Shown: one piece after another, positions 1-64,000 of the stretch
Layout of the letters: each line of letters opens with the position of its first letter
Position numbering within the stretch: the stretch's first letter is position 1
NCBI RefSeq assembly: GCF_016904675.1
Contig: NZ_CP070228.1
Location: forward strand, 868,001-932,000
Length of the DNA stretch: 64,000 nucleotides
Source of the DNA: Arcanobacterium phocisimile
GTDB lineage: Bacteria > Actinomycetota > Actinomycetes > Actinomycetales > Actinomycetaceae
Direction: 5' to 3'
Notes under the pieces: generated by a model
Database searches by the model: none
The model's input: the letters and a program-made list of their open reading frames with translations, nothing else
What the model was told of the DNA's origin: nothing
Translations under genes and position numbers: made by a program

Positions 1-2
1 AG

Positions 3-518
3 CAAGAAGTAGCCTCTGGCAGTCTTGCGGCAAACGGGATGCTGTTATGGGCAAATACGATGAAAAAGGTGGCGAGTTCCGCCGATAGCCTCCTACCCAA
101 TCAGGTCACGGAAACTTTGGGCGGTCATAGCCGTATCGGAAAACTTAATGGCACACTCCACGATTCACACACTCGAGATAGGGTTTTACTGTGGGCGATT
201 TCGGGAGTTCCGTTCAACGATGATGTCGCCTGGGCCGACTGCTACCAACTGATGCGCACCACTCCGATGTCCGAAGAATTAGTTGTTCGCACCCGAAAAA
301 CTATTACTGTATTAAACGCCTGCGCGAGTTTCTCAGCTGAAGATTCTGCCTGCGCATATGCGACTCTTGCCTATCTATATTGGTGGGTCGGGCAAGTCAC
401 GCTAGCTCGGCAAGCAACCGAGCTAGCTCGTGAATCTGATCCAAGTTATCGGTTATCTCAATTAATAGAGGCGATTCTGGAGGGAGGAATACTGCCGCCA
501 TGGGCACTCGAAGGTTAA
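3..518 (+). CDS. DUF4192 family protein, C-terminal part (5' truncated by window edge)
   Basis: The reading frame is open from the first bases of the window, so the true start lies upstream. The visible C-terminus has the pattern of actinobacterial DUF4192 proteins: an alanine-rich helical stretch, a YLYWWVGQ-like segment, then ARQATELARESDPSYRLSQL and a short tail ending near PPW. This family has no established biochemical role, but it commonly lies next to sigA in actinomycetes, which fits the gene that follows. No domain outside this family is visible. Family assignment is by recognition of the C-terminal pattern only. Confidence 0.7.
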   Translation, partial: QEVASGSLAANGMLLWANTMKKVASSADSLLPNQVTETLGGHSRIGKLNGTLHDSHTRDRVLLWAISGVPFNDDVAWADCYQLMRTTPMSEELVVRTRKTITVLNACASFSAEDSACAYATLAYLYWWVGQVTLARQATELARESDPSYRLSQLIEAILEGGILPPWALEG

Positions 519-641
519 CATTTGGCGTTGTGGAGAAATTGTGACTTATTGGGCATCGAACGTCGTTGATGTTGAAAATACGTTTCCAAAACCGGATTTT
601 GGAGGCAAATGTCCGTAACTTGACGGTCAGGAGGGAATAAA

Positions 642-752
642 GTGAAGACTTTTTACGTTTCAATAGTGTCCTGGATGCGAATTATAAATCCTAATCACGC
701 TATAATTAAAGGGCTTATTGGGCTTTGCCTCCACATGAAAGGTGCCACGTGA
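642..752 (+). CDS. possible 36-residue leader ORF overlapping the sigA start
   Basis: A GTG codon at 642 lies 6 nt after a strong Shine-Dalgarno sequence (AGGAGGG, 629-635). The frame runs 36 codons to TGA at 750-752, which overlaps the GTG start of sigA at 749 (GTGA). The predicted peptide is short and fairly hydrophobic, beginning [11 protein letters not shown]. The arrangement would allow translational coupling to sigA. Against it, a TATAAT box at 701-706 lies inside the ORF, so if that is the sigA promoter the leader would be only partly transcribed. Not recognised as any known peptide. Confidence 0.3.
701..706 (+). promoter_or_regulatory. candidate -10 box of sigA
   Basis: A perfect TATAAT hexamer lies 42 nt upstream of the chosen sigA start. 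No good -35 hexamer sits 16-18 nt upstream, so the call rests on the -10 alone. Another upstream promoter would be needed to transcribe the leader ORF at 642. Confidence 0.4.
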
Positions 753-2218
753 CTGTTTCTTCCCGTTCCTCTGAGAATCTCCAAGCGTATTCTGATGCTA
801 CGGAGCTTGCTAAGCATCGGGTTCCAGAACTGAAAAAAATCGCTTCAAACCTTGGTTTATCATTGCCTGCCAAAGCTGTCAAGGCTGCCTATATTGAGGC
901 GATTGTCGAACATGTAGCTTCCGCTGGTGTCCAAGCAGAAACTTCTGTTGAGGAGCCAAAAAATAAGAAAGCATCAGCGACGAAAGCTTCTGCGAAAACT
1001 GCTACACCGGTCGTCAAAGCAGCTAAAGATGGAAGTGAAGACGACGAGATCGTAGAAGATGACGAATCCCTTACTTCGCCAGATGAACCTGACACGCTTG
1101 ATGAAGAAGAAGTCGAAATCGATGTCGATCTCGATGTTTCGGATGATGATGCTGACGATGAATCTGATGAAGATTTAGAGGAAGAATCTGACGAGAGCGC
1201 GGATGATACTGAAGCAGAAGCTGAGACAACGTCGAAGCGTTCTGGTGCCTTCATCGTCCGCGACTCAGATGATACAGATGAACCAGTCCAGCGTGTTCAT
1301 GTTGCCGGCGCGACGGCCGATCCAGTTAAGGACTACCTTAAGCAAATCGGTAAGGTAGCGTTGCTGAACGCTGAGGAAGAAGTTGAGCTCGCAAAGCGCA
1401 TCGAAGCTGGTCTGTTTGCACAACATATCCTCGATACCACTACTATCGAAGATACGCGTAAGCGCCGTGAGTTAGAAATTATTTCGCGTGATGGGCATAA
1501 AGCGAAGAATCACCTTCTCGAGGCAAATCTGCGTCTGGTCGTTTCCCTCGCAAAGCGTTACACCGGTCGCGGTATGCTTTTCCTTGATCTTATCCAGGAA
1601 GGTAATCTTGGTCTGGTACGTGCGGTCGAGAAGTTCGATTATGCCAAAGGGTATAAGTTTTCCACCTATGCAACTTGGTGGATCCGCCAGGCGATCACTC
1701 GTGCTATGGCTGATCAAGCACGTACCATACGTATTCCTGTCCACATGGTTGAAGTTATTAACAAACTTGCCCGTGTTCAACGCCAAATGCTCCAAGATCT
1801 CGGACGAGAACCGACTGTTGAAGAACTTGCTCACGAACTTGATATGACTGAGGATAAAGTTGTGGAAGTTCAAAAGTATGGTCGTGAACCTATTTCGCTC
1901 CACACTCCACTGGGCGAAGATGGGGACTCAGAATTTGGTGATTTAATCGAGGATTCTGAAGCTGTTGTTCCAGCTGATGCCGTAGGCTTTACGCTTTTGC
2001 AAGAGCAACTTCACCAAGTACTTGATACGTTATCGGAACGTGAAGCAGGTGTGGTTTCGATGCGCTTTGGTCTGACCGACGGTCAGCCAAAGACCCTTGA
2101 CGAAATTGGCAAGGTTTATGGCGTTACTCGTGAACGTATCCGACAAATTGAGTCTAAGACGATGTCTAAACTTCGCCACCCGTCGCGCTCTCAAGTGTTG
2201 CGTGACTATTTAGATTAA
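749..2218 (+). CDS. sigA: RNA polymerase primary sigma factor SigA/RpoD
   Basis: Principal sigma factor that directs RNA polymerase to housekeeping promoters. From GTG 749 the protein is 489 residues. It starts with a Rho_N/SAP-like segment ([10 protein letters not shown]... to about residue 55), followed by a Lys/Ala stretch and a long Asp/Glu-rich region (about 100-165), typical of actinobacterial SigA. Region 1.2 follows ([16 protein letters not shown]), then region 2 with the core-binding and -10 recognition segment ([12 protein letters not shown] ... [10 protein letters not shown]), region 3, and region 4 with the helix-turn-helix ([19 protein letters not shown]). The start is GTG 749 because GAAAGG lies 7 nt upstream; TTG at 725 is less likely. 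DUF4192 upstream and the exonuclease and ParE downstream match the usual actinomycete neighbourhood. A hairpin at 2232-2274 follows. Confidence 0.96.
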
Positions 2219-2228
2219 TCTCGATCAT

Positions 2229-2834
2229 TTACGAATGGGAGCGGGCGTGCCATGGGCGTGCCCGCTCCCATTCGCATGGATACACTACATCTCCATGCCG
2301 ATTAATTGCATGCTGTGCAAATAGTTCGCCCTGAGACTCAGCGTTGACATAATGACGGAATAACTCAGCACAGATAAGTGCATCGGGTAAAGCACGATGC
2401 AAGACAGGAGTTTCGATGCCTAATCGGCTGGCTAGCGCACCCAACGAGTGTGATCCTTCCGGACAATAAATTCGAGACTGATCCATAGTACATACGGCGT
2501 GATGACGCTCCAGATTTAATGGCTGACCACTACGAGCACTCTCTGCATTGAGAAAACGCAGATCAAAAGGAGCATTGTGAGCTACAATGATGCGCTGATC
2601 AAGCAATTGAACAACCTGGGGAATAAGCCACGTAAAAGCGGGTGCTGAAGTGACGTCAGCATCGCAAATGCGGTGGATGTCGGTAGCTGTAACCGGCATT
2701 TGGGGATTGACTAGAGAAGTGAAAAAAGATTCTTGAGCGAAATTTGCATCGAGTAAGACAATACCTATATCAATGACACGGTTCTGTTGTGGATCCAGAC
2801 CGGTAGTTTCCACGTCGATAACAGCATACTTCAT
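2229..2834 (-). CDS. DEDDh 3'-5' exonuclease (DNA polymerase III epsilon-like)
   Basis: A 201-residue DnaQ-like exonuclease that removes nucleotides from DNA 3' ends, here as a stand-alone protein. Exo I motif VIDVETTGLDP (D7, E9), exo II HNAPFDLRFL and exo III HRALPDALICAELF (the DEDDh His and Asp) are all present. The start is ATG at 2834, with GGAG 6 nt upstream; the longer open frame to 3029 has no ribosome site and runs into the divergent DUF7455 gene. There is no BRCT, GIY-YIG or polymerase domain. Its final codons form the hairpin at 2232-2274. The substrate in the cell cannot be told from sequence. Confidence 0.85.
   Translation of the reverse strand: MKYAVIDVETTGLDPQQNRVIDIGIVLLDANFAQESFFTSLVNPQMPVTATDIHRICDADVTSAPAFTWLIPQVVQLLDQRIIVAHNAPFDLRFLNAESARSGQPLNLERHHAVCTMDQSRIYCPEGSHSLGALASRLGIETPVLHRALPDALICAELFRHYVNAESQGELFAQHAINRHGDVVYPCEWERARPWHARSHS
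2232..2274. terminator. long hairpin between convergent sigA and exonuclease genes
   Basis: A perfect 15-bp inverted repeat (CGAATGGGAGCGGGC at 2232-2246, its complement at 2260-2274) with a 13-nt loop begins 13 nt after the sigA stop. It lies inside the last codons of the convergent exonuclease gene. There is no clear T-run on either side, so it may terminate sigA transcription or act as an mRNA 3' stabiliser. Confidence 0.5.
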
Positions 2835-2954
2835 ACCGAACTCCTTCTCCCCATGCCCGCTAGCACATAGTTCCAGACTACGGCGATTTTGCCTGACGCG
2901 AAAGTCGCGCTCCGAGTACTGACTTATGTCGAGAAACATGGCACTATTGGGGAC

Positions 2955-3158
2955 ATGACAACAATGACTGAAGAAACAATGTGCCCTACCTTGACAGCTG
3001 CTGATCGCTGTGATGCGTGCGGTGCACAAGCATACGTTCGTGTCGATCTTGAATCAGGCCAACTGATGTTTTGTGCACATCACGGGCGCAAGTACAGTGC
3101 GAAACTCAATGAGGTTGCTGTGTCCATCGTCGATGAAACACAAACATTAGCCAAGTAA
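2955..3158 (+). CDS. DUF7455 family small zinc-ribbon-like protein
   Basis: A 67-residue protein with the actinobacterial signature LTAADRCDACGAQAYVRVDL ... LMFCAHHGRKY. The CxxC and CxxH elements suggest one bound zinc. ATG 2955 is preferred over the upstream ATG at 2889 because the family begins shortly before the LTAADRC motif. It lies between sigA and parE, where this family is commonly found. Function is unknown. A strong hairpin follows at 3170. Confidence 0.8.
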   Translation: MTTMTEETMCPTLTAADRCDACGAQAYVRVDLESGQLMFCAHHGRKYSAKLNEVAVSIVDETQTLAK

Positions 3159-3169
3159 TAGAGACATAA

Positions 3170-3214
3170 GGATAGGGCACGTGCGAGATAATTCGCACGT
3201 GCCCTATCCTCTTC
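3170..3214 (+). terminator. hairpin terminator after the DUF7455 gene
   Basis: A perfect 17-bp inverted repeat (3170-3186 with 3193-3209, 6-nt loop GATAAT) is followed by a pyrimidine tract TCTTCTTC. A GTG at 3181 that would extend parE lies inside the stem, which argues against it as the real start. Confidence 0.65.
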
Positions 3215-3230
3215 TTCAAGGAAGAACAGC

Positions 3231-3236
3231 TAAGAT
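3231..3236 (+). promoter_or_regulatory. parE: candidate -10 box of parE (leaderless start)
   Basis: TAAGAT lies 7 nt before GTG 3244. No Shine-Dalgarno sequence lies at normal spacing, so the mRNA would begin at or next to the start codon, as is common in actinobacteria. Confidence 0.4.
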
Positions 3237-3243
3237 AGCTAAC

Positions 3244-5349
3244 GTGCCACAGACCAAAGAAGAATACACAGCTCGTCACCTCTCCATCCTCGAGGGGTTA
3301 GAAGCCGTACGCAAGCGCCCAGGAATGTACATCGGATCGACTGATTCGCGTGGTCTTATGCATTGTGCGTGGGAGATTATCGATAATGCTGTTGATGAGG
3401 CCACAGAAGGGTATGCAGACCAGATTTCGATAACGTTATACCCGGATAAATCCGTTGAAGTTATTGACAATGGGCGTGGTATCCCAGTTGATGAAGTTCC
3501 CGGAACTGGCATGTCTGGTGTCGAAGTGGTCTATACCAAGCTCCACGCTGGCGGCAAGTTCGGCGGTGGATCATACTCTGCATCCGGTGGTCTGCACGGG
3601 GTGGGCGCATCCGTAGTTAATGCATTATCTCAGCGCCTTGACGTGACAGTCAAACGGCACGGCAAAACGCATGAAATTTCCTTCCAACGTGGCGAATCCG
3701 GAACCTTTAAGGACGATGGCGAACCGAGTGCGCAAGCAAAGTTTATGCCGGCTACTAGCGAATCAAGTCTGCGAGTTACCGGTAAAGCCGGCAAAAAAGA
3801 GACTGGTACTCGCGTTCGGTATTGGTATGATCCGCAAATCTTTCCAGCAGATTCTCAATTCTCCTACGAATCGCTTGTTGAACGTGTACGCGAAAAAGCG
3901 TTCTTGGTGCCCGGGTTAACGGTTCGTATTAGGGATGTCCGTGGCGAAGAACCAGTTGAAGAAGAATTCACTTACGATGGCGGAGTGGTCGATTTCGTAG
4001 AATTCCTAGCAACTGATCCAGCCGTGACCTCAACAATGCACTTGACTGGAGAAGGCTCTTTCACTGAGACAATCCAAGTTTTGGATAAAAAGAGTGGACA
4101 TTTGACGTCTTCTGAGGTTGAACGCGTATGTGGTGTAGATATTGCACTCCGGTGGGGAAGTGGTTACGACACGATTGAAGAGTCGTTCGTCAATATTATC
4201 GCAACTCCTAAGGGTGGAAGTCATGTGGCAGGCTTTGAGCAGGGGCTCGTCAAAGTCGTGCGTAATGCCATCGAGCAAAAGACACGACAGCTCAAGGTGA
4301 CCTCACGGGATGCACGTATCGAAAAAGACGATATTCTTGCCGGCCTTAGTGCAGTGGTGGCAGTGCGTTTCCCAGAGCCTCAATTCGAGGGACAAACCAA
4401 AGAAATTCTTGGCACTGCACCTATCCGTGGGATCGTTGCCAAAGTTGTTGAAACTGAGCTGAGTGCCATCCTCGCTTCGACTAAGCGAGACCAAAAAACC
4501 GAGAATTCGCGTCTGTTGGAGAAAGTTGTTGCCGAGATGCGGGCTCGGGTAGCCGCTCGCACTCAAAAAGAGATCTCGCGTCGTAAAAACGCGTTAGAGA
4601 CATCCTCATTGCCCGCGAAACTTGCTGATTGTCGTTCTGAAGATGTTGAACGTTCGGAGTTGTTTATCGTTGAGGGAGATTCGGCACTTGGAACTGCGAA
4701 ATTGGCACGAAATTCAGAATTCCAGGCATTACTTCCGATTCGTGGAAAAATCTTGAATGTACAGAAAGCTTCTCCGGCCGACATCTTGAAGAACCAAGAA
4801 GTTTCGTCGATCATCCAAGTCATTGGTGCTGGATCAGGTCGTACTTTCGATTTGGAAGCTGCACGGTATGGCAAGATCATTTTTATGACTGATGCCGATG
4901 TTGATGGTGCACACATACGTACCCTTCTTTTAACACTCTTCTTCCGATACATGCGTCCGCTCGTTGAAGCAGGACGTGTCTACGCTGCAGTGCCTCCTTT
5001 ACACCGTATCGAGGTGTCTGGGCAAGGAAGGCGTAAAGGTGAATACATCTATACCTATTCAGATGCTCAGTTGCGTCAAGAACTTACCAAACTCGAACGG
5101 TCAAAGCGAAGCTACAAAGAACCTATCCAACGTTATAAAGGTCTGGGCGAGATGGATGCCGACCAGTTGGCCGAAACGACGATGGATCCAGAACATCGGT
5201 CGTTGCGTCGAATCTCCATGGCAGACGAAGCAGCCCTGCGCTACGCAGAGGAAACCTTCGAATTATTGATGGGTTCAGAAGTCGCTCCACGTAAAGAGTT
5301 CATTGTTGAAGGTGCTTCGCATATTTCACGTGACCAGATAGACGCCTGA
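3244..5349 (+). CDS. parE: DNA topoisomerase IV / type IIA topoisomerase subunit B (ParE)
   Basis: ATPase subunit of a type IIA topoisomerase that works with the subunit A at 7422-9839. From GTG 3244 it is 701 residues. The GHKL ATPase domain shows the IIDNAVDEA, DNGRGIPV and GGLHGVGASVVNAL motifs. The TOPRIM domain has EGDSALGTAKLARNS near residue 477 and DADVDGAHIRTLLL. The C-terminal part has QRYKGLGEMDADQL. The EGDSALG form, rather than EGDSAGG of GyrB, and the sigA neighbourhood match the second (ParE) copy of actinomycetes, not gyrB. The GTG at 3181 lies inside a terminator stem and was rejected. Confidence 0.9.
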   Translation: MPQTKEEYTARHLSILEGLEAVRKRPGMYIGSTDSRGLMHCAWEIIDNAVDEATEGYADQISITLYPDKSVEVIDNGRGIPVDEVPGTGMSGVEVVYTKLHAGGKFGGGSYSASGGLHGVGASVVNALSQRLDVTVKRHGKTHEISFQRGESGTFKDDGEPSAQAKFMPATSESSLRVTGKAGKKETGTRVRYWYDPQIFPADSQFSYESLVERVREKAFLVPGLTVRIRDVRGEEPVEEEFTYDGGVVDFVEFLATDPAVTSTMHLTGEGSFTETIQVLDKKSGHLTSSEVERVCGVDIALRWGSGYDTIEESFVNIIATPKGGSHVAGFEQGLVKVVRNAIEQKTRQLKVTSRDARIEKDDILAGLSAVVAVRFPEPQFEGQTKEILGTAPIRGIVAKVVETELSAILASTKRDQKTENSRLLEKVVAEMRARVAARTQKEISRRKNALETSSLPAKLADCRSEDVERSELFIVEGDSALGTAKLARNSEFQALLPIRGKILNVQKASPADILKNQEVSSIIQVIGAGSGRTFDLEAARYGKIIFMTDADVDGAHIRTLLLTLFFRYMRPLVEAGRVYAAVPPLHRIEVSGQGRRKGEYIYTYSDAQLRQELTKLERSKRSYKEPIQRYKGLGEMDADQLAETTMDPEHRSLRRISMADEAALRYAEETFELLMGSEVAPRKEFIVEGASHISRDQIDA

Positions 5350-5354
5350 GAAGC

Positions 5355-5360
5355 TAGAAT
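5355..5360 (+). promoter_or_regulatory. candidate -10 box of the first GNAT gene
   Basis: TAGAAT lies 7 nt before ATG 5368, with no Shine-Dalgarno between. This is consistent with a leaderless transcript that may separate the GNAT pair from parE. Confidence 0.35.
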
Positions 5361-5367
5361 AACAGTT

Positions 5368-6414
5368 ATGCACTCTTCTGCAATGCCACCACTACGGAGT
5401 AGGTCATTTTCTGAACGTATAGATGCTCCAGAAGTTGTCCGAGTCCCAGGGACTCATCTGGGGCTGACGTGGCGTGCTCTGGAGGCTCAAGATCTACCTG
5501 CAGTAGTAGATTTGATGGAAAGCTCCCATGATTCTCCATTGGGTATTTTGCCTGTATCGCCACGGACTGTGCAATTGTGGTTCGACGAATTTCTTTCGCA
5601 GTCGCAATCGTCTGATCTGCTCAGCGGCTGGGATGGGCAGAACAAACTTCAAGCGGTTGCGTGGGTGCGCGTTAACGTCAAACCACTTTCGGAATTACAA
5701 GCTGAGGTCTCTGCAGTAGTTCGCCCAGAATGGGTGGGGCGCGGAATCGGCCGTTCACTTCTAGAATGGCAAGACGATCGGGCACGCCAGCTTCTCGCAC
5801 ACTATCCATCCGAACTTCCAGTATCGATCCGAGCTTTATCGTGCGAAAACAACACTGGTAGGCGGCGGTTGCTGGCAGCTGGTGGTTACTCGCCTATCAG
5901 CTATATTAGTCACGTATCGACACCGACTCACAGTTTACATGTCGAGCTCAGTAAACGTGCTCGAGCTCGGCTTGCAGAACAGGGCTTTTCTCTTATTCCT
6001 TATACCCCCGAGGTTAATACCGAACTCCGCCGCCTCCATAACCGTCTTATTTTGGCTTTAGAGCGTTATCAGCCATTGTCGGGTAGTGCTTGGCAAGCAA
6101 AACTTATGCGTGCAGATCAGGTTTTCTCTTCGCTGCTTATCAAAGAAAATCAACTTGTGGGGTATACGCTAGCAGAGCGTGTCCCAGAGACGTCAACATT
6201 GCGTATCTATTATTACGGCATTGAACAAAACCTCCGCCATCAGGGTGTCGGAACTGATCTGATCCTCAGCGTCTTGGGTCCAGCTTACGAAGAAAATATT
6301 AAGTTTGTAGGAGCTCCAGTGGTTAGCAGGAGCGGAAAGATTCCAGCTTCTTTGCTCAATTACGGTTTTACATTGGCTATGCGTGAGATCGTTTATTCAA
6401 TGGATATCTCATGA
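5368..6414 (+). CDS. two-domain GNAT N-acetyltransferase
   Basis: 348 residues with two GNAT folds in tandem. The first carries the acetyl-CoA motif A VVRPEWVGRGIGRSLLEW (about residue 115-132). The second half has a weaker version around LRHQGVGTDLILSVL, near residue 290. The tandem layout resembles mycothiol synthase (MshD) and related actinobacterial acetyltransferases, but no feature visible here fixes the substrate. It overlaps the next GNAT gene by 4 nt (ATGA), so the two are probably co-translated. Confidence 0.75.
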   Translation: MHSSAMPPLRSRSFSERIDAPEVVRVPGTHLGLTWRALEAQDLPAVVDLMESSHDSPLGILPVSPRTVQLWFDEFLSQSQSSDLLSGWDGQNKLQAVAWVRVNVKPLSELQAEVSAVVRPEWVGRGIGRSLLEWQDDRARQLLAHYPSELPVSIRALSCENNTGRRRLLAAGGYSPISYISHVSTPTHSLHVELSKRARARLAEQGFSLIPYTPEVNTELRRLHNRLILALERYQPLSGSAWQAKLMRADQVFSSLLIKENQLVGYTLAERVPETSTLRIYYYGIEQNLRHQGVGTDLILSVLGPAYEENIKFVGAPVVSRSGKIPASLLNYGFTLAMREIVYSMDIS

Positions 6415-7376
6415 AAAATTCAAAAAACTGGACTTGGACGGAACTCCACAGCAGTCATTTGCCCTTGTTAGTTAAGTTAATTTCTGCGATTGAGGACTTC
6501 GACGAGGCTCCGATCCGAACTGCCGAATCTGAAATCATGACGTATTTTGATGATTCGCATGTCTGGAAAGCACAAGGGGCTTGGGACGGTCAAACCTTGA
6601 TAGCGTTCGGTCTTGCCCGTGCTCCGCAGATTGGTAGCGGAGATTCCACTATTACATTGTCGGGTGGCGTCTTACCACACTGGCGTTCTCAGGGTTTGGG
6701 AGCTGAACTTCTTGAACGCCAGATCCGGGTCGCGCGAGATATCGCGCAAAACCTCGCTTCTCTTTCGCCCCGAGCCTTGCTATATATCGAGTCTGATTAC
6801 CAAAACTTCAGTCAATTAGCTCTCGCCCGTGGTTTTACCCGCCAAGCGACGTTTGTTCAAGTCCGGGGGAGAACTCAGTCGACTTACCAGTTGCCGGACA
6901 TCTCAGAATACGTCAAGATACATCCACTAGGTGATGGACACATCGATGATATCCGCCGAATACATAACGCAACGGTCGCAGAATCGCCATTATTTGACGT
7001 CCACTCGGTAGATTCTTGGACTGCAAGTTTGGCACATTTGGACCGTGAATGGTGTCTGGTTGCCTATGATACGTTTGGTGACCGCCCCCGCGTCGTGGGC
7101 TATCTTCTTGCTTCAGTTTTCACCAGTGTCATCGATGGGCAAGAAACTGCCGATGCCTACATCGATGAGGTCGTTGTTGTACCCCAGTGGAGAGATTCAG
7201 GTGTCGGTTCAGCATTAGTCTATACTGCGTTGCAGAATTTTCATGTCGCTGGATATCCGGCAGTTGTGGCAGATGTTGCGGTTTATGATCCGCAAGGAAC
7301 ACCATTTGCTGATATTTTCGACGTTAACGATTTTGTTGAACTCGGCCGTACCCACGTTATGGCACTGAACCTCTGA
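6411..7376 (+). CDS. two-domain GNAT N-acetyltransferase
   Basis: 321 residues, starting inside the stop codon of the upstream GNAT gene. The N-terminal domain has VLPHWRSQGLGAELLERQ as motif A. The C-terminal domain has VVVVPQWRDSGVGSALVYTAL and ends in a typical GNAT strand (FVELGRTHVMAL). Both acetyl-CoA sites therefore look plausible. It is clearly a paralogue of its neighbour, although overall identity by eye is low. Substrate unknown. It converges on parC with a 45-nt gap. Confidence 0.75.
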   Translation: MKNSKNWTWTELHSSHLPLLVKLISAIEDFDEAPIRTAESEIMTYFDDSHVWKAQGAWDGQTLIAFGLARAPQIGSGDSTITLSGGVLPHWRSQGLGAELLERQIRVARDIAQNLASLSPRALLYIESDYQNFSQLALARGFTRQATFVQVRGRTQSTYQLPDISEYVKIHPLGDGHIDDIRRIHNATVAESPLFDVHSVDSWTASLAHLDREWCLVAYDTFGDRPRVVGYLLASVFTSVIDGQETADAYIDEVVVVPQWRDSGVGSALVYTALQNFHVAGYPAVVADVAVYDPQGTPFADIFDVNDFVELGRTHVMALNL

Positions 7377-7421
7377 TTCTGAGAACTATTCCATACCATT
7401 ATTTGCCAGGCATAGAGTCAG

Positions 7422-9839
7422 TCACCCAATCGCGCTGACGATATCTACCAAGGGACTACCGGAAGCATCGCGTCGTTCATCAATCTCAGGTAGTTCAACT
7501 GGTTTACCTTCAACAGTTACCGCTCGCGCAGGAAGTTGCCCAATCCATGCGTGGCTGAGAATATCTTCACCGCGGAGGAATCGTTGTGCGCGAACACCTC
7601 CAGTGCCGCGGCCCTTAGCAGGGTAGCGGTCTAGTGGAGTGATTTTTGCACTTCCTGCTACAGTCCCGGGCAAAGCTTGCGAAGAACCAGCAATGGTGAC
7701 CACACCGTGTGCAGCAAGATCGTCTGCTGGAACAACACCTAGTGCAATAACCGATGCTCCATCGCTGACCCGCATTCCTGCCACACCTTGGCCAGCTCGA
7801 CCTTGTGGGCGTACTGCTGAAGCATCAAAACGTAACAGTTGACCATCTGAGGTGACAAGAACGAGCACATCACTATCGCCGGAAATATTGGCTCCGACGA
7901 TGCGGTCATTGTCCATTAACGTCATAACGTCAAATTGGCTCTTATTCGGTGGATCTAGCACGACTCGTTTAATCTTTCCGGCCGCAGTGGCTAAGGTCAA
8001 GACGCGCTCTTGTTCTTTGAGACTAATAATCATGAGTGGCGTTTCATCTTTAGCCAGCAACAACAGTTCGCTCAATAATGTACCAGCCGATAAACTTGGC
8101 GCATTTTGGGTATCGGGGATTGCCGGAACGTCGACGACGTTGAGCCGGTGAACGTTGCCTGCGCTGGTGACAACTCCGATATCACTGAGATTTGTGGTTT
8201 CGACGATTGCGCCAATGGCATCGTGTGCTGCTCGCGGACCTTCACGGCGTATCGGTTCACCATCGACAATGCGTGCGATACGTCCAGTAGCCGAAAGGAT
8301 TACCCGACACGGATCATCCGTAATCTTTAGCTTCGGCCCGTTGTTTTTATTCGGCTGGGCAACTGCGTCAGCTTCGAGGAGCACTGTGCGACGCGGCGTG
8401 CCATATTCGCGTGCTACATCGGCCAGCTCAGTAGAGATGAGCATGCGCATACGCTCATCTGAACGCAAAATGTCGGTGAGCTCAGTAATGGTTTCGTTAA
8501 GTGAATCGCGTTCAGATTCTAGTTCGATTTGGGAGAATTTTGTGAGCCTGCGCAATCGCAGTTCGAGAATATAATCGGCTTGAGCTTGAGAGAGGTCGAA
8601 AATACTCATCAAACGCGAAGCAGCAGTGGCAGAATCTTCCGAAGAACGAATAACCGCGATAACCTCGTCGATATCGACGATAGCAATCAACAAACCTCCA
8701 ACAAGGTGCAGGCGGTCTTGTGCCTTACGCAAGCGGAACTCACATCGACGTCGGGTAACATTGCGTCGATGCGTTAAAAAGACTTCGAGAATTTCTTTCA
8801 ATCCCATGGTTCGAGGCTGACCGTCAACCAGGGCAACATTGTTGATGCCGAAGGATTCTTCCAACGGTGTGTGCTGGTAGAGCGCAGCCAGCACAGCTTC
8901 CGGATTGAACGCGTTCTTAACCTCAACCACCAAGCGAGTACCGTGATGTCGATCGGTGAGGTTTTGTACTCCTGAAATACCTTGAAGCTTCTTCGATGAG
9001 ACCCCGTCCTTGATTTTTTCAATGATCTTTTCCGGGCCGGTGAGATAGGGGAGCTCAGTGAAAATAATGCCCTTTTTGCGTGGCGTAATATTTTCAATAT
9101 GTGCAGTGGCACGGGTACGGAAAATACCTCGACCAGTTTCGTAAGCCTGGCGAATACCTTCCAAGCCCACAATCTTGCCGCCTTCGGGAAGATCTGGTCC
9201 GGGAATATAGCGCATCAATTCATCAAGACTAGCTTCTGGCTTTTCTAGCAAGAACCGAGCGCCGGCGATCACTTCAACTAAATTGTGCGGTGCCATGTTA
9301 GTAGCCATACCAACGGCAATTCCGGAAGATCCGTTAACTAGCAGACTCGGAATAGCAGCTGGAAGTACTTCAGGTTCCATGTAGGTGTTGTCATAGTTGG
9401 AGATCATGTCCACGACGTCTTCACCCAGTGATGCCGTCATCGCCAACGCAGCAGGGGCCATACGGACTTCGGTGTAACGTGGTGCTGCCGGACCATCGTC
9501 GGGCGAACCGAAGTTACCGTGACCGTCAACAAAGGGAAGACGCAATGAAAAGTCTTGTGCCAAGCGAACCATGGCATCATAAATCGCCGAATCTCCGTGC
9601 GGATGCAGACGGCCCATCACATCGCCCACAACACGTGAAGATTTCACGTGACCACGGTCAGGTTTCAACCCCATCTGATCCATTTGGAACAAGATGCGAC
9701 GCTGGACGGGTTTGAGGCCATCCCGAGCATCTGGTAGTGCGCGCGAATAAATTACTGAGTAGGAGTATTCCAGGAAAGAATTCCGCATCTCAGCTGAGAC
9801 ATCAATATCGGTAATGTTTTCGTTTCGCGTAGCTACCAT
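7422..9839 (-). CDS. parC: DNA topoisomerase IV / type IIA topoisomerase subunit A (ParC)
   Basis: Breakage-reunion subunit, 805 residues from ATG 9839. The catalytic tyrosine is Tyr122 in APRYTEVRM. The quinolone region reads [17 protein letters not shown] (79-95), with the usual Ser84 and Asp88. The C-terminal beta-pinwheel repeats follow from about residue 500 (for example [41 protein letters not shown]). It is about the length of actinobacterial ParC and lies near ParE and sigA, so ParC is preferred over GyrA. The 48 additional codons upstream of 9839 have no family similarity. A GATAAT box lies 6 nt before the start, suggesting a leaderless mRNA. Confidence 0.9.
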
Positions 9840-9845
9840 TGTTCT

Positions 9846-9851
9846 ATTATC
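9846..9851 (-). promoter_or_regulatory. parC: candidate -10 box of parC
   Basis: On the minus strand GATAAT is followed by six bases and then ATG. There is no Shine-Dalgarno, so leaderless initiation is likely. The -35 region is weak. Confidence 0.4.
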
Positions 9852-9951
9852 CCAAGAATATGGGGGTTTATGATTGTGGCACACACATAAAATCTGGTGA
9901 TAAAGGCAACCCAGATGGCTATAGGCGCTTGCGAGTGGAACAATATAACTG

Positions 9952-10512
9952 ATGAATAACGATCGACGGAGTGAGTTCCTCAACGCCCTGCAGGTTTTTG
10001 TGCCACCAGGGTCGTTTGTTGTAGACGACGTTGTTGAGTTGCTTGGCGATGAAGAAATCTGGGCGTTTTATGTACGTCCGGAAACGATTTTCGACGCAGA
10101 TTCGGTCTATGAACGGATCGTCGTTTTCCTTGCAACGCCCCGTCGGCTTGTACTGATGTACACCGATACCAGTTACGAGATGAGTAGCGCGGGGGAGTTA
10201 GTGACTACCTTGCAAGCTATTGGTTTTGATTCCATCAAGGAATACCATGTTGTCAAACGACGTCATCTGGAGGGCGATCATGCTGGGGAACTTAACTCTT
10301 TAACGTTGCGGTTGCGGTGGGGTTCGGCGTTTACCCAGGATTTACAGCCCGCGGCGTGCGATGATCCTGCCTGTACGAACGATCACGGGTATGTTGGTGT
10401 GACAACCAACGAGGATTTCCAGATGTTTCTGGATGAACGCCACGACGGCCAATACTTCGCGCAAGGAGTGGATTTTGTGCGTACGTTAGTTTCGATTTTA
10501 GGACAGCGTTGA
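9952..10512 (+). CDS. DUF5998 family protein
   Basis: A 186-residue soluble protein with the pattern of actinobacterial DUF5998 proteins: [23 protein letters not shown] in the middle, a LTLRLRWGS strand, the cysteine-bearing [12 protein letters not shown] segment, and a C-terminal [16 protein letters not shown]. It is divergent from parC and overlaps the following phosphodiesterase gene by one base (TGATG), so it is the first gene of a three-gene run ending in tdk. The function of the family is unknown. Confidence 0.75.
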
Positions 10513-11633
10513 TGACTATCTTTCCTGGTGCTACATTGCCTGGTGCGGCACGCCTAGACCAGGTGCTGCCAGCGGCGCTAGACGCAGTCGGCTTGCGCCC
10601 TGACACTGATGCACGAGCCGCGCTGAATCTGCCGTCAGCGCCACGGGTATGTGTAGTGATGGTTGACGGCTTGGGTTTCTATAATCTTGCCGACCGGTTG
10701 GGACACGCGCCGGCGTTACGTTCGATGGGAATTGGCGAACCGATCACTACGGTTGTTCCCTCAACGACGGCGGCCGGAATTACGTCGTTTGGCACCGGGT
10801 TACGCCCAGGAATGACGGCGATGACTGGCTATTCGTTACGGGTTCCGCATACGGATCGGAGTTTTTCGCTGATCAAATGGCCAGATAGTGGCACTCGAGT
10901 GGAGCACTGGCAAACTCAACCGACGCTCTTTGAAGATTTAGGTGACTATGCAAACGAAGCGGTCACTATCCAACCGAAGAAGTTCCAAGGATCGGGACTT
11001 TCTTATGCGGCGTTGCGTGGAGCACGGGCACTATACGGGCAAACGCTTGAGGAACGTATGCAGCTAGCTGCGTGTTCGTTGGCGTCAAATGCTCGGTGCG
11101 CCTATGTGTATTGGGGTGAGATCGATGCAGCTGGGCACAAGAACGGGTGGTGTTCAGATGCGTGGATTGGGCAGTTAGAAATCTTCGACGCTGGGATTTC
11201 CTTGTTGCGTCGTCTGCTTCCGAACGGAACCTTGCTGGTTATTACCGCAGACCACGGTATGATTGATGTCACGGAACGTTTTGATATTGCACAAATGCCT
11301 GTCTTAAATAAGGGGGTCGACGTCGTTGCTGGCGAACCTCGCGCAGTCCATCTGTATACTCCGCAACCGCAGGACGTTCTTGATCGCTGGCGTAACCATG
11401 TTGGAGATCAGGCATGGATAGTATCTAAAGATGAGCTGATTGATTCCGGCCTCATCGGGCAGACTCGGGATTTTACCCGGCAAACAATTGGTGATGTTAT
11501 TGTTTTCGCGCGTGGGACTCACGTCTATGTTGATTCCCGGGTACAGTCGAGTACAGCTATTGGATTGATCGGAGTCCATGGCTCGTTAACGGAGAATGAA
11601 ATGTCTATCCCGCTTATTGTGGAGGTTATCTGA
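10512..11633 (+). CDS. alkaline phosphatase superfamily phosphodiesterase / nucleotide pyrophosphatase
   Basis: 373 residues of the type I phosphodiesterase/nucleotide pyrophosphatase family (metal-dependent phosphoester hydrolases). Visible elements are VVMVDGLGFYNL (first metal Asp), PSTTAAGITSFGTGLRPG (nucleophile Thr region), WGEIDAAGHKNG (Asp and His ligands) and ITADHGMIDV (Asp-His). There is no signal peptide, so it is probably cytoplasmic. ATG 10512 overlaps the DUF5998 stop. It overlaps tdk by one base, so the three genes look like an operon. The physiological substrate is not determinable. Confidence 0.8.
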   Translation: MTIFPGATLPGAARLDQVLPAALDAVGLRPDTDARAALNLPSAPRVCVVMVDGLGFYNLADRLGHAPALRSMGIGEPITTVVPSTTAAGITSFGTGLRPGMTAMTGYSLRVPHTDRSFSLIKWPDSGTRVEHWQTQPTLFEDLGDYANEAVTIQPKKFQGSGLSYAALRGARALYGQTLEERMQLAACSLASNARCAYVYWGEIDAAGHKNGWCSDAWIGQLEIFDAGISLLRRLLPNGTLLVITADHGMIDVTERFDIAQMPVLNKGVDVVAGEPRAVHLYTPQPQDVLDRWRNHVGDQAWIVSKDELIDSGLIGQTRDFTRQTIGDVIVFARGTHVYVDSRVQSSTAIGLIGVHGSLTENEMSIPLIVEVI

Positions 11634-12286
11634 TGGCTGAACTCGTGTTCTTTTCTGGCACGATGGATTGCGGTAAGTCTACTTTGGCGCTACAAACGGC
11701 CTATAACTATCAGCAGCGTGGGTTAGTTGGCATTATTTTTGCGATGAATGACCGAGCTGGTGTAGGAAAACTGTCATCTCGGCTTGGCCTTGAAACTGAC
11801 GCTATCGAAGTAACTCCGACCACTAATTTCTGGCACGTTGTCGTCCAAGCTCGCCAAGCAGGCGAGCGGGTAGATTTTATCATTTGCGACGAAGTGCAGT
11901 TTTATTCGCGCAACCAAGTTGACCAACTTGCCCGGATCGTCGATGAGATGGAGATTAGTGTCTGGGGTTTTGGAATTACTACCGATTTCCTCACCCGGCT
12001 TTTCCCTGGCTCGGCCCGTATGTTGGAATTGGCTGATCGAGTAGAGCGACTCCAAGTTGAGGCACTGTGCTGGTGTGGCAAACGTGCAACGCACAATGCG
12101 CGTACAATCAATGGCTTTATGGTCACTGAAGGTGAGCAGGTGGTAGTTGGCGATACGAAGCAAGATGAAGTCGTTGGCTATGAAGTCTTGTGTCGGTATC
12201 ACCATATGCGAGCCATGACAGCGCGTAGTGCGCATGCTTCTGAGATTTCTCCGGGCACGCTGCGGCTAGATGGAGTACACGACTAG
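11633..12286 (+). CDS. tdk: thymidine kinase
   Basis: Phosphorylates thymidine to dTMP in the salvage pathway. 217 residues of the type II (bacterial) enzyme. The P-loop is GTMDCGKST (9-17), Walker B with the catalytic acid is FIICDEVQF (D86, E87), and the lasso region with zinc ligands is LCWCGKRA with a later LCRYHH. The length is typical. Its start overlaps the upstream stop by one base. It converges on sepH. Confidence 0.93.
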   Translation: MAELVFFSGTMDCGKSTLALQTAYNYQQRGLVGIIFAMNDRAGVGKLSSRLGLETDAIEVTPTTNFWHVVVQARQAGERVDFIICDEVQFYSRNQVDQLARIVDEMEISVWGFGITTDFLTRLFPGSARMLELADRVERLQVEALCWCGKRATHNARTINGFMVTEGEQVVVGDTKQDEVVGYEVLCRYHHMRAMTARSAHASEISPGTLRLDGVHD

Positions 12287-12339
12287 CCCGTCCGTCACTC
12301 TAAGCTAGAGCCATGTATTCATTCGATTTTGAGAATTAT

Positions 12340-13368
12340 TCATTCTTTAGGCGAGCCGAAAACAATCTCATCCCAGGACGGCATCGATGGGCGATTACGC
12401 CGGCGCTTCGGGGATTTGGTGTGCTCAAGTGCTTTCTTCCCTAAGGGGAGGGCGCCTTCCTCGGTTGAATCAGCAGTAGGTGCAGTTCCTGAAGAACCAA
12501 TTTCGTCCGGGGATTCAACAGGCGAAGGACGCTTAGGAAGTTCTAGCACGGTTGCATCACGGGTTGCTTGACTGTCAGAAGCAGCTGGATGCGCACCCTC
12601 AATAAAATCTTCGCCGGGCATTTGGCGTGCTTTCCCACGTTGCGAATCAAGCGAAGCTAGCATGTCATCAATGGAAGGCGTACCAGCTGATGCCGGCTGG
12701 GCGTCCATCGCGGTTACCTTCGGTGCTGATGGGGCCTGTTGTGATCCGTCCGCACTCGTTTCCACCACGGGAGTGTTAAGTGGGCGCCACGGAGACGTAG
12801 GTGCCGGAATTTGAGTTTCTGTAAGCCACAATGCTTCATCATTCGTCGCCTCAACAGAATGAGAACGCATGTTGATGATCCATGATGCATGATGTTCAGT
12901 CTCTGAAATCGTATAACGAGCTGAGAGCACCCACGGATTTCCTGAAGAACGTGTGGCATCCCAAGTAATGTCAGTGGACAATACTCCACGTGGGATCAGA
13001 CGCGAAATAACAATTTCTTCGATCGTCATACTGCCAGCTTCTCCGCTCTGGCGGAAGCTCCGGGCTCGCTGTGCGGTATATTCGCGTTCAGCAAAAATTG
13101 GGTGGGCAAATGTTGAGATCTGCGACGCTGGTAGAGCCGAGAGCTCACTGACCTCCGCAATAGACATTCCGGCACGAATATGAGCTTGTATTTCTCGCGG
13201 CGAAATAGGTTGTGGTTCTTCGTCAGACCGGGGTGGTACTGTGGTGTCCTTACGCAAAGCCGCGCGTAGGGAGTCAGTAATTGGCAAAATATAGCGGTTT
13301 CCGTCAGCGTCATTTAGGGACAGTTGGTTACCATCGGGATGTACCCCCAATAGTTCAAGCTCGATCAT
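12340..13368 (-). CDS. sepH: cell-division regulator SepH (DUF3071)
   Basis: 342 residues. The N-terminal DUF3071 domain (about 1-165) starts MIELELLGVHPDG and includes the helix-turn-helix-like stretch ISPREIQAHIRAGMSIAEVSELSALP and the AEREYTAQRARSFR segment. The remainder is a low-complexity, charged linker rich in Pro/Ser/Asp with a basic end (KSPKRRRNRPSMPSWDEI). Family members bind FtsZ and promote Z-ring assembly in actinobacteria. The start is supported by GGAGG 5 nt upstream of ATG 13368. Confidence 0.88.
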   Translation of the reverse strand: MIELELLGVHPDGNQLSLNDADGNRYILPITDSLRAALRKDTTVPPRSDEEPQPISPREIQAHIRAGMSIAEVSELSALPASQISTFAHPIFAEREYTAQRARSFRQSGEAGSMTIEEIVISRLIPRGVLSTDITWDATRSSGNPWVLSARYTISETEHHASWIINMRSHSVEATNDEALWLTETQIPAPTSPWRPLNTPVVETSADGSQQAPSAPKVTAMDAQPASAGTPSIDDMLASLDSQRGKARQMPGEDFIEGAHPAASDSQATRDATVLELPKRPSPVESPDEIGSSGTAPTADSTEEGALPLGKKALEHTKSPKRRRNRPSMPSWDEIVFGSPKE

Positions 13369-13482
13369 TCGTCCTCCTCATACATCTATAAGAGTGCCAT
13401 TATTTGATAGTTTTATGTCGGATAAATGGCGGTGTGTTGGCAAACCCACCACAACCCCAGAAAAATTCGTATGGCTTTCCTC

Positions 13483-13511
13483 TTGTTAAATCATTCTGGA
13501 AGTGGTACAAC
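13483..13511 (+). promoter_or_regulatory. promoter of the DUF4193 gene
   Basis: TTGTTA (13483-13488) and TACAAC (13506-13511) are separated by 17 bp, a good housekeeping sigma spacing. Transcription would start near 13518, leaving a leader of about 37 nt before ATG 13555. Confidence 0.5.
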
Positions 13512-13554
13512 ATGGGGGAAAGAACGCGCAAATTCACGTTAGGACAAACGATTC

Positions 13555-13854
13555 ATGGCAACTGATTACGACGCCCCTCGCAAGCAAGACGAGGAACTCA
13601 AGGAAGACTCCCTTGAGCAATTAGGTGCGCGCCGCTCAGATCACCAATCAAACTCAGTGGACGAAGACGAAACTGAAGCTGCTGAGGGCTTTGAGCTACC
13701 GGGAGCCGACCTATCCAATGTTGAACTATCTGTTGCTGTGGTCCCGCCACAGGATGATGAGTTCACGTGCTCGAGTTGCTTCCTCGTACACCACAGGTCT
13801 CAATTGGCATACGAAGAAAACGGTTTGCCCGTATGTACAGAGTGTGCTTCCTAA
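13555..13854 (+). CDS. DUF4193 family protein
   Basis: 99 residues starting MATDYDAPRK, the characteristic opening of actinobacterial DUF4193. An acidic middle is followed by a zinc-ribbon-like C-terminus with C72-x2-C75 and C94-x2-C97 (FTCSSCFLVHH, PVCTECAS). It is followed by a strong intrinsic terminator, so it is monocistronic. Function unknown; zinc binding is inferred from the cysteine spacing. Confidence 0.85.
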   Translation: MATDYDAPRKQDEELKEDSLEQLGARRSDHQSNSVDEDETEAAEGFELPGADLSNVELSVAVVPPQDDEFTCSSCFLVHHRSQLAYEENGLPVCTECAS

Positions 13855-13870
13855 GCCCTGATAGAATAGA

Positions 13871-13899
13871 CTCGCCGAAATTTTCGGCGAGTTTTTTCT
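13871..13899 (+). terminator. intrinsic terminator after DUF4193
   Basis: A 9-bp GC-rich stem CTCGCCGAA / TTCGGCGAG with a 3-nt loop is followed directly by six T residues (13892-13897). This is a textbook Rho-independent terminator. Confidence 0.85.
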
Positions 13900-13931
13900 T
13901 ACTTTTAACTTCATGCCAAGGAGACTGAGAA

Positions 13932-14543
13932 ATGGGTTGGTTCTCTCGAAAGACGAAGACGGTAGCGGATACGGATCCATTCACAGACAGTGAGTCGTCT
14001 AATGTTCTGACCGGGCCGTTTGATCACGCAGATCACCTAGCCCAAGGCGATTTACTCGACGCTGGTTCGCTATGGATTCCCGCTGTTCCGGAAGCGAAGA
14101 TTCAGTTCTCGGTAGATCAACAGAAGAAGACTGTCCTTGGCGTTGTTTATTTGATCGATGATTCTGCAATGCAACTGCAAGTCTTTGCCGCTCCACGTTC
14201 AACTGGAATATGGCACGATGTGCGATTAGACATGATCACATCTATTGCCCAGCAGGGGGGCTCGTCCACTGAGGTTGAAGGTGATTTCGGAAAAGAGCTC
14301 CGGGCCCAAGTCCCAGTACCGCAGTCCCAGCGTTTGGCACCACATCGATTCCTCGGGGTTGATGGACCGCGTTGGCTTTTGCGTATCACTCTTTATGGTC
14401 GCGCAGGCTCAGATGACGCCAAAGCAGCCCAGCTATTGGAAATCGCAAAGAAGGTAGTTGTGGTTCGTGGCAACACTCCGCATCCGCCACGTGAACTCCT
14501 CGAACTGCATGTGCCGCACATCTCCAACGGTCGCGAAGTATAG
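13932..14543 (+). CDS. DUF3710 family protein
   Basis: 203 residues. The N-terminus MGWFSRKTK is basic, followed by the DUF3710 core with DLLDAGSLWIPAVP, DDSAMQLQVFAAPRSTGIWHDVR and the GPRWLLRITLYGRA segment. The family is restricted to actinobacteria and has no established function. AGGAG lies about 9 nt upstream of ATG 13932. The usual neighbour dut (dUTPase), often found between DUF4193 and DUF3710, is missing here. It overlaps the OB-fold gene by one base. Confidence 0.85.
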   Translation: MGWFSRKTKTVADTDPFTDSESSNVLTGPFDHADHLAQGDLLDAGSLWIPAVPEAKIQFSVDQQKKTVLGVVYLIDDSAMQLQVFAAPRSTGIWHDVRLDMITSIAQQGGSSTEVEGDFGKELRAQVPVPQSQRLAPHRFLGVDGPRWLLRITLYGRAGSDDAKAAQLLEIAKKVVVVRGNTPHPPRELLELHVPHISNGREV

Positions 14544-14797
14544 TGCAGAACCGAATTTTGAGTGTCACGGGTATCGTCACGGCAATGACCTATCCGGGCT
14601 ACCAATCGCGTCCGGAAGTCACTGTCACAGTTGACGTCGAGGGCACAGCTTTACAGCTTGTTTTCCAGTCTCGGCGCACGGTGAATTGCATCGATATTGG
14701 TCAGGTGATGAAAGTGCAAGGTGCAGTAGTTAAGCGCCGTGGTGTGCCATGTATATATAACCCGATCTACACGATTGTGAGGGGCCATGATGCCTGA
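14543..14797 (+). CDS. small OB-fold nucleic-acid-binding-like protein
   Basis: 84 residues from GTG 14543, which overlaps the DUF3710 stop. The alternating strand pattern (ILSVTGIVTAMTY ... VTVTVDVEGTALQLVFQSRRTV ... GQVMKVQGAVVKRRGVPCIYNPIYTIV) fits an OB-fold of the kind found next to DUF3159 in actinomycetes. There is no catalytic motif. It probably binds nucleic acid, but this is inference from fold and family habit. Confidence 0.7.
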   Translation: MQNRILSVTGIVTAMTYPGYQSRPEVTVTVDVEGTALQLVFQSRRTVNCIDIGQVMKVQGAVVKRRGVPCIYNPIYTIVRGHDA

Positions 14798-15437
14798 AAA
14801 GAAAACCGCACTGTCTGCCATTACTGCCACCGAATTCGACGCCATGGCGGCGATAGGTGGGGTACGCGGAATTTGCGAATCTGTTTTTCCTACGCTTGTA
14901 TTTCTTATCATTTACGCAGTTTTCCACGGAATAGAAATCGCTGCCGGGGTGTCAATAGCGGCTGCAGTGGTGGCTATAGTTGGACGCCTGATTTCACGAA
15001 TAGATCCTTCACCTGCTGTGGGTGGGCTTGGAGCTGTTGTAATTTCAGCGGTCATGGCTTGGCGGACCGGCCAGGCAGCAGACTTTTTCGTGTGGGGGCT
15101 TATTGTTAATGTGGCATATTTGGGAGCTTTATTAACGTCCATCCTTGTGCGTTGGCCGTTATTAGGTGTGTTGATTGGTGCTATCCGTGGCCAAGGTACC
15201 TTATGGCGAAAGCATCGCCCGACTTTACGTCGCTACTATAGCGTTACGTGGATGTGGGCTGGCTTGTTCGCGTTACGGGCGGCGGTACAATTACCTCTTT
15301 ATTTTTCCGGAGCAACAAACGCGTTAGGAATTGCGAAACTCGGCATGGGAATCCCACTATTCGCGTTAGTTGCCTGGCTCTCCTGGCTTATGATTCGTCA
15401 ACTCGATCCGATTGTGGATCCAGCAGTGGTTGAGTAG
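14787..15437 (+). CDS. DUF3159 family membrane protein
   Basis: 216 residues with about six hydrophobic segments, including FPTLVFLIIYAVFHGIEIAAG, VSIAAAVVAIVGRLI and a final GIPLFALVAWLSWLMI, so it is an integral membrane protein. It has the RGICESVFP and RGQGTLWRKH patterns of DUF3159. It overlaps the OB-fold gene by 11 nt (ATG 14787 or 14790) and the convergent trkA gene by 50 nt at its 3' end. The association of DUF3159 with TrkA genes suggests a link to ion transport, which is unproven. Confidence 0.82.
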   Translation: MMPEKKTALSAITATEFDAMAAIGGVRGICESVFPTLVFLIIYAVFHGIEIAAGVSIAAAVVAIVGRLISRIDPSPAVGGLGAVVISAVMAWRTGQAADFFVWGLIVNVAYLGALLTSILVRWPLLGVLIGAIRGQGTLWRKHRPTLRRYYSVTWMWAGLFALRAAVQLPLYFSGATNALGIAKLGMGIPLFALVAWLSWLMIRQLDPIVDPAVVE

Positions 15438-16095
15438 AAATCAAGTTGTTGAGCTCGTCTAACGTCGAATCATCTTCTACGTTGCTGATAATCACGAGCT
15501 GATCAGCGACGTCGAATGTCAGATCGTCGTCAGCAACTAATGCAGTACCGTCGCGCAATACTGCCACTAAGAGGTAATCGGGTGGTAAAACCAGATCGCC
15601 TACCATTGTTCCGACGATAGGTGCATCTTGAGCGATCTGCCCTTGATACATTGAAGCTTGAGTTTCAATGAAGTCAAGCTTACGAGCAAAGGTACCGTCA
15701 CCAACCGCGTCTTCAATCAAATTCGTCATGATTCGTGGCGTAGACACTGCCACATCCACACCCCAAGACTCGTCAAAAAGCCATTCATTGGCTGGGTTAT
15801 TGACTCGTGCGATAACCCGCGGAATACCAAATTCAGTTTTTGCGAGCAATGACAGTACGAGATTTGCTTTGTCATCGCCAGTGGCCGCTACCACAATATC
15901 AGTGTCACTCATGCCCACGTGGCCTAAAGTATCGAGTTCACAAACATCACCGAGGATCCAATCAGCTGCGGGCACGCTCGCCACCCGCATAGCCTGCGGT
16001 GATCGATCAACGATATATATGGCATGACCACGACTGGCGAGTTCACGAGCAATAGAACGGCCAACTGAACCTGCGCCGCCAATGAGAACTTTCAT
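15388..16095 (-). CDS. trkA: TrkA-type K+ uptake regulatory protein (second copy)
   Basis: 235 residues. The N-terminal Rossmann RCK domain has the nucleotide-binding motif IGGAGSVGRSIARELASRG and acidic D of IVDRSP. A C-terminal RCK_C/TrkA_C domain follows (about 145-225, VGDLVLPPDYLLVAVLRDG). These are cytoplasmic gating subunits of Trk/Ktr potassium channels that bind NAD(H) or nucleotides. AGGAGG lies upstream of ATG 16095. It overlaps the upstream trkA paralogue by 4 nt, as in the ceoBC pair of mycobacteria. No channel (TrkH/KtrB) gene is adjacent; the APC permease is the divergent neighbour. Confidence 0.88.
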   Translation of the reverse strand: MKVLIGGAGSVGRSIARELASRGHAIYIVDRSPQAMRVASVPAADWILGDVCELDTLGHVGMSDTDIVVAATGDDKANLVLSLLAKTEFGIPRVIARVNNPANEWLFDESWGVDVAVSTPRIMTNLIEDAVGDGTFARKLDFIETQASMYQGQIAQDAPIVGTMVGDLVLPPDYLLVAVLRDGTALVADDDLTFDVADQLVIISNVEDDSTLDELNNLISTQPLLDPQSDRVDES

Positions 16096-16760
16096 CGATG
16101 TTCCTCCTGAACTTCATGATTCATAATTCGTTGAACAGCGTGAGTACGTTGTTGCGATACCAAAAGCCATAAGTCATCGCCGTCTTGCAGTATCGTGTCT
16201 GGTTGCGGGAATAACGCTTCGTTGTTGCGCCCGATATAAGCTACTCGTGAATCAGTAATACGTTGAATGTTAGCAACGTCCATGCCATACCAAGACTCGT
16301 CAATATCAACCCAAACAAGAGTAACCCCGTAACGTGAATCCGTATGCTCAACATGTGGCCCGTGCGCAATCAATTCACGAAGCATCTGATCAGCACTCCA
16401 AGTTACCGGAGTCACAGTATCGATTCCAAGTCTGTTGAAGATCCCGGCACGCTCAGAGTCATAAATCCGCGCAACGACGTTCTTTACTCCGAAGGTGTCA
16501 CGTACCACCCGAGCTGCAATAATATTTGAGTTATCGCCCGAGGAAACAGCAGCGAATCCATGTGCATCCTCAATACCAGCTTGCCGGAGAGCGTCTCGAT
16601 CAAATCCGAGACCAGTAACCTGCTGGCCGTCAAAATCAGACGGTAGCCTGCGGAAAGAATCTGAATTAGCATCAATAATCGCCACTGAATGTCCGCGTTT
16701 TTCTAAACTCACAGCTAAAGTCGATCCGACTCTGCCGCAGCCCATAATGACAAAATGCAC
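16092..16760 (-). CDS. trkA: TrkA-type K+ uptake regulatory protein (first copy)
   Basis: 222 residues from GTG 16760. RCK_N domain: MHFVIMGCGRVGSTLAVSLE, with IIDANSDSF as the ribose-binding acid; C-terminal RCK_C near VDIDESWYGMDVANI. It is the first gene of a two-gene operon with the downstream TrkA and is divergent from the APC permease with only 47 nt between. Together the pair probably forms the cytoplasmic ring of a K+ or related transporter. Confidence 0.88.
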   Translation of the reverse strand: MHFVIMGCGRVGSTLAVSLEKRGHSVAIIDANSDSFRRLPSDFDGQQVTGLGFDRDALRQAGIEDAHGFAAVSSGDNSNIIAARVVRDTFGVKNVVARIYDSERAGIFNRLGIDTVTPVTWSADQMLRELIAHGPHVEHTDSRYGVTLVWVDIDESWYGMDVANIQRITDSRVAYIGRNNEALFPQPDTILQDGDDLWLLVSQQRTHAVQRIMNHEVQEEHR

Positions 16761-16807
16761 GATGAGAACGCCACCTTACTTTGTGTTTGCGCGTAACCTT
16801 GTGTGTG

Positions 16808-18673
16808 ATGAAACAAAGTAACACGAGTTCTTTAGCTATTTCGCAGACTGCGTCGATCACCTTGATCGGGTTAGCAGTCTTGACGACTCCTATGCTCATT
16901 CTACGGTCTGCTTCGTCGGCAATCACGGGATCAGAGATTTCTCTTGTTTTTTCTTTAGGATTGGCCGGTTTTGGAGTAACACTGTATGCATTGCACTTAC
17001 TGACCGTGGTGGTCCCGCGCAGATCTTTGCACCAAATTGCCCATACCTATATTGGTGGATGGGCTGGCATTGTGGTCGCTGCGGCAAAGATTTTGGCGTA
17101 TGCATTATTGATTATGATGGGTGTCGATCTGCTCACAATTGGTGTAGTAGCAATTATTGGTCAGGGCGTGTGGTCGATCTGGTTGCCTCCAGTAGCCATT
17201 GCGCTTTTGGCTGTTCCAAGTCTCTATGCTCGCTTGCAGACTCCAGTGACAATGGTTCGCTGGTTAACCTACATCGGCATCGGCGGATTGATTGTGGTAC
17301 TGGTTGCGGGTTTATTGCAAGAGGCCTTCGGCCTATTCGACTTTGACGCCATTAACGAGGCACGTAATGAAGCTTTCACCTCGGCACCCGTGATTAGCCA
17401 TTATTTCCCCAGAGTCGATAGCGCATTGGGAGCGCTATTTCCATCTGGCTTACTGGTGATTATGTCTGAGCGAGTTATGGTCCCTGCCGAACAGCGCAGA
17501 GTTGGTTTGCGCACCCATTTACGGACCTTTATTCCTGCGTTCTTTTTAATTTCGCTGACGCTGTATTTCGCTGTTGTTTTATATCTACCTGGGCGGCGTC
17601 TATCAGTTCCAGCCATACCAATTGCTACCGCGTTATTTGGATTTTATGGAACTGTTGTTATGGCAGTATTGGTGAGTCTAGTAGGTTTGGCTGCAAGTTA
17701 TGTCGCCTATCGGCAGTTACCTCGATTGATTCGTGATCTAGCTATAGATTCGTTGTTGCCGCGTCGGTTAGCTGCTCGCGACGCAGTCCGTCCACGCAAA
17801 GCTATCGTCCTTGTTATCGGGTTTTTGGCCACGACGGCGACTGTGGTTTTGGACTCAACCCGAGCTTTGGCTACTGTGACGATTTTTATTCTCTGCGCGA
17901 TTATGCTGATGACGTCGATTGCAATGATTTATCGGTCGCGTTCGATTCTTAACGACTCTACGAATGCTAGTGAACGTTCAGCAGCACATATTGTGCAATG
18001 GATCTTCATTGCCTATGGCTTGGTAGTTTTTTCGACACTGATTCTCATCTCGTGGATTCATCCTGAGTGGAGTTTATCGTCGGTCTTACTGCTGATCGTG
18101 CCAGGGGTGTTTTTGTGGGCTCATCGGCGGGGGCAAAATCGGCGTTCTGATGCTTTAGCAGTTGGAATGGATGGCACATCCAGTAGCTTGCCGACCCGTG
18201 TTCACGGTCTTGTACTCATCGAACGGTGCAATCAACCAGCTTTGAAAGCTGTTTCGTGGGCGCGCGCAACGAGATTGTCTTCACTATCTGCGGTATTGAT
18301 CGACGTTGATTCGGCGCTTACTCGCCGTACGCGAGACCAGTGGAGTGCCTCGCGAATTCCCGTGTCGTTGACTATTTTAGGTACTCCGCGTGGAGCTGTG
18401 CGTGGGCCCTTTATCGAACATGTGCGGGCGTTACGGAAGTTCCACCCGCACGATGTTATTCAGGTTTTTATTCCGCAGGTTTTGGAGACTGGCTGGTGGG
18501 ACCGCTTCTATGTTCGGCATTCAACGCCTAAAATTATCTCGGAATTAAAACTTGAGCCGGGTGTTATGGTTACTGAGGTACCATACCGTATTGATGTCTC
18601 TACCTGGAACGTCGATGACAGTTATGAAGAAAATTATGGAGGCGGGTCAGACGATGTCTACACTCAGGATTGA
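16808..18673 (+). CDS. APC superfamily amino-acid/cation permease with C-terminal cytoplasmic domain
   Basis: 621 residues from ATG 16808. The first 430 residues hold about 12 hydrophobic segments in the APC pattern, beginning SITLIGLAVLTTPMLILRSASS. The last 170 or so residues are soluble (GLVLIERCNQPALKAVSWARATRL ... HPHDVIQVFIPQVLETGWWDRFYVR) and resemble the cytoplasmic tail of the actinobacterial permeases encoded opposite paired TrkA genes. The context suggests that it is the membrane component regulated by these RCK proteins, possibly K+ transport rather than amino acids; this is inference. GTG/TTG starts upstream (16781) cannot be excluded. It overlaps the next gene by 20 nt. Confidence 0.75.
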   Translation: MKQSNTSSLAISQTASITLIGLAVLTTPMLILRSASSAITGSEISLVFSLGLAGFGVTLYALHLLTVVVPRRSLHQIAHTYIGGWAGIVVAAAKILAYALLIMMGVDLLTIGVVAIIGQGVWSIWLPPVAIALLAVPSLYARLQTPVTMVRWLTYIGIGGLIVVLVAGLLQEAFGLFDFDAINEARNEAFTSAPVISHYFPRVDSALGALFPSGLLVIMSERVMVPAEQRRVGLRTHLRTFIPAFFLISLTLYFAVVLYLPGRRLSVPAIPIATALFGFYGTVVMAVLVSLVGLAASYVAYRQLPRLIRDLAIDSLLPRRLAARDAVRPRKAIVLVIGFLATTATVVLDSTRALATVTIFILCAIMLMTSIAMIYRSRSILNDSTNASERSAAHIVQWIFIAYGLVVFSTLILISWIHPEWSLSSVLLLIVPGVFLWAHRRGQNRRSDALAVGMDGTSSSLPTRVHGLVLIERCNQPALKAVSWARATRLSSLSAVLIDVDSALTRRTRDQWSASRIPVSLTILGTPRGAVRGPFIEHVRALRKFHPHDVIQVFIPQVLETGWWDRFYVRHSTPKIISELKLEPGVMVTEVPYRIDVSTWNVDDSYEENYGGGSDDVYTQD

Positions 18674-19862
18674 AATTACCGATATTGCCCACGGCGGGCT
18701 CGGCGTTGGTCGCGATGATAACCGGGTTGTGTTTGTCCGCGGAGCTTTGCCTGGTGAGACCGTCGATGTCGAACTGACAAAAGAGCGCTCAAAGTGGGCT
18801 CGGGGAGTAGTTGCCGACGTCGTCGTTCCAAGTCCCTATCGCGTCCCAGTGGCATGGATGGAAGGTTCGGCGCTCGTCACTGGCGCTGCAGACTTCTCAC
18901 ATGCTGAGCTGTCATATCAACGACAACTAAAAACCAATGTCCTCACTTCTGCTATCCGCAGGGTCGGCGGAAGTGAGATAACTGAACATCTTGCTGAGGT
19001 AAACATATCGCCAGAGATTTCGGCAGTAGATGCAACCGACGGATGGCACACACGCACTCGCGCGGATTTGGTAAAACTTCCACAGGGTTTCGGTATGCAC
19101 CGCGAGCAATCGCACGATATCGTGCCGATATCGGAATTGCCGATTGTTGTACCTGACTTAGAAGAAATGATTTTTGAGCTCGATTGGGACCGTACATTTA
19201 AGCCAGGTAAGCGGGTGCGTTTTGTTGCTCCTTCGACCGGTGAAAACATCGCAATTAGTGACGGCAAGGCGTACTCCGCACCTGGGCGACGTGCGGATAA
19301 TGACATACTAGAAACCGTTGCTAGTCACAGCGAATTTTTCGATTATCATGTTGCTGCTGACGGGTTTTGGCAGGTTCATTTCCGTGCTCCAGGTGTTTTG
19401 CAACGCGAAGTGTTGTCACATGCAAATGTTCAGCACGGTGATTCAGTTCTCGAACTTTTTTCTGGTGCTGGTCTTTTCTCGGTACCATTGGCGAAGGCCA
19501 CTGGCTCTACCGGCAAGCTCTTAGGCATTGAGGGCTCCTCGCGTGCAGTGGCAGATGCACTAAAGAATCTGGGTGGTATGAAGTGGGCAACTGCTCGTGC
19601 CGAGCAGATTAAGGATGATCTGCCGGTGGGCACCGCGGATGTGATCGTAGCCGATCCACCACGCAATGGACTCGGGGTAGAGCTAGCCACCAACATCGCT
19701 TCGAGCGATGCGCGGTCAATCGTGTTAGTTTCTTGTGATCCAGCTTCGGCTGCTCGCGATGTCGCGGCAATGCTGAAAGCTGGCCGCAAAGTACAGTCGA
19801 TGAACGGATTCGATATCTTCCCGCACACTCACCATCTTGAGGTTGTTACGTCGCTGGCATAA
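18654..19862 (+). CDS. TrmA/RumA-type RNA uracil-C5 methyltransferase
   Basis: 402 residues. An N-terminal TRAM domain (MSTLRIEITDIAHGGLGVGR ... GVVADVV) is followed by a SAM-dependent methyltransferase domain with VLELFSGAGLFSVPLA (SAM loop), VADPPRNGL and the catalytic-cysteine loop VLVSCDPASAARD. Near the C-terminus, FDIFPHTHHLE is conserved in the family. The protein should methylate uridine in tRNA or rRNA to m5U; which target is not certain. The Fe-S cysteine cluster of RumA (RlmD) is not evident. ATG 18654 is chosen because GGAGG lies at 18638-18642; it overlaps the end of the permease gene. Confidence 0.88.
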   Translation: MSTLRIEITDIAHGGLGVGRDDNRVVFVRGALPGETVDVELTKERSKWARGVVADVVVPSPYRVPVAWMEGSALVTGAADFSHAELSYQRQLKTNVLTSAIRRVGGSEITEHLAEVNISPEISAVDATDGWHTRTRADLVKLPQGFGMHREQSHDIVPISELPIVVPDLEEMIFELDWDRTFKPGKRVRFVAPSTGENIAISDGKAYSAPGRRADNDILETVASHSEFFDYHVAADGFWQVHFRAPGVLQREVLSHANVQHGDSVLELFSGAGLFSVPLAKATGSTGKLLGIEGSSRAVADALKNLGGMKWATARAEQIKDDLPVGTADVIVADPPRNGLGVELATNIASSDARSIVLVSCDPASAARDVAAMLKAGRKVQSMNGFDIFPHTHHLEVVTSLA

Positions 19863-19931
19863 CTATCCCATAACTCGGGTCTTTGCCCCGTAAGGTTGAG
19901 CTATCTGACGAAGAAATGGTGGATGCATTTT

Positions 19932-20753
19932 ATGGCACACAAAGTAGTACTGGTCACCGGTGCAAGTTCCGGATTTGGTGAAGTAGCGGTAGAAAAGCTA
20001 CTGAGCAGGGGATACGTGGTCTATGCTGCAGCGCGACGCGTCGAACGGATGGCTAAACTCGAGGAACTCGGTGCGAAGCTACTGAAGATGGACGTCACGT
20101 CGCAGGATGATGTAACTGCTGGTATTAAAACCATCATTGACAATGAAGGTAGCATCTATGGTCTTGTGAATAATGCTGGCTATGGCGGCTTTGGCATGTT
20201 GGAGAGCGTGAGCTTATCTGAAGCGCAGCGACAGTTTGACGTCAATGTTTTCGGACTTGTGCGCGTTACGAAAGAAGTTTTGCCATATATGCGTGCGGCT
20301 GGCGACGGGCGTATTGTTAATGTTGCTTCAGTAGTTGGCAAAGTTGCTTTGCCCATGGGTGGCTGGTATTCATCGTCGAAGCATGCGGTTGAAGCATTGA
20401 GTGATTCGCTACGCAACGAAGTGCGTGATTTTGGAATCCGTGTCTCGATAATCGAACCAGGTCCAGTGCAAACGGAGTTTCTTGAGCGCGCCTTGGAAGT
20501 TGTCGATAGTGTTGATCACCATGCTGACTATATGTCTAAGGTTGAGGCTTTCAAGACTTCATTTTCCCGCGGATATGAATCAGCTGATGGTCCAGAACTT
20601 ACAGCAAATGCGATTGTTCATGCCATTAGTGGAGACAAACCAAAGATTCGCTATGCGGTGAGTGGAGCTAAACCGGTACTACTCGCAAAAGCAATTTTGC
20701 CGACTGTTGTGTTCGACCACTTCATCAAACGTGCGATGGGGATGAGTCGTTAG
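19932..20753 (+). CDS. short-chain dehydrogenase/reductase
   Basis: 273 residues, classical SDR. The cofactor motif is LVTGASSGFGE near residues 7-17, followed by NNAGYGGFG and the catalytic YSSSKHA (Y-x3-K) with Ser in NVASVVGK. A Pro-Gly segment (IIEPGPVQTEF) follows, as expected. The start ATG 19932 (MAHKVVLVTG) fits family length; ATG 19923 is an alternative. The substrate is unknown. It lies alone, 34 nt after the methyltransferase gene and upstream of the purine riboswitch, with no sign of cotranscription. Confidence 0.82.
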   Translation: MAHKVVLVTGASSGFGEVAVEKLLSRGYVVYAAARRVERMAKLEELGAKLLKMDVTSQDDVTAGIKTIIDNEGSIYGLVNNAGYGGFGMLESVSLSEAQRQFDVNVFGLVRVTKEVLPYMRAAGDGRIVNVASVVGKVALPMGGWYSSSKHAVEALSDSLRNEVRDFGIRVSIIEPGPVQTEFLERALEVVDSVDHHADYMSKVEAFKTSFSRGYESADGPELTANAIVHAISGDKPKIRYAVSGAKPVLLAKAILPTVVFDHFIKRAMGMSR

Positions 20754-20913
20754 ATTCAGTCCTGCGACATATGGGGACATTTAATCGTCAAAACATAACA
20801 ATCTGTCTTGTATTGTGGAATGGTTTTGAGATTGAAGTGTTCATATAGTGGAACAATGCTGTTTCGTGGTGGACGATCGGAGATTTTTGCTGTTAGAGTG
20901 AAGCTACCAAAAC

Positions 20914-20985
20914 GACCTTGGTGACTGGCGGTTCGAGTTGAATTAACAACGTGAAGCCAAGGTTATGATTATCGTCCGTCTGGGT
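20914..20985 (+). promoter_or_regulatory. ZTP (pfl-motif) riboswitch aptamer
   Basis: The stretch has the layout of the ZTP riboswitch. P1 is a perfect 7-bp helix, ACCTTGG (20915-20921) with CCAAGGT (20957-20963). The conserved internal sequence GTGACTGGCGG (20921-20931) follows the 5' strand. A weak hairpin and GTGAAG (20951-20956) lead into the 3' strand. The downstream conserved element CCGTCTGGGTA (20976-20986) can pair with GGCGG to form the characteristic pseudoknot. ZTP/ZMP accumulates when 10-formyl-THF is limiting, and members usually sit before purine or one-carbon genes. Here it precedes purE and the whole purine operon. Recognised by eye, no covariance search was run. Confidence 0.88.
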
Positions 20986-21016
20986 ACATTTCGTTATTGA
21001 GATGTACCCATTTTTT
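20981..21016 (+). terminator. riboswitch-controlled intrinsic terminator before purE
   Basis: A perfect 9-bp stem, TGGGTACAT (20981-20989) and ATGTACCCA (21002-21010), is followed immediately by TTTTTT (21011-21016). The 5' arm overlaps the conserved TGGGTA end of the aptamer, so ligand-stabilised pseudoknot formation and terminator formation are mutually exclusive. This predicts that ZTP turns transcription of the operon on. Confidence 0.85.
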
Positions 21017-21031
21017 GTTTGTGGAGGAAAA

Positions 21032-21529
21032 GTGAAAAAAATTGGCATCGTCATGGGAAGTGACAGCGATCTGCCGGTTATCGAAAAAGCAATTCACTAT
21101 CTACAACAATCCGGAGTCGAATTTACGGTTAACGTTTTTTCGGCTCATCGAACCCCTGATGAAGCCCTATCGTTTGCTCGACATGCAAAAGACAACGGTT
21201 ATGGTGTCATCATCGCAGCGGCTGGAATGGCCGCTCACCTCGCGGGCGTTCTTGCAGCGAACACCGTGTTGCCTGTTATCGGAATTCCATGCACCTCAAA
21301 AACCCTTGATGGCATGGATGCGCTATTGTCCACCGTTCAGATGCCTCCAGGTATCCCGGTGGCCACAGTAGCCATTGACGGAGCAAAGAATGCTGCAATT
21401 CTTGCCTGCCAGATTTTGGCTGTCAGTGATGAACATATCGCTCAAATGCTAACGGAACAGCGTAGGGCTGATTCTCATAATGTTTTAGCGAAAAATATGA
21501 CAATTTCCACCATATATTCAACCAAGTAA
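21032..21529 (+). CDS. purE: N5-carboxyaminoimidazole ribonucleotide mutase / AIR carboxylase PurE
   Basis: 165 residues. Converts carboxyaminoimidazole ribotide (class I) or AIR plus CO2 (class II) to CAIR in purine synthesis. Recognised from the N-terminal MGSDSDLPV, the active-site FSAHRTPDEA, and the IAAAGMAAHLAGV and GIPCTSKTLDGMDALLSTVQMPPGIPVATVAI stretches. GTG 21032 is preferred, with GGAGG at 21023-21027; the longer frame from 21002 starts within the terminator. No purK lies in the window, so whether it is class I with PurK elsewhere or class II is open. First gene of the operon behind the ZTP riboswitch. Confidence 0.93.
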   Translation: MKKIGIVMGSDSDLPVIEKAIHYLQQSGVEFTVNVFSAHRTPDEALSFARHAKDNGYGVIIAAAGMAAHLAGVLAANTVLPVIGIPCTSKTLDGMDALLSTVQMPPGIPVATVAIDGAKNAAILACQILAVSDEHIAQMLTEQRRADSHNVLAKNMTISTIYSTK

Positions 21530-21550
21530 TAACCCAATCATGAAGGAATA

Positions 21551-22246
21551 ATGATGGCTAAAACACTCGTATATTCAGGCAAGACCAAGAACGTTTTCGC
21601 GCTCGAAAATGGCAACTATGAACTGAAGTTCAAAGACGATGTCACCGGTAAGGATGGAGTCTTTGATCCAGGCGAGAACTCCATAGGTCTGACCATCGAC
21701 GGCGTCGGTGCGATTAACTTGAAGATGACCACCTTGTTCTTTGAGATCTTGCAACAGAAAGGCATCAAGACCCACTTCGTTTCTACCAACTTTGACGAGA
21801 CTACAATGGAAGTCATTCCGGCCACGACCTTTGGTAAAGGACTGGAGGTTATCTGCCGCTACAAAGCCGTTGGTAGCTTCCACCGTCGTTACTCTGAATA
21901 CGTTGAACTCGGCGCAGATCTGCCAGCATACGTTGAGATGACTTTTAAGAACGATGCAAAAGGCGATCCACTCGTCACTAAGGATGCCCTCGAAGTCCTC
22001 GGTGTGATGACTGCCGAACAATACGATGCTGTTAAGGAGATGACGCAGCGAATCACCCGTGTAGTTGCCGACGAAATGAATGATCGCGGATTGGACCTCT
22101 ACGACATTAAATTCGAGTTTGGCTACGACAAAGATGGCGAAGTAATCCTTATCGATGAAATCGCTTCTGGCAACATGCGGGTATACAAGGACGGCGTTTA
22201 CGTCGAGCCGTTGGAGCTCAACAAGCTTTTCTTTGCCGCAAAGTAA
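21551..22246 (+). CDS. purC: SAICAR synthetase PurC
   Basis: 231 residues, the short bacterial form. Catalyses ATP-dependent joining of CAIR and aspartate. Shows the N-terminal [14 protein letters not shown] (ATP-binding), [27 protein letters not shown] (the conserved RxxAxGS region) and the [17 protein letters not shown]-terminal motif with acidic residues. Starts at ATG 21551 or 21554, close behind GGAAT. It lies 21 nt after purE. Confidence 0.93.
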
Positions 22247-22256
22247 GGTCATTTAA

Positions 22257-23681
22257 ATGGGCGGTCTGTTTGCTCTCACGTCAGCCAAGGATGTTCAAGA
22301 GGATATCTTTTTTGGCACGGATTACCACAGCCATTTAGGGAACTATCGGGCTGGTTTGGTGGTGTGGGATTCGGAAATGGGATTCCAGCGCGAAATCCAC
22401 AACATTCAACGAGATTCGTTTCGGTCGCGTTTTGCGAACTTCCTCCAAGGCTCACGCGGACAATCAGGCATCGGGTGTATAGCTGATGATGCACCTTCTC
22501 CGTTAATCATTTCATCTCACCTAGGGACGTATGCAATCTGTTTTGTTGGTGCGATTACTAACAGTGCGCAGCTACGTGGCGAATTACTACGTGAAAAAGG
22601 TGTGCTGTTTAATGCACATAGTCAGGGGAGAATTAATCCAACCGAAATACTTTCAGCTCTGATTAATATGAAAGATTCTTTCGAAGAAGGCATAGTTTAC
22701 GCTCAGTCGAAGATCGAAGGATCGTGTAATCTCGCGATTTTGCTTGCGGACGGTTCATTGATCGTTGGCCGTGACAAGCACGGACGGCTACCAATGATTA
22801 TCGGTCGTGACGACGACGGACACGCAGTGAGTTTCGAATCGTTCTCTTTCGAGAAACTTGGATATCGCTATGTCAGTGAGCTTGGTCCGCATGAGGTCGC
22901 AAAGGTCACCCCGCAAGGAGTAGAGCAACTCATACCGCCGCGCGAAGAAATGAAGATCTGCTCGTTCTTGTGGAACTATTACGGATACCCAACATCGACC
23001 TATGAAAACGTCAATGTTGAAATCATGCGTAACCGCAACGGTGAGATCCTTGCCAAGAACGAAACAGATCAGACCCTCTTTGAGCGCCTCGACTACGTGT
23101 GTGGAGTGCCTGACTCTGGCACTCCACACGCGATGGGGTACGCGTTCGAATCAAAAGTTAAATTCGCACGTTGTTATATCAAGTACACGCCAACCTGGTC
23201 GCGTAGTTTCTTGCCACATCTGCAAGGATCGCGCAACGAGATTGCGAAGATGAAACAGGTACCTATCAAGGAGCTCATCAATGCGAAAAACATTTTGTTT
23301 GTTGACGATTCGATTGTTCGCGGTACCCAGCTTCGGGAGACGGTGGAATTCTTAAAAGAGAACGGTGCACAAGAAGTGCATATGCGTTCTGCTTGCCCGC
23401 CAATGATGTACACCTGTAAGTTCTTGAACTTCTCGGTCAGTACAAGCGAAAACGATCTGATTACGCGACGCATTATTCAGCAACTCGAAGGTCCGGAAGG
23501 GCTTGAACATATTGAAGAATATGCCGACCAGCACACCGAACGTGGTAAACGCTTGCGCGAGGTATTAGCTGAACAGTTCAATTTTGACAGTGTCGAGTTT
23601 CAGTCTCTTGAAGGCATTGTTGAAGCTATTGGACTCAACCCGAATAGTTTGTGTACCTATTGTTGGAGCGGAAAAGAATAA
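22257..23681 (+). CDS. purF: PurF-like amidophosphoribosyltransferase with degenerate glutaminase domain
   Basis: 474 residues. The C-terminal phosphoribosyltransferase half is intact, with the PRPP motif VDDSIVRGT (349-357), the flexible loop WSRSFLPHLQGSRNEI and a following MRSACPPMMYTCKF stretch. The N-terminal Ntn domain starts MGGLFALTS where active PurF has Cys directly after Met. Other glutamine-site residues also differ by eye: the usual HVRYPT is GCIADDA, HNGN is FVGA, and the TTSDSE Asp is lost (INPTE). Glutamine hydrolysis is therefore unlikely; it could use free ammonia or a separate glutaminase. I recall similar MGG-FG N-termini in proteins annotated PurF from Clostridia and Bacteroidota, but cannot check. 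Confidence 0.85.
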   Translation: MGGLFALTSAKDVQEDIFFGTDYHSHLGNYRAGLVVWDSEMGFQREIHNIQRDSFRSRFANFLQGSRGQSGIGCIADDAPSPLIISSHLGTYAICFVGAITNSAQLRGELLREKGVLFNAHSQGRINPTEILSALINMKDSFEEGIVYAQSKIEGSCNLAILLADGSLIVGRDKHGRLPMIIGRDDDGHAVSFESFSFEKLGYRYVSELGPHEVAKVTPQGVEQLIPPREEMKICSFLWNYYGYPTSTYENVNVEIMRNRNGEILAKNETDQTLFERLDYVCGVPDSGTPHAMGYAFESKVKFARCYIKYTPTWSRSFLPHLQGSRNEIAKMKQVPIKELINAKNILFVDDSIVRGTQLRETVEFLKENGAQEVHMRSACPPMMYTCKFLNFSVSTSENDLITRRIIQQLEGPEGLEHIEEYADQHTERGKRLREVLAEQFNFDSVEFQSLEGIVEAIGLNPNSLCTYCWSGKE

Positions 23682-23684
23682 GTC

Positions 23685-24728
23685 ATGCGTGATTCACAAT
23701 CGGAAAGCTACAAGAATGCCGGAGTTGATATTGAAGCCGGCTACGAAGTTGTTGCACGAATCCACAAGCACATTAAGAACACCATGGGTGAGCAGGGACG
23801 TTTTGATCACCTAGGTTTTGGCGGCTTGTTGCCACTTAATGTTGCTGATATGACGCAACCGTTGTTGGTTTCGGCCACGGACGGAGTGGGAACGAAACTT
23901 AAGCTTGCTTTCTTACTTGACCGTCACGATACGGTCGGTATTGATTGCGTAGCGATGTGTGTCAACGACGTCTTGTGCGTTGGGGGAGTGCCCATCAACT
24001 TCCTGGACTATATTGCGTGTGGCAAGAATAATCCTGCCAAGATTGAGCAGATCGTCAAGGGGATTACTGACGGCTGTGTACAGGCTGGAATCCCGCTCGT
24101 GGGTGGCGAAACAGCGGAAATGCCTGGCTTCTATCCGAAAGACGAATACGATTTGGCGGGATTCTGCAATGGAATCGTTGATCAAGCTGCGCTCTTGAAC
24201 AAGAACACCGTTCGTGAAGACGACGTCGTGATCGGCATTGCCAGCTCTGGCGTCCACTCCAACGGGTTCTCCTTGGTCCGTAAAATCTTTAATATCAATG
24301 ATGTCGCTGTGCTCGAAGAAACCTACGACGAGCTCGACGGGCAGCGTCTGGGCGACGTCTTACTGACGCCAACGAAGATCTACGTCAAGTCAGTCGCAGA
24401 GTTGCTCAACAAGAAGCTCGTGAAGTCCCTGGCGCATATCACCGGAGGTGGTTTCTACGAAAATATTCCGCGGTCCTTACCAGCCGAGCACGGAGTCGTT
24501 ATCAAGCGTGACGACGTCGACGTCTTGCCGATTTTCTCGTTGATTCAGCAAACTGGCCAGATCTCTAACCGCGACATGTTCAACACGTTCAACATGGGTG
24601 TGGGCATGACGTGCATCGTCGATCCGGCCAATGTTGACCAGGTGCTCAGTATTTTGGCCGAGCACGGCGAGCACGCATATGTTCTTGGTCGCGTCACTCG
24701 TTCGCACACACTCGTCGAACTCGTGTGA
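23685..24728 (+). CDS. purM: phosphoribosylformylglycinamidine cyclo-ligase PurM (AIR synthetase)
   Basis: 347 residues. ATP-dependent ring closure of FGAM to AIR. Recognised by the substrate-binding VSATDGVGTKLKLAF, the DCVAMCVNDVLCVGGVP and LDYIACGK stretches, LVGGETAEMPGFY, and a C-terminal GIASSGVHSNGFSLVR and ITGGGFYENIPR. Only 3 nt separate it from purF, so the two are co-translated or nearly so. Confidence 0.95.
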   Translation: MRDSQSESYKNAGVDIEAGYEVVARIHKHIKNTMGEQGRFDHLGFGGLLPLNVADMTQPLLVSATDGVGTKLKLAFLLDRHDTVGIDCVAMCVNDVLCVGGVPINFLDYIACGKNNPAKIEQIVKGITDGCVQAGIPLVGGETAEMPGFYPKDEYDLAGFCNGIVDQAALLNKNTVREDDVVIGIASSGVHSNGFSLVRKIFNINDVAVLEETYDELDGQRLGDVLLTPTKIYVKSVAELLNKKLVKSLAHITGGGFYENIPRSLPAEHGVVIKRDDVDVLPIFSLIQQTGQISNRDMFNTFNMGVGMTCIVDPANVDQVLSILAEHGEHAYVLGRVTRSHTLVELV

Positions 24729-24737
24729 GGTGTGGCG

Positions 24738-25361
24738 ATGGGATTTACAACAGCGCGGATCGCGGTTCTGCTTTCGGGGAATGGCAGCAACCTTCAAGCG
24801 ATTCTTGATGCGATCTCAGATGGTTCACTTGAGCATGGTCGCGTTGAACTCGTTGTCAGTAGCAACAATTCGGCCCATGGACTTCAGCGTGCACGGCTCG
24901 CAGGAATCCCTACTGCTGTGGTTCGTTCGCGTGATTATGCGTCGCGCGAGGAGTTTGATGCTGCGTTGAGCAACGTCATTGATGATCACCGGATCGATCT
25001 CATTGTGTTGGCCGGATACATGTCCATCCTGAGTGAAAGCTTTGTTTCGCGTTATCCACGCCGCATCGTCAATATTCATCCTTCGCTCATCCCCGCATTT
25101 GCTGGCGAAGGCTTTTATGGACTGAAAGTCCATGAGGCTGCGCTTGCGGCCGGGGTAAAAATTTCGGGAGCAACTGTCCACTACGTCAATGAGGTATGTG
25201 ATGGCGGGGAAATCCTCGAACAAGAAACAGTGCGGATCGAGGGCATTGACCGTGCTGAAGATGTTCAGCAACGGGTGCTGACACATGTAGAACATGTTAT
25301 TTATCCACGCGTAATTGAGCGTCTATCAAAAGAAATTGTAGGTAATCGTGATGACAGATAA
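24738..25361 (+). CDS. purN: phosphoribosylglycinamide formyltransferase PurN
   Basis: 207 residues. Transfers a formyl group from 10-formyl-THF to GAR. Shows IAVLLSGNGSNLQAILD at the N-terminus, LAGYMSILS and the catalytic IVNIHPSLIPAF with Asn/His, plus the Asp-containing GATVHYVNEVCDGG. ATG 24738 is preferred because GAGG lies 6 nt upstream; a GTG at 24732 is the alternative. As a 10-formyl-THF user, it depends on the Fhs moiety encoded further down the same operon. Confidence 0.93.
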   Translation: MGFTTARIAVLLSGNGSNLQAILDAISDGSLEHGRVELVVSSNNSAHGLQRARLAGIPTAVVRSRDYASREEFDAALSNVIDDHRIDLIVLAGYMSILSESFVSRYPRRIVNIHPSLIPAFAGEGFYGLKVHEAALAAGVKISGATVHYVNEVCDGGEILEQETVRIEGIDRAEDVQQRVLTHVEHVIYPRVIERLSKEIVGNRDDR

Positions 25362-26052
25362 CTCCATCGTTTCATACCTTGGGAGCAAGTCGTATCCTGG
25401 CCGAACCCTGGTACTTTCAGTAGCACCGGATGCGAAGACTGCAACAATTGTTTACTTCATTATGGGCCGTAGCGCTAATAGCCAGAACCGTATCTTCGTC
25501 GACGACGGCGAGGTGGTTCGCACTCAAGCGTTCGATGTGTCCAAGGTTGAAGATCCACGCTTGATTATCTACCCGATCTATCGTTACTTCGGTAGCACTC
25601 ACGTTTTTACCAACGGCGATCAAACCGAAACGATCTACCAGGGCTTGACGGCTGGTTTGCTCCCGTCGGAGTCGCTGGAGGGAGGCGAATGCGAGCCGGA
25701 CGCACCGAACTTCACCCCACGCATTTCTCTCGTGGCCCAGCCTGAAGGATACGAGATGAACATTATTAAAGCTGCGGATGCCACCGGAGAGTCCTCGGTA
25801 CACTTTGACTTCCAGTATCCATACATTGCAGGCATTGGTCATTGCATTCACACCTACCGCGAAGATGGCACGCCGCTACCGAGCTTCACCGGCGAACCGG
25901 TAGCTTTCGCTCACGAAGATGGACTCGGAAAGAAAATCTGGGACGCGATCAATCCTGAATTTAAAGTCTCCTTGCTCGAGGCCACTCTTGATCTAGAGTC
26001 ACACGAGATTGTCAATATTTCACTGTTCAACAAGCACGAGGACGTGGCATGA
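25351..26052 (+). CDS. purO: PurO-type IMP cyclohydrolase
   Basis: 233 residues of the IMP_cyclohyd family (PF07826 type), first known from archaeal PurO and found in some Clostridia, not the MGS-like domain of PurH. Recognised from YLGSKSYPGRTLVLS, the highly characteristic IMGRSANSQNRIF, and the NGDQTETIY and EPDAPNFTPRIS stretches. Should close FAICAR to IMP, the last step of the pathway. It replaces the N-terminal half of bifunctional PurH, which the next gene lacks. ATG 25351 overlaps the purN stop; the following gene overlaps it by 4 nt. An unusual enzyme for an actinomycete. Confidence 0.88.
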   Translation: MTDNSIVSYLGSKSYPGRTLVLSVAPDAKTATIVYFIMGRSANSQNRIFVDDGEVVRTQAFDVSKVEDPRLIIYPIYRYFGSTHVFTNGDQTETIYQGLTAGLLPSESLEGGECEPDAPNFTPRISLVAQPEGYEMNIIKAADATGESSVHFDFQYPYIAGIGHCIHTYREDGTPLPSFTGEPVAFAHEDGLGKKIWDAINPEFKVSLLEATLDLESHEIVNISLFNKHEDVA

Positions 26053-27233
26053 AGCAGTTAGAGCTCAAATACGGCAACAACCCACATCAGAAACCAGCAA
26101 GCATCTCGATCAACGATGGACAAGAGTTGCCTTTAACCGTCCTGAATGGAAAAGCAGGCTACATTAATCTTCTTGATGCGCTTAACGGTTGGCAGCTCGT
26201 TCGTGAGTTGAAGGAAGCTACTGGGATGCCAGCTGCCACCTCCTTCAAGCACGTCTCACCGACGTCAGCTGCGATTGGCCGTCCACTTCCAGACGTGTTG
26301 AAGAAGATTTCCTTCGTCGAAGACATCGAAGGCCTCGATGACTCTGCGCTCGCTGGTGCCTATGTTCGCGCGCGTGGCACCGATCGCATGTGCTCCTTCG
26401 GTGACTTTGTGGCCTTGAGCGAAGTATGTGACGTGGTTACTGCTCGCTGCCTCAAGCGTGAGGTCTCCGACGGCGTCATCGCCCCTGGCTACGAGCCAGA
26501 AGCGTTAGAGATTCTGTGCGCCAAGCGCAACGGTAACTACACCGTTTTGCAGATTGATCCGACCTATGAGCCAGCAGAGCTCGAGCACAAGGACGTCTTC
26601 GGTATTACCTTCACCCAGCACCGCAACGATCTCACAATCGATGAGTCGCTGCTGAAAAATATCGTGACCACAAATACTGAACTGTCTTTGGAAAACAAGC
26701 AGGATCTGTTGATCGGCTTGATCACGTTGAAGTACACCCAGTCCAATTCGGTGTGCTACTCCTATCAGGGCCAAGCGATCGGTGTTGGTGCGGGACAGCA
26801 GTCGCGTATTCACTGTACTCGGTTAGCTGGAGACAAGGCAGATACCTGGTTCCTTCGCCAGCATCCACGCGTTCTTGGTCTGCAGTTCCATGACGATTTG
26901 GGCCGGGCTAACCGCGACAACGTCATCGATAGCTACATCAACCAAAACGAAGAAGACGTGTGTGCGCCCGGCGTGTGGGAAAACTACTTCACTGAGCGTC
27001 CGCAGCCGTTGACCGCCGAAGACAAGAAGGAATTCTTGGCAACCTTCTCTGGCGTGAGCTTGGCTTCGGATGCGTTCTTCCCTTTCTCAGACAACATCAA
27101 GCGCGCGGTCAAGAGCGGGGTGTCCTACGTGGTACAGCCTGGTGGCTCAATCCGCGACGATGCGGTTATCGACGAATGTAATGCGCACAATGTCGTTATG
27201 GTGTGCAACGGTGTCCGACTCTTCCATCACTGA
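26049..27233 (+). CDS. purH: stand-alone AICAR formyltransferase (C-terminal half of PurH)
   Basis: 394 residues holding only the AICAR transformylase domain of PurH. Transfers formyl from 10-formyl-THF to AICAR (ZMP). Starts with ELKYGNNPHQKPAS, the usual beginning of the transformylase half, and keeps the catalytic Lys-His pair (K67-H68 in SFKHVSPTSAAIG), RARGTDRMCSFGDF and a conserved RQHPRVLGLQF near the middle. The N-terminal IMP cyclohydrolase domain of about 200 residues is absent, consistent with the purO gene just upstream. Its substrate ZMP is the ligand or ligand precursor of the riboswitch at 20914. Confidence 0.92.
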   Translation: MKQLELKYGNNPHQKPASISINDGQELPLTVLNGKAGYINLLDALNGWQLVRELKEATGMPAATSFKHVSPTSAAIGRPLPDVLKKISFVEDIEGLDDSALAGAYVRARGTDRMCSFGDFVALSEVCDVVTARCLKREVSDGVIAPGYEPEALEILCAKRNGNYTVLQIDPTYEPAELEHKDVFGITFTQHRNDLTIDESLLKNIVTTNTELSLENKQDLLIGLITLKYTQSNSVCYSYQGQAIGVGAGQQSRIHCTRLAGDKADTWFLRQHPRVLGLQFHDDLGRANRDNVIDSYINQNEEDVCAPGVWENYFTERPQPLTAEDKKEFLATFSGVSLASDAFFPFSDNIKRAVKSGVSYVVQPGGSIRDDAVIDECNAHNVVMVCNGVRLFHH

Positions 27234-27245
27234 GAAAGGCCTGGC

Positions 27246-28526
27246 ATGAAAGTTTGTATTATTGGCAGTGGTGGCCGCGAATACGCCATCGCGAAAAAAC
27301 TTATCGTGGATAATCCAGATATTGTCCTTGATGCGGTTCCGGGTAACGACGCCATGACATTTGCGACGATCCATCCCGATATCGCAGCAACTGATATTCC
27401 AGCTATTGTCGATTTTTGTACGGCTAACAGCATTGACCTGTGTGTGGTTGCGCCAGACGATCCGCTGGTTCTCGGATTGGTTGACGCCCTTGAAGACGCC
27501 GGAATCGCCTGTTTCGGACCGCGTCAATGCGGGGCTATGTTGGAAGGCTCGAAGCGTTTCGCGAAGGAATTCATGGTCAAACATGGTATTCCTACTGCGA
27601 GCTATGCAGAGTTTACCGACGTCGAAGAAGCACGTTCGTATGTTCGCCAAGCCTCCTATCCTCTGGTTATCAAAGCAGACGGCCTCGCGTTAGGCAAGGG
27701 CGTTGTGATCGTCCCAGATATGGCTCAGGCTGAAGAGGTTCTTGAGAACTTCATGGTTGATTTGAAGTTTGGTACGAGCTCGGCTGCCGTGATCATTGAA
27801 GAGTTTTTATCTGGTCCAGAGATTTCAGTTTTGGCGTTCTGCGACGGCAAAACCATTAAGCCGATGATTTCGAGCATGGACCACAAGAAGATCTTCGATA
27901 ACGATCGTGGTCCCAACACTGGTGGTATGGGCTGTATTGCGCCAAACCCAGTGTTTACTCCGGCGGTGGCTGAAGAATTCGAGCGCACGATTATGCGCCC
28001 AACCTTAGCTGGTTTGATGGCTGACGGTTTGGATTTCCGTGGCTGCCTCTACTTCGGTTTGATGCTGACGGATAAGGGTGTGCAGGTTATCGAATACAAC
28101 GCACGCTTTGGCGATCCAGAAACCCAAGTTGTGTTGCCGCTGTTGAACTCCAACCTTCTCGATATCTTTATCGCTACCAGCGCTGGCCGCCTTGAGGACG
28201 TCGACGTCGACTTCGCCGATACTCACGCAACCTGCGTTGTTATGGCGTGCGAAGGATACCCAGAAAACCCCATTAAAGGCAACGTTATTTCGTATGAGTC
28301 CGACGTCGAAAACTACCTCGTCTTTGCCGGGGTAAAGCGCAACGAGGATGGCGAACTCGAAAGCTCATCTGGTCGCGTCTTGAACATCCTGGGCTTTGGC
28401 GACTCATTAAACGCGGCGATCGACTCCGCCTATGAGCACGTGAGCCAAGTTTCATTCGCTCACAGCCACTACCGTACTGATATTGGAACCACCGCCCGGG
28501 AAATTGAGGCACACCATGATTTCTAG
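27246..28526 (+). CDS. purD: phosphoribosylamine-glycine ligase PurD (GAR synthetase)
   Basis: 426 residues, ATP-grasp. Joins phosphoribosylamine and glycine. N-terminal [16 protein letters not shown], the ATP-grasp [12 protein letters not shown] loop, [28 protein letters not shown], and the ligand-bearing [15 protein letters not shown] are all present. The C-terminal region is shorter and less typical than in E. coli PurD but complete. It overlaps the next gene by 11 nt. Confidence 0.94.
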
Positions 28527-31500
28527 AATCTACGTCGAAGCACAGCCAGGTAAGAATCCGGCAGCTGAGGGTCTTGTCGAGCATATCCACACCTTCTTAA
28601 ACATAGCGTCAGTCAGAGGCGTGCGGATCATCAACCGCTACGACTGTGAAAATATGACCCCGGAAGTCTTTGCCCAGGCGATCACGAATGTTTTCGCGCA
28701 GCCACCAGTCGATAACTATTTCACCGAACTTGAACTTGGCCCCAACGATCACGTGTTTGCAGTGAGCTATCTGCCAGGCCAATTCGATCAGCGTGCAGAT
28801 AGTGCGGCTGTGTGTATCCAGATGATGGCTCAGGTGGAAAAGCCACGCGTGAGCTATGCCTGTGTCTACGTCATTAGCGGCGACATTACGGATGCAGAGC
28901 TTGCCAAGATCAAAGCCTATCTCATCAACCCAGTTGATTCGCACGAAGTGTCCCTTGAGTTGCCACAATCCCTGGCATTGAACACCACGCCAGCTCAGCT
29001 CATTCCTGAGGTCGAGAACTTTATTTCGATGTCGCGTGAGGAACTGGCCCAGTACCTGGTAGATACTGCGGCTGCGATGGACCTTGCAGATCTGACGATG
29101 GTACAAGAGTACTTTGCTGGCCTGGACCGCAACCCAACCGAAACCGAACTGAAAGTTATTGATACCTACTGGTCCGATCACTGCCGCCACACCACCTTCA
29201 ATACCGCACTCGAAGAGGTCACCATTGAAGATGAGCGCGTAGCACAAACCTACGAATCCTATCTGGCTATCAAAGCCGGGATTAACCCCAACAAGCCGGT
29301 GACGCTGATGAACATCGCAACGATGGCGATGAAGCATTTGCGTGCCGAAGGTAAGCTCAAACAGCTCGATATCAGCGACGAAATCAACGCCTGCACCATC
29401 AAGGTCGACGTCGACGTCGACGGCGAAACCGAAAAGTGGCTGTTGCTGTTCAAGAACGAAACCCACAACCACCCAACTGAAATCGAACCGTTTGGTGGCG
29501 CAGCTACCTGTATTGGTGGTGCAATCCGCGATCCATTATCTGGTCGTGCGTATGTCTACGCAGCCATGCGTGTGACAGGCGCTGGGGATCCTCTGCAAAC
29601 CTTGGATGAGACCCTGCCGGGGAAGTTGCCACAGCGTAAGATCGCCAAGGTTGCAGCTGACGGCTACTCCTCCTACGGTAACCAGATCGGTCTGGCAACT
29701 TCGTTCATCGACGAATTCTATGATCCGTCCTATGCTGTTAAGCGTCTGGAAATCGGCGCGGTTCTCGGTGCAGTCAAGCATTCCGACATTCAGCGTTCGA
29801 AGCCGGAAGCTGGAGACCTGATCGTCCTCATCGGTGGCGCTACCGGCCGCGATGGTATTGGTGGCGCAACAGGTTCATCACGCTCGCACGATGTACGGTC
29901 CGTGAGTGAATGTGGGGCACAGGTCCAAAAGGGTAATGCTCTCGAGGAACGTAAGCTGCAACGCCTGTTGAGAAACCCAGAGGTCACTCGGCTGATCAAG
30001 AAGTGTAACGACTTCGGTGCCGGCGGCGTCTCGGTTGCCATCGGCGAGCTGGCAGACGGCCTACGCATCGATCTCGACCGCGTCTACAAAAAGTACGACG
30101 GCCTCAACGCTACCGAAATTGCGATCAGTGAATCTCAAGAGCGCATGGCTCTCGTCATCGATCCGCACGATCTGTCTGTACTCAGCGAGCATTGTTATGC
30201 CGAAAACGTCGCTATAGCAGTGGTTGCAGAAGTGACCGCAGAACCAGTCTTGACGATGTCCTACATGGGCCAAGAAGTGGTTCACATCGACCGCTCCTTC
30301 CTTGACACCAATGGTGCTCCGAAAGCGATCGACGTCGTTGTTCGCCCAGCTCAAGAAGTGCCGGCAAAGACGGTTACTGACTGGGGTAGCGGTGTGCGCG
30401 AGCTCATGACCGACCTCAACCACTGCTCGAAAGAAGGCCTGATTCAGCAGTTCGATTCCACTATCGGTGCCAATACTGTATTGATGCCGTTGGGTGGAAA
30501 GTATCAGAAGACGCCAACCCAAGCTATGGTTCACAAGTTGCCGGTTCTGACCGGGCAGACGACGACGTGTTCGGTGATGGCCTACGGTTTCAATCCGGAG
30601 ATCAGCAAGTACGATCCGTACCGTAGTGCCTATGATGCAGTGATCGATTCGGTGGCGAAGATTATTGCTGCCGGTGCCGATCCAGACCAGGTCCACCTGT
30701 CATTCCAGGAGTATTTCCCATCCTTGAAGAAGGACAGCGAAAAGTGGGGACTACCATTGGCAAGCTTGATGGGCGCCTTCCAAGCTCAACTTGACTTGGA
30801 CGTGGCTGCTATCGGCGGTAAGGACTCCATGAGCGGTACCTTCGAATCGCTCGAAGTTATTCCAACGCTGGTGTCATTCGCAGTGAGCCTCGGCTCCCTT
30901 GATTCAGTTATTTCGCCAGAGTTCAAGACGGCGGGCAACAAGCTCTACCTGATCGAGCCAACACAGATGAACCGCGAGTATTTCGCGAAGGTTGCCTCGC
31001 TGATTCGCGACGGCAAGATCGTCAGTGCTTACAGCTTGACCGGGTCTTCTGTTTCTGAAGCTGCGGTGAAGATGTCGTTGGGTAATCGCCGCGGTGTTGA
31101 GTTTGCCTCCGGCTTCGATCCGCTCTTGAGCTTCTTGCCAGTACTAGGTGGCTTCTTGTGTGAAGCGACAACCGAGCTTGAGGACGCTGTTCTCCTTGGT
31201 GAGATCAGCGATGAGTTCGTCTTGCGTCACGGGGAAGAGGTTATTGACCTCGCTGCTATCCAGCAGGCCTATGAGGCAACGCTTGAGCCAGTTTACCCAG
31301 TACACGCTGGTGTTGAAGATGATGCGCCACACGCAATCACCGGTTCGGGCGAGACCACGCGTTACACGGGTGAAGCAGTCGCCCGTCCGCGTGTGCTCAT
31401 CCCAGTGTTCCCAGGCACGAACTGTGAGTATGAGACCGCTGCCGCATGGAAGGCCGCTGGCGCCGAACCTGAAGTCATGGTGATCAACAATCTCTCCGTT

Positions 31501-33849
31501 GAAGACATCGAAAAGAGCATCGATCGGTGTGCCAGCGAACTGCGCAAGTCCCAGATCCTGTTCATCCCAGGTGGCTTCTCCGGCGGTGACGAGCCCGATG
31601 GCTCGGCAAAGTTCATCACCTCCTTCATGCGCAACGCGAAGGTTTCGTCGGCAATTACTGAGTTGCTTGACGAACGTGGCGGCCTGATCGGCGGTATTTG
31701 TAACGGATTCCAGGCGCTGATCAAGCTCGGTCTGTTGCCATACGGCAAGATCATGGAACCGGCTGCGGACATGCCTACCTTGACGTACAACTCGATTAAG
31801 CGTCACCAGTCGTCCATCGTTCATGTACGTGTCTCGAACTCTGTGAGCCCTTGGTTGCGTAACGTTGCGCCAGGCGATGTGTTCCAGGTTCCGATTTCGC
31901 ACGGTGAGGGCCGTATCGTCGGTGCTGTTGATGCTCGCAATGTTGCTACCCAGTACGTCAATCTTGACGGTGAGCCAACCAACGAGATCGCGTTCAACCC
32001 GAATAATTCCTTGCATGCGATTGAAGGAATGGTTTCTGACGACGGCCGCGTCTTTGGCAAGATGGGTCACGCAGAGCGTTTCTCTGACGGCTGCTACCGT
32101 AATGTTCCAGGCGACTACGATATGCAGATCTTCGCTTCGGCTGTTGCATATTTTACTAACGAGAAAAGCGAGACTATGGCGCAGTTATCCGATATTGAGA
32201 TTGCTCAGCAGGTCCAGCTCACCCCGATTTCCGAAATTGCGGACGGGCTAGGCATTGCTCCAGATCTCGTCGATCCGTATGGCCGCTGCAAGGCCAAGAT
32301 CGATCTGTCCGTAATTGATGAATCGAAGATTGAGCGAAACAAGTTAGTTCTTGTCACCGCGATGTCGCCAACTCCAGCTGGTGAGGGCAAAACGACGACG
32401 ACGGTTGGCTTAGCAGATGCTCTGCATCAGCTCGGCAAGAACGTATCGATGGCGCTTCGCGAACCATCCTTGGGTCCAGTTTTCGGTCTCAAAGGTGGCG
32501 CGTGTGGTGGGGGATACGCTCAAGTAGTTCCAATGGAAGATATCAATCTACACTTCACTGGCGATTTCCATGCGATTTCCGCAGCCAATAATTTATTAGC
32601 AGCAATGCTCGATAACCATATCTATCAGGGCAACGAGTTGGGGATCAATCCGAAGCGCGTGGTGCTCAAGCGTTGTGTGGATATGAATGATCGTCAGCTT
32701 CGCCATGTTGTTGATGGACTGGGATCTGCTCTTGATGGCGTGAGCCGCGAAGACGGTTTCGAGATCACGGTCGCTAGTGAAGTGATGGCTATTTTCTGCC
32801 TGGCTACCTCAATCACTGACCTGAAAGAGAAACTGGGCAACATGATTGTTGCCTACACCTATGATAAGCGCCCAGTCACAGCCCGCGATCTCGGCGCGGT
32901 TGGTGCGATGACGGCATTGCTCAAAGAAGCGATAAAGCCGAACTTGGTGCAGTCGTTAGAGCATACTCCAGCTATTGTTCATGGTGGTCCATTTGCCAAT
33001 ATAGCGCACGGTTGTAATTCGATTGTGGCAACGAAGCTCTCGCGCAGCTTGAGCGACTACACAGTGACGGAAGCCGGTTTTGGTGCAGATCTGGGTGCGG
33101 AGAAGTTCCTCGATATCATGTGCCGGATTACCGGTACGCGCCCGAACTGTTCGGTTGTTGTGGGGACGGTGCGTGCGTTGAAGATGCATGGGGGAGTAGC
33201 CAAGTCTGATCTGGATCAGGAAAACGTGGAAGCAGTTCGCGCTGGTTTGCCAAACCTGCTCAAACATGTTGAGAACATGATTGATGTGTATCAGTTGCCA
33301 ACAGTTGTTGCGCTTAACTTCTTCCCAACGGACACTGAGGCGGAGATCGCGCTCGTTATCGAGGAATGTGCACGACGGGGCGTCACGTGTGTCCGTTCTG
33401 ATGTGTGGGCGCGCGGCGGTGCCGGCGGTGCTGAGTTGGCTCGCGAAGTTATTCGGCTGTGTGAATTGCCGTCGGAAGTATCGTTTGCGTACGCGGATAC
33501 TGATTCGGTTGAGGATAAGATCCGGTCGCTGGTTCGCCGCGTCTATGGTGGCAGCTCGGTAGAGATTGCACCGAAAGCGCAACGTGTGATTACTACGATA
33601 AACGAATTGGGCCTGGCCCATTTGCCGATCTGCGTGGCAAAGACACAGTATAGCTTCAGCGATGATCCTCGATTATTGGGTTCTCCGCGTGACTTCACCT
33701 TTCGCGTGAAAAATATTAAAGTCAATGCGGGTGCTGGGTTTATTGTGGTGTACACAGGCGATATTCTGACGATGCCTGGGTTACCGAAGGTTCCAGCAGC
33801 GACACGTATCGATGTCGATGATTGCGGCACAATGAGCGGTTTGCTATGA
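28516..33849 (+). CDS. purL-fhs: PurL-Fhs fusion: FGAM synthase joined to formate-tetrahydrofolate ligase
   Basis: 1777 residues in one open frame. Residues 1 to about 1215 are a single-chain, large-type Pur[21 protein letters not shown] and later synthetase motifs, then a glutaminase domain with nucleophile C1062 (GGICNGFQ), the GTNCEYE and SHGEGRIV motifs. Residues 1221-1777 (557 residues, normal full length for Fhs) start [12 protein letters not shown] and carry the P-loop [11 protein letters not shown] (about 1286), [20 protein letters not shown] and LPKVPAA. Linker is only a few residues (YFTNEKSET). Fhs makes 10-formyl-THF, used by PurN and the AICAR transformylase. Caution: one more T in the run at 32151-32154 would give TAC TAA, ending PurL with a normal-looking tail; fhs would then start at ATG 32176. 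The start ATG 28516 has GAGG 7 nt upstream. Confidence 0.85.
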
Positions 33850-33987
33850 AGTAGGGCACTATGCTGGTCGGTGGTGCGTCGATCAGATAGCTGTCGGTAT
33901 CTAACCCGAACACGACTTTTTGAATTGATTTGCGGACACATTCTCTTGTGGTTTTGCTGATTTTTGAGACAAACGCCAAAAACCTTG

Positions 33988-34007
33988 CTATCTTGATATT
34001 AAGATAG
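33988..34007. promoter_or_regulatory. palindrome upstream of acnA (candidate operator)
   Basis: A 20-bp inverted repeat with one mismatched pair, CTATCTT at 33988-33994 and AAGATAG at 34001-34007 around GATATT. It lies just before the acnA ribosome site (AAAGGAG, 34011-34017), 15 nt before the start codon, where it would overlap the promoter or early leader. Shape and size suit a dimeric helix-turn-helix repressor. The regulator is not identified; actinobacterial acn genes are known to be repressed by TetR-type AcnR, but I cannot match its site. Confidence 0.5.
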
Positions 34008-34022
34008 TCCAAAGGAGCACGT

Positions 34023-36701
34023 ATGAGTCTCGATACCTTTCACGCACAATCATCCCTTGAGGTAGCGGGTAAAAAATATACTCTCTACCGGTTAGATGCG
34101 GTGCCAGGTCTAGAAAAACTGCCATATTCACTCAAGGTCCTTGCAGAAAACCTGTTGCGTACTGAAGACGGCGAGAATGTTACGGCACAACATATTCACG
34201 CGTTAGCGCAGTGGGATCCAACTGCCCAGCCTAAAGACGAAATTCAGTTCACGCCTGCTCGCGTTGTGATGCAAGACTTTACCGGAGTGCCATGTATCGT
34301 CGACTTGGCGACGATGCGTGAAACTGTGGCACAGTTAGGCGGAGATCCAGATAAGATTAATCCGCTCAATCCCGCTGAAATGGTTATCGATCACTCCGTG
34401 CAAATCGACGTCTTCGGGCAAAAGAACGCTCTTGAACGCAATATGGATATCGAGTATGGACGCAATCAAGAACGATATCAGTTCTTACGGTGGGGGCAAG
34501 GAGCTTTCGATAACTTCACCGTTGTCCCGCCAGGAACCGGAATTGTCCACCAGGTCAATATTGAACATTTGTCGCGCGTGACCATGACAAACGAGAACAA
34601 CGGAGAAACTGTTGCGTATCCAGACACATGTGTTGGAACCGACTCGCATACCACGATGGTCAACGGTCTCGGCGTCCTCGGCTGGGGAGTGGGCGGAATT
34701 GAAGCCGAAGCTGCCATGCTCGGACAACCCGTATCGATGCTTATCCCACGCGTTGTCGGTTTCAAACTTACCGGCGAGATTCCGGCAGGAGCCACGGCAA
34801 CCGACGTCGTCCTTATTATCACCGACAAATTGCGTCAGCACGGCGTCGTCGGAAAATTTGTGGAATTCTACGGTGAAGGCGTCGCTGCTGTACCACTCGC
34901 AAATCGTGCGACTATCGGCAACATGTCTCCAGAGTTCGGCTCAACCGCAGCTATTTTCCCCATCGACGACGTCACCCTTGACTACCTGCGGCTAACCGGC
35001 CGTAGCGCAGAACAAATCGCGTTAGTCGAAGCCTATAGCAAGGCTCAAGGTCTCTGGCACGATCCGAACAACGAGGCGCAGTATTCCGAATACCTCGAAC
35101 TAGATCTGTCCACCGTCGTGCCATCTATCGCCGGACCAAAACGACCACAAGATCGCATCGAACTCTCTGGCGCAAAGCAAGCCTTCCGAAAAGCCGTCAC
35201 CGCCTACACCGACGATCCAGGCCAGGACCGTCCACACAAGGTAACGCCGATAACTCTCAAGGGAGTAGACACGACAATCGACCATGGATCGGTTGCTATT
35301 GCCTCGATTACCTCATGTACTAACACCTCCAACCCATCAGTGATGATGGCAGCCGGCCTGCTTGCGAAAAACGCGGTTGCCCGGTCACTGACCTCTAAGC
35401 CGTGGGTGAAAACCTCGATGGCCCCCGGATCACAAGTAGTCACCGACTATTATGAAAAGGCCGGCCTATGGCCAGCTCTTGAAGCACTCGGATTCCACTT
35501 GGTTGGTTACGGATGCACCACATGTATTGGTAACTCCGGTCCGCTACCAGAAGAAGTTTCCGCAAAAGCCAACGAAGCAGACCTCGCGGTAGTCTCCGTC
35601 CTGTCAGGGAATCGAAACTTTGAAGGGCGCATCAACCCCGACATTAAGATGAACTACCTGGCCTCTCCACCTCTGGTAATCGCCTACGCGCTAGCCGGAA
35701 CCATGGATATTGATTTCCAGACCGAACCATTAGGACAAGATCCAGAAAGGAACGACGTGTTCCTCGCCGATATTTGGCCAACTCCGCAAGAAGTCCAAGA
35801 AGCGATTGACAACTCAGTCAACCGAGAAATGTTTGTATCCTCGTATGCGGATGTCTTCGCTGGCGATGAGCGCTGGCAAAGTCTCGAAACGCCAACAGGT
35901 GCTACTTTCACCTGGGATCCAAATTCCACCTACGTACGCAAAGCACCATTCTTCGAGGACATGACGATGGAACTAACACCCGTCACTGATATTTCACATG
36001 CCCGCGTATTGGCCAAACTTGGAGATTCGGTAACTACTGACCATATCTCCCCAGCAGGCGCAATTAAGCCAGATTCGCCAGCTGGACGTTACTTAGCAGA
36101 GCACGGAGTAGACCGACGTGATTTCAACTCTTATGGGTCGCGGCGTGGAAACCACGAGGTTATGATTCGTGGAACCTTTGCCAATATCCGCTTGCGCAAT
36201 CAACTGCTTGACGATGTTGAAGGCGGCTACACATACAATTTTCTCACCGGTAAACCAGACTCAATTTTCGATGCCTCCATGGCCTATCAAGAAGCTGGTA
36301 TCCCGCTGGTGGTACTTGGTGGAAAAGAGTACGGTTCAGGATCCTCCCGAGACTGGGCTGCCAAAGGTACTGCACTGTTAGGTGTGAAAGCCGTGATAGT
36401 CGAATCATTTGAGCGAATCCACCGGTCAAACCTCATCGGAATGGGAGTGCTACCGTTACAATTCCCAGATGGTCAAAGTGCCGATTCTTTAGGGCTTAGT
36501 GGTACCGAAACATTCGAGATTACCGGCATCACTGAATTGAACACTGGACGTATCCCAACTACCGTGCATGTCACTGCGCATGGAGAGGGTGGGCGCCGTG
36601 TCGAATTCGATGCTGTCGTGCGCATAGATACTCCAGGCGAAGCGAACTATTTCCGTCACGGCGGAATCTTGCAATACGTCCTACGCTCACTCGCTAAATA
36701 A
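34023..36701 (+). CDS. acnA: aconitate hydratase A
   Basis: 892 residues, AcnA/IRP1 type. Interconverts citrate and isocitrate in the TCA cycle with a [4Fe-4S] cluster. Cluster ligands are C432 (SCTNTSNPS), C498 and C501 ([11 protein letters not shown]). Also visible are [35 protein letters not shown] and a C-terminal swivel domain with [16 protein letters not shown] and [16 protein letters not shown]. Monocistronic by appearance, with a good ribosome site and a palindrome in the upstream region, and a hairpin after the stop. Confidence 0.96.
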
Positions 36702-36711
36702 ACCTGACCCG

Positions 36712-36751
36712 CAGCTGGGTGGTTTGTCGCACGCGGCGTACCGCCCAGCTG
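36712..36751 (+). terminator. hairpin after acnA
   Basis: A 12-bp stem, CAGCTGGGTGGT (36712-36723) with ACCGCCCAGCTG (36740-36751) and a 16-nt loop, begins 11 nt after the acnA stop. No T-run follows, so termination is plausible but not certain. Confidence 0.45.
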
Positions 36752-36850
36752 TGCTCTGGACATAGCGCGTAAACTTTATATCTACGACTAGGGAAGAAAT
36801 GTCTATCACTGGTAGTCTAGGAGGGTATGAATGAAGGAGGCTACCGGCGA

Positions 36851-38728
36851 ATGGCTATTTTACATACCATCAATGGACCAGAAGATGTTAAGGCATTAAA
36901 GCCAAGTCAACTGCCTGCTCTCGCAGCAGAAATCAGGTCATTCTTGGTCACTAATGTAGCGCGCACTGGTGGGCATCTCGGCCCAAATCTTGGAGTTGTT
37001 GAACTCAGCATCGCACTACATCGAGTGTTTTCCTCCCCGCGAGACTCCCTCATATTTGATACCGGCCACCAATCGTACGTGCATAAAATCCTCACCGGGC
37101 GACATGACTTCGAATATTTGCGCCAAGAAAATGGGCTATCAGGATACCCCTCGCGTGCAGAATCCGTGCACGACGTCGTCGAAAATTCCCACGCTTCTAC
37201 TGCACTATCGTGGGCCGACGGTATCGCCCGCGGTATACAACGCGACCATCGTAAAGCTCACGCCGTAGCGATTATCGGAGACGGTGCGATGACCGGTGGA
37301 ATGGCATGGGAAGCACTCAACAACATCGCTGAAGATCCAGATCGCCCCGTCGTCATTGTGTTGAATGATAACGGACGTTCCTATGCACCTACCGTTGGTG
37401 GAATGGTGCGTCGTATCGATGCAGTACGCAAGATGGACGCTGTACGTGTCAATCGTTCCTACGAACGCGCACTCGAATGGGGAAAACACACCCTCCAGAA
37501 ATCAGGGCTAGCTGGCCAGATCACTTATGATGCGTTACGCGGCCTCAAACGCGGAGTTAAAGACATCTTCGTTGATGCTGGTATTTTCGACTCGTTAGGT
37601 TTGAAATATCTCGGTCCGGTAGACGGTCACGATATCGAGCAACTTGAAGAAGCTTTGACGATGGCCCGCAAGTATGGTGGTCCTGCTGTCGTTCACTGTA
37701 TCACCGAAAAAGGAAGAGGATATAAACCCGCTGAGGAGCATGAAGCTGACCGCTTCCATGCCGTTGGAGCTATCCATCCGGAAACCGGGCTACCGCTTGT
37801 GCCTTCACGGTTTGGCTGGACATCGGTTTTCGCCGAAGAGATCGTTGAGATCGCTCAAGCTGATCCCGCGGTGGTCGGCATTACCGCCGCCATGCTCTTA
37901 CCGGTCGGTTTAGGACCATTGAAAAAGAAATTTCCCGATCGTGTTATCGACGTCGGAATCGCCGAACAACAAGCTCTCACTATGGCAGCGGGCCTGGCAT
38001 ACAGCGGGTCGCATCCAGTTGTGGCGCTCTACGCCACGTTTATGAATCGCGCCTACGATCAACTATTAATGGATATTTCTCTCCATGGCGAACCAGTGAC
38101 TATATGTTTGGATCGATCTGGAGTTACCGGAGATGATGGTGCCTCACATAACGGTATGTGGGATCTTGCTATTGCTGGGATGATTCCAGGCATAAAAGTA
38201 GCTGTACCGCGCGACGAAAAACGGATGCGTGAACTCCTCCGAGAAGCGGTCGCCACACCATCACCGACCATCGTTCGTTATCCCAAAGGTTCCTTGCCAG
38301 AAGAACTTCCGACAGTGCGTAAGATTGGTGATCTCGATATCGTCCATGAGCACGGAGGCGAAAGCCAGCCAATTGTTCTTATTGGATATGGGCCGATGGC
38401 CCACACGATGGTCGAGGCTGCCCAACAACTCACCGACTATCCAGTTATGGTTATCGATCCCCGATGGGCGATCCCGGCAAACGAAGGACTAGTGAATATA
38501 TGTGCGCAAGCACGCTGTGCTATCACGCTTGAAGACGGTCTTGTTGCTGGAGGCGTCGGAATGGGACTACAGCAGTTACTCGCCCAGAATCTGGTTCATA
38601 CACCGGTGGCTACACTAGGTATTGGCAAGGAATTTTTACATCATGCATCGCGTGGGGCAGTACTACATCAGCAGGGTATGACTGTTTCAGATGTAGTCGC
38701 TGCAGTACAGGCCCTTATCAACAACTAG
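36851..38728 (+). CDS. dxs: 1-deoxy-D-xylulose-5-phosphate synthase
   Basis: 625 residues. First step of the MEP isoprenoid pathway: pyruvate plus glyceraldehyde-3-phosphate to DXP, with thiamine diphosphate. N-terminal part with GHLGPNLGVVELSIALH, FDTGHQSYVHKILTGR, the ThDP motif IGDGAMTGGMAWEALNN, then GPVDGHD, and the pyrimidine-domain DVGIAEQQALTMAAGLA, DRSGVTGDDGASHNG and GIGKEFLHHASRG. ATG 36851 (MAILHTINGPEDVKAL) fits the family N-terminus; AAGGAGG lies 11 nt upstream. An ATG at 36827 in the same frame, with GGAGG only 2-3 nt away, is the alternative. Confidence 0.93.
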   Translation: MAILHTINGPEDVKALKPSQLPALAAEIRSFLVTNVARTGGHLGPNLGVVELSIALHRVFSSPRDSLIFDTGHQSYVHKILTGRHDFEYLRQENGLSGYPSRAESVHDVVENSHASTALSWADGIARGIQRDHRKAHAVAIIGDGAMTGGMAWEALNNIAEDPDRPVVIVLNDNGRSYAPTVGGMVRRIDAVRKMDAVRVNRSYERALEWGKHTLQKSGLAGQITYDALRGLKRGVKDIFVDAGIFDSLGLKYLGPVDGHDIEQLEEALTMARKYGGPAVVHCITEKGRGYKPAEEHEADRFHAVGAIHPETGLPLVPSRFGWTSVFAEEIVEIAQADPAVVGITAAMLLPVGLGPLKKKFPDRVIDVGIAEQQALTMAAGLAYSGSHPVVALYATFMNRAYDQLLMDISLHGEPVTICLDRSGVTGDDGASHNGMWDLAIAGMIPGIKVAVPRDEKRMRELLREAVATPSPTIVRYPKGSLPEELPTVRKIGDLDIVHEHGGESQPIVLIGYGPMAHTMVEAAQQLTDYPVMVIDPRWAIPANEGLVNICAQARCAITLEDGLVAGGVGMGLQQLLAQNLVHTPVATLGIGKEFLHHASRGAVLHQQGMTVSDVVAAVQALINN

Positions 38729-38795
38729 TCATCCTGAGCGTCCTTGAACGAAAGTACGAGGATTGGCTAACTGGCATTCGGCAACAGATGACTAC

Positions 38796-40001
38796 TTAGC
38801 GAGTTGCCCGTTTCGAACTGAGAGCTAGCGAAACCTGTTCAATTTGCCACGGGCGAGCACCGAACTGAGTGAGACGCTCTCGCAGCTGGTCGGCGCTATT
38901 CCACCCTTCCCATGCAAGTTGCTTTTGAATCCGCGGCTTGAGAACAACTTCTTGCCGAATACCCAACATTTCAGCATGATCAAGTACTGCTTGGCGGAGC
39001 TTAGACCATCGTTGAGCTGCCTGCGGATCAAGCTTTTCCCAACGTTGTACCGGCGGGAACGGGTCTCGTGCATACTGAAAACGCCGTTCAGGCAGTTGCG
39101 CTTGGGGTAGAGACCATGCCCGATTAATGGCATCCCACCAGATCTCAACATCACGTCTACGGGAACGGGAACGGAAAAGTGAGGAATTCTTTACGTCCGC
39201 TAATGAACGTGGTTTGCGTGCGGCGAGATTAGCCAGCAACTTATTCGGTAGAACCTTGCCAGGGGCCAGATCCCGGTGTTTGGCGAGTTCATCTCGTGTT
39301 ATCCACAGTTCACGTAGCATACCAAGTGCCCGCTGGTCTGGAAGTTTTGCATACTTCACTGCCTTCCGCCACGGTTGCGGATGCGGCGGATTGGGCAGCC
39401 GATATTGGACCTCATTGCACTCTTGCACAAACCATTCCCACCGGTGTGCTTCGTGCAGCTTTTCGATCAGTGACTGGCGCAGCTCGAGAAGAAGATCGAC
39501 GTCAAGTGCCGCATAGGCCCGCAATTCCGGACCGAGGGGACGCTGCGACCAGTCAGCATCAGAGTGCTCTTTAGCCAGTCCGAAACCGAGTTCATCTGCG
39601 ATCATAGCTTGTAACGAAACACGGTCAAAGCCGAGGATAAGCCCAGCCAGTTCGGTATCAAAAACGCGCTCCGGTTCTAAACCTAATTCTCGTAAGCTCG
39701 GCAAATCTTGGTCAGCGGCATGTAAAATCCATTCATCATCCATGACCGATGCCAGATCACTGAGCTGATCTTCGATACCGACTGGATCAATTAAGAAAAT
39801 TCCGGCACCGGCGCGTTTAACCTGCACGAGATAAGCACGATTCGAATATCTGATCCCCATCGCGCGTTCAGTATCGACTGCGAATGGTCCAGTCCCGTGA
39901 CGTAACGCATCAATAGCCTCGGCAATATTTTCGTGAGTGATATCGGGAAGTCCATCGCGCGGTTGAGCTAAAAAATGAAGATCGGGATTCTCAGAAGTCA
40001 T
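38796..40001 (-). CDS. RNase D-like 3'-5' exonuclease with HRDC domain
   Basis: 401 residues. The N-terminal DEDD exonuclease domain has FAVDTERA (D43, E45), LHAADQDLPSL and the third motif YAALDVDLLLEL, the Tyr-containing (DEDDy) form. An HRDC domain (about 205-285, LRELWITRDELAKHRDLAPGKVLPNKLLANLA) and a C-terminal alpha-helical region follow, as in actinobacterial RNase D homologues. Likely trims tRNA or other RNA 3' ends. It overlaps the upstream DUF3000 gene by one base, the usual actinomycete arrangement, and converges on dxs. Confidence 0.87.
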   Translation of the reverse strand: MTSENPDLHFLAQPRDGLPDITHENIAEAIDALRHGTGPFAVDTERAMGIRYSNRAYLVQVKRAGAGIFLIDPVGIEDQLSDLASVMDDEWILHAADQDLPSLRELGLEPERVFDTELAGLILGFDRVSLQAMIADELGFGLAKEHSDADWSQRPLGPELRAYAALDVDLLLELRQSLIEKLHEAHRWEWFVQECNEVQYRLPNPPHPQPWRKAVKYAKLPDQRALGMLRELWITRDELAKHRDLAPGKVLPNKLLANLAARKPRSLADVKNSSLFRSRSRRRDVEIWWDAINRAWSLPQAQLPERRFQYARDPFPPVQRWEKLDPQAAQRWSKLRQAVLDHAEMLGIRQEVVLKPRIQKQLAWEGWNSADQLRERLTQFGARPWQIEQVSLALSSKRATR

Positions 40002-40597
40002 TAAACTCGTTCAATCCTTCGGGGAAGACTGGAGATGTGGGAAACTGTCGATTCCGGTGGGAGACCGGACATACTCATGCAGAAACGTTGCCAAGCAAGG
40101 AGATGTTCGCCTAGGAACTGTGAATCTGGGGTCCACGAGGCGCGTACTTCCAGATCGATTCGCGAGCTATCGATATACAGGCCACCAAAAGTTTCATTGA
40201 AAACACGTGTGACCGTACCGTTTAAGGAATGGAACCGTGCGCCAGTTTCAGCTAACGACTCCGGAAGCCATGACCATGCCACTTCACCTAACAGCGGATC
40301 GTCACCTAAATCAGACTCAATGGGAGCCTGGGCGTGCATAACTATACGGAATGTACCATCCCATGCGGGTTGGCCAGCAGGATCGTGAAGTACAACAAAT
40401 TTCGCGTTACCGCGGAAAAAATCGGGATCTTGGGTCGGCGAATCATTTATTTCCGCCTGTAGGGCGACTGCCCACGGCGCAATTTTTGTCGGCGGTGGGA
40501 TTTGTACGACGTGAAATCCAGAATGGAAAGTATGCCCTTTGAGTGATTCTAGGGCATTGATAAATTCTGGAGTTGGTTGGTTGTTTCCCACATACAA
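40001..40597 (-). CDS. DUF3000 family protein
   Basis: 198 residues with the DUF3000 pattern: EIPPP-like VQIPPPTKIAPWAVALQAEI, GNAKFVVLHDPAGQPAWDGTFRIV, LGEVAWSWLPESL, GTVTRVFNETFGG and ELRASWTP-like LEVRASWTPD. Actinobacterial, function unknown, normally beside the RNase D-HRDC gene as here. No catalytic motif or membrane segment is visible. Confidence 0.85.
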   Translation of the reverse strand: MYVGNNQPTPEFINALESLKGHTFHSGFHVVQIPPPTKIAPWAVALQAEINDSPTQDPDFFRGNAKFVVLHDPAGQPAWDGTFRIVMHAQAPIESDLGDDPLLGEVAWSWLPESLAETGARFHSLNGTVTRVFNETFGGLYIDSSRIDLEVRASWTPDSQFLGEHLLAWQRFCMSMSGLPPESTVSHISSLPRRIERV

Positions 40598-40642
40598 GAC
40601 TTTAGTAGTCGGTGAGCGAAATATTACGGAGCCACGCCGTGC

Positions 40643-42379
40643 CTAATCGGTTACGGTAGCTACAATCACACCAGGCTGGGTGAAAGTGAGTACGTCATCT
40701 AGTGCTGATACCCGACCCCATGTTGTGTGAATTGTGCTGAGCGACGTCGGTATCTTGAGTTGTGTGTGTGCTTGGCGGGCAAAGGCAATCAGAACCGAAC
40801 CGCGCCTGAGCCACCCCGATAAGCCATCCTCGCTTATGACGCACTTAGTAGCAGAGCGATCTCCAGAAGCTAGATCAGGTAGTGACTTACGTAATTTGAT
40901 GAGCTCGCGAACGAAAGCACGAATTGCTTTATGTTCGCCCGTTACTGCCTCCGTCCAGTTCAGTTTTGATTGAAGGAATGCTTGTTCATCTTGCGGATCA
41001 ACCATCGTTTGCTTCTCGCTATAAACAGATGCAAGATCCCACGATTCAAACTCCTTCTCGCGGCCTTCCTTGATGTACCGACCGATTTCTGGGCCGTGGT
41101 CAGTAAAGAACATAAACGGGGCAGAAGCAGCCCACTCTTCGCCCATGAAAAGCATCGGGGTGAACGGCGAAAGCAGAATCAGAGTACGAGAGATAGCAAT
41201 ATCTGATATTGGTAGGGAATGTGAGGGGCGATCCCCAACGAGCCGGTTTCCTACTTGGTCGTGGTTCTCATCAGAAACGACGAAAGCATGGCCAGAAATA
41301 TGGGCAGGCAATGGGTGTCCGTGGGGTTTACCTTCGAAAATCGAGTATTGACCGGTTCTCGTAAAACCATTTGTTAACGCTTTTTCCATCGTGGTAGGGC
41401 TGGCATGATCGACGTAAAACGCATTGGTTTCTCCCGTGAGCCACACGTGAATGGCATGGTGCACATCGTCAACCCACTGCATGTCCATTCCCCAGCCGTT
41501 AGCGTCCACAGGCGAGACCGTTGCTGGATTATTGGAATTGTTCTCTGCGATGACAGTGATACGACGGCCAGCTTGTTCAGCGTAATTGTGTATTGCAGTT
41601 GTGAGCTCAGCAAGGATATGGGTGGGCGATTCGTCAATGAAAAAATCCGTAGCATCGAGGCGTAGCGCATCAAATCGGTAATCTCGTACCCACATTAACG
41701 CATTGTCAACGAAGTATTGGCGCACATGGGGTGCTCTTACACTATCAAAATTAACTGCTTCACCCCATGGAGTATGATGTTTGCCAGTAAAGTACGGGCC
41801 AAATTGTGCAAGATAGTTGCCATCTGGGCCAAAATGATTATAAACAACATCTAAACACATCGCGATACCGCGATCGTGCGCTGCATCGATGAGCGCTACG
41901 AGATCCTCCGGTGTGCCATAGTGGTGGTTGAGTGCAAAGATTGACACCGAATCGTATCCCCAGCCGCGGGTGCCTGGAATCGGGTTGATGGGCATTAACT
42001 CGATGGCATCGATACCAAGATCTACCAGTTCATCGAGCTTATCGATTGCTGCGCGGAACGTACCCTCGGCGGTAAACGTACCAATATGGAGCTCATAGAA
42101 TACAGCTCCACGTAGGTCTGGGCAGTCCCACTGCTGCGCGGTAAAAGTAAAATCCGCAGGATCAACAACGACGCTTGGACCATGCGCACCTTCAGGCTGA
42201 CACATCGAACGTGGATCTGGCAAGAGAAGATCAGCGCCATCAAGTTGAAGCTGGTAGCGAGTACCTGGCTCAAGGTCGATCGACCAGTGATCATCGTCAG
42301 TTGCCATAAGACGATGTTTCCTACCGTCAACAACGGCATCTACATGTGAAGCGTGAGGTGCCCATAGAGAAATAATCAT
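40643..42379 (-). CDS. treZ: malto-oligosyltrehalose trehalohydrolase TreZ
   Basis: 578 residues, GH13. Releases trehalose from maltooligosyl-trehalose, the second step of the TreYZ route. N-terminal carbohydrate-binding domain, then the TIM barrel with VVYNHFGPDGNYL, ALRLDATDFF (nucleophile D242), VIAENN (acid/base E279) and ENHDQVGNR. The C-terminal domain is the beta-sandwich. It overlaps treY by 4 nt and is the last gene of the trehalose set treX-treY-treZ. Confidence 0.92.
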   Translation of the reverse strand: MIISLWAPHASHVDAVVDGRKHRLMATDDDHWSIDLEPGTRYQLQLDGADLLLPDPRSMCQPEGAHGPSVVVDPADFTFTAQQWDCPDLRGAVFYELHIGTFTAEGTFRAAIDKLDELVDLGIDAIELMPINPIPGTRGWGYDSVSIFALNHHYGTPEDLVALIDAAHDRGIAMCLDVVYNHFGPDGNYLAQFGPYFTGKHHTPWGEAVNFDSVRAPHVRQYFVDNALMWVRDYRFDALRLDATDFFIDESPTHILAELTTAIHNYAEQAGRRITVIAENNSNNPATVSPVDANGWGMDMQWVDDVHHAIHVWLTGETNAFYVDHASPTTMEKALTNGFTRTGQYSIFEGKPHGHPLPAHISGHAFVVSDENHDQVGNRLVGDRPSHSLPISDIAISRTLILLSPFTPMLFMGEEWAASAPFMFFTDHGPEIGRYIKEGREKEFESWDLASVYSEKQTMVDPQDEQAFLQSKLNWTEAVTGEHKAIRAFVRELIKLRKSLPDLASGDRSATKCVISEDGLSGWLRRGSVLIAFARQAHTQLKIPTSLSTIHTTWGRVSALDDVLTFTQPGVIVATVTD

Positions 42380-44886
42380 GAATCTTTCCTGACAAAAACG
42401 CCGACGGGGAATCGCCCGGTGATATCTGAAAGTAGTTGGGTACCGCCAGAAACTGTTTCCTCAGTGAGAATATTTGTCCAATCGCCCTCCGGTAAGACAA
42501 CGTTGTGCTCGGCGTTGTCCATCAACCCGATCGATCTCATGGCGACAGTGATAAGGAACGGTTTATCGTCGATAGTTCGCGAAAAAGCAATGGCATGACC
42601 GGTAGAGACAGGAAGTGGCTGGTATCCGACGAGGGCAGAAGCCATCTGCGGGTATTGGGCGCGTAACCGAGTCAACCGAGACGTCAGCCAGAGTTTTTCG
42701 TCATCGAGATCCGGGCTATTAGGAAGGCCACGTTCGTCAAGATCACGCAGAGTTTCATGGAGCGCATGAAAATCTATCGGTCGACGATTATCTGGATCAA
42801 CAAGTGAGTTCTGAGTGATTTCTTCGCCTTGATATAAGTCAGGAACGCCGACGATGGTGAAATGCAGAGCACACATGCCAAGGATATTTGCCCTCACCGC
42901 AGGAAAAATCTTCGCCCAAAAATCCGTTAGTGATTGGCGCACGTGCGCATTTTCGCAAATGGCATGGGCGTAGCCGAGCATCTCGTTCTCAGCGGACTTG
43001 TCTTGCTCTGTCCACGTCGTCCAGGATTTTTGTTCTCGGGCAGCTTTCAAGAGATAAGCATCAAGGCGCTCAGTATTGATAGGACCATCGCTAGTCCAGG
43101 TCCCAATTATTGTTTGCCAGATAAGATTCTCGAATTGACCATCAAGCTGGATAGGTCGCTCAGGCTCAACGATTGCCCGTAGACGATGAACCAATGCGCT
43201 CCATTCTTCGGGGAATTGAGTAAGCGCGGCAATAGTGGCACGCACATCCTCGCCTCGCTTCGTGTCATGAGTTGAGGTCACTATTCCAGAAACGGGCCAT
43301 GCTCGATGCATATAGGTTTGCCAACTGTGGAAAGAATCCATGCTACAAACCATATGATGGGGATCCCCACCAACTTCGTTTGCTGAGACAAGTGCTGTGT
43401 AGCGATAGAAAGTCGTATCTTCAACGCCCTTTGCCATAACCGCGCCACAGACTTGCTGGAAACGCACGATCGCTTCAAGACGACCATCTTCATGTGTGCG
43501 ACCGGCTGAACCGATCTCGTTGCCCAGCAAAATATCTACGACAATATCGAGAGTTTCGTGGGAATCTTCATCGAGGAACGTTCTGGCTTCATTGCCTGCC
43601 TCGCGCAGAACACGCTCGTCGTTGGCAGACGGCCGTTCACCTGGAACAACGTAGGCTCGGTACTGAGACATATGTACGATAAGTTCACAGACTACATCGA
43701 AAATCCGTCGGAAAGTATGATCTCGCAATCTAACATCGGCATGGCATACTTGTGCAATGAGAGTGCTGAGCCGATGGACCTCGGCATATAACGACGTCGA
43801 AACTATCTGGCGCTTTGCTGCAATCTCAGTCGTCTTCACACTGGCAGTCGACTGCGAAATCTCCGAATATAGCTGAGTAAGCGGACCGATTCCGCCGGAC
43901 TCGGTAAATAAACCTTGTACGCGGCGCAATGCGTCGTATCCAGTTGTTCCCGAGCATTGCCAATCATCGGGCAGCTCTTCATCACCAACAAGAATTTTCT
44001 CCGCAACTAGCCATGCCCCGCCAGTCGCTTCATGTAGATGGCGGAAATACTCTCGTGGATCAGCGAGGCCATCGGGATGATCAATACGGAAGGAATCAAT
44101 AAGCCCTTGATCCATCAAATCCAACAAGAGGGCATGGGAAGCACGAAATACTTCCGGTCGTTCAACTCGGATCGCGGCAAGAGTATCGACGTCGAAGAAA
44201 CGTCGGTAGTTTAATTCTTCGTTCGCTACCCGCCAATAAGCTAAGCGGTAGAATTGCCTTTCAAGCAATTCGGCAAGTGGTAAGGATTCCGTACCGGGAC
44301 GAACTGGGAAAATATGGTCGTAATATCGTAGTACTGCCATCGGCCCATCAGCTTCAAAACCTGGAACCACCATGGTGTCTAGTACTAATTCTCCTTCAGC
44401 AAGTACTCGACCAATTCGTTGCCCCAAAACTGGCAGAAGCAGTCCATTGCCGTCATCGGCAATCTCCACATCGAACCAATGAGCATAGTCAGATTCGGTG
44501 CCATCGCGTAGGACCGACCACAGCGCCCGGTTATGAAAAAGCGGTGTGGGGACAGCCATGTGGTTAGGAACGATATCAACCACTACATGCATGCCGGCGT
44601 CGTGGATAACCTGCGACGCTCTTGTGAAACCGGCTAGCCCGCCGAGCTCATCGGATATTTTTGCATGGTCGACGACGTCGTAGCCATGCGTTGAACCAGG
44701 TGCGGCTTGGAGAATCGGAGAGAAGAAAACGTCGGTTACTCCGAGTTGTTTCAAATAAGGTACCACATCGCAGAGCGAATCAAACGTGAAATCTGGAGTT
44801 AATTGGAGCCGGTAAGTTGTTACTGGCTGATGCTTACCCGCAGATGGAACATGTGAATGCGAACGCAGAACTGAGTTAGATGACAT
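42376..44886 (-). CDS. treY: malto-oligosyltrehalose synthase TreY
   Basis: 836 residues, GH13. Isomerises the reducing end of maltodextrins to an alpha,alpha-1,1 bond. N-terminal VTTYRLQLTPDFTFDSL and PYLKQLGVTDVFFSPILQA, DIVPNHMA, the nucleophile region FRIDHPDGLADP, a conserved LVAEKIL (acid/base Glu) and the family-specific KGVEDTTFYRY, TSTHDTKRGEDVRA. Length is slightly above the usual ~720-780. AAGGAGAA lies before ATG 44886. Overlaps treZ by 4 nt; 64 nt from treX, where a TAGAAT sequence could provide an internal promoter. Confidence 0.92.
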   Translation of the reverse strand: MSSNSVLRSHSHVPSAGKHQPVTTYRLQLTPDFTFDSLCDVVPYLKQLGVTDVFFSPILQAAPGSTHGYDVVDHAKISDELGGLAGFTRASQVIHDAGMHVVVDIVPNHMAVPTPLFHNRALWSVLRDGTESDYAHWFDVEIADDGNGLLLPVLGQRIGRVLAEGELVLDTMVVPGFEADGPMAVLRYYDHIFPVRPGTESLPLAELLERQFYRLAYWRVANEELNYRRFFDVDTLAAIRVERPEVFRASHALLLDLMDQGLIDSFRIDHPDGLADPREYFRHLHEATGGAWLVAEKILVGDEELPDDWQCSGTTGYDALRRVQGLFTESGGIGPLTQLYSEISQSTASVKTTEIAAKRQIVSTSLYAEVHRLSTLIAQVCHADVRLRDHTFRRIFDVVCELIVHMSQYRAYVVPGERPSANDERVLREAGNEARTFLDEDSHETLDIVVDILLGNEIGSAGRTHEDGRLEAIVRFQQVCGAVMAKGVEDTTFYRYTALVSANEVGGDPHHMVCSMDSFHSWQTYMHRAWPVSGIVTSTHDTKRGEDVRATIAALTQFPEEWSALVHRLRAIVEPERPIQLDGQFENLIWQTIIGTWTSDGPINTERLDAYLLKAAREQKSWTTWTEQDKSAENEMLGYAHAICENAHVRQSLTDFWAKIFPAVRANILGMCALHFTIVGVPDLYQGEEITQNSLVDPDNRRPIDFHALHETLRDLDERGLPNSPDLDDEKLWLTSRLTRLRAQYPQMASALVGYQPLPVSTGHAIAFSRTIDDKPFLITVAMRSIGLMDNAEHNVVLPEGDWTNILTEETVSGGTQLLSDITGRFPVGVFVRKDS

Positions 44887-44950
44887 GAATTCTCCTTGGA
44901 CTATCTCCGTTATTCTAACCCGTGACCGTTACCGTGAAGTAGCTATCAGC

Positions 44951-47170
44951 TCATTGGGGAAAAGTTTGCGAGTCAGACACACTTTCCGCCACGGTAGTCG
45001 ATGAGAACGGCAAAGCAGAGGTTTTGGCCGCCACACGAGCGATATCAGCTTGAGCTTCCGGAGCCAACGAGCGAACGAAAATCTGAACACTGCGCTGGGG
45101 AACATCGAACGTATCGCCTGGCTTGAGGGAGGTAGCAGAACCAAAAAGCTCGGCTGTTGAGAATGAAAGTTGCCAAGGCTGAACAAGCTGAGACTGTGGA
45201 ACCGTAAACGTTAGATCCTCTTCTGAGGCGTTAAAAACGATGAGTAAATCGTCATCGACTATTTTTTCGCCTCGCATACCAGGCTCCTGAATCCCACTGC
45301 CGTTGAGCCATAGCATGACGGAGCGAGCAAACCAGGTGTCCCAGTCGTCATCTTGCATCTGTTCGCCATCGTGACGTAACCACAAAATGTCGCCGCGTTC
45401 CGAGGTGCCTCCGTGAAATGCTGAGCCGAGGAAAAAACGACGACGGCGAAGCGTCGGGTGGGCACGGCGGAAATGGATTATAGCGCGGGCAAAATCAAGA
45501 ATTCGTAGAGCTTCGTCGTCGAGATCCCAATCCATCCATGCGATTTCATTATCTTGGGCGTAGGTATTATTGTTTCCACCCTGCGTACGCCCTATTTCAT
45601 CGCCGTGGCTAATCATTGGAACTCCTTGGGAAACAAGGAGCGTTGTCAAGAAATTTTTGATCTGTTGAATGCGGAGCTCGCGGATAGAGGTTTCACTTGT
45701 CGGACCTTCAACACCGGAGTTCCATGAACGATTGTGGGATTCTCCGTCCATGGAGTTTTCGCCATTAGCCTCGTTATGTTTTTCGTTGTAGGTCACTAGA
45801 TCGCGCATGGTGAAACCATCGTGAGCAGTAACAAAGTTAATCGATGCAAAGGGACGTCGACCCGAATGTTCGTAAAGATCTGATGAACCGGAAATGCGGG
45901 AGGCAAATTCCGATAGGGTGGAAGGCTCACCGCGCCAGAAATCTCGAATCGTATCGCGGTACTTACCGTTCCATTCAGTCCACAATGGGGGGAATTCTCC
46001 GACGTTATAGCCGTTTTCGCCGATATCCCAGGGTTCAGCAATAAGTTTTACCTGAGAAATCACCGGATCCTGCTGGATGATATCGAAGAATGACGAGAGC
46101 TTGTCAACAGCATGGAGCTCACGAGCCAATGTAGAGGCAAGATCGAAACGGAAACCGTCGACGTGCATGTCCAGAATCCAGTATCGTAGTGAGTCCATGA
46201 TGAGCTGCAAGGAGTGCGGGGAACGCATATTAAGCGAATTACCCGTTCCAGTCGTGTCGAAGTACGATGCCTTATCCTCGGGAACTAAACGGTAATAGGA
46301 CGCGTTATCAATACCTCTAAACGAGAGCGTTGGTCCCATGTGGTTACCTTCGGCAGTATGGTTATAGACGACGTCGAGGATGATTTCGATATTGGCTTCG
46401 TGGTAGGCCTTAACCATAGATTTGAATTCATCAACTTGCTCGCCGCGGGTGCCGGCGGCGGCATACGTGTTTTGTGGGGCAAAAAATCCTATCGTATTGT
46501 AACCCCAATAATTCGATAATCCTTTGTCGATTAACGAGGTGTCATTGACGAACTGATGAACTGGCATCAGTTCAAGTGCGGTGATTCCGAGTTCTTTCAG
46601 GTATGAAACCATCGCTGGATGTGCCATACCCATATAGGTGCCACGAAGCTCTTCTGGGATGTCTGGATGAGTCATCGTCATGCCTTTAAGGTGGGCTTCG
46701 TAGATGATTGACTCGTGGTACTCATGGGCTGGCGGACGGTCATGGCCCCAATCAAAGTATGGGTTTATAACCACCGAGAGCATCGTGTGCCCAAGAGAAT
46801 CTTGTTCGTGGCGATTTTGCGGCTGGTGGAAGTCGTACGAGAAGTTTGCTTGATGATTTTCTACCTGTCCATCAATTGCTTTGGCGTAGGGATCTAGCAG
46901 TATCTTTGACGGGTCACAGCGATGGCCGTTTTCGGGATCGTAGGGGCCAGAAATACGGTATCCATAGCGTTGACCGGGACGAATACCGGGAATGTAACAG
47001 TGCCAGACGAAGGCGTCCACCTCTTCCAAAGCGATACGTTCTTCATTGAGATCGTCGTCTATGAGGCACAGTTCAACACCTTGAGCGACGGATGAAAAAA
47101 TCGCGAAATTAGTGCCGGTACCGTCGTAGGTGGCACCAAGTGGGTAGGGTTTTCCTGGCCATACTTCCAT
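44951..47170 (-). CDS. treX: glycogen debranching enzyme GlgX/TreX
   Basis: 739 residues, GH13 isoamylase type. Hydrolyses alpha-1,6 branches of glycogen, supplying linear maltodextrin for TreY. N-terminal CBM48-like domain (VWPGKPYPLGATYDGTGTNFAIFS), then ALELMPVHQFVND, VVYNHTAEGNHMGPT, FRFDLASTLARE (nucleophile), IAEPWDIGENGYNVGEFPPLWTEWN (acid/base) and VTAHDGFTMRDLVTYNEKHN. ATG 47170 is chosen for the GGGAG sequence 6 nt upstream; an ATG at 47188 is the alternative. Grouping with treY and treZ favours the trehalose role. Confidence 0.93.
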   Translation of the reverse strand: MEVWPGKPYPLGATYDGTGTNFAIFSSVAQGVELCLIDDDLNEERIALEEVDAFVWHCYIPGIRPGQRYGYRISGPYDPENGHRCDPSKILLDPYAKAIDGQVENHQANFSYDFHQPQNRHEQDSLGHTMLSVVINPYFDWGHDRPPAHEYHESIIYEAHLKGMTMTHPDIPEELRGTYMGMAHPAMVSYLKELGITALELMPVHQFVNDTSLIDKGLSNYWGYNTIGFFAPQNTYAAAGTRGEQVDEFKSMVKAYHEANIEIILDVVYNHTAEGNHMGPTLSFRGIDNASYYRLVPEDKASYFDTTGTGNSLNMRSPHSLQLIMDSLRYWILDMHVDGFRFDLASTLARELHAVDKLSSFFDIIQQDPVISQVKLIAEPWDIGENGYNVGEFPPLWTEWNGKYRDTIRDFWRGEPSTLSEFASRISGSSDLYEHSGRRPFASINFVTAHDGFTMRDLVTYNEKHNEANGENSMDGESHNRSWNSGVEGPTSETSIRELRIQQIKNFLTTLLVSQGVPMISHGDEIGRTQGGNNNTYAQDNEIAWMDWDLDDEALRILDFARAIIHFRRAHPTLRRRRFFLGSAFHGGTSERGDILWLRHDGEQMQDDDWDTWFARSVMLWLNGSGIQEPGMRGEKIVDDDLLIVFNASEEDLTFTVPQSQLVQPWQLSFSTAELFGSATSLKPGDTFDVPQRSVQIFVRSLAPEAQADIARVAAKTSALPFSSTTVAESVSDSQTFPQ

Positions 47171-47216
47171 TTTTTCTCCCTTATGCAACCGAAGTGCTTT
47201 TATCTTAGTCTACCGC

Positions 47217-47657
47217 TCACTCGTGTGGTGTGTTCGGTAAAAAGATCGGCCGGTGCCTCATAGTGAGATATTGCGCGGTAGTGAGGATACCGAGGAACGC
47301 TAAAAGGCCAAGAACTGAAGCAATAAAGATATAGGCAGGCGTATAGAGCGCATGATTTCTATTCGTTGTGGGGCGGAAACTATTTGCTGGAAGATGGTCA
47401 ACAATTCCGTTGACCTCCCCGGTGTTATCAAAGATCTCGTGGGCTCGCTCAAGGGTTCGAGGTATGCGGGAAATGGAAGCTTGTTGTGGGGCGGGGGCGA
47501 TCTGCGCTGGTGATTCATTGTCCGCACTCGGCTCTATCGTTATGACAGGGTCGGGATCTGGCCATAATGGTGTCGGTTCAAGCGTAAGGTCAAGAGTAGG
47601 ACTTGTTGGAAGTGCAAGTAAAACTGTAAACAAAAGGGGAGTAAAAACGTGAGACAT
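47217..47657 (-). CDS. small secreted/membrane-anchored protein of unknown function
   Basis: 146 residues. A hydrophobic N-terminus (MSHVFTPLLFTVLLALPTSPT) looks like a signal peptide. A Pro-rich, acidic extracellular part follows. A single hydrophobic segment (about 108-133, YIFIASVLGLLAFLGILTTAQYL) and a basic-ended tail RHRPIFL suggest a C-terminal membrane anchor with a short cytoplasmic end. No family recognised. It lies between treX and a tRNA-Val gene on the same strand, with a weak ribosome site; it could be a false positive but the signal-peptide/anchor layout supports it. Confidence 0.5.
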   Translation of the reverse strand: MSHVFTPLLFTVLLALPTSPTLDLTLEPTPLWPDPDPVITIEPSADNESPAQIAPAPQQASISRIPRTLERAHEIFDNTGEVNGIVDHLPANSFRPTTNRNHALYTPAYIFIASVLGLLAFLGILTTAQYLTMRHRPIFLPNTPHE

Positions 47658-47737
47658 CGACTACCGTCTTTCACTGGTGAATCGCAAACTTGTGGATGCA
47701 GATATGAGTATATTCTAGACCAGTGTGACGTGAAAAT

Positions 47738-47770
47738 AGTAAATCCCGCGTAGAAAACGCGGGATTTACT
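47738..47770 (-). terminator. terminator of the minus-strand tRNA-Val
   Basis: A perfect 13-bp stem, AGTAAATCCCGCG (47738-47750) with its complement at 47758-47770, and a 7-nt loop; read on the minus strand the 3' arm is followed by ATTTTC. It starts just after the tRNA 3' end. Confidence 0.7.
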
Positions 47771-47772
47771 AG

Positions 47773-47844
47773 TGGGCGGTACTGGGTTCGAACCAGCGAC
47801 CTCTTCGGTGTGAACGAAGCGCTCTACCACTGAGCTAACCGCCC
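47773..47844 (-). tRNA. tRNA-Val (CAC)
   Basis: Cloverleaf on the minus strand. Acceptor arm GGGCGGT pairs with ACCGCCC, the D arm contains GCTCAGTGGTAGAGC, the anticodon stem CTTCG/CGAAG encloses TTCACAC (anticodon CAC), and the T arm is CTGGTTCGAACCCAG. Discriminator A; CCA is not encoded. Divergent from the plus-strand tRNA array. Confidence 0.93.
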
Positions 47845-47994
47845 GCTGAGAAAACTCTCTTATCGAGGATACGACGATAAGGTTATAAATGCCAGTGCGG
47901 CGCACGTGGTGCAGGTCATGTTCTGGTGATTGGACAAGCAGGGTTGAAAGTGGCTATATTTATTGAGCGTCGCAAACGAGTTTGTGACAGCCCA

Positions 47995-48067
47995 GCGGAT
48001 GTAGCTCAGTTGGTAGAGCATCACCTTGCCAAGGTGAGGGTCGCGAGTTCGAGTCTCGTCATCCGCT
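47995..48067 (+). tRNA. tRNA-Gly (GCC), copy 1
   Basis: Acceptor GCGGATG / CATCCGC, D arm GCTCAGTTGGTAGAGC, anticodon loop TTGCCAA (GCC), T arm CGAGTTCGAGTCTCG. Discriminator T. First gene of the array; identical to the copy at 48284. Confidence 0.95.
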
Positions 48068-48098
48068 CGATGGCCGAGCAGGTAACTGCTTACCACGT

Positions 48099-48169
48099 GG
48101 TGGGTTGGCCGAGAGGCGAGGCAGCGGCCTGCAAAGCCGTATACACGGGTTCGAATCCCGTACCCACCT
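48099..48169 (+). tRNA. tRNA-Cys (GCA)
   Basis: Acceptor GGTGGGT / ACCCACC, anticodon loop CTGCAAA (GCA), T arm CGGGTTCGAATCCCG, discriminator T (the identity base for Cys in bacteria). Only Cys tRNA in the window. Confidence 0.94.
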
Positions 48170-48178
48170 CAAATACTA

Positions 48179-48250
48179 GGGCGATTGGCGCAGTGGTAGC
48201 GCGCTTCCTTGACACGGAAGAGGTCACTGGTTCGAACCCAGTATCGCCCA
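48179..48250 (+). tRNA. tRNA-Val (GAC), copy 1
   Basis: Acceptor GGGCGAT / ATCGCCC, anticodon stem CTTCC/GGAAG with loop TTGACAC (GAC), T arm CTGGTTCGAACCCAG, discriminator A. Shares its T arm sequence with the minus-strand tRNA-Val (CAC). Confidence 0.94.
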
Positions 48251-48283
48251 CGGAACCGGCTAAGTTTCACTTAACGGTTGACT

Positions 48284-48356
48284 GCGGATGTAGCTCAGTT
48301 GGTAGAGCATCACCTTGCCAAGGTGAGGGTCGCGAGTTCGAGTCTCGTCATCCGCT
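48284..48356 (+). tRNA. tRNA-Gly (GCC), copy 2
   Basis: Identical in every base to tRNA-Gly at 47995-48067, including the flanking CGA after the discriminator T. It lies 33 nt after the first tRNA-Val, so a Gly-Val unit has been duplicated. Confidence 0.95.
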
Positions 48357-48384
48357 CGAATGCATTATGGAGTAATGCAGGGTA

Positions 48385-48410
48385 GGACTCATATAGTGAG
48401 TCCATTTTTA
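48385..48410 (+). terminator. hairpin between tRNA-Gly copy 2 and tRNA-Val copy 2
   Basis: A 7-bp stem GGACTCA / TGAGTCC (48385-48391, 48397-48403) with a 5-nt loop is followed by ATTTTTATT. This looks like an intrinsic terminator inside the array; the last tRNA-Val would then need readthrough or its own promoter. Confidence 0.65.
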
Positions 48411-48418
48411 TTGAATAT

Positions 48419-48490
48419 GGGCGATTGGCGCAGTGGTAGCGCGCTTCCTTGACACGGAAGAGGTCACTGGTTCGAACCCAGTATCGCCCA
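48419..48490 (+). tRNA. tRNA-Val (GAC), copy 2
   Basis: Identical to tRNA-Val at 48179-48250, with the same A discriminator. It is preceded by an apparent terminator and followed by a strong one. Confidence 0.95.
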
Positions 48491-48493
48491 CGA

Positions 48494-48530
48494 AAAAGCG
48501 AGGAACAGGTTTCTGCTCCTCGCTTTTCTT
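48494..48530. terminator. bidirectional terminator between tRNA array and sdaA
   Basis: An 11-bp stem AAAAGCGAGGA / TCCTCGCTTTT (48494-48504, 48517-48527) with a 12-nt loop, flanked by A and T runs, serving the plus-strand tRNA genes and perhaps the convergent sdaA. Confidence 0.8.
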
Positions 48531-48566
48531 ATACTTGCAACTCTACTGTACTCATGGGCTTGGCCT

Positions 48567-49949
48567 CTAGCACTCCACAACGTTGACGGATACACCTACG
48601 TGAACGGCTAGGCCGCCCAGTGCAGTTTCCTTATACTTCACCTGCATGTCGCGCCCGGTTTCACGCATAGTGACAATGACGTCGTCCAACGAGACCACGT
48701 GCGAACCATCCCCGTTGAGGGCGGTACGAGCCGCAGTGATGGCCTTGACTGCAGCAATAGCGTTACGCTCGATACACGGAATCTGCACTAATCCACCGAT
48801 TGGGTCACACGTCAGGCCAAGATTATGTTCCATAGCGATTTCGGCTGCATTTTCCACTTGTGCAGGAGTTCCACCCATAACAGCTGCACATCCAGCAGCT
48901 GCCATGGAGCAAGCAGACCCGACTTCGCCCTGGCAACCGACTTCGGCTCCAGAGATCGACGCGGTGTTCTTAAAAATCATGCCGATAGCTGCTGAAGTGA
49001 GGAGGAAAGTTTTTACGCCTTCCCAATCCGCACCGTCAATAAAGTCACGATAGTAATGTAAAACAGCTGGAATAATGCCGGCAGCTCCGTTGGTTGGTGC
49101 GGTAACAACACGGCCACCAGCCGCATTTTCTTCGTTGACGGCCAACGCATAAAAGCTCACCCAATCTAGCGTGCTTAGCGGATCGGTCGTTGCTTCGTTT
49201 GTCAGTTTGCGATACAACGCCGGTGCACGACGCAGGACCTGCAGGCCGCCAGGGAGGCGCCCTTCAGAGGTAGCGCCGTTGCGGACGCATTCTTGCATCA
49301 CTTCCCACACGGCTCGCAAATCATTATCGGTCTCTTCGGCAGTGTGCATCGAGAGTTCATTTGCGTATGCAATTTCGGCAATTGATTTACCTTCGCGTGC
49401 GCAATGATCCATCAGCTCCGCGCCTGTTTCATACGGGAATGGCACATCGTTTGTTTCACATACGACTGGATCAGCGGGGGAGACGTCGCCAGAAACAATA
49501 AAGCCGCCACCGACGGAATAGTACACTTGCTCGGCTAGCAACTCACCGGCGTCGTTCCACGCTTCGAGCCGCATGCCGTTTGGATGTCCCGGCAGTTCAT
49601 TGAGACCATCAAGAATAATGTCATTGTTGTGAGAGAAAGGGATCTCATGAACGCCACCGAGCTTGAGATGGCCGGTGACTTGAACATCAGCTACCGCAGG
49701 CGCCACCGCTTTCGGGTTGACGCTTTCCGGAATTTCTCCCATCAAACCCAACATGACGGCACGGTCTGTACCGTGGCCAACACCGGTTGCACCGAGGGAG
49801 CCGTTGAGCGTACACCGAACGCGGGCAACATTAGCGAGATCGTCCCCCAGGAGTTCTAAAAACTCAACTGCTGCACGCATTGGACCAACCGTATGCGAAG
49901 ACGAAGGACCAATGCCGATTGAAAACAAATCAAAAACACTCAATGCCAT
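48567..49949 (-). CDS. sdaA: L-serine ammonia-lyase (single-chain L-serine dehydratase)
   Basis: 460 residues. Deaminates L-serine to pyruvate with a [4Fe-4S] cluster. N-terminal beta domain begins [27 protein letters not shown]; the catalytic alpha domain has [46 protein letters not shown] and [19 protein letters not shown] with the cluster cysteines. The protein ends in Cys (VNVVEC). In the Legionella enzyme a C-terminal Cys occupies the active site as an inhibitory tail, so this is a shared feature. Divergent from thrS. Confidence 0.95.
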
Positions 49950-50063
49950 GGAACCAGAGTAGTAGAGATAAGTATCCGCCGCTAGGTAAGTAATATCTCT
50001 ATTTCAACTACCGTCATAAGTGAACCATTTTTGATAGTGACGTAAACTGGAGGAGATACAACA

Positions 50064-50087
50064 ATGCCGAGCACCCTCGTATGGTGA
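50064..50087 (+). CDS. possible 7-residue leader peptide upstream of thrS
   Basis: ATG 50064 follows a strong Shine-Dalgarno (GGAGGAG, 50049-50055, 8 nt spacing) and encodes MPSTLVW before TGA at 50085-50087. The thrS ribosome site and start follow within 23 nt. It has one Thr codon, so it is not a classic run-of-codons attenuator. Could tune thrS translation, or be chance. Confidence 0.3.
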
Positions 50088-50109
50088 ACGGAAGACTCAG
50101 GAGGCTCAA

Positions 50110-52122
50110 GTGAAGCTCAATATTGATGGTGAAATTCGCGAATTCGACTCGGCGATGAGCGGGATCGAATTTTATTCTCAGCAGCGCTCGATTATCGCGC
50201 TGCGTGTAGACGGAGTGTTGAAGGACCTCAGTACTGATCTCACCTCACTTCCAGACGGCGCAACAGTTGACGGTGTTGATATTAGTGAAGAAGATGGTCT
50301 CAACATCTTGCGCCACTCGGCTACCCACGTCTTAGCGCAAGCTGTGCAACAGCGTTTCCCGGATGTTAACTTGGGCATCGGACCGTTCATCACTGACGGT
50401 TTCTACTACGATTTCGGCAATATCGCTGCGGTTACCCCCGAGATACTTAAGCAACTCGAAAAAGACATGATGCGCATTGTGAAAGAAGGTCAGCGGTTTG
50501 TTCGCCGTCCGATTAGCGATGATGAAGCCCGTGTTGAACTAGCAAACCAGCCGTACAAACTCGAGCTTATTGCGCTCAAAGGTGGCACCGACGCACAAAG
50601 CGATCAGGCTGCCGAGGGAGCTTCCATCGAGGTTGGGGGCGCAGAACTCACTATGTACGACAACGTCCGTCGCAACGGTGAAGTCGTATGGACTGATTTA
50701 TGCCGTGGTCCTCATCTACCAACGACGAAGCTCATCGGAAATGGCTTTGCCCTTACTCGCTCGTCTGCTGCGTACTGGCGTGGTGACCAGGCCAACGATT
50801 CCTTACAGCGTATTTACGGCACAGCTTGGCCGTCGAAAGATGAATTGCGCGCATACCAAGAACGTATTGCCGAAGCTGAGCGACGCGATCACCGTAAGCT
50901 TGGCACTGAGCTAGATCTGTTCTCCTTCCCTGACGAAATCGGTTCTGGTCTTGCTGTTTTCCATCCCAAGGGTGCGGTTGTCCGTATGGAGATGGAAAAC
51001 TACTCACGACAAAAGCATATCGAGGGCGATTACTCCTTCGTTAATACCCCGCATATTACTAAGGGAAACTTGTTCGAAGTCTCAGGACACCTCGATTTTT
51101 ATGCCGATGGTATGTACCCACCCATGCATATGGATGAAGAGCGCGATGCTGACGGTAACATCACTAAGCAAGGCGCTGATTACTATCTCAAGCCGATGAA
51201 CTGCCCGATGCACAATTTGATTTTCAAGTCCCGTGGCCGTTCATATCGAGAATTGCCATTGCGACTTTTCGAATTCGGTACAGTGTACCGCAACGAGGCT
51301 TCCGGCGTGGTTCACGGTTTGACTCGTGCACGTGGCTTCACTCAAGACGATGCGCATATTTACTGCACCCGTGACCAGATGAAGGATGAGCTCACACGAT
51401 TGTTGACCTTCGTTTTGGATCTACTGAAAGATTACGGTCTCGACGATTTCTATCTCGAGTTGTCGACGAAGAACCCGAAGAAGTTCGTCGGTGACGACGA
51501 CGTGTGGGAAGAATCGACTCGTACTCTCCAAGAAGTTGCTGAGGCTTCCGGTCTGGAACTTGTTCCTGATCCTGAAGGAGCAGCATTCTATGGTCCAAAA
51601 ATTTCCGTTCAGGCTAAAGATGCGTTGGGACGCACCTGGCAGATGTCCACAATCCAGCTTGATTTCAACCTTCCAGAGCGTTTTGACCTGGAATACACAG
51701 GTCCTGACGGCGAACGCCATCGCCCGGTTATGATCCACCGCGCCCTATTTGGATCGATCGAACGGTTCTTTGGTGTGCTCACCGAACATTACGCCGGTGC
51801 TTTCCCAGTTTGGCTAGCCCCAGTTCAGGTGCGTTGTGTACCAGTGGCCGATGCGTTTAACGATTACCTCGATTCAGTCGCACAGAAGTTACGCGCTCAT
51901 GGCGTACGTGTCGAAGTCGATAAGTCCGACGATCGCTTCCCGAAGAAGATTCGTAACGCATCAAAAGACAAGATTCCATTCACACTGATTGCCGGTGGCG
52001 AAGATATGGAAGCAGGGGCTGTCTCCTTCCGTATGCGTGACGGTTCGCAAGATAACGGAGTGGCAGTAGATGATGCTGTTGCTCGAATCGTCGAAGATAT
52101 CCGAAACCATTCAAATCAGTAG
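50110..52122 (+). CDS. thrS: threonyl-tRNA synthetase
   Basis: 670 residues, class II aaRS. N-terminal TGS domain ([18 protein letters not shown]), editing domain with H69-x3-H73 (HSATHVLA) and the later Cys of [10 protein letters not shown], catalytic core with motif 1 and the zinc Cys near 366 (MNCPMHNL), motif 2 [26 protein letters not shown] and motif 3 ([19 protein letters not shown]), and the anticodon-binding C-terminus. GTG start with GGAGG 6 nt upstream. No T-box leader was found upstream. It starts a run with the PIM genes, 8 nt before pgsA. Confidence 0.96.
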
Positions 52123-52130
52123 GGAATCCG

Positions 52131-52754
52131 ATGCTTTCTCGCAGTGGTCGACCATTTGCTCAGCTCGTTTTTGGTCCAGTTGCTAGATTATTTGTCCGCT
52201 TGGGCATTAGCGCCAATATTGTGACCTGGGTAGGAACTATCCTCTCGTGCTTTTCCGCACTATATTTCCTGCCAAACAATATGCTTATCACTGGTGTTGT
52301 CCTTACCGGTGTGGTGCTAGTGTTCGACAATCTTGACGGGCAGATTGCGCGACTGACAAAAACGAGCTCAGCATGGGGTTCGTTTCTGGACTCAACGCTT
52401 GACCGAGTCACCGATGCGGCGGTATTTGCATCGATCGCAATCTGGGGTTATCTTCACGGCCAGGCGGATGTTGCGCCATGGGTGATGGGAGGTGCAATTG
52501 CGGCTGGGTTAATTGGCAGTGTTGTTCCATACGCGCGAGCAAAAGCAGAAAGCATCGGTTGCTCGGCAGCCATTGGTTTCGCCGAGCGGGCAGACCGCCT
52601 CGTGATGGCGGCTATCGTGACAATAGCCGTTGGTGTCGGAGCCCCCCATTGGGTGATGGCTATCGGTATGTGGGCGTTGGCCTTATTGGCAGCAGTCACG
52701 GTTTTGCAACGCATGTTGTATGTGCGTCAGCAACTTCAAGAACGCGGTGAGTGA
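52131..52754 (+). CDS. pgsA: CDP-alcohol phosphatidyltransferase (phosphatidylinositol-phosphate synthase)
   Basis: 207 residues, membrane protein with about six hydrophobic segments. The CDP-alcohol motif is complete: D66-x2-D69-G70-x2-A73-R74-x8-G83-x3-D87-x3-D91. Position next to the PIM acyltransferase and PimA identifies it as the actinobacterial enzyme that joins CDP-diacylglycerol and inositol-1-phosphate to start PI and PIM synthesis. It overlaps the next gene (TGATG). Confidence 0.9.
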   Translation: MLSRSGRPFAQLVFGPVARLFVRLGISANIVTWVGTILSCFSALYFLPNNMLITGVVLTGVVLVFDNLDGQIARLTKTSSAWGSFLDSTLDRVTDAAVFASIAIWGYLHGQADVAPWVMGGAIAAGLIGSVVPYARAKAESIGCSAAIGFAERADRLVMAAIVTIAVGVGAPHWVMAIGMWALALLAAVTVLQRMLYVRQQLQERGE

Positions 52755-53719
52755 TGAAGCCGCAACATATATTCTCACTTATTGATTTTGCTGCTCGAAA
52801 TCTGCCGGAGGCAGTCGCACGGACGGCATTTTCTGCGGTGGGTAGTGTTGCCGGCCTGTCTGGAATTTCTGGTGTGAGTCAGCTACGCAAGAACTACCAG
52901 CGCGTGCTTCCGCTCAGCGGAAAATTGGCCCAACGACGTCGTTCGGCTACGGCTATGCGTCATTACTTACGCTACTACTATGAAGCGTTTCGATTGCCAT
53001 ACCTTAGCGCCGAGCAGATCGATGCTCGGGTTTCAGTTGAGAATATTGAAACACTCCGCCAAACACTAACCACTGGATCGTGTACCGGTGCGCTGATGCA
53101 TATGGGTAATTGGGATTTGGCAGGCGCATGGGCAACGAGGAACCTTGCGCCAGTGCACACAATCGCCGAAAAGCTCGAACCAGAAGAAGTTGCAGAGCAA
53201 TTCTTAAATCTGCGTCGTAATTTGGATATGGTTATTTACCATGCGGTCAAAGGCGCACACGTGATCGACCAGCTCACAGCCGATATGAAAAATGTGCGCT
53301 GTTTCGTTCCGTTGCTGTGCGATCGTGATCTGAGCGCTAGTGGGGTTGAAGTCAGATTGTTTGGTTCTCCGGCACGTGTTGCTCCGGGGCCAGCGATTTT
53401 AGCGTTGCGTGCGGCTACCCCACTCTTCCCAGTGATCACGATTGCAGAAAATTTCAAGAATGACAGGCAACGGGTTCGTCGAGCTGGAACATCGTGGGGA
53501 ATCAAAGTGATTGTTGGCGATCCAATTTATCCCCACGCATCCGCCGAGGCATCTACTGCCGAGCGAAACGCCGATGTACAACGAATGATGCGCGAATGGG
53601 CTGAAACAATGTCTGCGCTGAGTGCCAAGCATGTGACACACTGGCATATGCTGCAAAAGGTCTTCGTCGCCGATCTCGATCCCGAGAGGCTAGCAAAAAC
53701 AGTAGGGGAGTCGCAGTGA
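52754..53719 (+). CDS. phosphatidylinositol mannoside acyltransferase (PatA-like)
   Basis: 321 residues of the lysophospholipid acyltransferase/HtrB superfamily. The catalytic H-x4-D is HMGNWD, around residue 116. Further family blocks are FVPLLCDRDLSASGVEVRLFGSPARVAPGPAILAL and the basic IFFARREDG-equivalent near RRAGTSWGIKV. In mycobacteria the corresponding gene lies between pgsA and pimA and acylates the mannose of PIM1/PIM2; the order here is the same. It overlaps pimA by 4 nt. Confidence 0.85.
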   Translation: MKPQHIFSLIDFAARNLPEAVARTAFSAVGSVAGLSGISGVSQLRKNYQRVLPLSGKLAQRRRSATAMRHYLRYYYEAFRLPYLSAEQIDARVSVENIETLRQTLTTGSCTGALMHMGNWDLAGAWATRNLAPVHTIAEKLEPEEVAEQFLNLRRNLDMVIYHAVKGAHVIDQLTADMKNVRCFVPLLCDRDLSASGVEVRLFGSPARVAPGPAILALRAATPLFPVITIAENFKNDRQRVRRAGTSWGIKVIVGDPIYPHASAEASTAERNADVQRMMREWAETMSALSAKHVTHWHMLQKVFVADLDPERLAKTVGESQ

Positions 53720-54852
53720 AAATTGGAATCGCATGTGGTTATTCTTGGGACACTGCAGGTGGTGTCCAGTTCCATATTCGGGATCTGGCACAAGAACTTA
53801 TTCGCCGCGGACATCACGTGAGCGTTATCGCGCCCTCTGAACGCCAGCCCGGACAAGATGGCCTAGAGGACTTCGTTTATCCGGTAGGAGCCGCAATCCC
53901 TATCAAATACAACGGATCAGTTGCTCGGCTGTCCTTCGGCCCAAAAGTCAACCGCCAAGTGCGTGCCTGGCTGCGCGAGCAAGAACTCGATGTGCTCCAC
54001 GTCCATGAACCATTCACGCCATCAGTTTCGATGCTGGCCATGATGAGCGCAAATTGCCCGGTTGTTTCTACCTTCCATACCGCAATGGACCGGTCGCGGT
54101 TAATGTCAATTGCTTCCCCGTTTTTGATTCCGATGCTAGAAAGGCTCCAAGCACGTATCGCGGTTTCTCTAGAAGCCCGGCGCACTGCAGTGCAATATCT
54201 TGGTGCTGATGCCTGGGTGATTCCCAACGGTGTTTATGTCGATTCTATGGCCAACCGTTCGTTAGATTCGCGCTTTACCGGAACCGAACAGGCTCCGACG
54301 CTCAGTTTCCTCGGCCGCCTCGACGAACCTCGTAAAGGTCTACCTGTGGTAGCACAAGCCTTTGACAAAATCCGGCAAGCTTATCCAGGTGTGCGGTTAT
54401 TCGTCGCTGGTAAAGGCGATATCGACCAAGCAAAGAGTTTGTTTGGCTCCGATAGCGAGGCAGTTACCTTCCTTGGCCCGATTTCCGATGAAGACAAAGC
54501 CGCGCTCTTAGGTAGTACTGATATTTATTTGGCACCAAACACCGGTGGGGAATCGTTTGGAATTATTTTGGTGGAGGCAATGAGCGCACAAGCATCAATT
54601 GTTGCCTCAGATATTCCAGCATTCCGGGCAGTGCTCGACGACGGACGTTACGGTGCGCATTTCGAAAATGAAAATCCGACGTCGTTGGCGGACCTAGTTA
54701 TTGAAGCGTTAGCTGATCCGACAGCTCGTCGGGAACGCGCAAAGGCGGCTAGTAAAGCAGCTTGGCGTTACGACTGGAGCACGGTCGCCTCCCAAATCCT
54801 TACGGTCTATGAAACAGCCTTAGCAACTGCTGCACTGAAAGTGGGTGAATGA
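53716..54852 (+). CDS. pimA: phosphatidylinositol alpha-mannosyltransferase PimA
   Basis: 378 residues from GTG 53716, GT4 GT-B fold. Transfers mannose from GDP-mannose to position 2 of phosphatidylinositol. N-terminal GIACGYSWDTAGGVQFHIRDLAQEL, HVHEPFTPS, VSTFHTAMDRS, and a nucleotide-sugar domain with FLGRLDEPRKGLP and NTGGESFGIILVEAMSAQ, with the E-x7-E type motif. Order pgsA-acyltransferase-pimA is the conserved PIM cluster. Overlaps the next gene by 4 nt. Confidence 0.9.
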   Translation: MKIGIACGYSWDTAGGVQFHIRDLAQELIRRGHHVSVIAPSERQPGQDGLEDFVYPVGAAIPIKYNGSVARLSFGPKVNRQVRAWLREQELDVLHVHEPFTPSVSMLAMMSANCPVVSTFHTAMDRSRLMSIASPFLIPMLERLQARIAVSLEARRTAVQYLGADAWVIPNGVYVDSMANRSLDSRFTGTEQAPTLSFLGRLDEPRKGLPVVAQAFDKIRQAYPGVRLFVAGKGDIDQAKSLFGSDSEAVTFLGPISDEDKAALLGSTDIYLAPNTGGESFGIILVEAMSAQASIVASDIPAFRAVLDDGRYGAHFENENPTSLADLVIEALADPTARRERAKAASKAAWRYDWSTVASQILTVYETALATAALKVGE

Positions 54853-55448
54853 CGGTGTTGTTGTTTTATACGGTTGGGGCTAGCCTGGTTGTGATTGCTA
54901 TCGTCGCCGGCGTCGTGATTTCGACGAAGGCGCGGCGTCTTGATGCCTTGCACAAAAATATTTTGCGTTCTCGAGCTGCGTTAGAGAACGCGTTAAATAC
55001 GCGCGCACGCGTAGCCCAAGAGGTTGCGCACAGTGGCGTCCTAGACCTCGCTGGAAGTGTTGTTCTTGATAGTGCGGCCCAGGAGGCAGGCGATGCGGCT
55101 GGCTATATTCTTGTCGATGATGGGCTTGATAAGATCAATCTGCATGGTTTAGACGATTCATCGATAATATTACTTCATCACGGAGGCCCTGATCGTTTGG
55201 CTCTAGAATCTGAGTTGTCTCGAGTCTTGCGCTTTACCGTTGATGAACTAGACGAAACTGATCATGTGGGCTATGAGGACATCATGACAAAACTTCTCCG
55301 TGCGCGCCAATCCGTTCGGTTAACACGTAGATTCCACAACATTCACGTTGCAGGGGCGCGACGTATTCGGCAAAGTCCACTTGCTAGGCTGTTTCGGATT
55401 CACGGATATGCCTCATGGCCGCAAACGATAGATCTTGACGATGAGTAA
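54849..55448 (+). CDS. conserved membrane-anchored protein of the PIM cluster, unknown function
   Basis: 199 residues. One N-terminal transmembrane segment (TVGASLVVIAIVAGVVIST) is followed by a coiled-coil-like helix (LDALHKNILRSRAALENALNTRARVAQEVA) recalling LemA-type proteins, then a soluble domain and a C-terminal tail with RIHGYASWPQTIDLDDE. In actinomycetes a gene of this shape follows pimA. No catalytic motif. ATG overlaps the pimA stop; its own 3' end overlaps the PrsW-like gene by 8 nt. Confidence 0.65.
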   Translation: MTVLLFYTVGASLVVIAIVAGVVISTKARRLDALHKNILRSRAALENALNTRARVAQEVAHSGVLDLAGSVVLDSAAQEAGDAAGYILVDDGLDKINLHGLDDSSIILLHHGGPDRLALESELSRVLRFTVDELDETDHVGYEDIMTKLLRARQSVRLTRRFHNIHVAGARRIRQSPLARLFRIHGYASWPQTIDLDDE

Positions 55449-56592
55449 AACTCATCGTCACATTCTGCCACGCCAACATGGCGTAAGTTTTTATACACAA
55501 CTTATTTTCTTAGGCTTTTTGGGAGGAATTTCTTTTCTCGAAATTCTGCCAGCCTTAGCTCAGCCAGCTGGAATATCTGCCGCCGTTGTGTCAGCTGTCT
55601 GGGCGTTGGTGCCGGTAGTCTTTACGCTGATGCTGGTGTGGATTATCGACTATTGGGAGCCAGAGCCTTTATGGCTTTATGGATTCGCATTTTTGTGGGG
55701 TGGGGGTGTCTCAGTCGTTATTGGTGCCTTCATTAATGATTTCGCATCTTCGCGGCTAATTCCCCAGTTAATTAATGAGGGAGCAACTGTCTATGATATC
55801 TCACGGTACACGGCGTCCTGGGTTTCGCCGTTATCTGAAGAGGTAGTCAAAGGTTTCGGTATTATCCTGATTTATGTCGCTTTTCGGCACTACTTTAATG
55901 GTCCAATCGATGGAATTGTCTATGGTGCCTTGATAGGCGCCGGCTTTGGCTTTACTGAAAATATTTTGTATTTTGTGCGTAACTATGACTTTCTCGCCCA
56001 AGTCTTCACGGTTCGTTTCCTAGACGGGCCGCTAAGTCATGACACCTACTCGGCGCTCTTCGGATTTTTTATTGGGTTTGCGGAATTTTCACATAAACGT
56101 TGGGCCCTTGTGCGGTGGTTGGTTCCAGCATTATTGAGTGCGGGATTCTTCCATTTCATCAATAATGACGCATTGAATTGGGAAGGGATGACGTATACGA
56201 AATACAAGATCCTCACTAATGTTCCGTTGGCTGTTGTGGCGTTGATTATTGTTATTTTTGCGCGTTTCTATGAAAAACAAACCGTTGTCGACGGTCTCGA
56301 ACCTTACGTGCGTGGTGGATTGGTCGCACGCCATGAGGCGAAAATGATTGAGCAGGTGAAGTATCGCCGGCAAGCCATAGTCTGGGCAGAGTATCAAAGT
56401 CGCAAGTTTGGTGCGCCAGAAGGTGTAGGAGCACAAGCAATGCGGCAATTCCAGCAAGTTGTTATCCAGCTCGGTCATGAAACTAATCGATTAAGTCGAA
56501 GTCAATCAACGATTAGTGATTCAGAACAAGCATATCTGCAATCCTTACTAAGCAAAATCGAGAGTTTACGTCGAATCTTTACGACACGATAG
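55441..56592 (+). CDS. PrsW family intramembrane metalloprotease
   Basis: 383 residues with about eight hydrophobic segments. The PrsW motifs are present: E133-E134-x2-K (SEEVVKGFG), GAGFGFTENILYF (E173, N174), SHDTYSALFG (H200) and FFHFINND (H238). The family cleaves membrane-bound proteins, for example the anti-sigma factor RsiW in Bacillus; target here unknown. A charged cytoplasmic C-terminus of about 110 residues with predicted helix (VVIQLGHETNRLSRSQ) follows the last membrane segment. ATG 55441 overlaps the previous stop. Confidence 0.85.
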   Translation: MSKTHRHILPRQHGVSFYTQLIFLGFLGGISFLEILPALAQPAGISAAVVSAVWALVPVVFTLMLVWIIDYWEPEPLWLYGFAFLWGGGVSVVIGAFINDFASSRLIPQLINEGATVYDISRYTASWVSPLSEEVVKGFGIILIYVAFRHYFNGPIDGIVYGALIGAGFGFTENILYFVRNYDFLAQVFTVRFLDGPLSHDTYSALFGFFIGFAEFSHKRWALVRWLVPALLSAGFFHFINNDALNWEGMTYTKYKILTNVPLAVVALIIVIFARFYEKQTVVDGLEPYVRGGLVARHEAKMIEQVKYRRQAIVWAEYQSRKFGAPEGVGAQAMRQFQQVVIQLGHETNRLSRSQSTISDSEQAYLQSLLSKIESLRRIFTTR

Positions 56593-56599
56593 GGAAAAT

Positions 56600-57157
56600 A
56601 TGGGCGTTGTAAACGAAGAATTTGAAGAGTGGCCGTTGAACGACGAAGGGTACCCCTATCGTCGCGCTGCCCGAGTAATAGTCCTTGACTCACGCAACCG
56701 AATCTTTTTAACGCTAGGGCATGACATCGACAACGCTCATCTTAAATGGTGGTTTACTCCGGGCGGAGGACGCGAGGGGGAAGAGACAGCGACGCAAGCT
56801 GCAGTGCGCGAGTTGTTCGAAGAAACTGGTCTTAGGATCTCCATTAAACGTCTGCACGGACCGGTCATCATGCGGTACACAACTTTTAGATTTCTTGCTA
56901 AAACGCGTAAACAAGACGAAGAATTCTTCCTGCTGTACGTATCCGATTCTGAAGCACAGCTGCTGGCAGCGGATAAAACTAGTGGTTGGACCGCGCTTGA
57001 ACGTAAAGTCCTCGACGAACAACGCTGGTGGGATATCGACGAACTAGATAAAGCACAACGCGCCGGTATCCAGGTCTATCCACAAAACCTCGTTGAATTA
57101 GTTCGCGGGTGGAAAGACGGCTGGGACGGGAAATGCCACACGATTATTGAAGAATAG
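56600..57157 (+). CDS. Nudix hydrolase
   Basis: 185 residues. The Nudix box fits exactly: G56-x5-E62-x7-R70-E71-L72-F73-E74-E75-T76-G77-L78. It hydrolyses a nucleoside diphosphate linked to another group; the substrate is not evident. A N-terminal RRAARVIVLDSRNRIFL strand and the C-terminal RWWDIDELDKAQ are common in the family. It lies 8 nt after the PrsW-like gene and before yebC. Confidence 0.85.
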   Translation: MGVVNEEFEEWPLNDEGYPYRRAARVIVLDSRNRIFLTLGHDIDNAHLKWWFTPGGGREGEETATQAAVRELFEETGLRISIKRLHGPVIMRYTTFRFLAKTRKQDEEFFLLYVSDSEAQLLAADKTSGWTALERKVLDEQRWWDIDELDKAQRAGIQVYPQNLVELVRGWKDGWDGKCHTIIEE

Positions 57158-57190
57158 TAGTTGAGGTTTTAGGTAACCACTGAATGGTTG

Positions 57191-57196
57191 TACAAT
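57191..57196 (+). promoter_or_regulatory. candidate -10 box of yebC-ruvCAB
   Basis: TACAAT (one mismatch to TATAAT) lies 35 nt before the GTG start of yebC; the -35 region (TTTAGG) is poor. It sits after the Nudix stop, the only sizeable gap before the yebC-ruvCAB group. Confidence 0.35.
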
Positions 57197-57230
57197 GCCT
57201 AAGTAGATTTCGTAACAGAAGGGGATATCC

Positions 57231-57995
57231 GTGTCAGGACACTCTAAGTGGGCTACCACAAAGCATAAGAAGGCAGCGATCGACGCAAAGCGTGGTAAGT
57301 TGTTTGCCCGCCTGATCAAGAACATTGAAGTTGCTGCACGTACCGGTGGCGGCGATCCTGCTGGAAACCCAACTCTTTATGACGCAATTCAAAAGGCAAA
57401 GAAGAACTCGGTTCCTGCAGATAACATCGATCGCGCAGTTAAGCGTGGATCAGGCGAAGGTGCAGATGCCGTTAACTACGAAAACATCATGTACGAAGGC
57501 TACGGCTCGAATGGCGTAGCAATTTTGATCGAATGTTTGACTGACAACCGCAACCGTGCGGCTTCCGATGTTCGCGTGGCTTTGACTCGTAATGGTGGAA
57601 CACTTGCCGATCCGGGTTCAGTTTCCTACATGTTCTCCCGCAAGGGCGTTGTTGAAGTTCCGAACAATGGCGATATTTCTGAAGACGACCTCCTCATGGC
57701 CGTTTTGGAAGCCGGCGCCGAAGAGGTGACGAACGAAGGCGATGTCTTTGAGGTCATCAGTGAGCCAAACGACGTCGTTGAAGTTCGTAAGGCGTTGCAG
57801 GCTGAAGGTATCGACTACAACTCTGCTGAAGTTCAGTTTGTACCATCAATGAAAGTGCCGATTACTGATGTAGAAACGGCAAATAAGCTAATGAAGCTTA
57901 TTGACGCACTCGATGATGTTGACGATATCCAAAACGTCTACTCCAACCTTGATCTTTCTCCTGAGGTTGAAGCAGCTCTCGCTGAGGAAGACTAA
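57231..57995 (+). CDS. yebC: YebC/PmpR family translational/transcriptional regulator
   Basis: 254 residues. Starts [25 protein letters not shown] and continues with the family blocks [59 protein letters not shown] and the GAEEV region. Members act as transcription or translation factors (recently shown in other bacteria to help at polyproline stalls). GTG 57231 with AAGGGG upstream. It is directly followed by ruvC, as in many actinomycetes. Confidence 0.94.
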
Positions 57996-58616
57996 GTGCG
58001 AATTCTCGGTATTGATCCGGGACTTACGCGTTGTGGCATCTGTGTTCTCGATGCAGGGCCAGCGCGCAGACTGTCTTTAGTATCCGTTGGTGTGGCACGT
58101 ACGGACCCGCAAATGGCGCCGCACCAACGGTTACTTGCCATTTCAAACGAAGTAGAAGAAACCATTAAGCTCCATCGGCCTGACGTGGTGGCAATTGAGC
58201 GCGTTTTCGCACAAGACAATGTGCGTTCAGTGATGTCTACCGCACAAGTCGTCGGAATCGTCTCCTTGGCTGCCGCGAAAGCTAGTTTGCCGATCGGCAT
58301 GCATTCGCCGTCGGAGGTCAAGGCAGCGGTGACCGGAAACGGTCGCGCGCAAAAAATTCAAGTGCAGATGATGGTACAACGGATCTTAGGTCTTGAAAAG
58401 CTTCCTCGACCGAAAGATGCTGCGGACGCTATTGCAGTAGCAATTTGCCATTCTTGGCGCGGCGGCGCTCAAGCGATCGTTGAAGTGGATCGTTCTCAGC
58501 ATGGCGGTGCCGGAATGTTGCCGCGCGCCGAAGGTGCTGATTTGACTCCAGCTCAAAAAGCTTGGGCAGCTGCAGAACGTATGTCGCGTCGACATGGTGC
58601 AGTCAAGCCTTCGTGA
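57996..58616 (+). CDS. ruvC: Holliday junction endonuclease RuvC
   Basis: 206 residues. Resolves Holliday junctions with RuvAB. Catalytic acids visible: D7 (GIDPGLTRCG), E68 (AIERVFAQDN), D141 and D144 (PKDAADAIAVAICH). The protein has a C-terminal extension (about 35 residues) beyond the E. coli length. GTG start abuts the yebC stop codon. Confidence 0.94.
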   Translation: MRILGIDPGLTRCGICVLDAGPARRLSLVSVGVARTDPQMAPHQRLLAISNEVEETIKLHRPDVVAIERVFAQDNVRSVMSTAQVVGIVSLAAAKASLPIGMHSPSEVKAAVTGNGRAQKIQVQMMVQRILGLEKLPRPKDAADAIAVAICHSWRGGAQAIVEVDRSQHGGAGMLPRAEGADLTPAQKAWAAAERMSRRHGAVKPS

Positions 58617-58652
58617 TAGACTCTTCAAACAGATGTTCGAAAGGGTGTTGAC

Positions 58653-59249
58653 GTGATCGCTAATGTACGGGGAACTGTTCTCGCAATTGCTGCTGCCTCA
58701 GCAGTGATCGAGGTTAGTGGAGTTGGAATGCAGATTTTTGCTACTCCCGCAACGCTTGCCAGCTTGCGTATCGGTGCGGAAGCGAGTGTGGCTACAACAC
58801 TGATCGTGCGTGAAGATTCGCTTACGCTTTACGGATTTGCTGACGCTGATGAACGTGACGTTTTCGAAATTATCACGGGCGTTAGTGGCATCGGTCCGAG
58901 AACTGCGTTAGCTGTGTTAGCAACATTGAGTCCGGATGAGTTGCGCGATGCAGTGGCTACAAAGAATGAGAGTGTGCTCACTCGAGTGTCGGGCATTGGG
59001 AAAAAGGGTGCGCAGCGCATGATTCTTGAATTGGGGACTAAGCTCGGTCCCGCGCAGCGATCAGTTCCGGCAGGGCACTCCACACCAGTAGCAGCTACAA
59101 ATGCCGACGTTCTCGATGCGCTTGTCAATCTTGGCTGGGCAGAGCGTGAAGCCGCGCCTGCAATTGAGGAAGCCATGGTAGTCGAACCCGGCGCCTCTGT
59201 CGCTCAGCTCTTGCGCCTTTCACTACGAATATTGGGATCACGGAGATAA
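58653..59249 (+). CDS. ruvA: Holliday junction branch migration protein RuvA
   Basis: 198 residues. OB-fold N-terminal domain (MIANVRGTVLAIAAASAVIEV), two helix-hairpin-helix motifs (FEIITGVSGIGPRTALAVL and LTRVSGIGKKGAQRMILEL) and the C-terminal domain III that binds RuvB (DVLDALVNLGWAEREAAPAIEEA). GTG start 36 nt after ruvC. Confidence 0.93.
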   Translation: MIANVRGTVLAIAAASAVIEVSGVGMQIFATPATLASLRIGAEASVATTLIVREDSLTLYGFADADERDVFEIITGVSGIGPRTALAVLATLSPDELRDAVATKNESVLTRVSGIGKKGAQRMILELGTKLGPAQRSVPAGHSTPVAATNADVLDALVNLGWAEREAAPAIEEAMVVEPGASVAQLLRLSLRILGSRR

Positions 59250-59252
59250 TCG

Positions 59253-60269
59253 ATGGAATGGAACGATATCACCGACAATCAGGCATCGGATACGGAGCGT
59301 GCGCAAGAAGCCGCTTTGCGCCCAAAACGCCTCGAAGAATTTGTCGGCCAGTTGGTTGTTCGCGAACAGCTCTCTCTAGTTTTAGACGCCGCGATTGCAC
59401 GTGGAAAAGCTCCAGATCATGTGCTGTTGTCTGGCCCGCCTGGACTCGGTAAAACTACGCTCGCCATGATTATTGCCGCAGAAGTTGGCGGCGCCCTGCG
59501 CTTAACTTCAGGACCAGCTATTCAGCATCCAGGTGATCTAGCCGCTGTCTTGTCATCGTTACAAGAAAATGATGTACTGTTTATCGATGAGATTCACCGC
59601 CTGGCACGTACTGCAGAAGAGATGTTGTACCTGGCGATGGAGGATTTCCGAGTGGACGTTATGGTGGGTAAAGGTCCTGGCGCCACATCTATTCCATTGG
59701 CGTTGCCACCTTTTACTGTGGTGGGTGCTACCACCCGTGCCGGAATGCTTCCAGCCCCGCTGCGTGATCGGTTTGGCTTCACAGCATATTTGGATTACTA
59801 CACGCATGACGAGCTAGCAACGATCGTCGAACGAAATGCCCGTAAACTCAACGCAGAACTTTCCGCAGAAGCCGCGCTCGAAATCGCCTCGCGCTCACGG
59901 GGTACGCCACGAATTGCTAATCGACTTTTGCGACGCGTGCAAGATTGGGCCCAAGTGCGTGGAACCGGCTTGCTCGATGTGGCAGCTGCACAAGCCGCTT
60001 TGGATGTTTTCGAAGTTGATCTACGCGGCCTGGATAGGCTTGACCGGGCAGTTCTTGAAGCACTCTGCCGGCGCTTTAATGGCGGGCCAGTCGGGTTAAC
60101 CACTCTTGCGGTATCAGTTGGTGAAGAACCAGAAACAATCGAGACAGTGGCTGAACCATATTTAATGCGCCAAGGTTTTATATCTAAGACGCCACGCGGC
60201 AGAATCGCCACGCGGATGGCGTGGGAACACCTGGGACTCACGCCACCGGAAAATACGCTGTTTCAATGA
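59253..60269 (+). CDS. ruvB: Holliday junction branch migration helicase RuvB
   Basis: 338 residues, AAA+ motor. N-terminal [12 protein letters not shown], Walker [10 protein letters not shown] (61-69), Walker B with D112-E113 (FIDEIHRL), sensor 1 [10 protein letters not shown], arginine finger region LRDRFGF, and the C-terminal winged helix with [24 protein letters not shown]. Only 3 nt from ruvA. Downstream is the yajC-secDF group. Confidence 0.96.
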
Positions 60270-60404
60270 TGATAAGAGTTTCCAGTTGCGACGGCGATGC
60301 TCCACCACATTTCATGGTGCCGCGAGTTTTCTGCTCCCTAGGGTCCAATAGTGTGGTGTTGTACTAAATGGCAGTGGCTTATGCGAATGGGGAGCGCAAG
60401 CGGG

Positions 60405-60410
60405 TACAAT
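60405..60410 (+). promoter_or_regulatory. candidate -10 box of yajC-secDF
   Basis: TACAAT lies 45 nt upstream of ATG 60455, in the 185-nt gap after ruvB. A second TATAGT (60419-60424) is nearby. Neither has a good -35, so either could be used. Nothing else is recognised in the gap apart from a weak 5-bp hairpin. Confidence 0.3.
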
Positions 60411-60454
60411 TACCGTTGTATAGTGTCTCCACCACGAAATGAGCTCAGCGCTTT

Positions 60455-60835
60455 ATGGAATTTATTATCATAATTATCGTCATGTTAGCCTTCTTGATGT
60501 TCACATCGAGATCTGCACGCAAGGCGCAACAAAAACAACAGGAACTTCGTGACCAAGCGGTCGTCGTTGGGAATAATGTTGTGACTGCGTCTGGTTTCTT
60601 TGGACGAATTGTTGATATTGATGGAGATGCAGTCACATTGGAATCTCCGTCCGGTGACGAAACTGTGTGGATGCGCTCGGCAATTATGTCGCAGATGGAT
60701 ATACCACTCGCCACAGCTGATGAAGATGAAACGTACGACACTGATTCAGACCTATCTCACGAAGCTTCGCAGAGCGAAACATTCATTGAGGAAGAGCCAG
60801 AGTCGAGTGATAACCAAGGTTCAGCGTGGAAGTAA
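60455..60835 (+). CDS. yajC: preprotein translocase subunit YajC
   Basis: 126 residues. Single N-terminal membrane segment (MEFIIIIIVMLAFLMF), a basic helix (SRSARKAQQKQQELRD) and the family core VVVGNNVVTASGFFGRIVDIDGDAVTLE. A long acidic C-terminal tail (DEDETYDTDSDL...) is longer than in E. coli YajC but common in actinobacteria. Accessory to SecDF in protein export. Confidence 0.93.
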   Translation: MEFIIIIIVMLAFLMFTSRSARKAQQKQQELRDQAVVVGNNVVTASGFFGRIVDIDGDAVTLESPSGDETVWMRSAIMSQMDIPLATADEDETYDTDSDLSHEASQSETFIEEEPESSDNQGSAWK

Positions 60836-60873
60836 CCACACTGAACTCTTAAAGACCACCAAGGAGTACACGC

Positions 60874-62730
60874 GTGCAGAATTCACGTGATGAACGAACC
60901 AAGGAAAGCAAGCCAATCGGCCGACTTATCACACTTTTTGTGATGATAATTGCACTATTCGCTTCCTTGAGCTTTGGGACCATGACAGGTCCGAAAAATA
61001 GATTCTTACCCGAGTTAGCTTTGGATCTGGAGGGTGGTACGCAAATCATTCTCACCCCGTCAACTACAGACGGATCTGAAGTCACTGACGAGGACGTCAA
61101 GCAGGCAATCGAAATTATTCGACAACGTGTTGACGCTTCGGGTGTAGCTGAAGCAGAAATCACCGCGCAGGGTGGCTCGAATATTATCGTTGCCCTCCCT
61201 GGTCAGCCAGATAAAGCAACGCTTGATTTAGTTCGAACGTCTGCGGTTTTGCGTATGCGTCCAGTCTTGTCTTACGCAGATCCTAATCCGATCACCAAGG
61301 AAGAGCTCGTTAAACAACTCGGTGATAAGGCTGAGGGCCTCGATGCGGGAACAATGACCGATGAAGAATACACAGCATCGGTGATGAAGCTTGCAGATGC
61401 TGACGGTGACGGAGAGCTTTCTGATCAACCGCTAACTACTCCGGCGAATGCTTCTGATCCGGCATGGATCACCGAACAGACTATTTACGATTCTCTGACG
61501 CTACAGTGTGGATCAAAAGACCAAGCAATTGCTGCGACCGGAGATGATCCACAGAAAGCCTTGGTGTCTTGTGAACCCGAACGCGGTGTGAAGTTCATTT
61601 TGGGGCCATCTGAACTCGAAGGCTCAACCATTTCTTCCGCAAGTTCTGGACCTTCGGTCAACCAACAGGGCCAGCCTGATGGCGGTTTCGCGGTCCATAT
61701 GAATTTCGATTCGGAAGGCTCAGCGAAGTTCGCTGAGGTTACTGGCCGAATTTCAACGCTCCCATCGCCACAAAACCAATTTGCTATTGTGCTCGATGGA
61801 CAGACAGTGTCCGCTCCTAAGACCGATAACGCAATCACTGGTGGACAGGCACAAATCACTGGTTCTTTCAAGGCTAAAGAAGCTGCAACCTTAGCAAATC
61901 AGCTAAATTTTGGTTCGCTTCCGTTATTCTTTGAGGTACAGTCTGAAGAGCAGATCTCGGCAACCCTGGGTGCCGAGCAGCTTGAGTCTGGTCTTATAGC
62001 GGGGCTATTCGGCATTATATTCATTGTCCTATATATGTTGTGGCAGTACCACGCACTTGGCGGAATCGCCATTGCTTCGATATTTGTTTCCACAGGCCTT
62101 TCATTGTTTGTGATTTCCTTCTTGTCGTGGACTATGGGATATCGCCTCTCGATGGCTGGCGTTCTCGGTATTATCATCTCCGTTGGCGTGACAGCCGATT
62201 CCTTTATTGTCTACTTTGAACGTATTCGAGATGAGATTCGTGACGGTCGCACGATTCGAAGCAGTATCGAACACGGTTGGGATCGAGCACGCCGCACAAT
62301 TATTATTTCCGACATCGTCAACTTGGTTGCTGCATCGGTTCTCTTCATCCTTACGGTGGGATCGGTACGTGGATTCGCATTCACACTCGGTGTTACGACT
62401 GTACTCGACCTTATCGTCGTCATGATGTTCACATATCCAGTTATGCACTACCTTGGCAAGACGCAGTACTTCGGTGAAGGTAAGCGTGGATCTGGACTCG
62501 ATGCTCAAAAGCTTGAGCAAACACCGATCTACCGTGGTCGTGGCTACACCCGTACCGTCCCGGCTAAGCAAACCCGTAAAGTGCGAGCTTCAAGCAATGC
62601 TGGTGACGATGTTGAGCTTCATGACTATGAGTATCCTGATGCTCGGTTTGTCGACCAACATGAAACGCTAGCCCAGCGCCGAGCGCGTGAACGACGCGAG
62701 CGTAAAGCAGTGCAGGAAGGAAAGAACTGA
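60874..62730 (+). CDS. secD: protein export membrane protein SecD
   Basis: 618 residues from GTG 60874 (AAGGAG upstream). RND-family subunit that uses the proton gradient to help pull secreted proteins through. N-terminal membrane segment, then LALDLEGGTQIILTP (D1 motif), a large periplasmic domain with AIEIIRQRVDASGVAEAEI and an extra Gly/Asp/Ser-rich insertion (about 145-240), and the five C-terminal membrane segments with GLFGIIFIVLYMLW, GVTADSFIVYFERI. C-terminal cytoplasmic tail is basic. Confidence 0.95.
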   Translation: MQNSRDERTKESKPIGRLITLFVMIIALFASLSFGTMTGPKNRFLPELALDLEGGTQIILTPSTTDGSEVTDEDVKQAIEIIRQRVDASGVAEAEITAQGGSNIIVALPGQPDKATLDLVRTSAVLRMRPVLSYADPNPITKEELVKQLGDKAEGLDAGTMTDEEYTASVMKLADADGDGELSDQPLTTPANASDPAWITEQTIYDSLTLQCGSKDQAIAATGDDPQKALVSCEPERGVKFILGPSELEGSTISSASSGPSVNQQGQPDGGFAVHMNFDSEGSAKFAEVTGRISTLPSPQNQFAIVLDGQTVSAPKTDNAITGGQAQITGSFKAKEAATLANQLNFGSLPLFFEVQSEEQISATLGAEQLESGLIAGLFGIIFIVLYMLWQYHALGGIAIASIFVSTGLSLFVISFLSWTMGYRLSMAGVLGIIISVGVTADSFIVYFERIRDEIRDGRTIRSSIEHGWDRARRTIIISDIVNLVAASVLFILTVGSVRGFAFTLGVTTVLDLIVVMMFTYPVMHYLGKTQYFGEGKRGSGLDAQKLEQTPIYRGRGYTRTVPAKQTRKVRASSNAGDDVELHDYEYPDARFVDQHETLAQRRARERRERKAVQEGKN

Positions 62731-63827
62731 TGTTTTCAATGTATAAGGTCGGTAATGACCTCTATACCGGGCGTTCTTCGGTTAACATCATCGGGCGCCG
62801 CAAGATATGGCTGTTACTAGCGTTAGTGCTCATGGTGATTTCTCTTCTGGCTTTTGCTGTCAAATCCCCGAATACGGGCATTGAATTCCGTGGTGGATCA
62901 CAGTTCACTGTTTCAGGAACGGCAAACACGTCGCACCAGCCAGCGTATGATGTTATCAAAACGGTTGGGAAAGATGATGCCCCTCGCGTTGCGAACCTCG
63001 GATCTTCATCTATCCGTGTCCAAACCGTTAAGCTTGATGATCGGCAAACGCAGGAAGTTCGTGAAGCACTAGCTTCGGCGTATCAGGTTCAAGCTACAGA
63101 TGTCACGTCCACTTTCGTTGGCCCATCATGGGGAGCAGATATCCTTTCCAAGGCTATTCGGGCAATGATTATCTTTATGGTTCTCATATCCCTCGTGCTT
63201 ACCATTTATTTCCGTTCATGGGCGATTGCGGTTGGTGCCAATGGCGCATTGGTCCACGACTTCATCATCACCCTAGGAGTTTACTGGTGGGCCGGATTTG
63301 AAATTACTCCGGCAACTGTCATCGGTTTGCTAACTATTATGGGCTATTCGTTGTATGACACCGTTGTGGTCTTTGATAAAGTCCGTGAGAATACCGAAAA
63401 TATCACCTCGCAATACCGTTATACATACGAAGAAACTGCTAATCAGGCAATGAATCAGAGTCTGATTCGTTCGCTGAACACCTCTATTACCGGTCTTCTT
63501 CCAGTATCTGCCATCTTGTTTATTGGCGTATATATTCTTGGTGCAGATACTCTCCGGGACCTTGCACTAGTGATGTTCGTTGGCATGCTATTGTCAACAC
63601 TTTCTTCTCTCATCATTGCAGCACCATTGGCCGTATTCCTTGCCATGCGTAATCCCAAGATCCGCGAGCATACGGATGAAGTTTTACGTCGGCGTGCGCA
63701 GTTACTTAATGAAGGCCAGCAAGAAGAATCAGACCAAGCTACACTAGGTCAAGTAGAAGTTATCGCCGGTGGTCACCGAGGGCACCGCGCACAGCCAAAA
63801 CGTCAGAAAAAGAGGAAGAAACGTTGA
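62730..63827 (+). CDS. secF: protein export membrane protein SecF
   Basis: 365 residues, overlapping secD by one base. N-terminal segment then NTGIEFRGGSQFTVS, AVGANGALVHDFIITLGVYWWAGFEI, TIMGYSLYDTVVVFDKVRENT and the final helices with SLNTSITGLLPVSAILFIGVYILGAD. Ends in a long basic tail rich in Arg, Lys, Gln. SecD-SecF work as a complex with SecYEG. Confidence 0.95.
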   Translation: MFSMYKVGNDLYTGRSSVNIIGRRKIWLLLALVLMVISLLAFAVKSPNTGIEFRGGSQFTVSGTANTSHQPAYDVIKTVGKDDAPRVANLGSSSIRVQTVKLDDRQTQEVREALASAYQVQATDVTSTFVGPSWGADILSKAIRAMIIFMVLISLVLTIYFRSWAIAVGANGALVHDFIITLGVYWWAGFEITPATVIGLLTIMGYSLYDTVVVFDKVRENTENITSQYRYTYEETANQAMNQSLIRSLNTSITGLLPVSAILFIGVYILGADTLRDLALVMFVGMLLSTLSSLIIAAPLAVFLAMRNPKIREHTDEVLRRRAQLLNEGQQEESDQATLGQVEVIAGGHRGHRAQPKRQKKRKKR

Positions 63828-64000
63828 GCACTGAAAATATTTTCCCACAGGACGTTGTTGAGCTCGTCCGTTCCCATGTTCGTGAAGTCCAAGATTTTCC
63901 GGCACGTGGTGTTCTTTTCCGAGATATTACCCCACTGATTGCTGATCCTCAGGGTTTTACCGCGCTCATCGACATGATCGCTGATAAGTACCGTGGCAAG
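63824..64000 (+). CDS. apt: adenine phosphoribosyltransferase, 5' part (cut by window end)
   Basis: 59 codons are visible before the window ends. TTG at 63824 overlaps the secF stop (TTGA) and GAGGAAG lies upstream. The translation MSTENIFPQDVVELVRSHVR ... VQDFPARGVLFRDITPLIADP matches the N-terminus of Apt, with the family PxxGVxFRDITPL pattern. Conserved secDF-apt(-rel) order supports it. It salvages adenine to AMP, linked to the purine theme of the window only by function. Confidence 0.9.
   Translation, partial: MSTENIFPQDVVELVRSHVREVQDFPARGVLFRDITPLIADPQGFTALIDMIADKYRGK

Follow-up and report, generated by a model that had tools for sequence, protein, structure and literature searches.

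The window, a stretch of 64,000 nucleotides from Arcanobacterium phocisimile (contig NZ_CP070228.1, positions 868,001 to 932,000), carries a purine cluster headed by a ZMP/ZTP riboswitch and closed by the purL-fhs pair (Table 1). The names of purM and purD derive from sequence and position only, as does that of purF, whose sole domain match is GATase_7. IMP synthesis is split in this cluster (25348-27233) between an IMP cyclohydrolase-like gene of PF07826 and a stand-alone AICAR formyltransferase (NF005492), with no bifunctional PurH; archaeal PurO models match the IMP cyclohydrolase-like gene far below cut-off only.

Table 1. Features of the purine cluster and of the purL-fhs junction (positions in the window)
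Feature	Position	Strand	Basis or remark
ZMP/ZTP riboswitch heading the purine cluster	20911..20992	+	Rfam RF01750, 51.8 bits, gathering 39
purE, purC, purF, purM, purN, IMP cyclohydrolase-like, AICAR formyltransferase, purD	21002..28526	+	Co-directional, upstream of purL
PurL (FGAM synthase, predicted) part, codons 1-1215	28516..32160	+	TIGR01857; 0 gaps versus three relatives
GAG codon, proposed site of purL stop loss	32161..32163	+	Stop in relatives
Linker codons AAA AGC GAG ACT, formerly the 12-nt intergenic spacer	32164..32175	+	Junction DNA
Fhs part, ancestral ATG to stop	32176..33849	+	PF01268, NF010030

Positions 28516-33849 of the forward strand form a single open frame of 1777 codons from ATG 28516. 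This ATG is also the first codon of the stretches aligned in genomes G008 and G005, of the same genus, and G027, of another genus of the same family; the entry in the ORF list (28483-33849, forward strand) begins upstream of it at a TTG. An earlier note on this DNA had read the frame as a complete PurL running into a complete Fhs (formate-tetrahydrofolate ligase), which full-length profile matches uphold. Residues 4-1213 match the whole model of the large single-chain PurL type well above cut-off (TIGR01857, model positions 2-1239 of 1239, 1613 bits for a cut-off of 1057) and carry the C-terminal glutaminase domain (PF13507, residues 957-1213, profile 1-260 of 260). The difference from other proteins of this type is that 29 other junctions stop at or near this point, whereas the chain of the window continues into Fhs. 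Residues 1224-1776 match NF010030 (model positions 3-556 of 557, 868 bits for a cut-off of 652), Pfam agrees (PF01268), and the nearest solved sequences are those of Fhs (5a4j, 1eg7). Likeness to these monofunctional enzymes extends over their full length and includes the motif TPAGEGKTT at residue 1286 of the fused frame, which we take to be the ATP site, but their N-terminus is free and here it is tied to PurL via EKSET. Fhs is a homotetramer. The whole genome, a single contig of 1,988,065 bases, holds one match to PF01268 and one to TIGR01857, both in the fused frame, and a search with these two models found no second copy of purL or fhs. Given the full-model matches and the single match per family, both genes are complete and neither has a spare in the genome. 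Residues 951-1777 were modelled as one chain with AlphaFold2, from an alignment of 41 rows that combined the window with 6 pieces from G008, G005 and G027 and with 34 pieces taken from 112 candidates. The model is weak, with a mean pLDDT of 71.1, a pTM of 0.62 and values below 50 at the join (model residues 260-282).

The operon is followed by an aconitase-like gene, named by eye (34023-36701), with 84-88% identity to counterparts in G005, G006 and G008 and no match in G001 and G003, of the same genus, nor in G027. Further downstream lies a six-tRNA cluster (47773-48490; Val, Gly, Cys, Val, Gly, Val) in which the Gly-GCC and Val-GAC genes are duplicated.

The junction in related genomes

The junction DNA reads GCA TAT TTT ACT AAC GAG AAA AGC GAG ACT ATG, with the T-run 32151-32154 and ATG 32176 at the positions given by the earlier note. 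Relatives were found with residues 1096-1395 as query against 79 genomes, that of the window included; besides the own genome, end-to-end matches came from G008, G005 and G027. All three align to the whole fused frame (1777/1777 codons, 0 gaps) and have a lone internal stop, which is codon 1216 in each case: TAA in G008 and G027, TAG in G005, and GAG in the window. G004 and G007 have TAG in the same column, and their spacers of 13 and 11 nt put fhs in another frame than purL. The five closest relatives keep the frame of the window through the T-run (AYFT, AYFR or AYFA) and an in-frame TAA or TAG ends purL one codon further on. Since the alignment is free of gaps and the stops of the relatives fall in one column, the junction frame of the window is the ancestral one. 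On this alignment, the purL stop was lost by substitution 12 nt before fhs, and the simplest single step would be TAG to GAG at 32161.

The loss of one nucleotide from the T-run, either as a real frameshift or as a sequencing slip, had been put forward in the earlier note as an equally possible origin of the join, because adding one T places a stop directly after AVAYFY. Such a loss would need an extra base before the junction in the relatives. None is there in G008, G027 or G005, whose 1777 codons align with 0 gaps, and the present frame continues in them; the stop codon was substituted instead. We therefore reject the T-run loss as extremely improbable. The earlier note had also expected relatives with a stop between purL and fhs to speak against a fusion. 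Such relatives were found, yet they do not make the fusion absent from this genome, only derived and lineage-specific.

Spread of the pair and history of the operon

Among 110 loci with an Fhs match, 31 carry on the same strand an upstream PurL C-terminus no more than 600 bases away. The window accounts for two of them, and a stop stands between purL and fhs in all 29 other adjacent junctions. In a survey of 394 clostridial genomes (the order of G635, E <= 1e-90, a threshold that favours pairs sharing one frame), 28 were matched, each match spanning both genes and carrying at least one internal stop (28/28). The two sets overlap, G634 and G635 containing loci L032 and L040. Of seven further genomes reached via loci, four have matches that span both genes, with a stop in 4/4; these four again belong to the loci of the adjacency sample. 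An established PurL-Fhs fusion family was thus sought and not found, the same stop-free join occurring in 0/29 other junctions and 0/28 clostridial spanning matches. Among the matches listed, there is no second stop-free purL-fhs match in 213 genomes of the family and none elsewhere in 396 genomes drawn from the phylum (own genome included in both); both listings end before the weaker matches, and a distant fusion could be missed. Viral contigs gave 0 matches to the junction. Among the paper titles listed by literature searches, none names a PurL-Fhs fusion, which does not prove that the literature lacks one. As far as these comparisons reach, the fusion is derived and observed in one genome only.

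Of 22 clostridial loci examined (e.g., L032, L040, L048), 21 have the order AICAR formyltransferase-purD-purL-fhs, and the remaining one, L107, is cut off inside purL. This shared order (26049-33849) suggests that the complete set passed between phyla long ago. Within the family, the purine genes of G044 (L127) include no fhs next to purL, and its fhs lies elsewhere. The genes of the purine operon are 79-92% identical to those of G027 (loci L122, L123), whereas the threonyl-tRNA synthetase, assigned by its domains (50110-52122), shares 70% identity with that of G027 and 92-93% with those of G008, G005 and G004. This disparity in identity indicates that the purine operon (20911-33849) probably moved between genera. 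It is also patchy within the genus: among nine genomes searched with the PurL-Fhs query, G001, G003 and G006 gave no match and G002 has only a distant PurL (49%).

Stop loss in the genome or in the record

We favour, with fair confidence, the hypothesis that a natural point substitution in the purL stop joined two in-frame neighbours into a PurL-Fhs chain of 1777 residues, probably near-neutral and with little or no coupling. One wrong base in the record is a possible alternative: by a base-calling or assembly error, one substituted base would hide a true stop at 32161-32163 and thereby make a pair of ordinary genes look fused. A single base may indeed decide the matter, every other adjacent pair read has a stop, the fused state occurs in this genome only, and selecting findings for their oddity favours errors. 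Against such an error stand the quality of the genome (a single contig, completeness 100, contamination 0.02), the integrity of the neighbouring frames and the frequency of natural changes at comparable sites.

The integrity of the frames was assessed on 37 window genes (725-52754), chosen for matching G008, and all 37 align to G008 in one piece without frame break. Leaving out purL-fhs and 52131-52754, which reaches the limit of the retrieved sequence, the stop is shifted by 1 to 6 codons relative to G008 in 5 of 35 genes, so natural stop turnover occurs here. The stops of relatives were also mapped inside the other window ORFs of at least 190 aa. Several lie within the first 22 residues (G008 at 3181, 7422 and 16781; G005 at 36827) and would reflect start codons placed too far upstream in the ORF list; G005 has one inside purN, at residue 205 of 209, four residues from the end. 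Among all these stops, that of purL alone sits deep inside a frame. Of the 3321 sites on which the three relatives concur, 225 are different in the window (146/2273 in purL, 79/1048 in fhs), so that a change at the purL stop needs no special rate. In finished genomes, substitution errors are rare, orders of magnitude below the level of lineage-specific substitution seen here. Given that stop positions change from one of these species to the next and that the other frames of the window are intact, we rank natural stop loss above a base error, which we consider unlikely.

Differences from G008 fall mostly in third codon positions (134/67/661 for positions one to three in purL, 62/41/305 in fhs), an excess that would be as expected for two constrained genes. 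Only these codon-position differences were used, because dN/dS comparisons with the relatives met saturation at synonymous sites (dS of -1 or above 1.6).

Predicted products and meaning of the fusion

The two genes would be co-transcribed, and with the purL stop lost ribosomes would now read through into fhs, giving a fusion with the five-residue linker EKSET whose two halves would fold and act on their own. In five relatives, fhs starts 11-13 nt past the purL stop. The fhs ATG (32176) persists in the window, together with a weak Shine-Dalgarno-like stretch within the linker codons and the preceding GAG. The anti-Shine-Dalgarno duplex at this start, computed with an assumed 16S tail sequence, has an energy of -5.9 kcal/mol, as compared to -4.8 to -9.2 in the five relatives and -5.4 to -10.7 at seven other starts of the window. 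With this ATG and weak ribosome-binding site retained, part of Fhs may still be made separately, and the likely products would be the fusion plus some separate Fhs. For E. coli gene pairs, PMC10666635 describes a steep fall of reinitiation as the spacing grows (by 40-80% at +14 nt in three pairs) and, for pairs at +9 to +12 nt, room for a Shine-Dalgarno sequence with a likely independent start or coupling by RNA structure.

The fusion itself may entail little or no catalytic coupling and be near-neutral, or act only by holding the two enzymes at a constant ratio. PurL uses FGAR, glutamine and ATP, and neither folate nor 10-formyl-THF. The proposal in the earlier note that the fusion couples 10-formyl-THF supply to PurL is at odds with this textbook chemistry: as PurL takes no folate, Fhs makes nothing that it could hand on directly to PurL, and direct channelling is not indicated. 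The users of 10-formyl-THF encoded here are PurN (24732-25361) and AICAR formyltransferase (26049-27233). The benefit, if any, would be a fixed stoichiometry or the production of 10-formyl-THF near these two enzymes.

A selected bifunctional PurL-Fhs, fixing the enzyme ratio or bringing Fhs to an assembly of purine enzymes near PurN and AICAR formyltransferase, would fit the location of both genes in a single purine cluster headed by a ZTP riboswitch and the adjacency of purL and fhs from Clostridia to this family. It is very improbable given that the fusion is in one genome only, that PurL itself has no use for folate, and that the linker shows no sign of having evolved for its role, being the translated former spacer, whose length matches that in three relatives. 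It is likewise improbable that a functional PurL-Fhs, whose link is advantageous through fixed stoichiometry or through drawing 10-formyl-THF synthesis to a bacterial purine-enzyme assembly, is fixed in the species and is observed here shortly after one stop-codon loss gave rise to it. The fusion is in none of the examined relatives, so there is no sign of selection for keeping it.

Known fused enzymes offer two points of comparison. Eukaryotic C1-THF synthase has an Fhs-like C-terminal domain within a multifunctional chain, where its partner is a folate enzyme (dehydrogenase/cyclohydrolase); the Fhs-type C-terminal domain is common to both, but the partner here is PurL, which does not use folate. 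The histidine-operon fusions described in PMC1963479 also turn adjacent genes of one pathway into one chain. There, however, the fusions are spread over lineages, partly by horizontal transfer, whereas PurL-Fhs is in one genome.

PurL and Fhs are ordinary enzymes, and their join is found nowhere else in this analysis. We privilege the reading in which the fusion is probably real and probably near-neutral, the join being probably a recent evolutionary accident rather than a new kind of enzyme. A base error would matter for annotation only. If real, the fusion is a clean case of the birth of a two-domain enzyme from in-frame operon neighbours by one base change, with intact parts and with the earlier, unjoined state preserved in close relatives. 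It would then offer a simple test of how well Fhs tolerates a large partner at its N-terminus and of whether a link to the supply of formyl-folate benefits bacterial purine enzymes.
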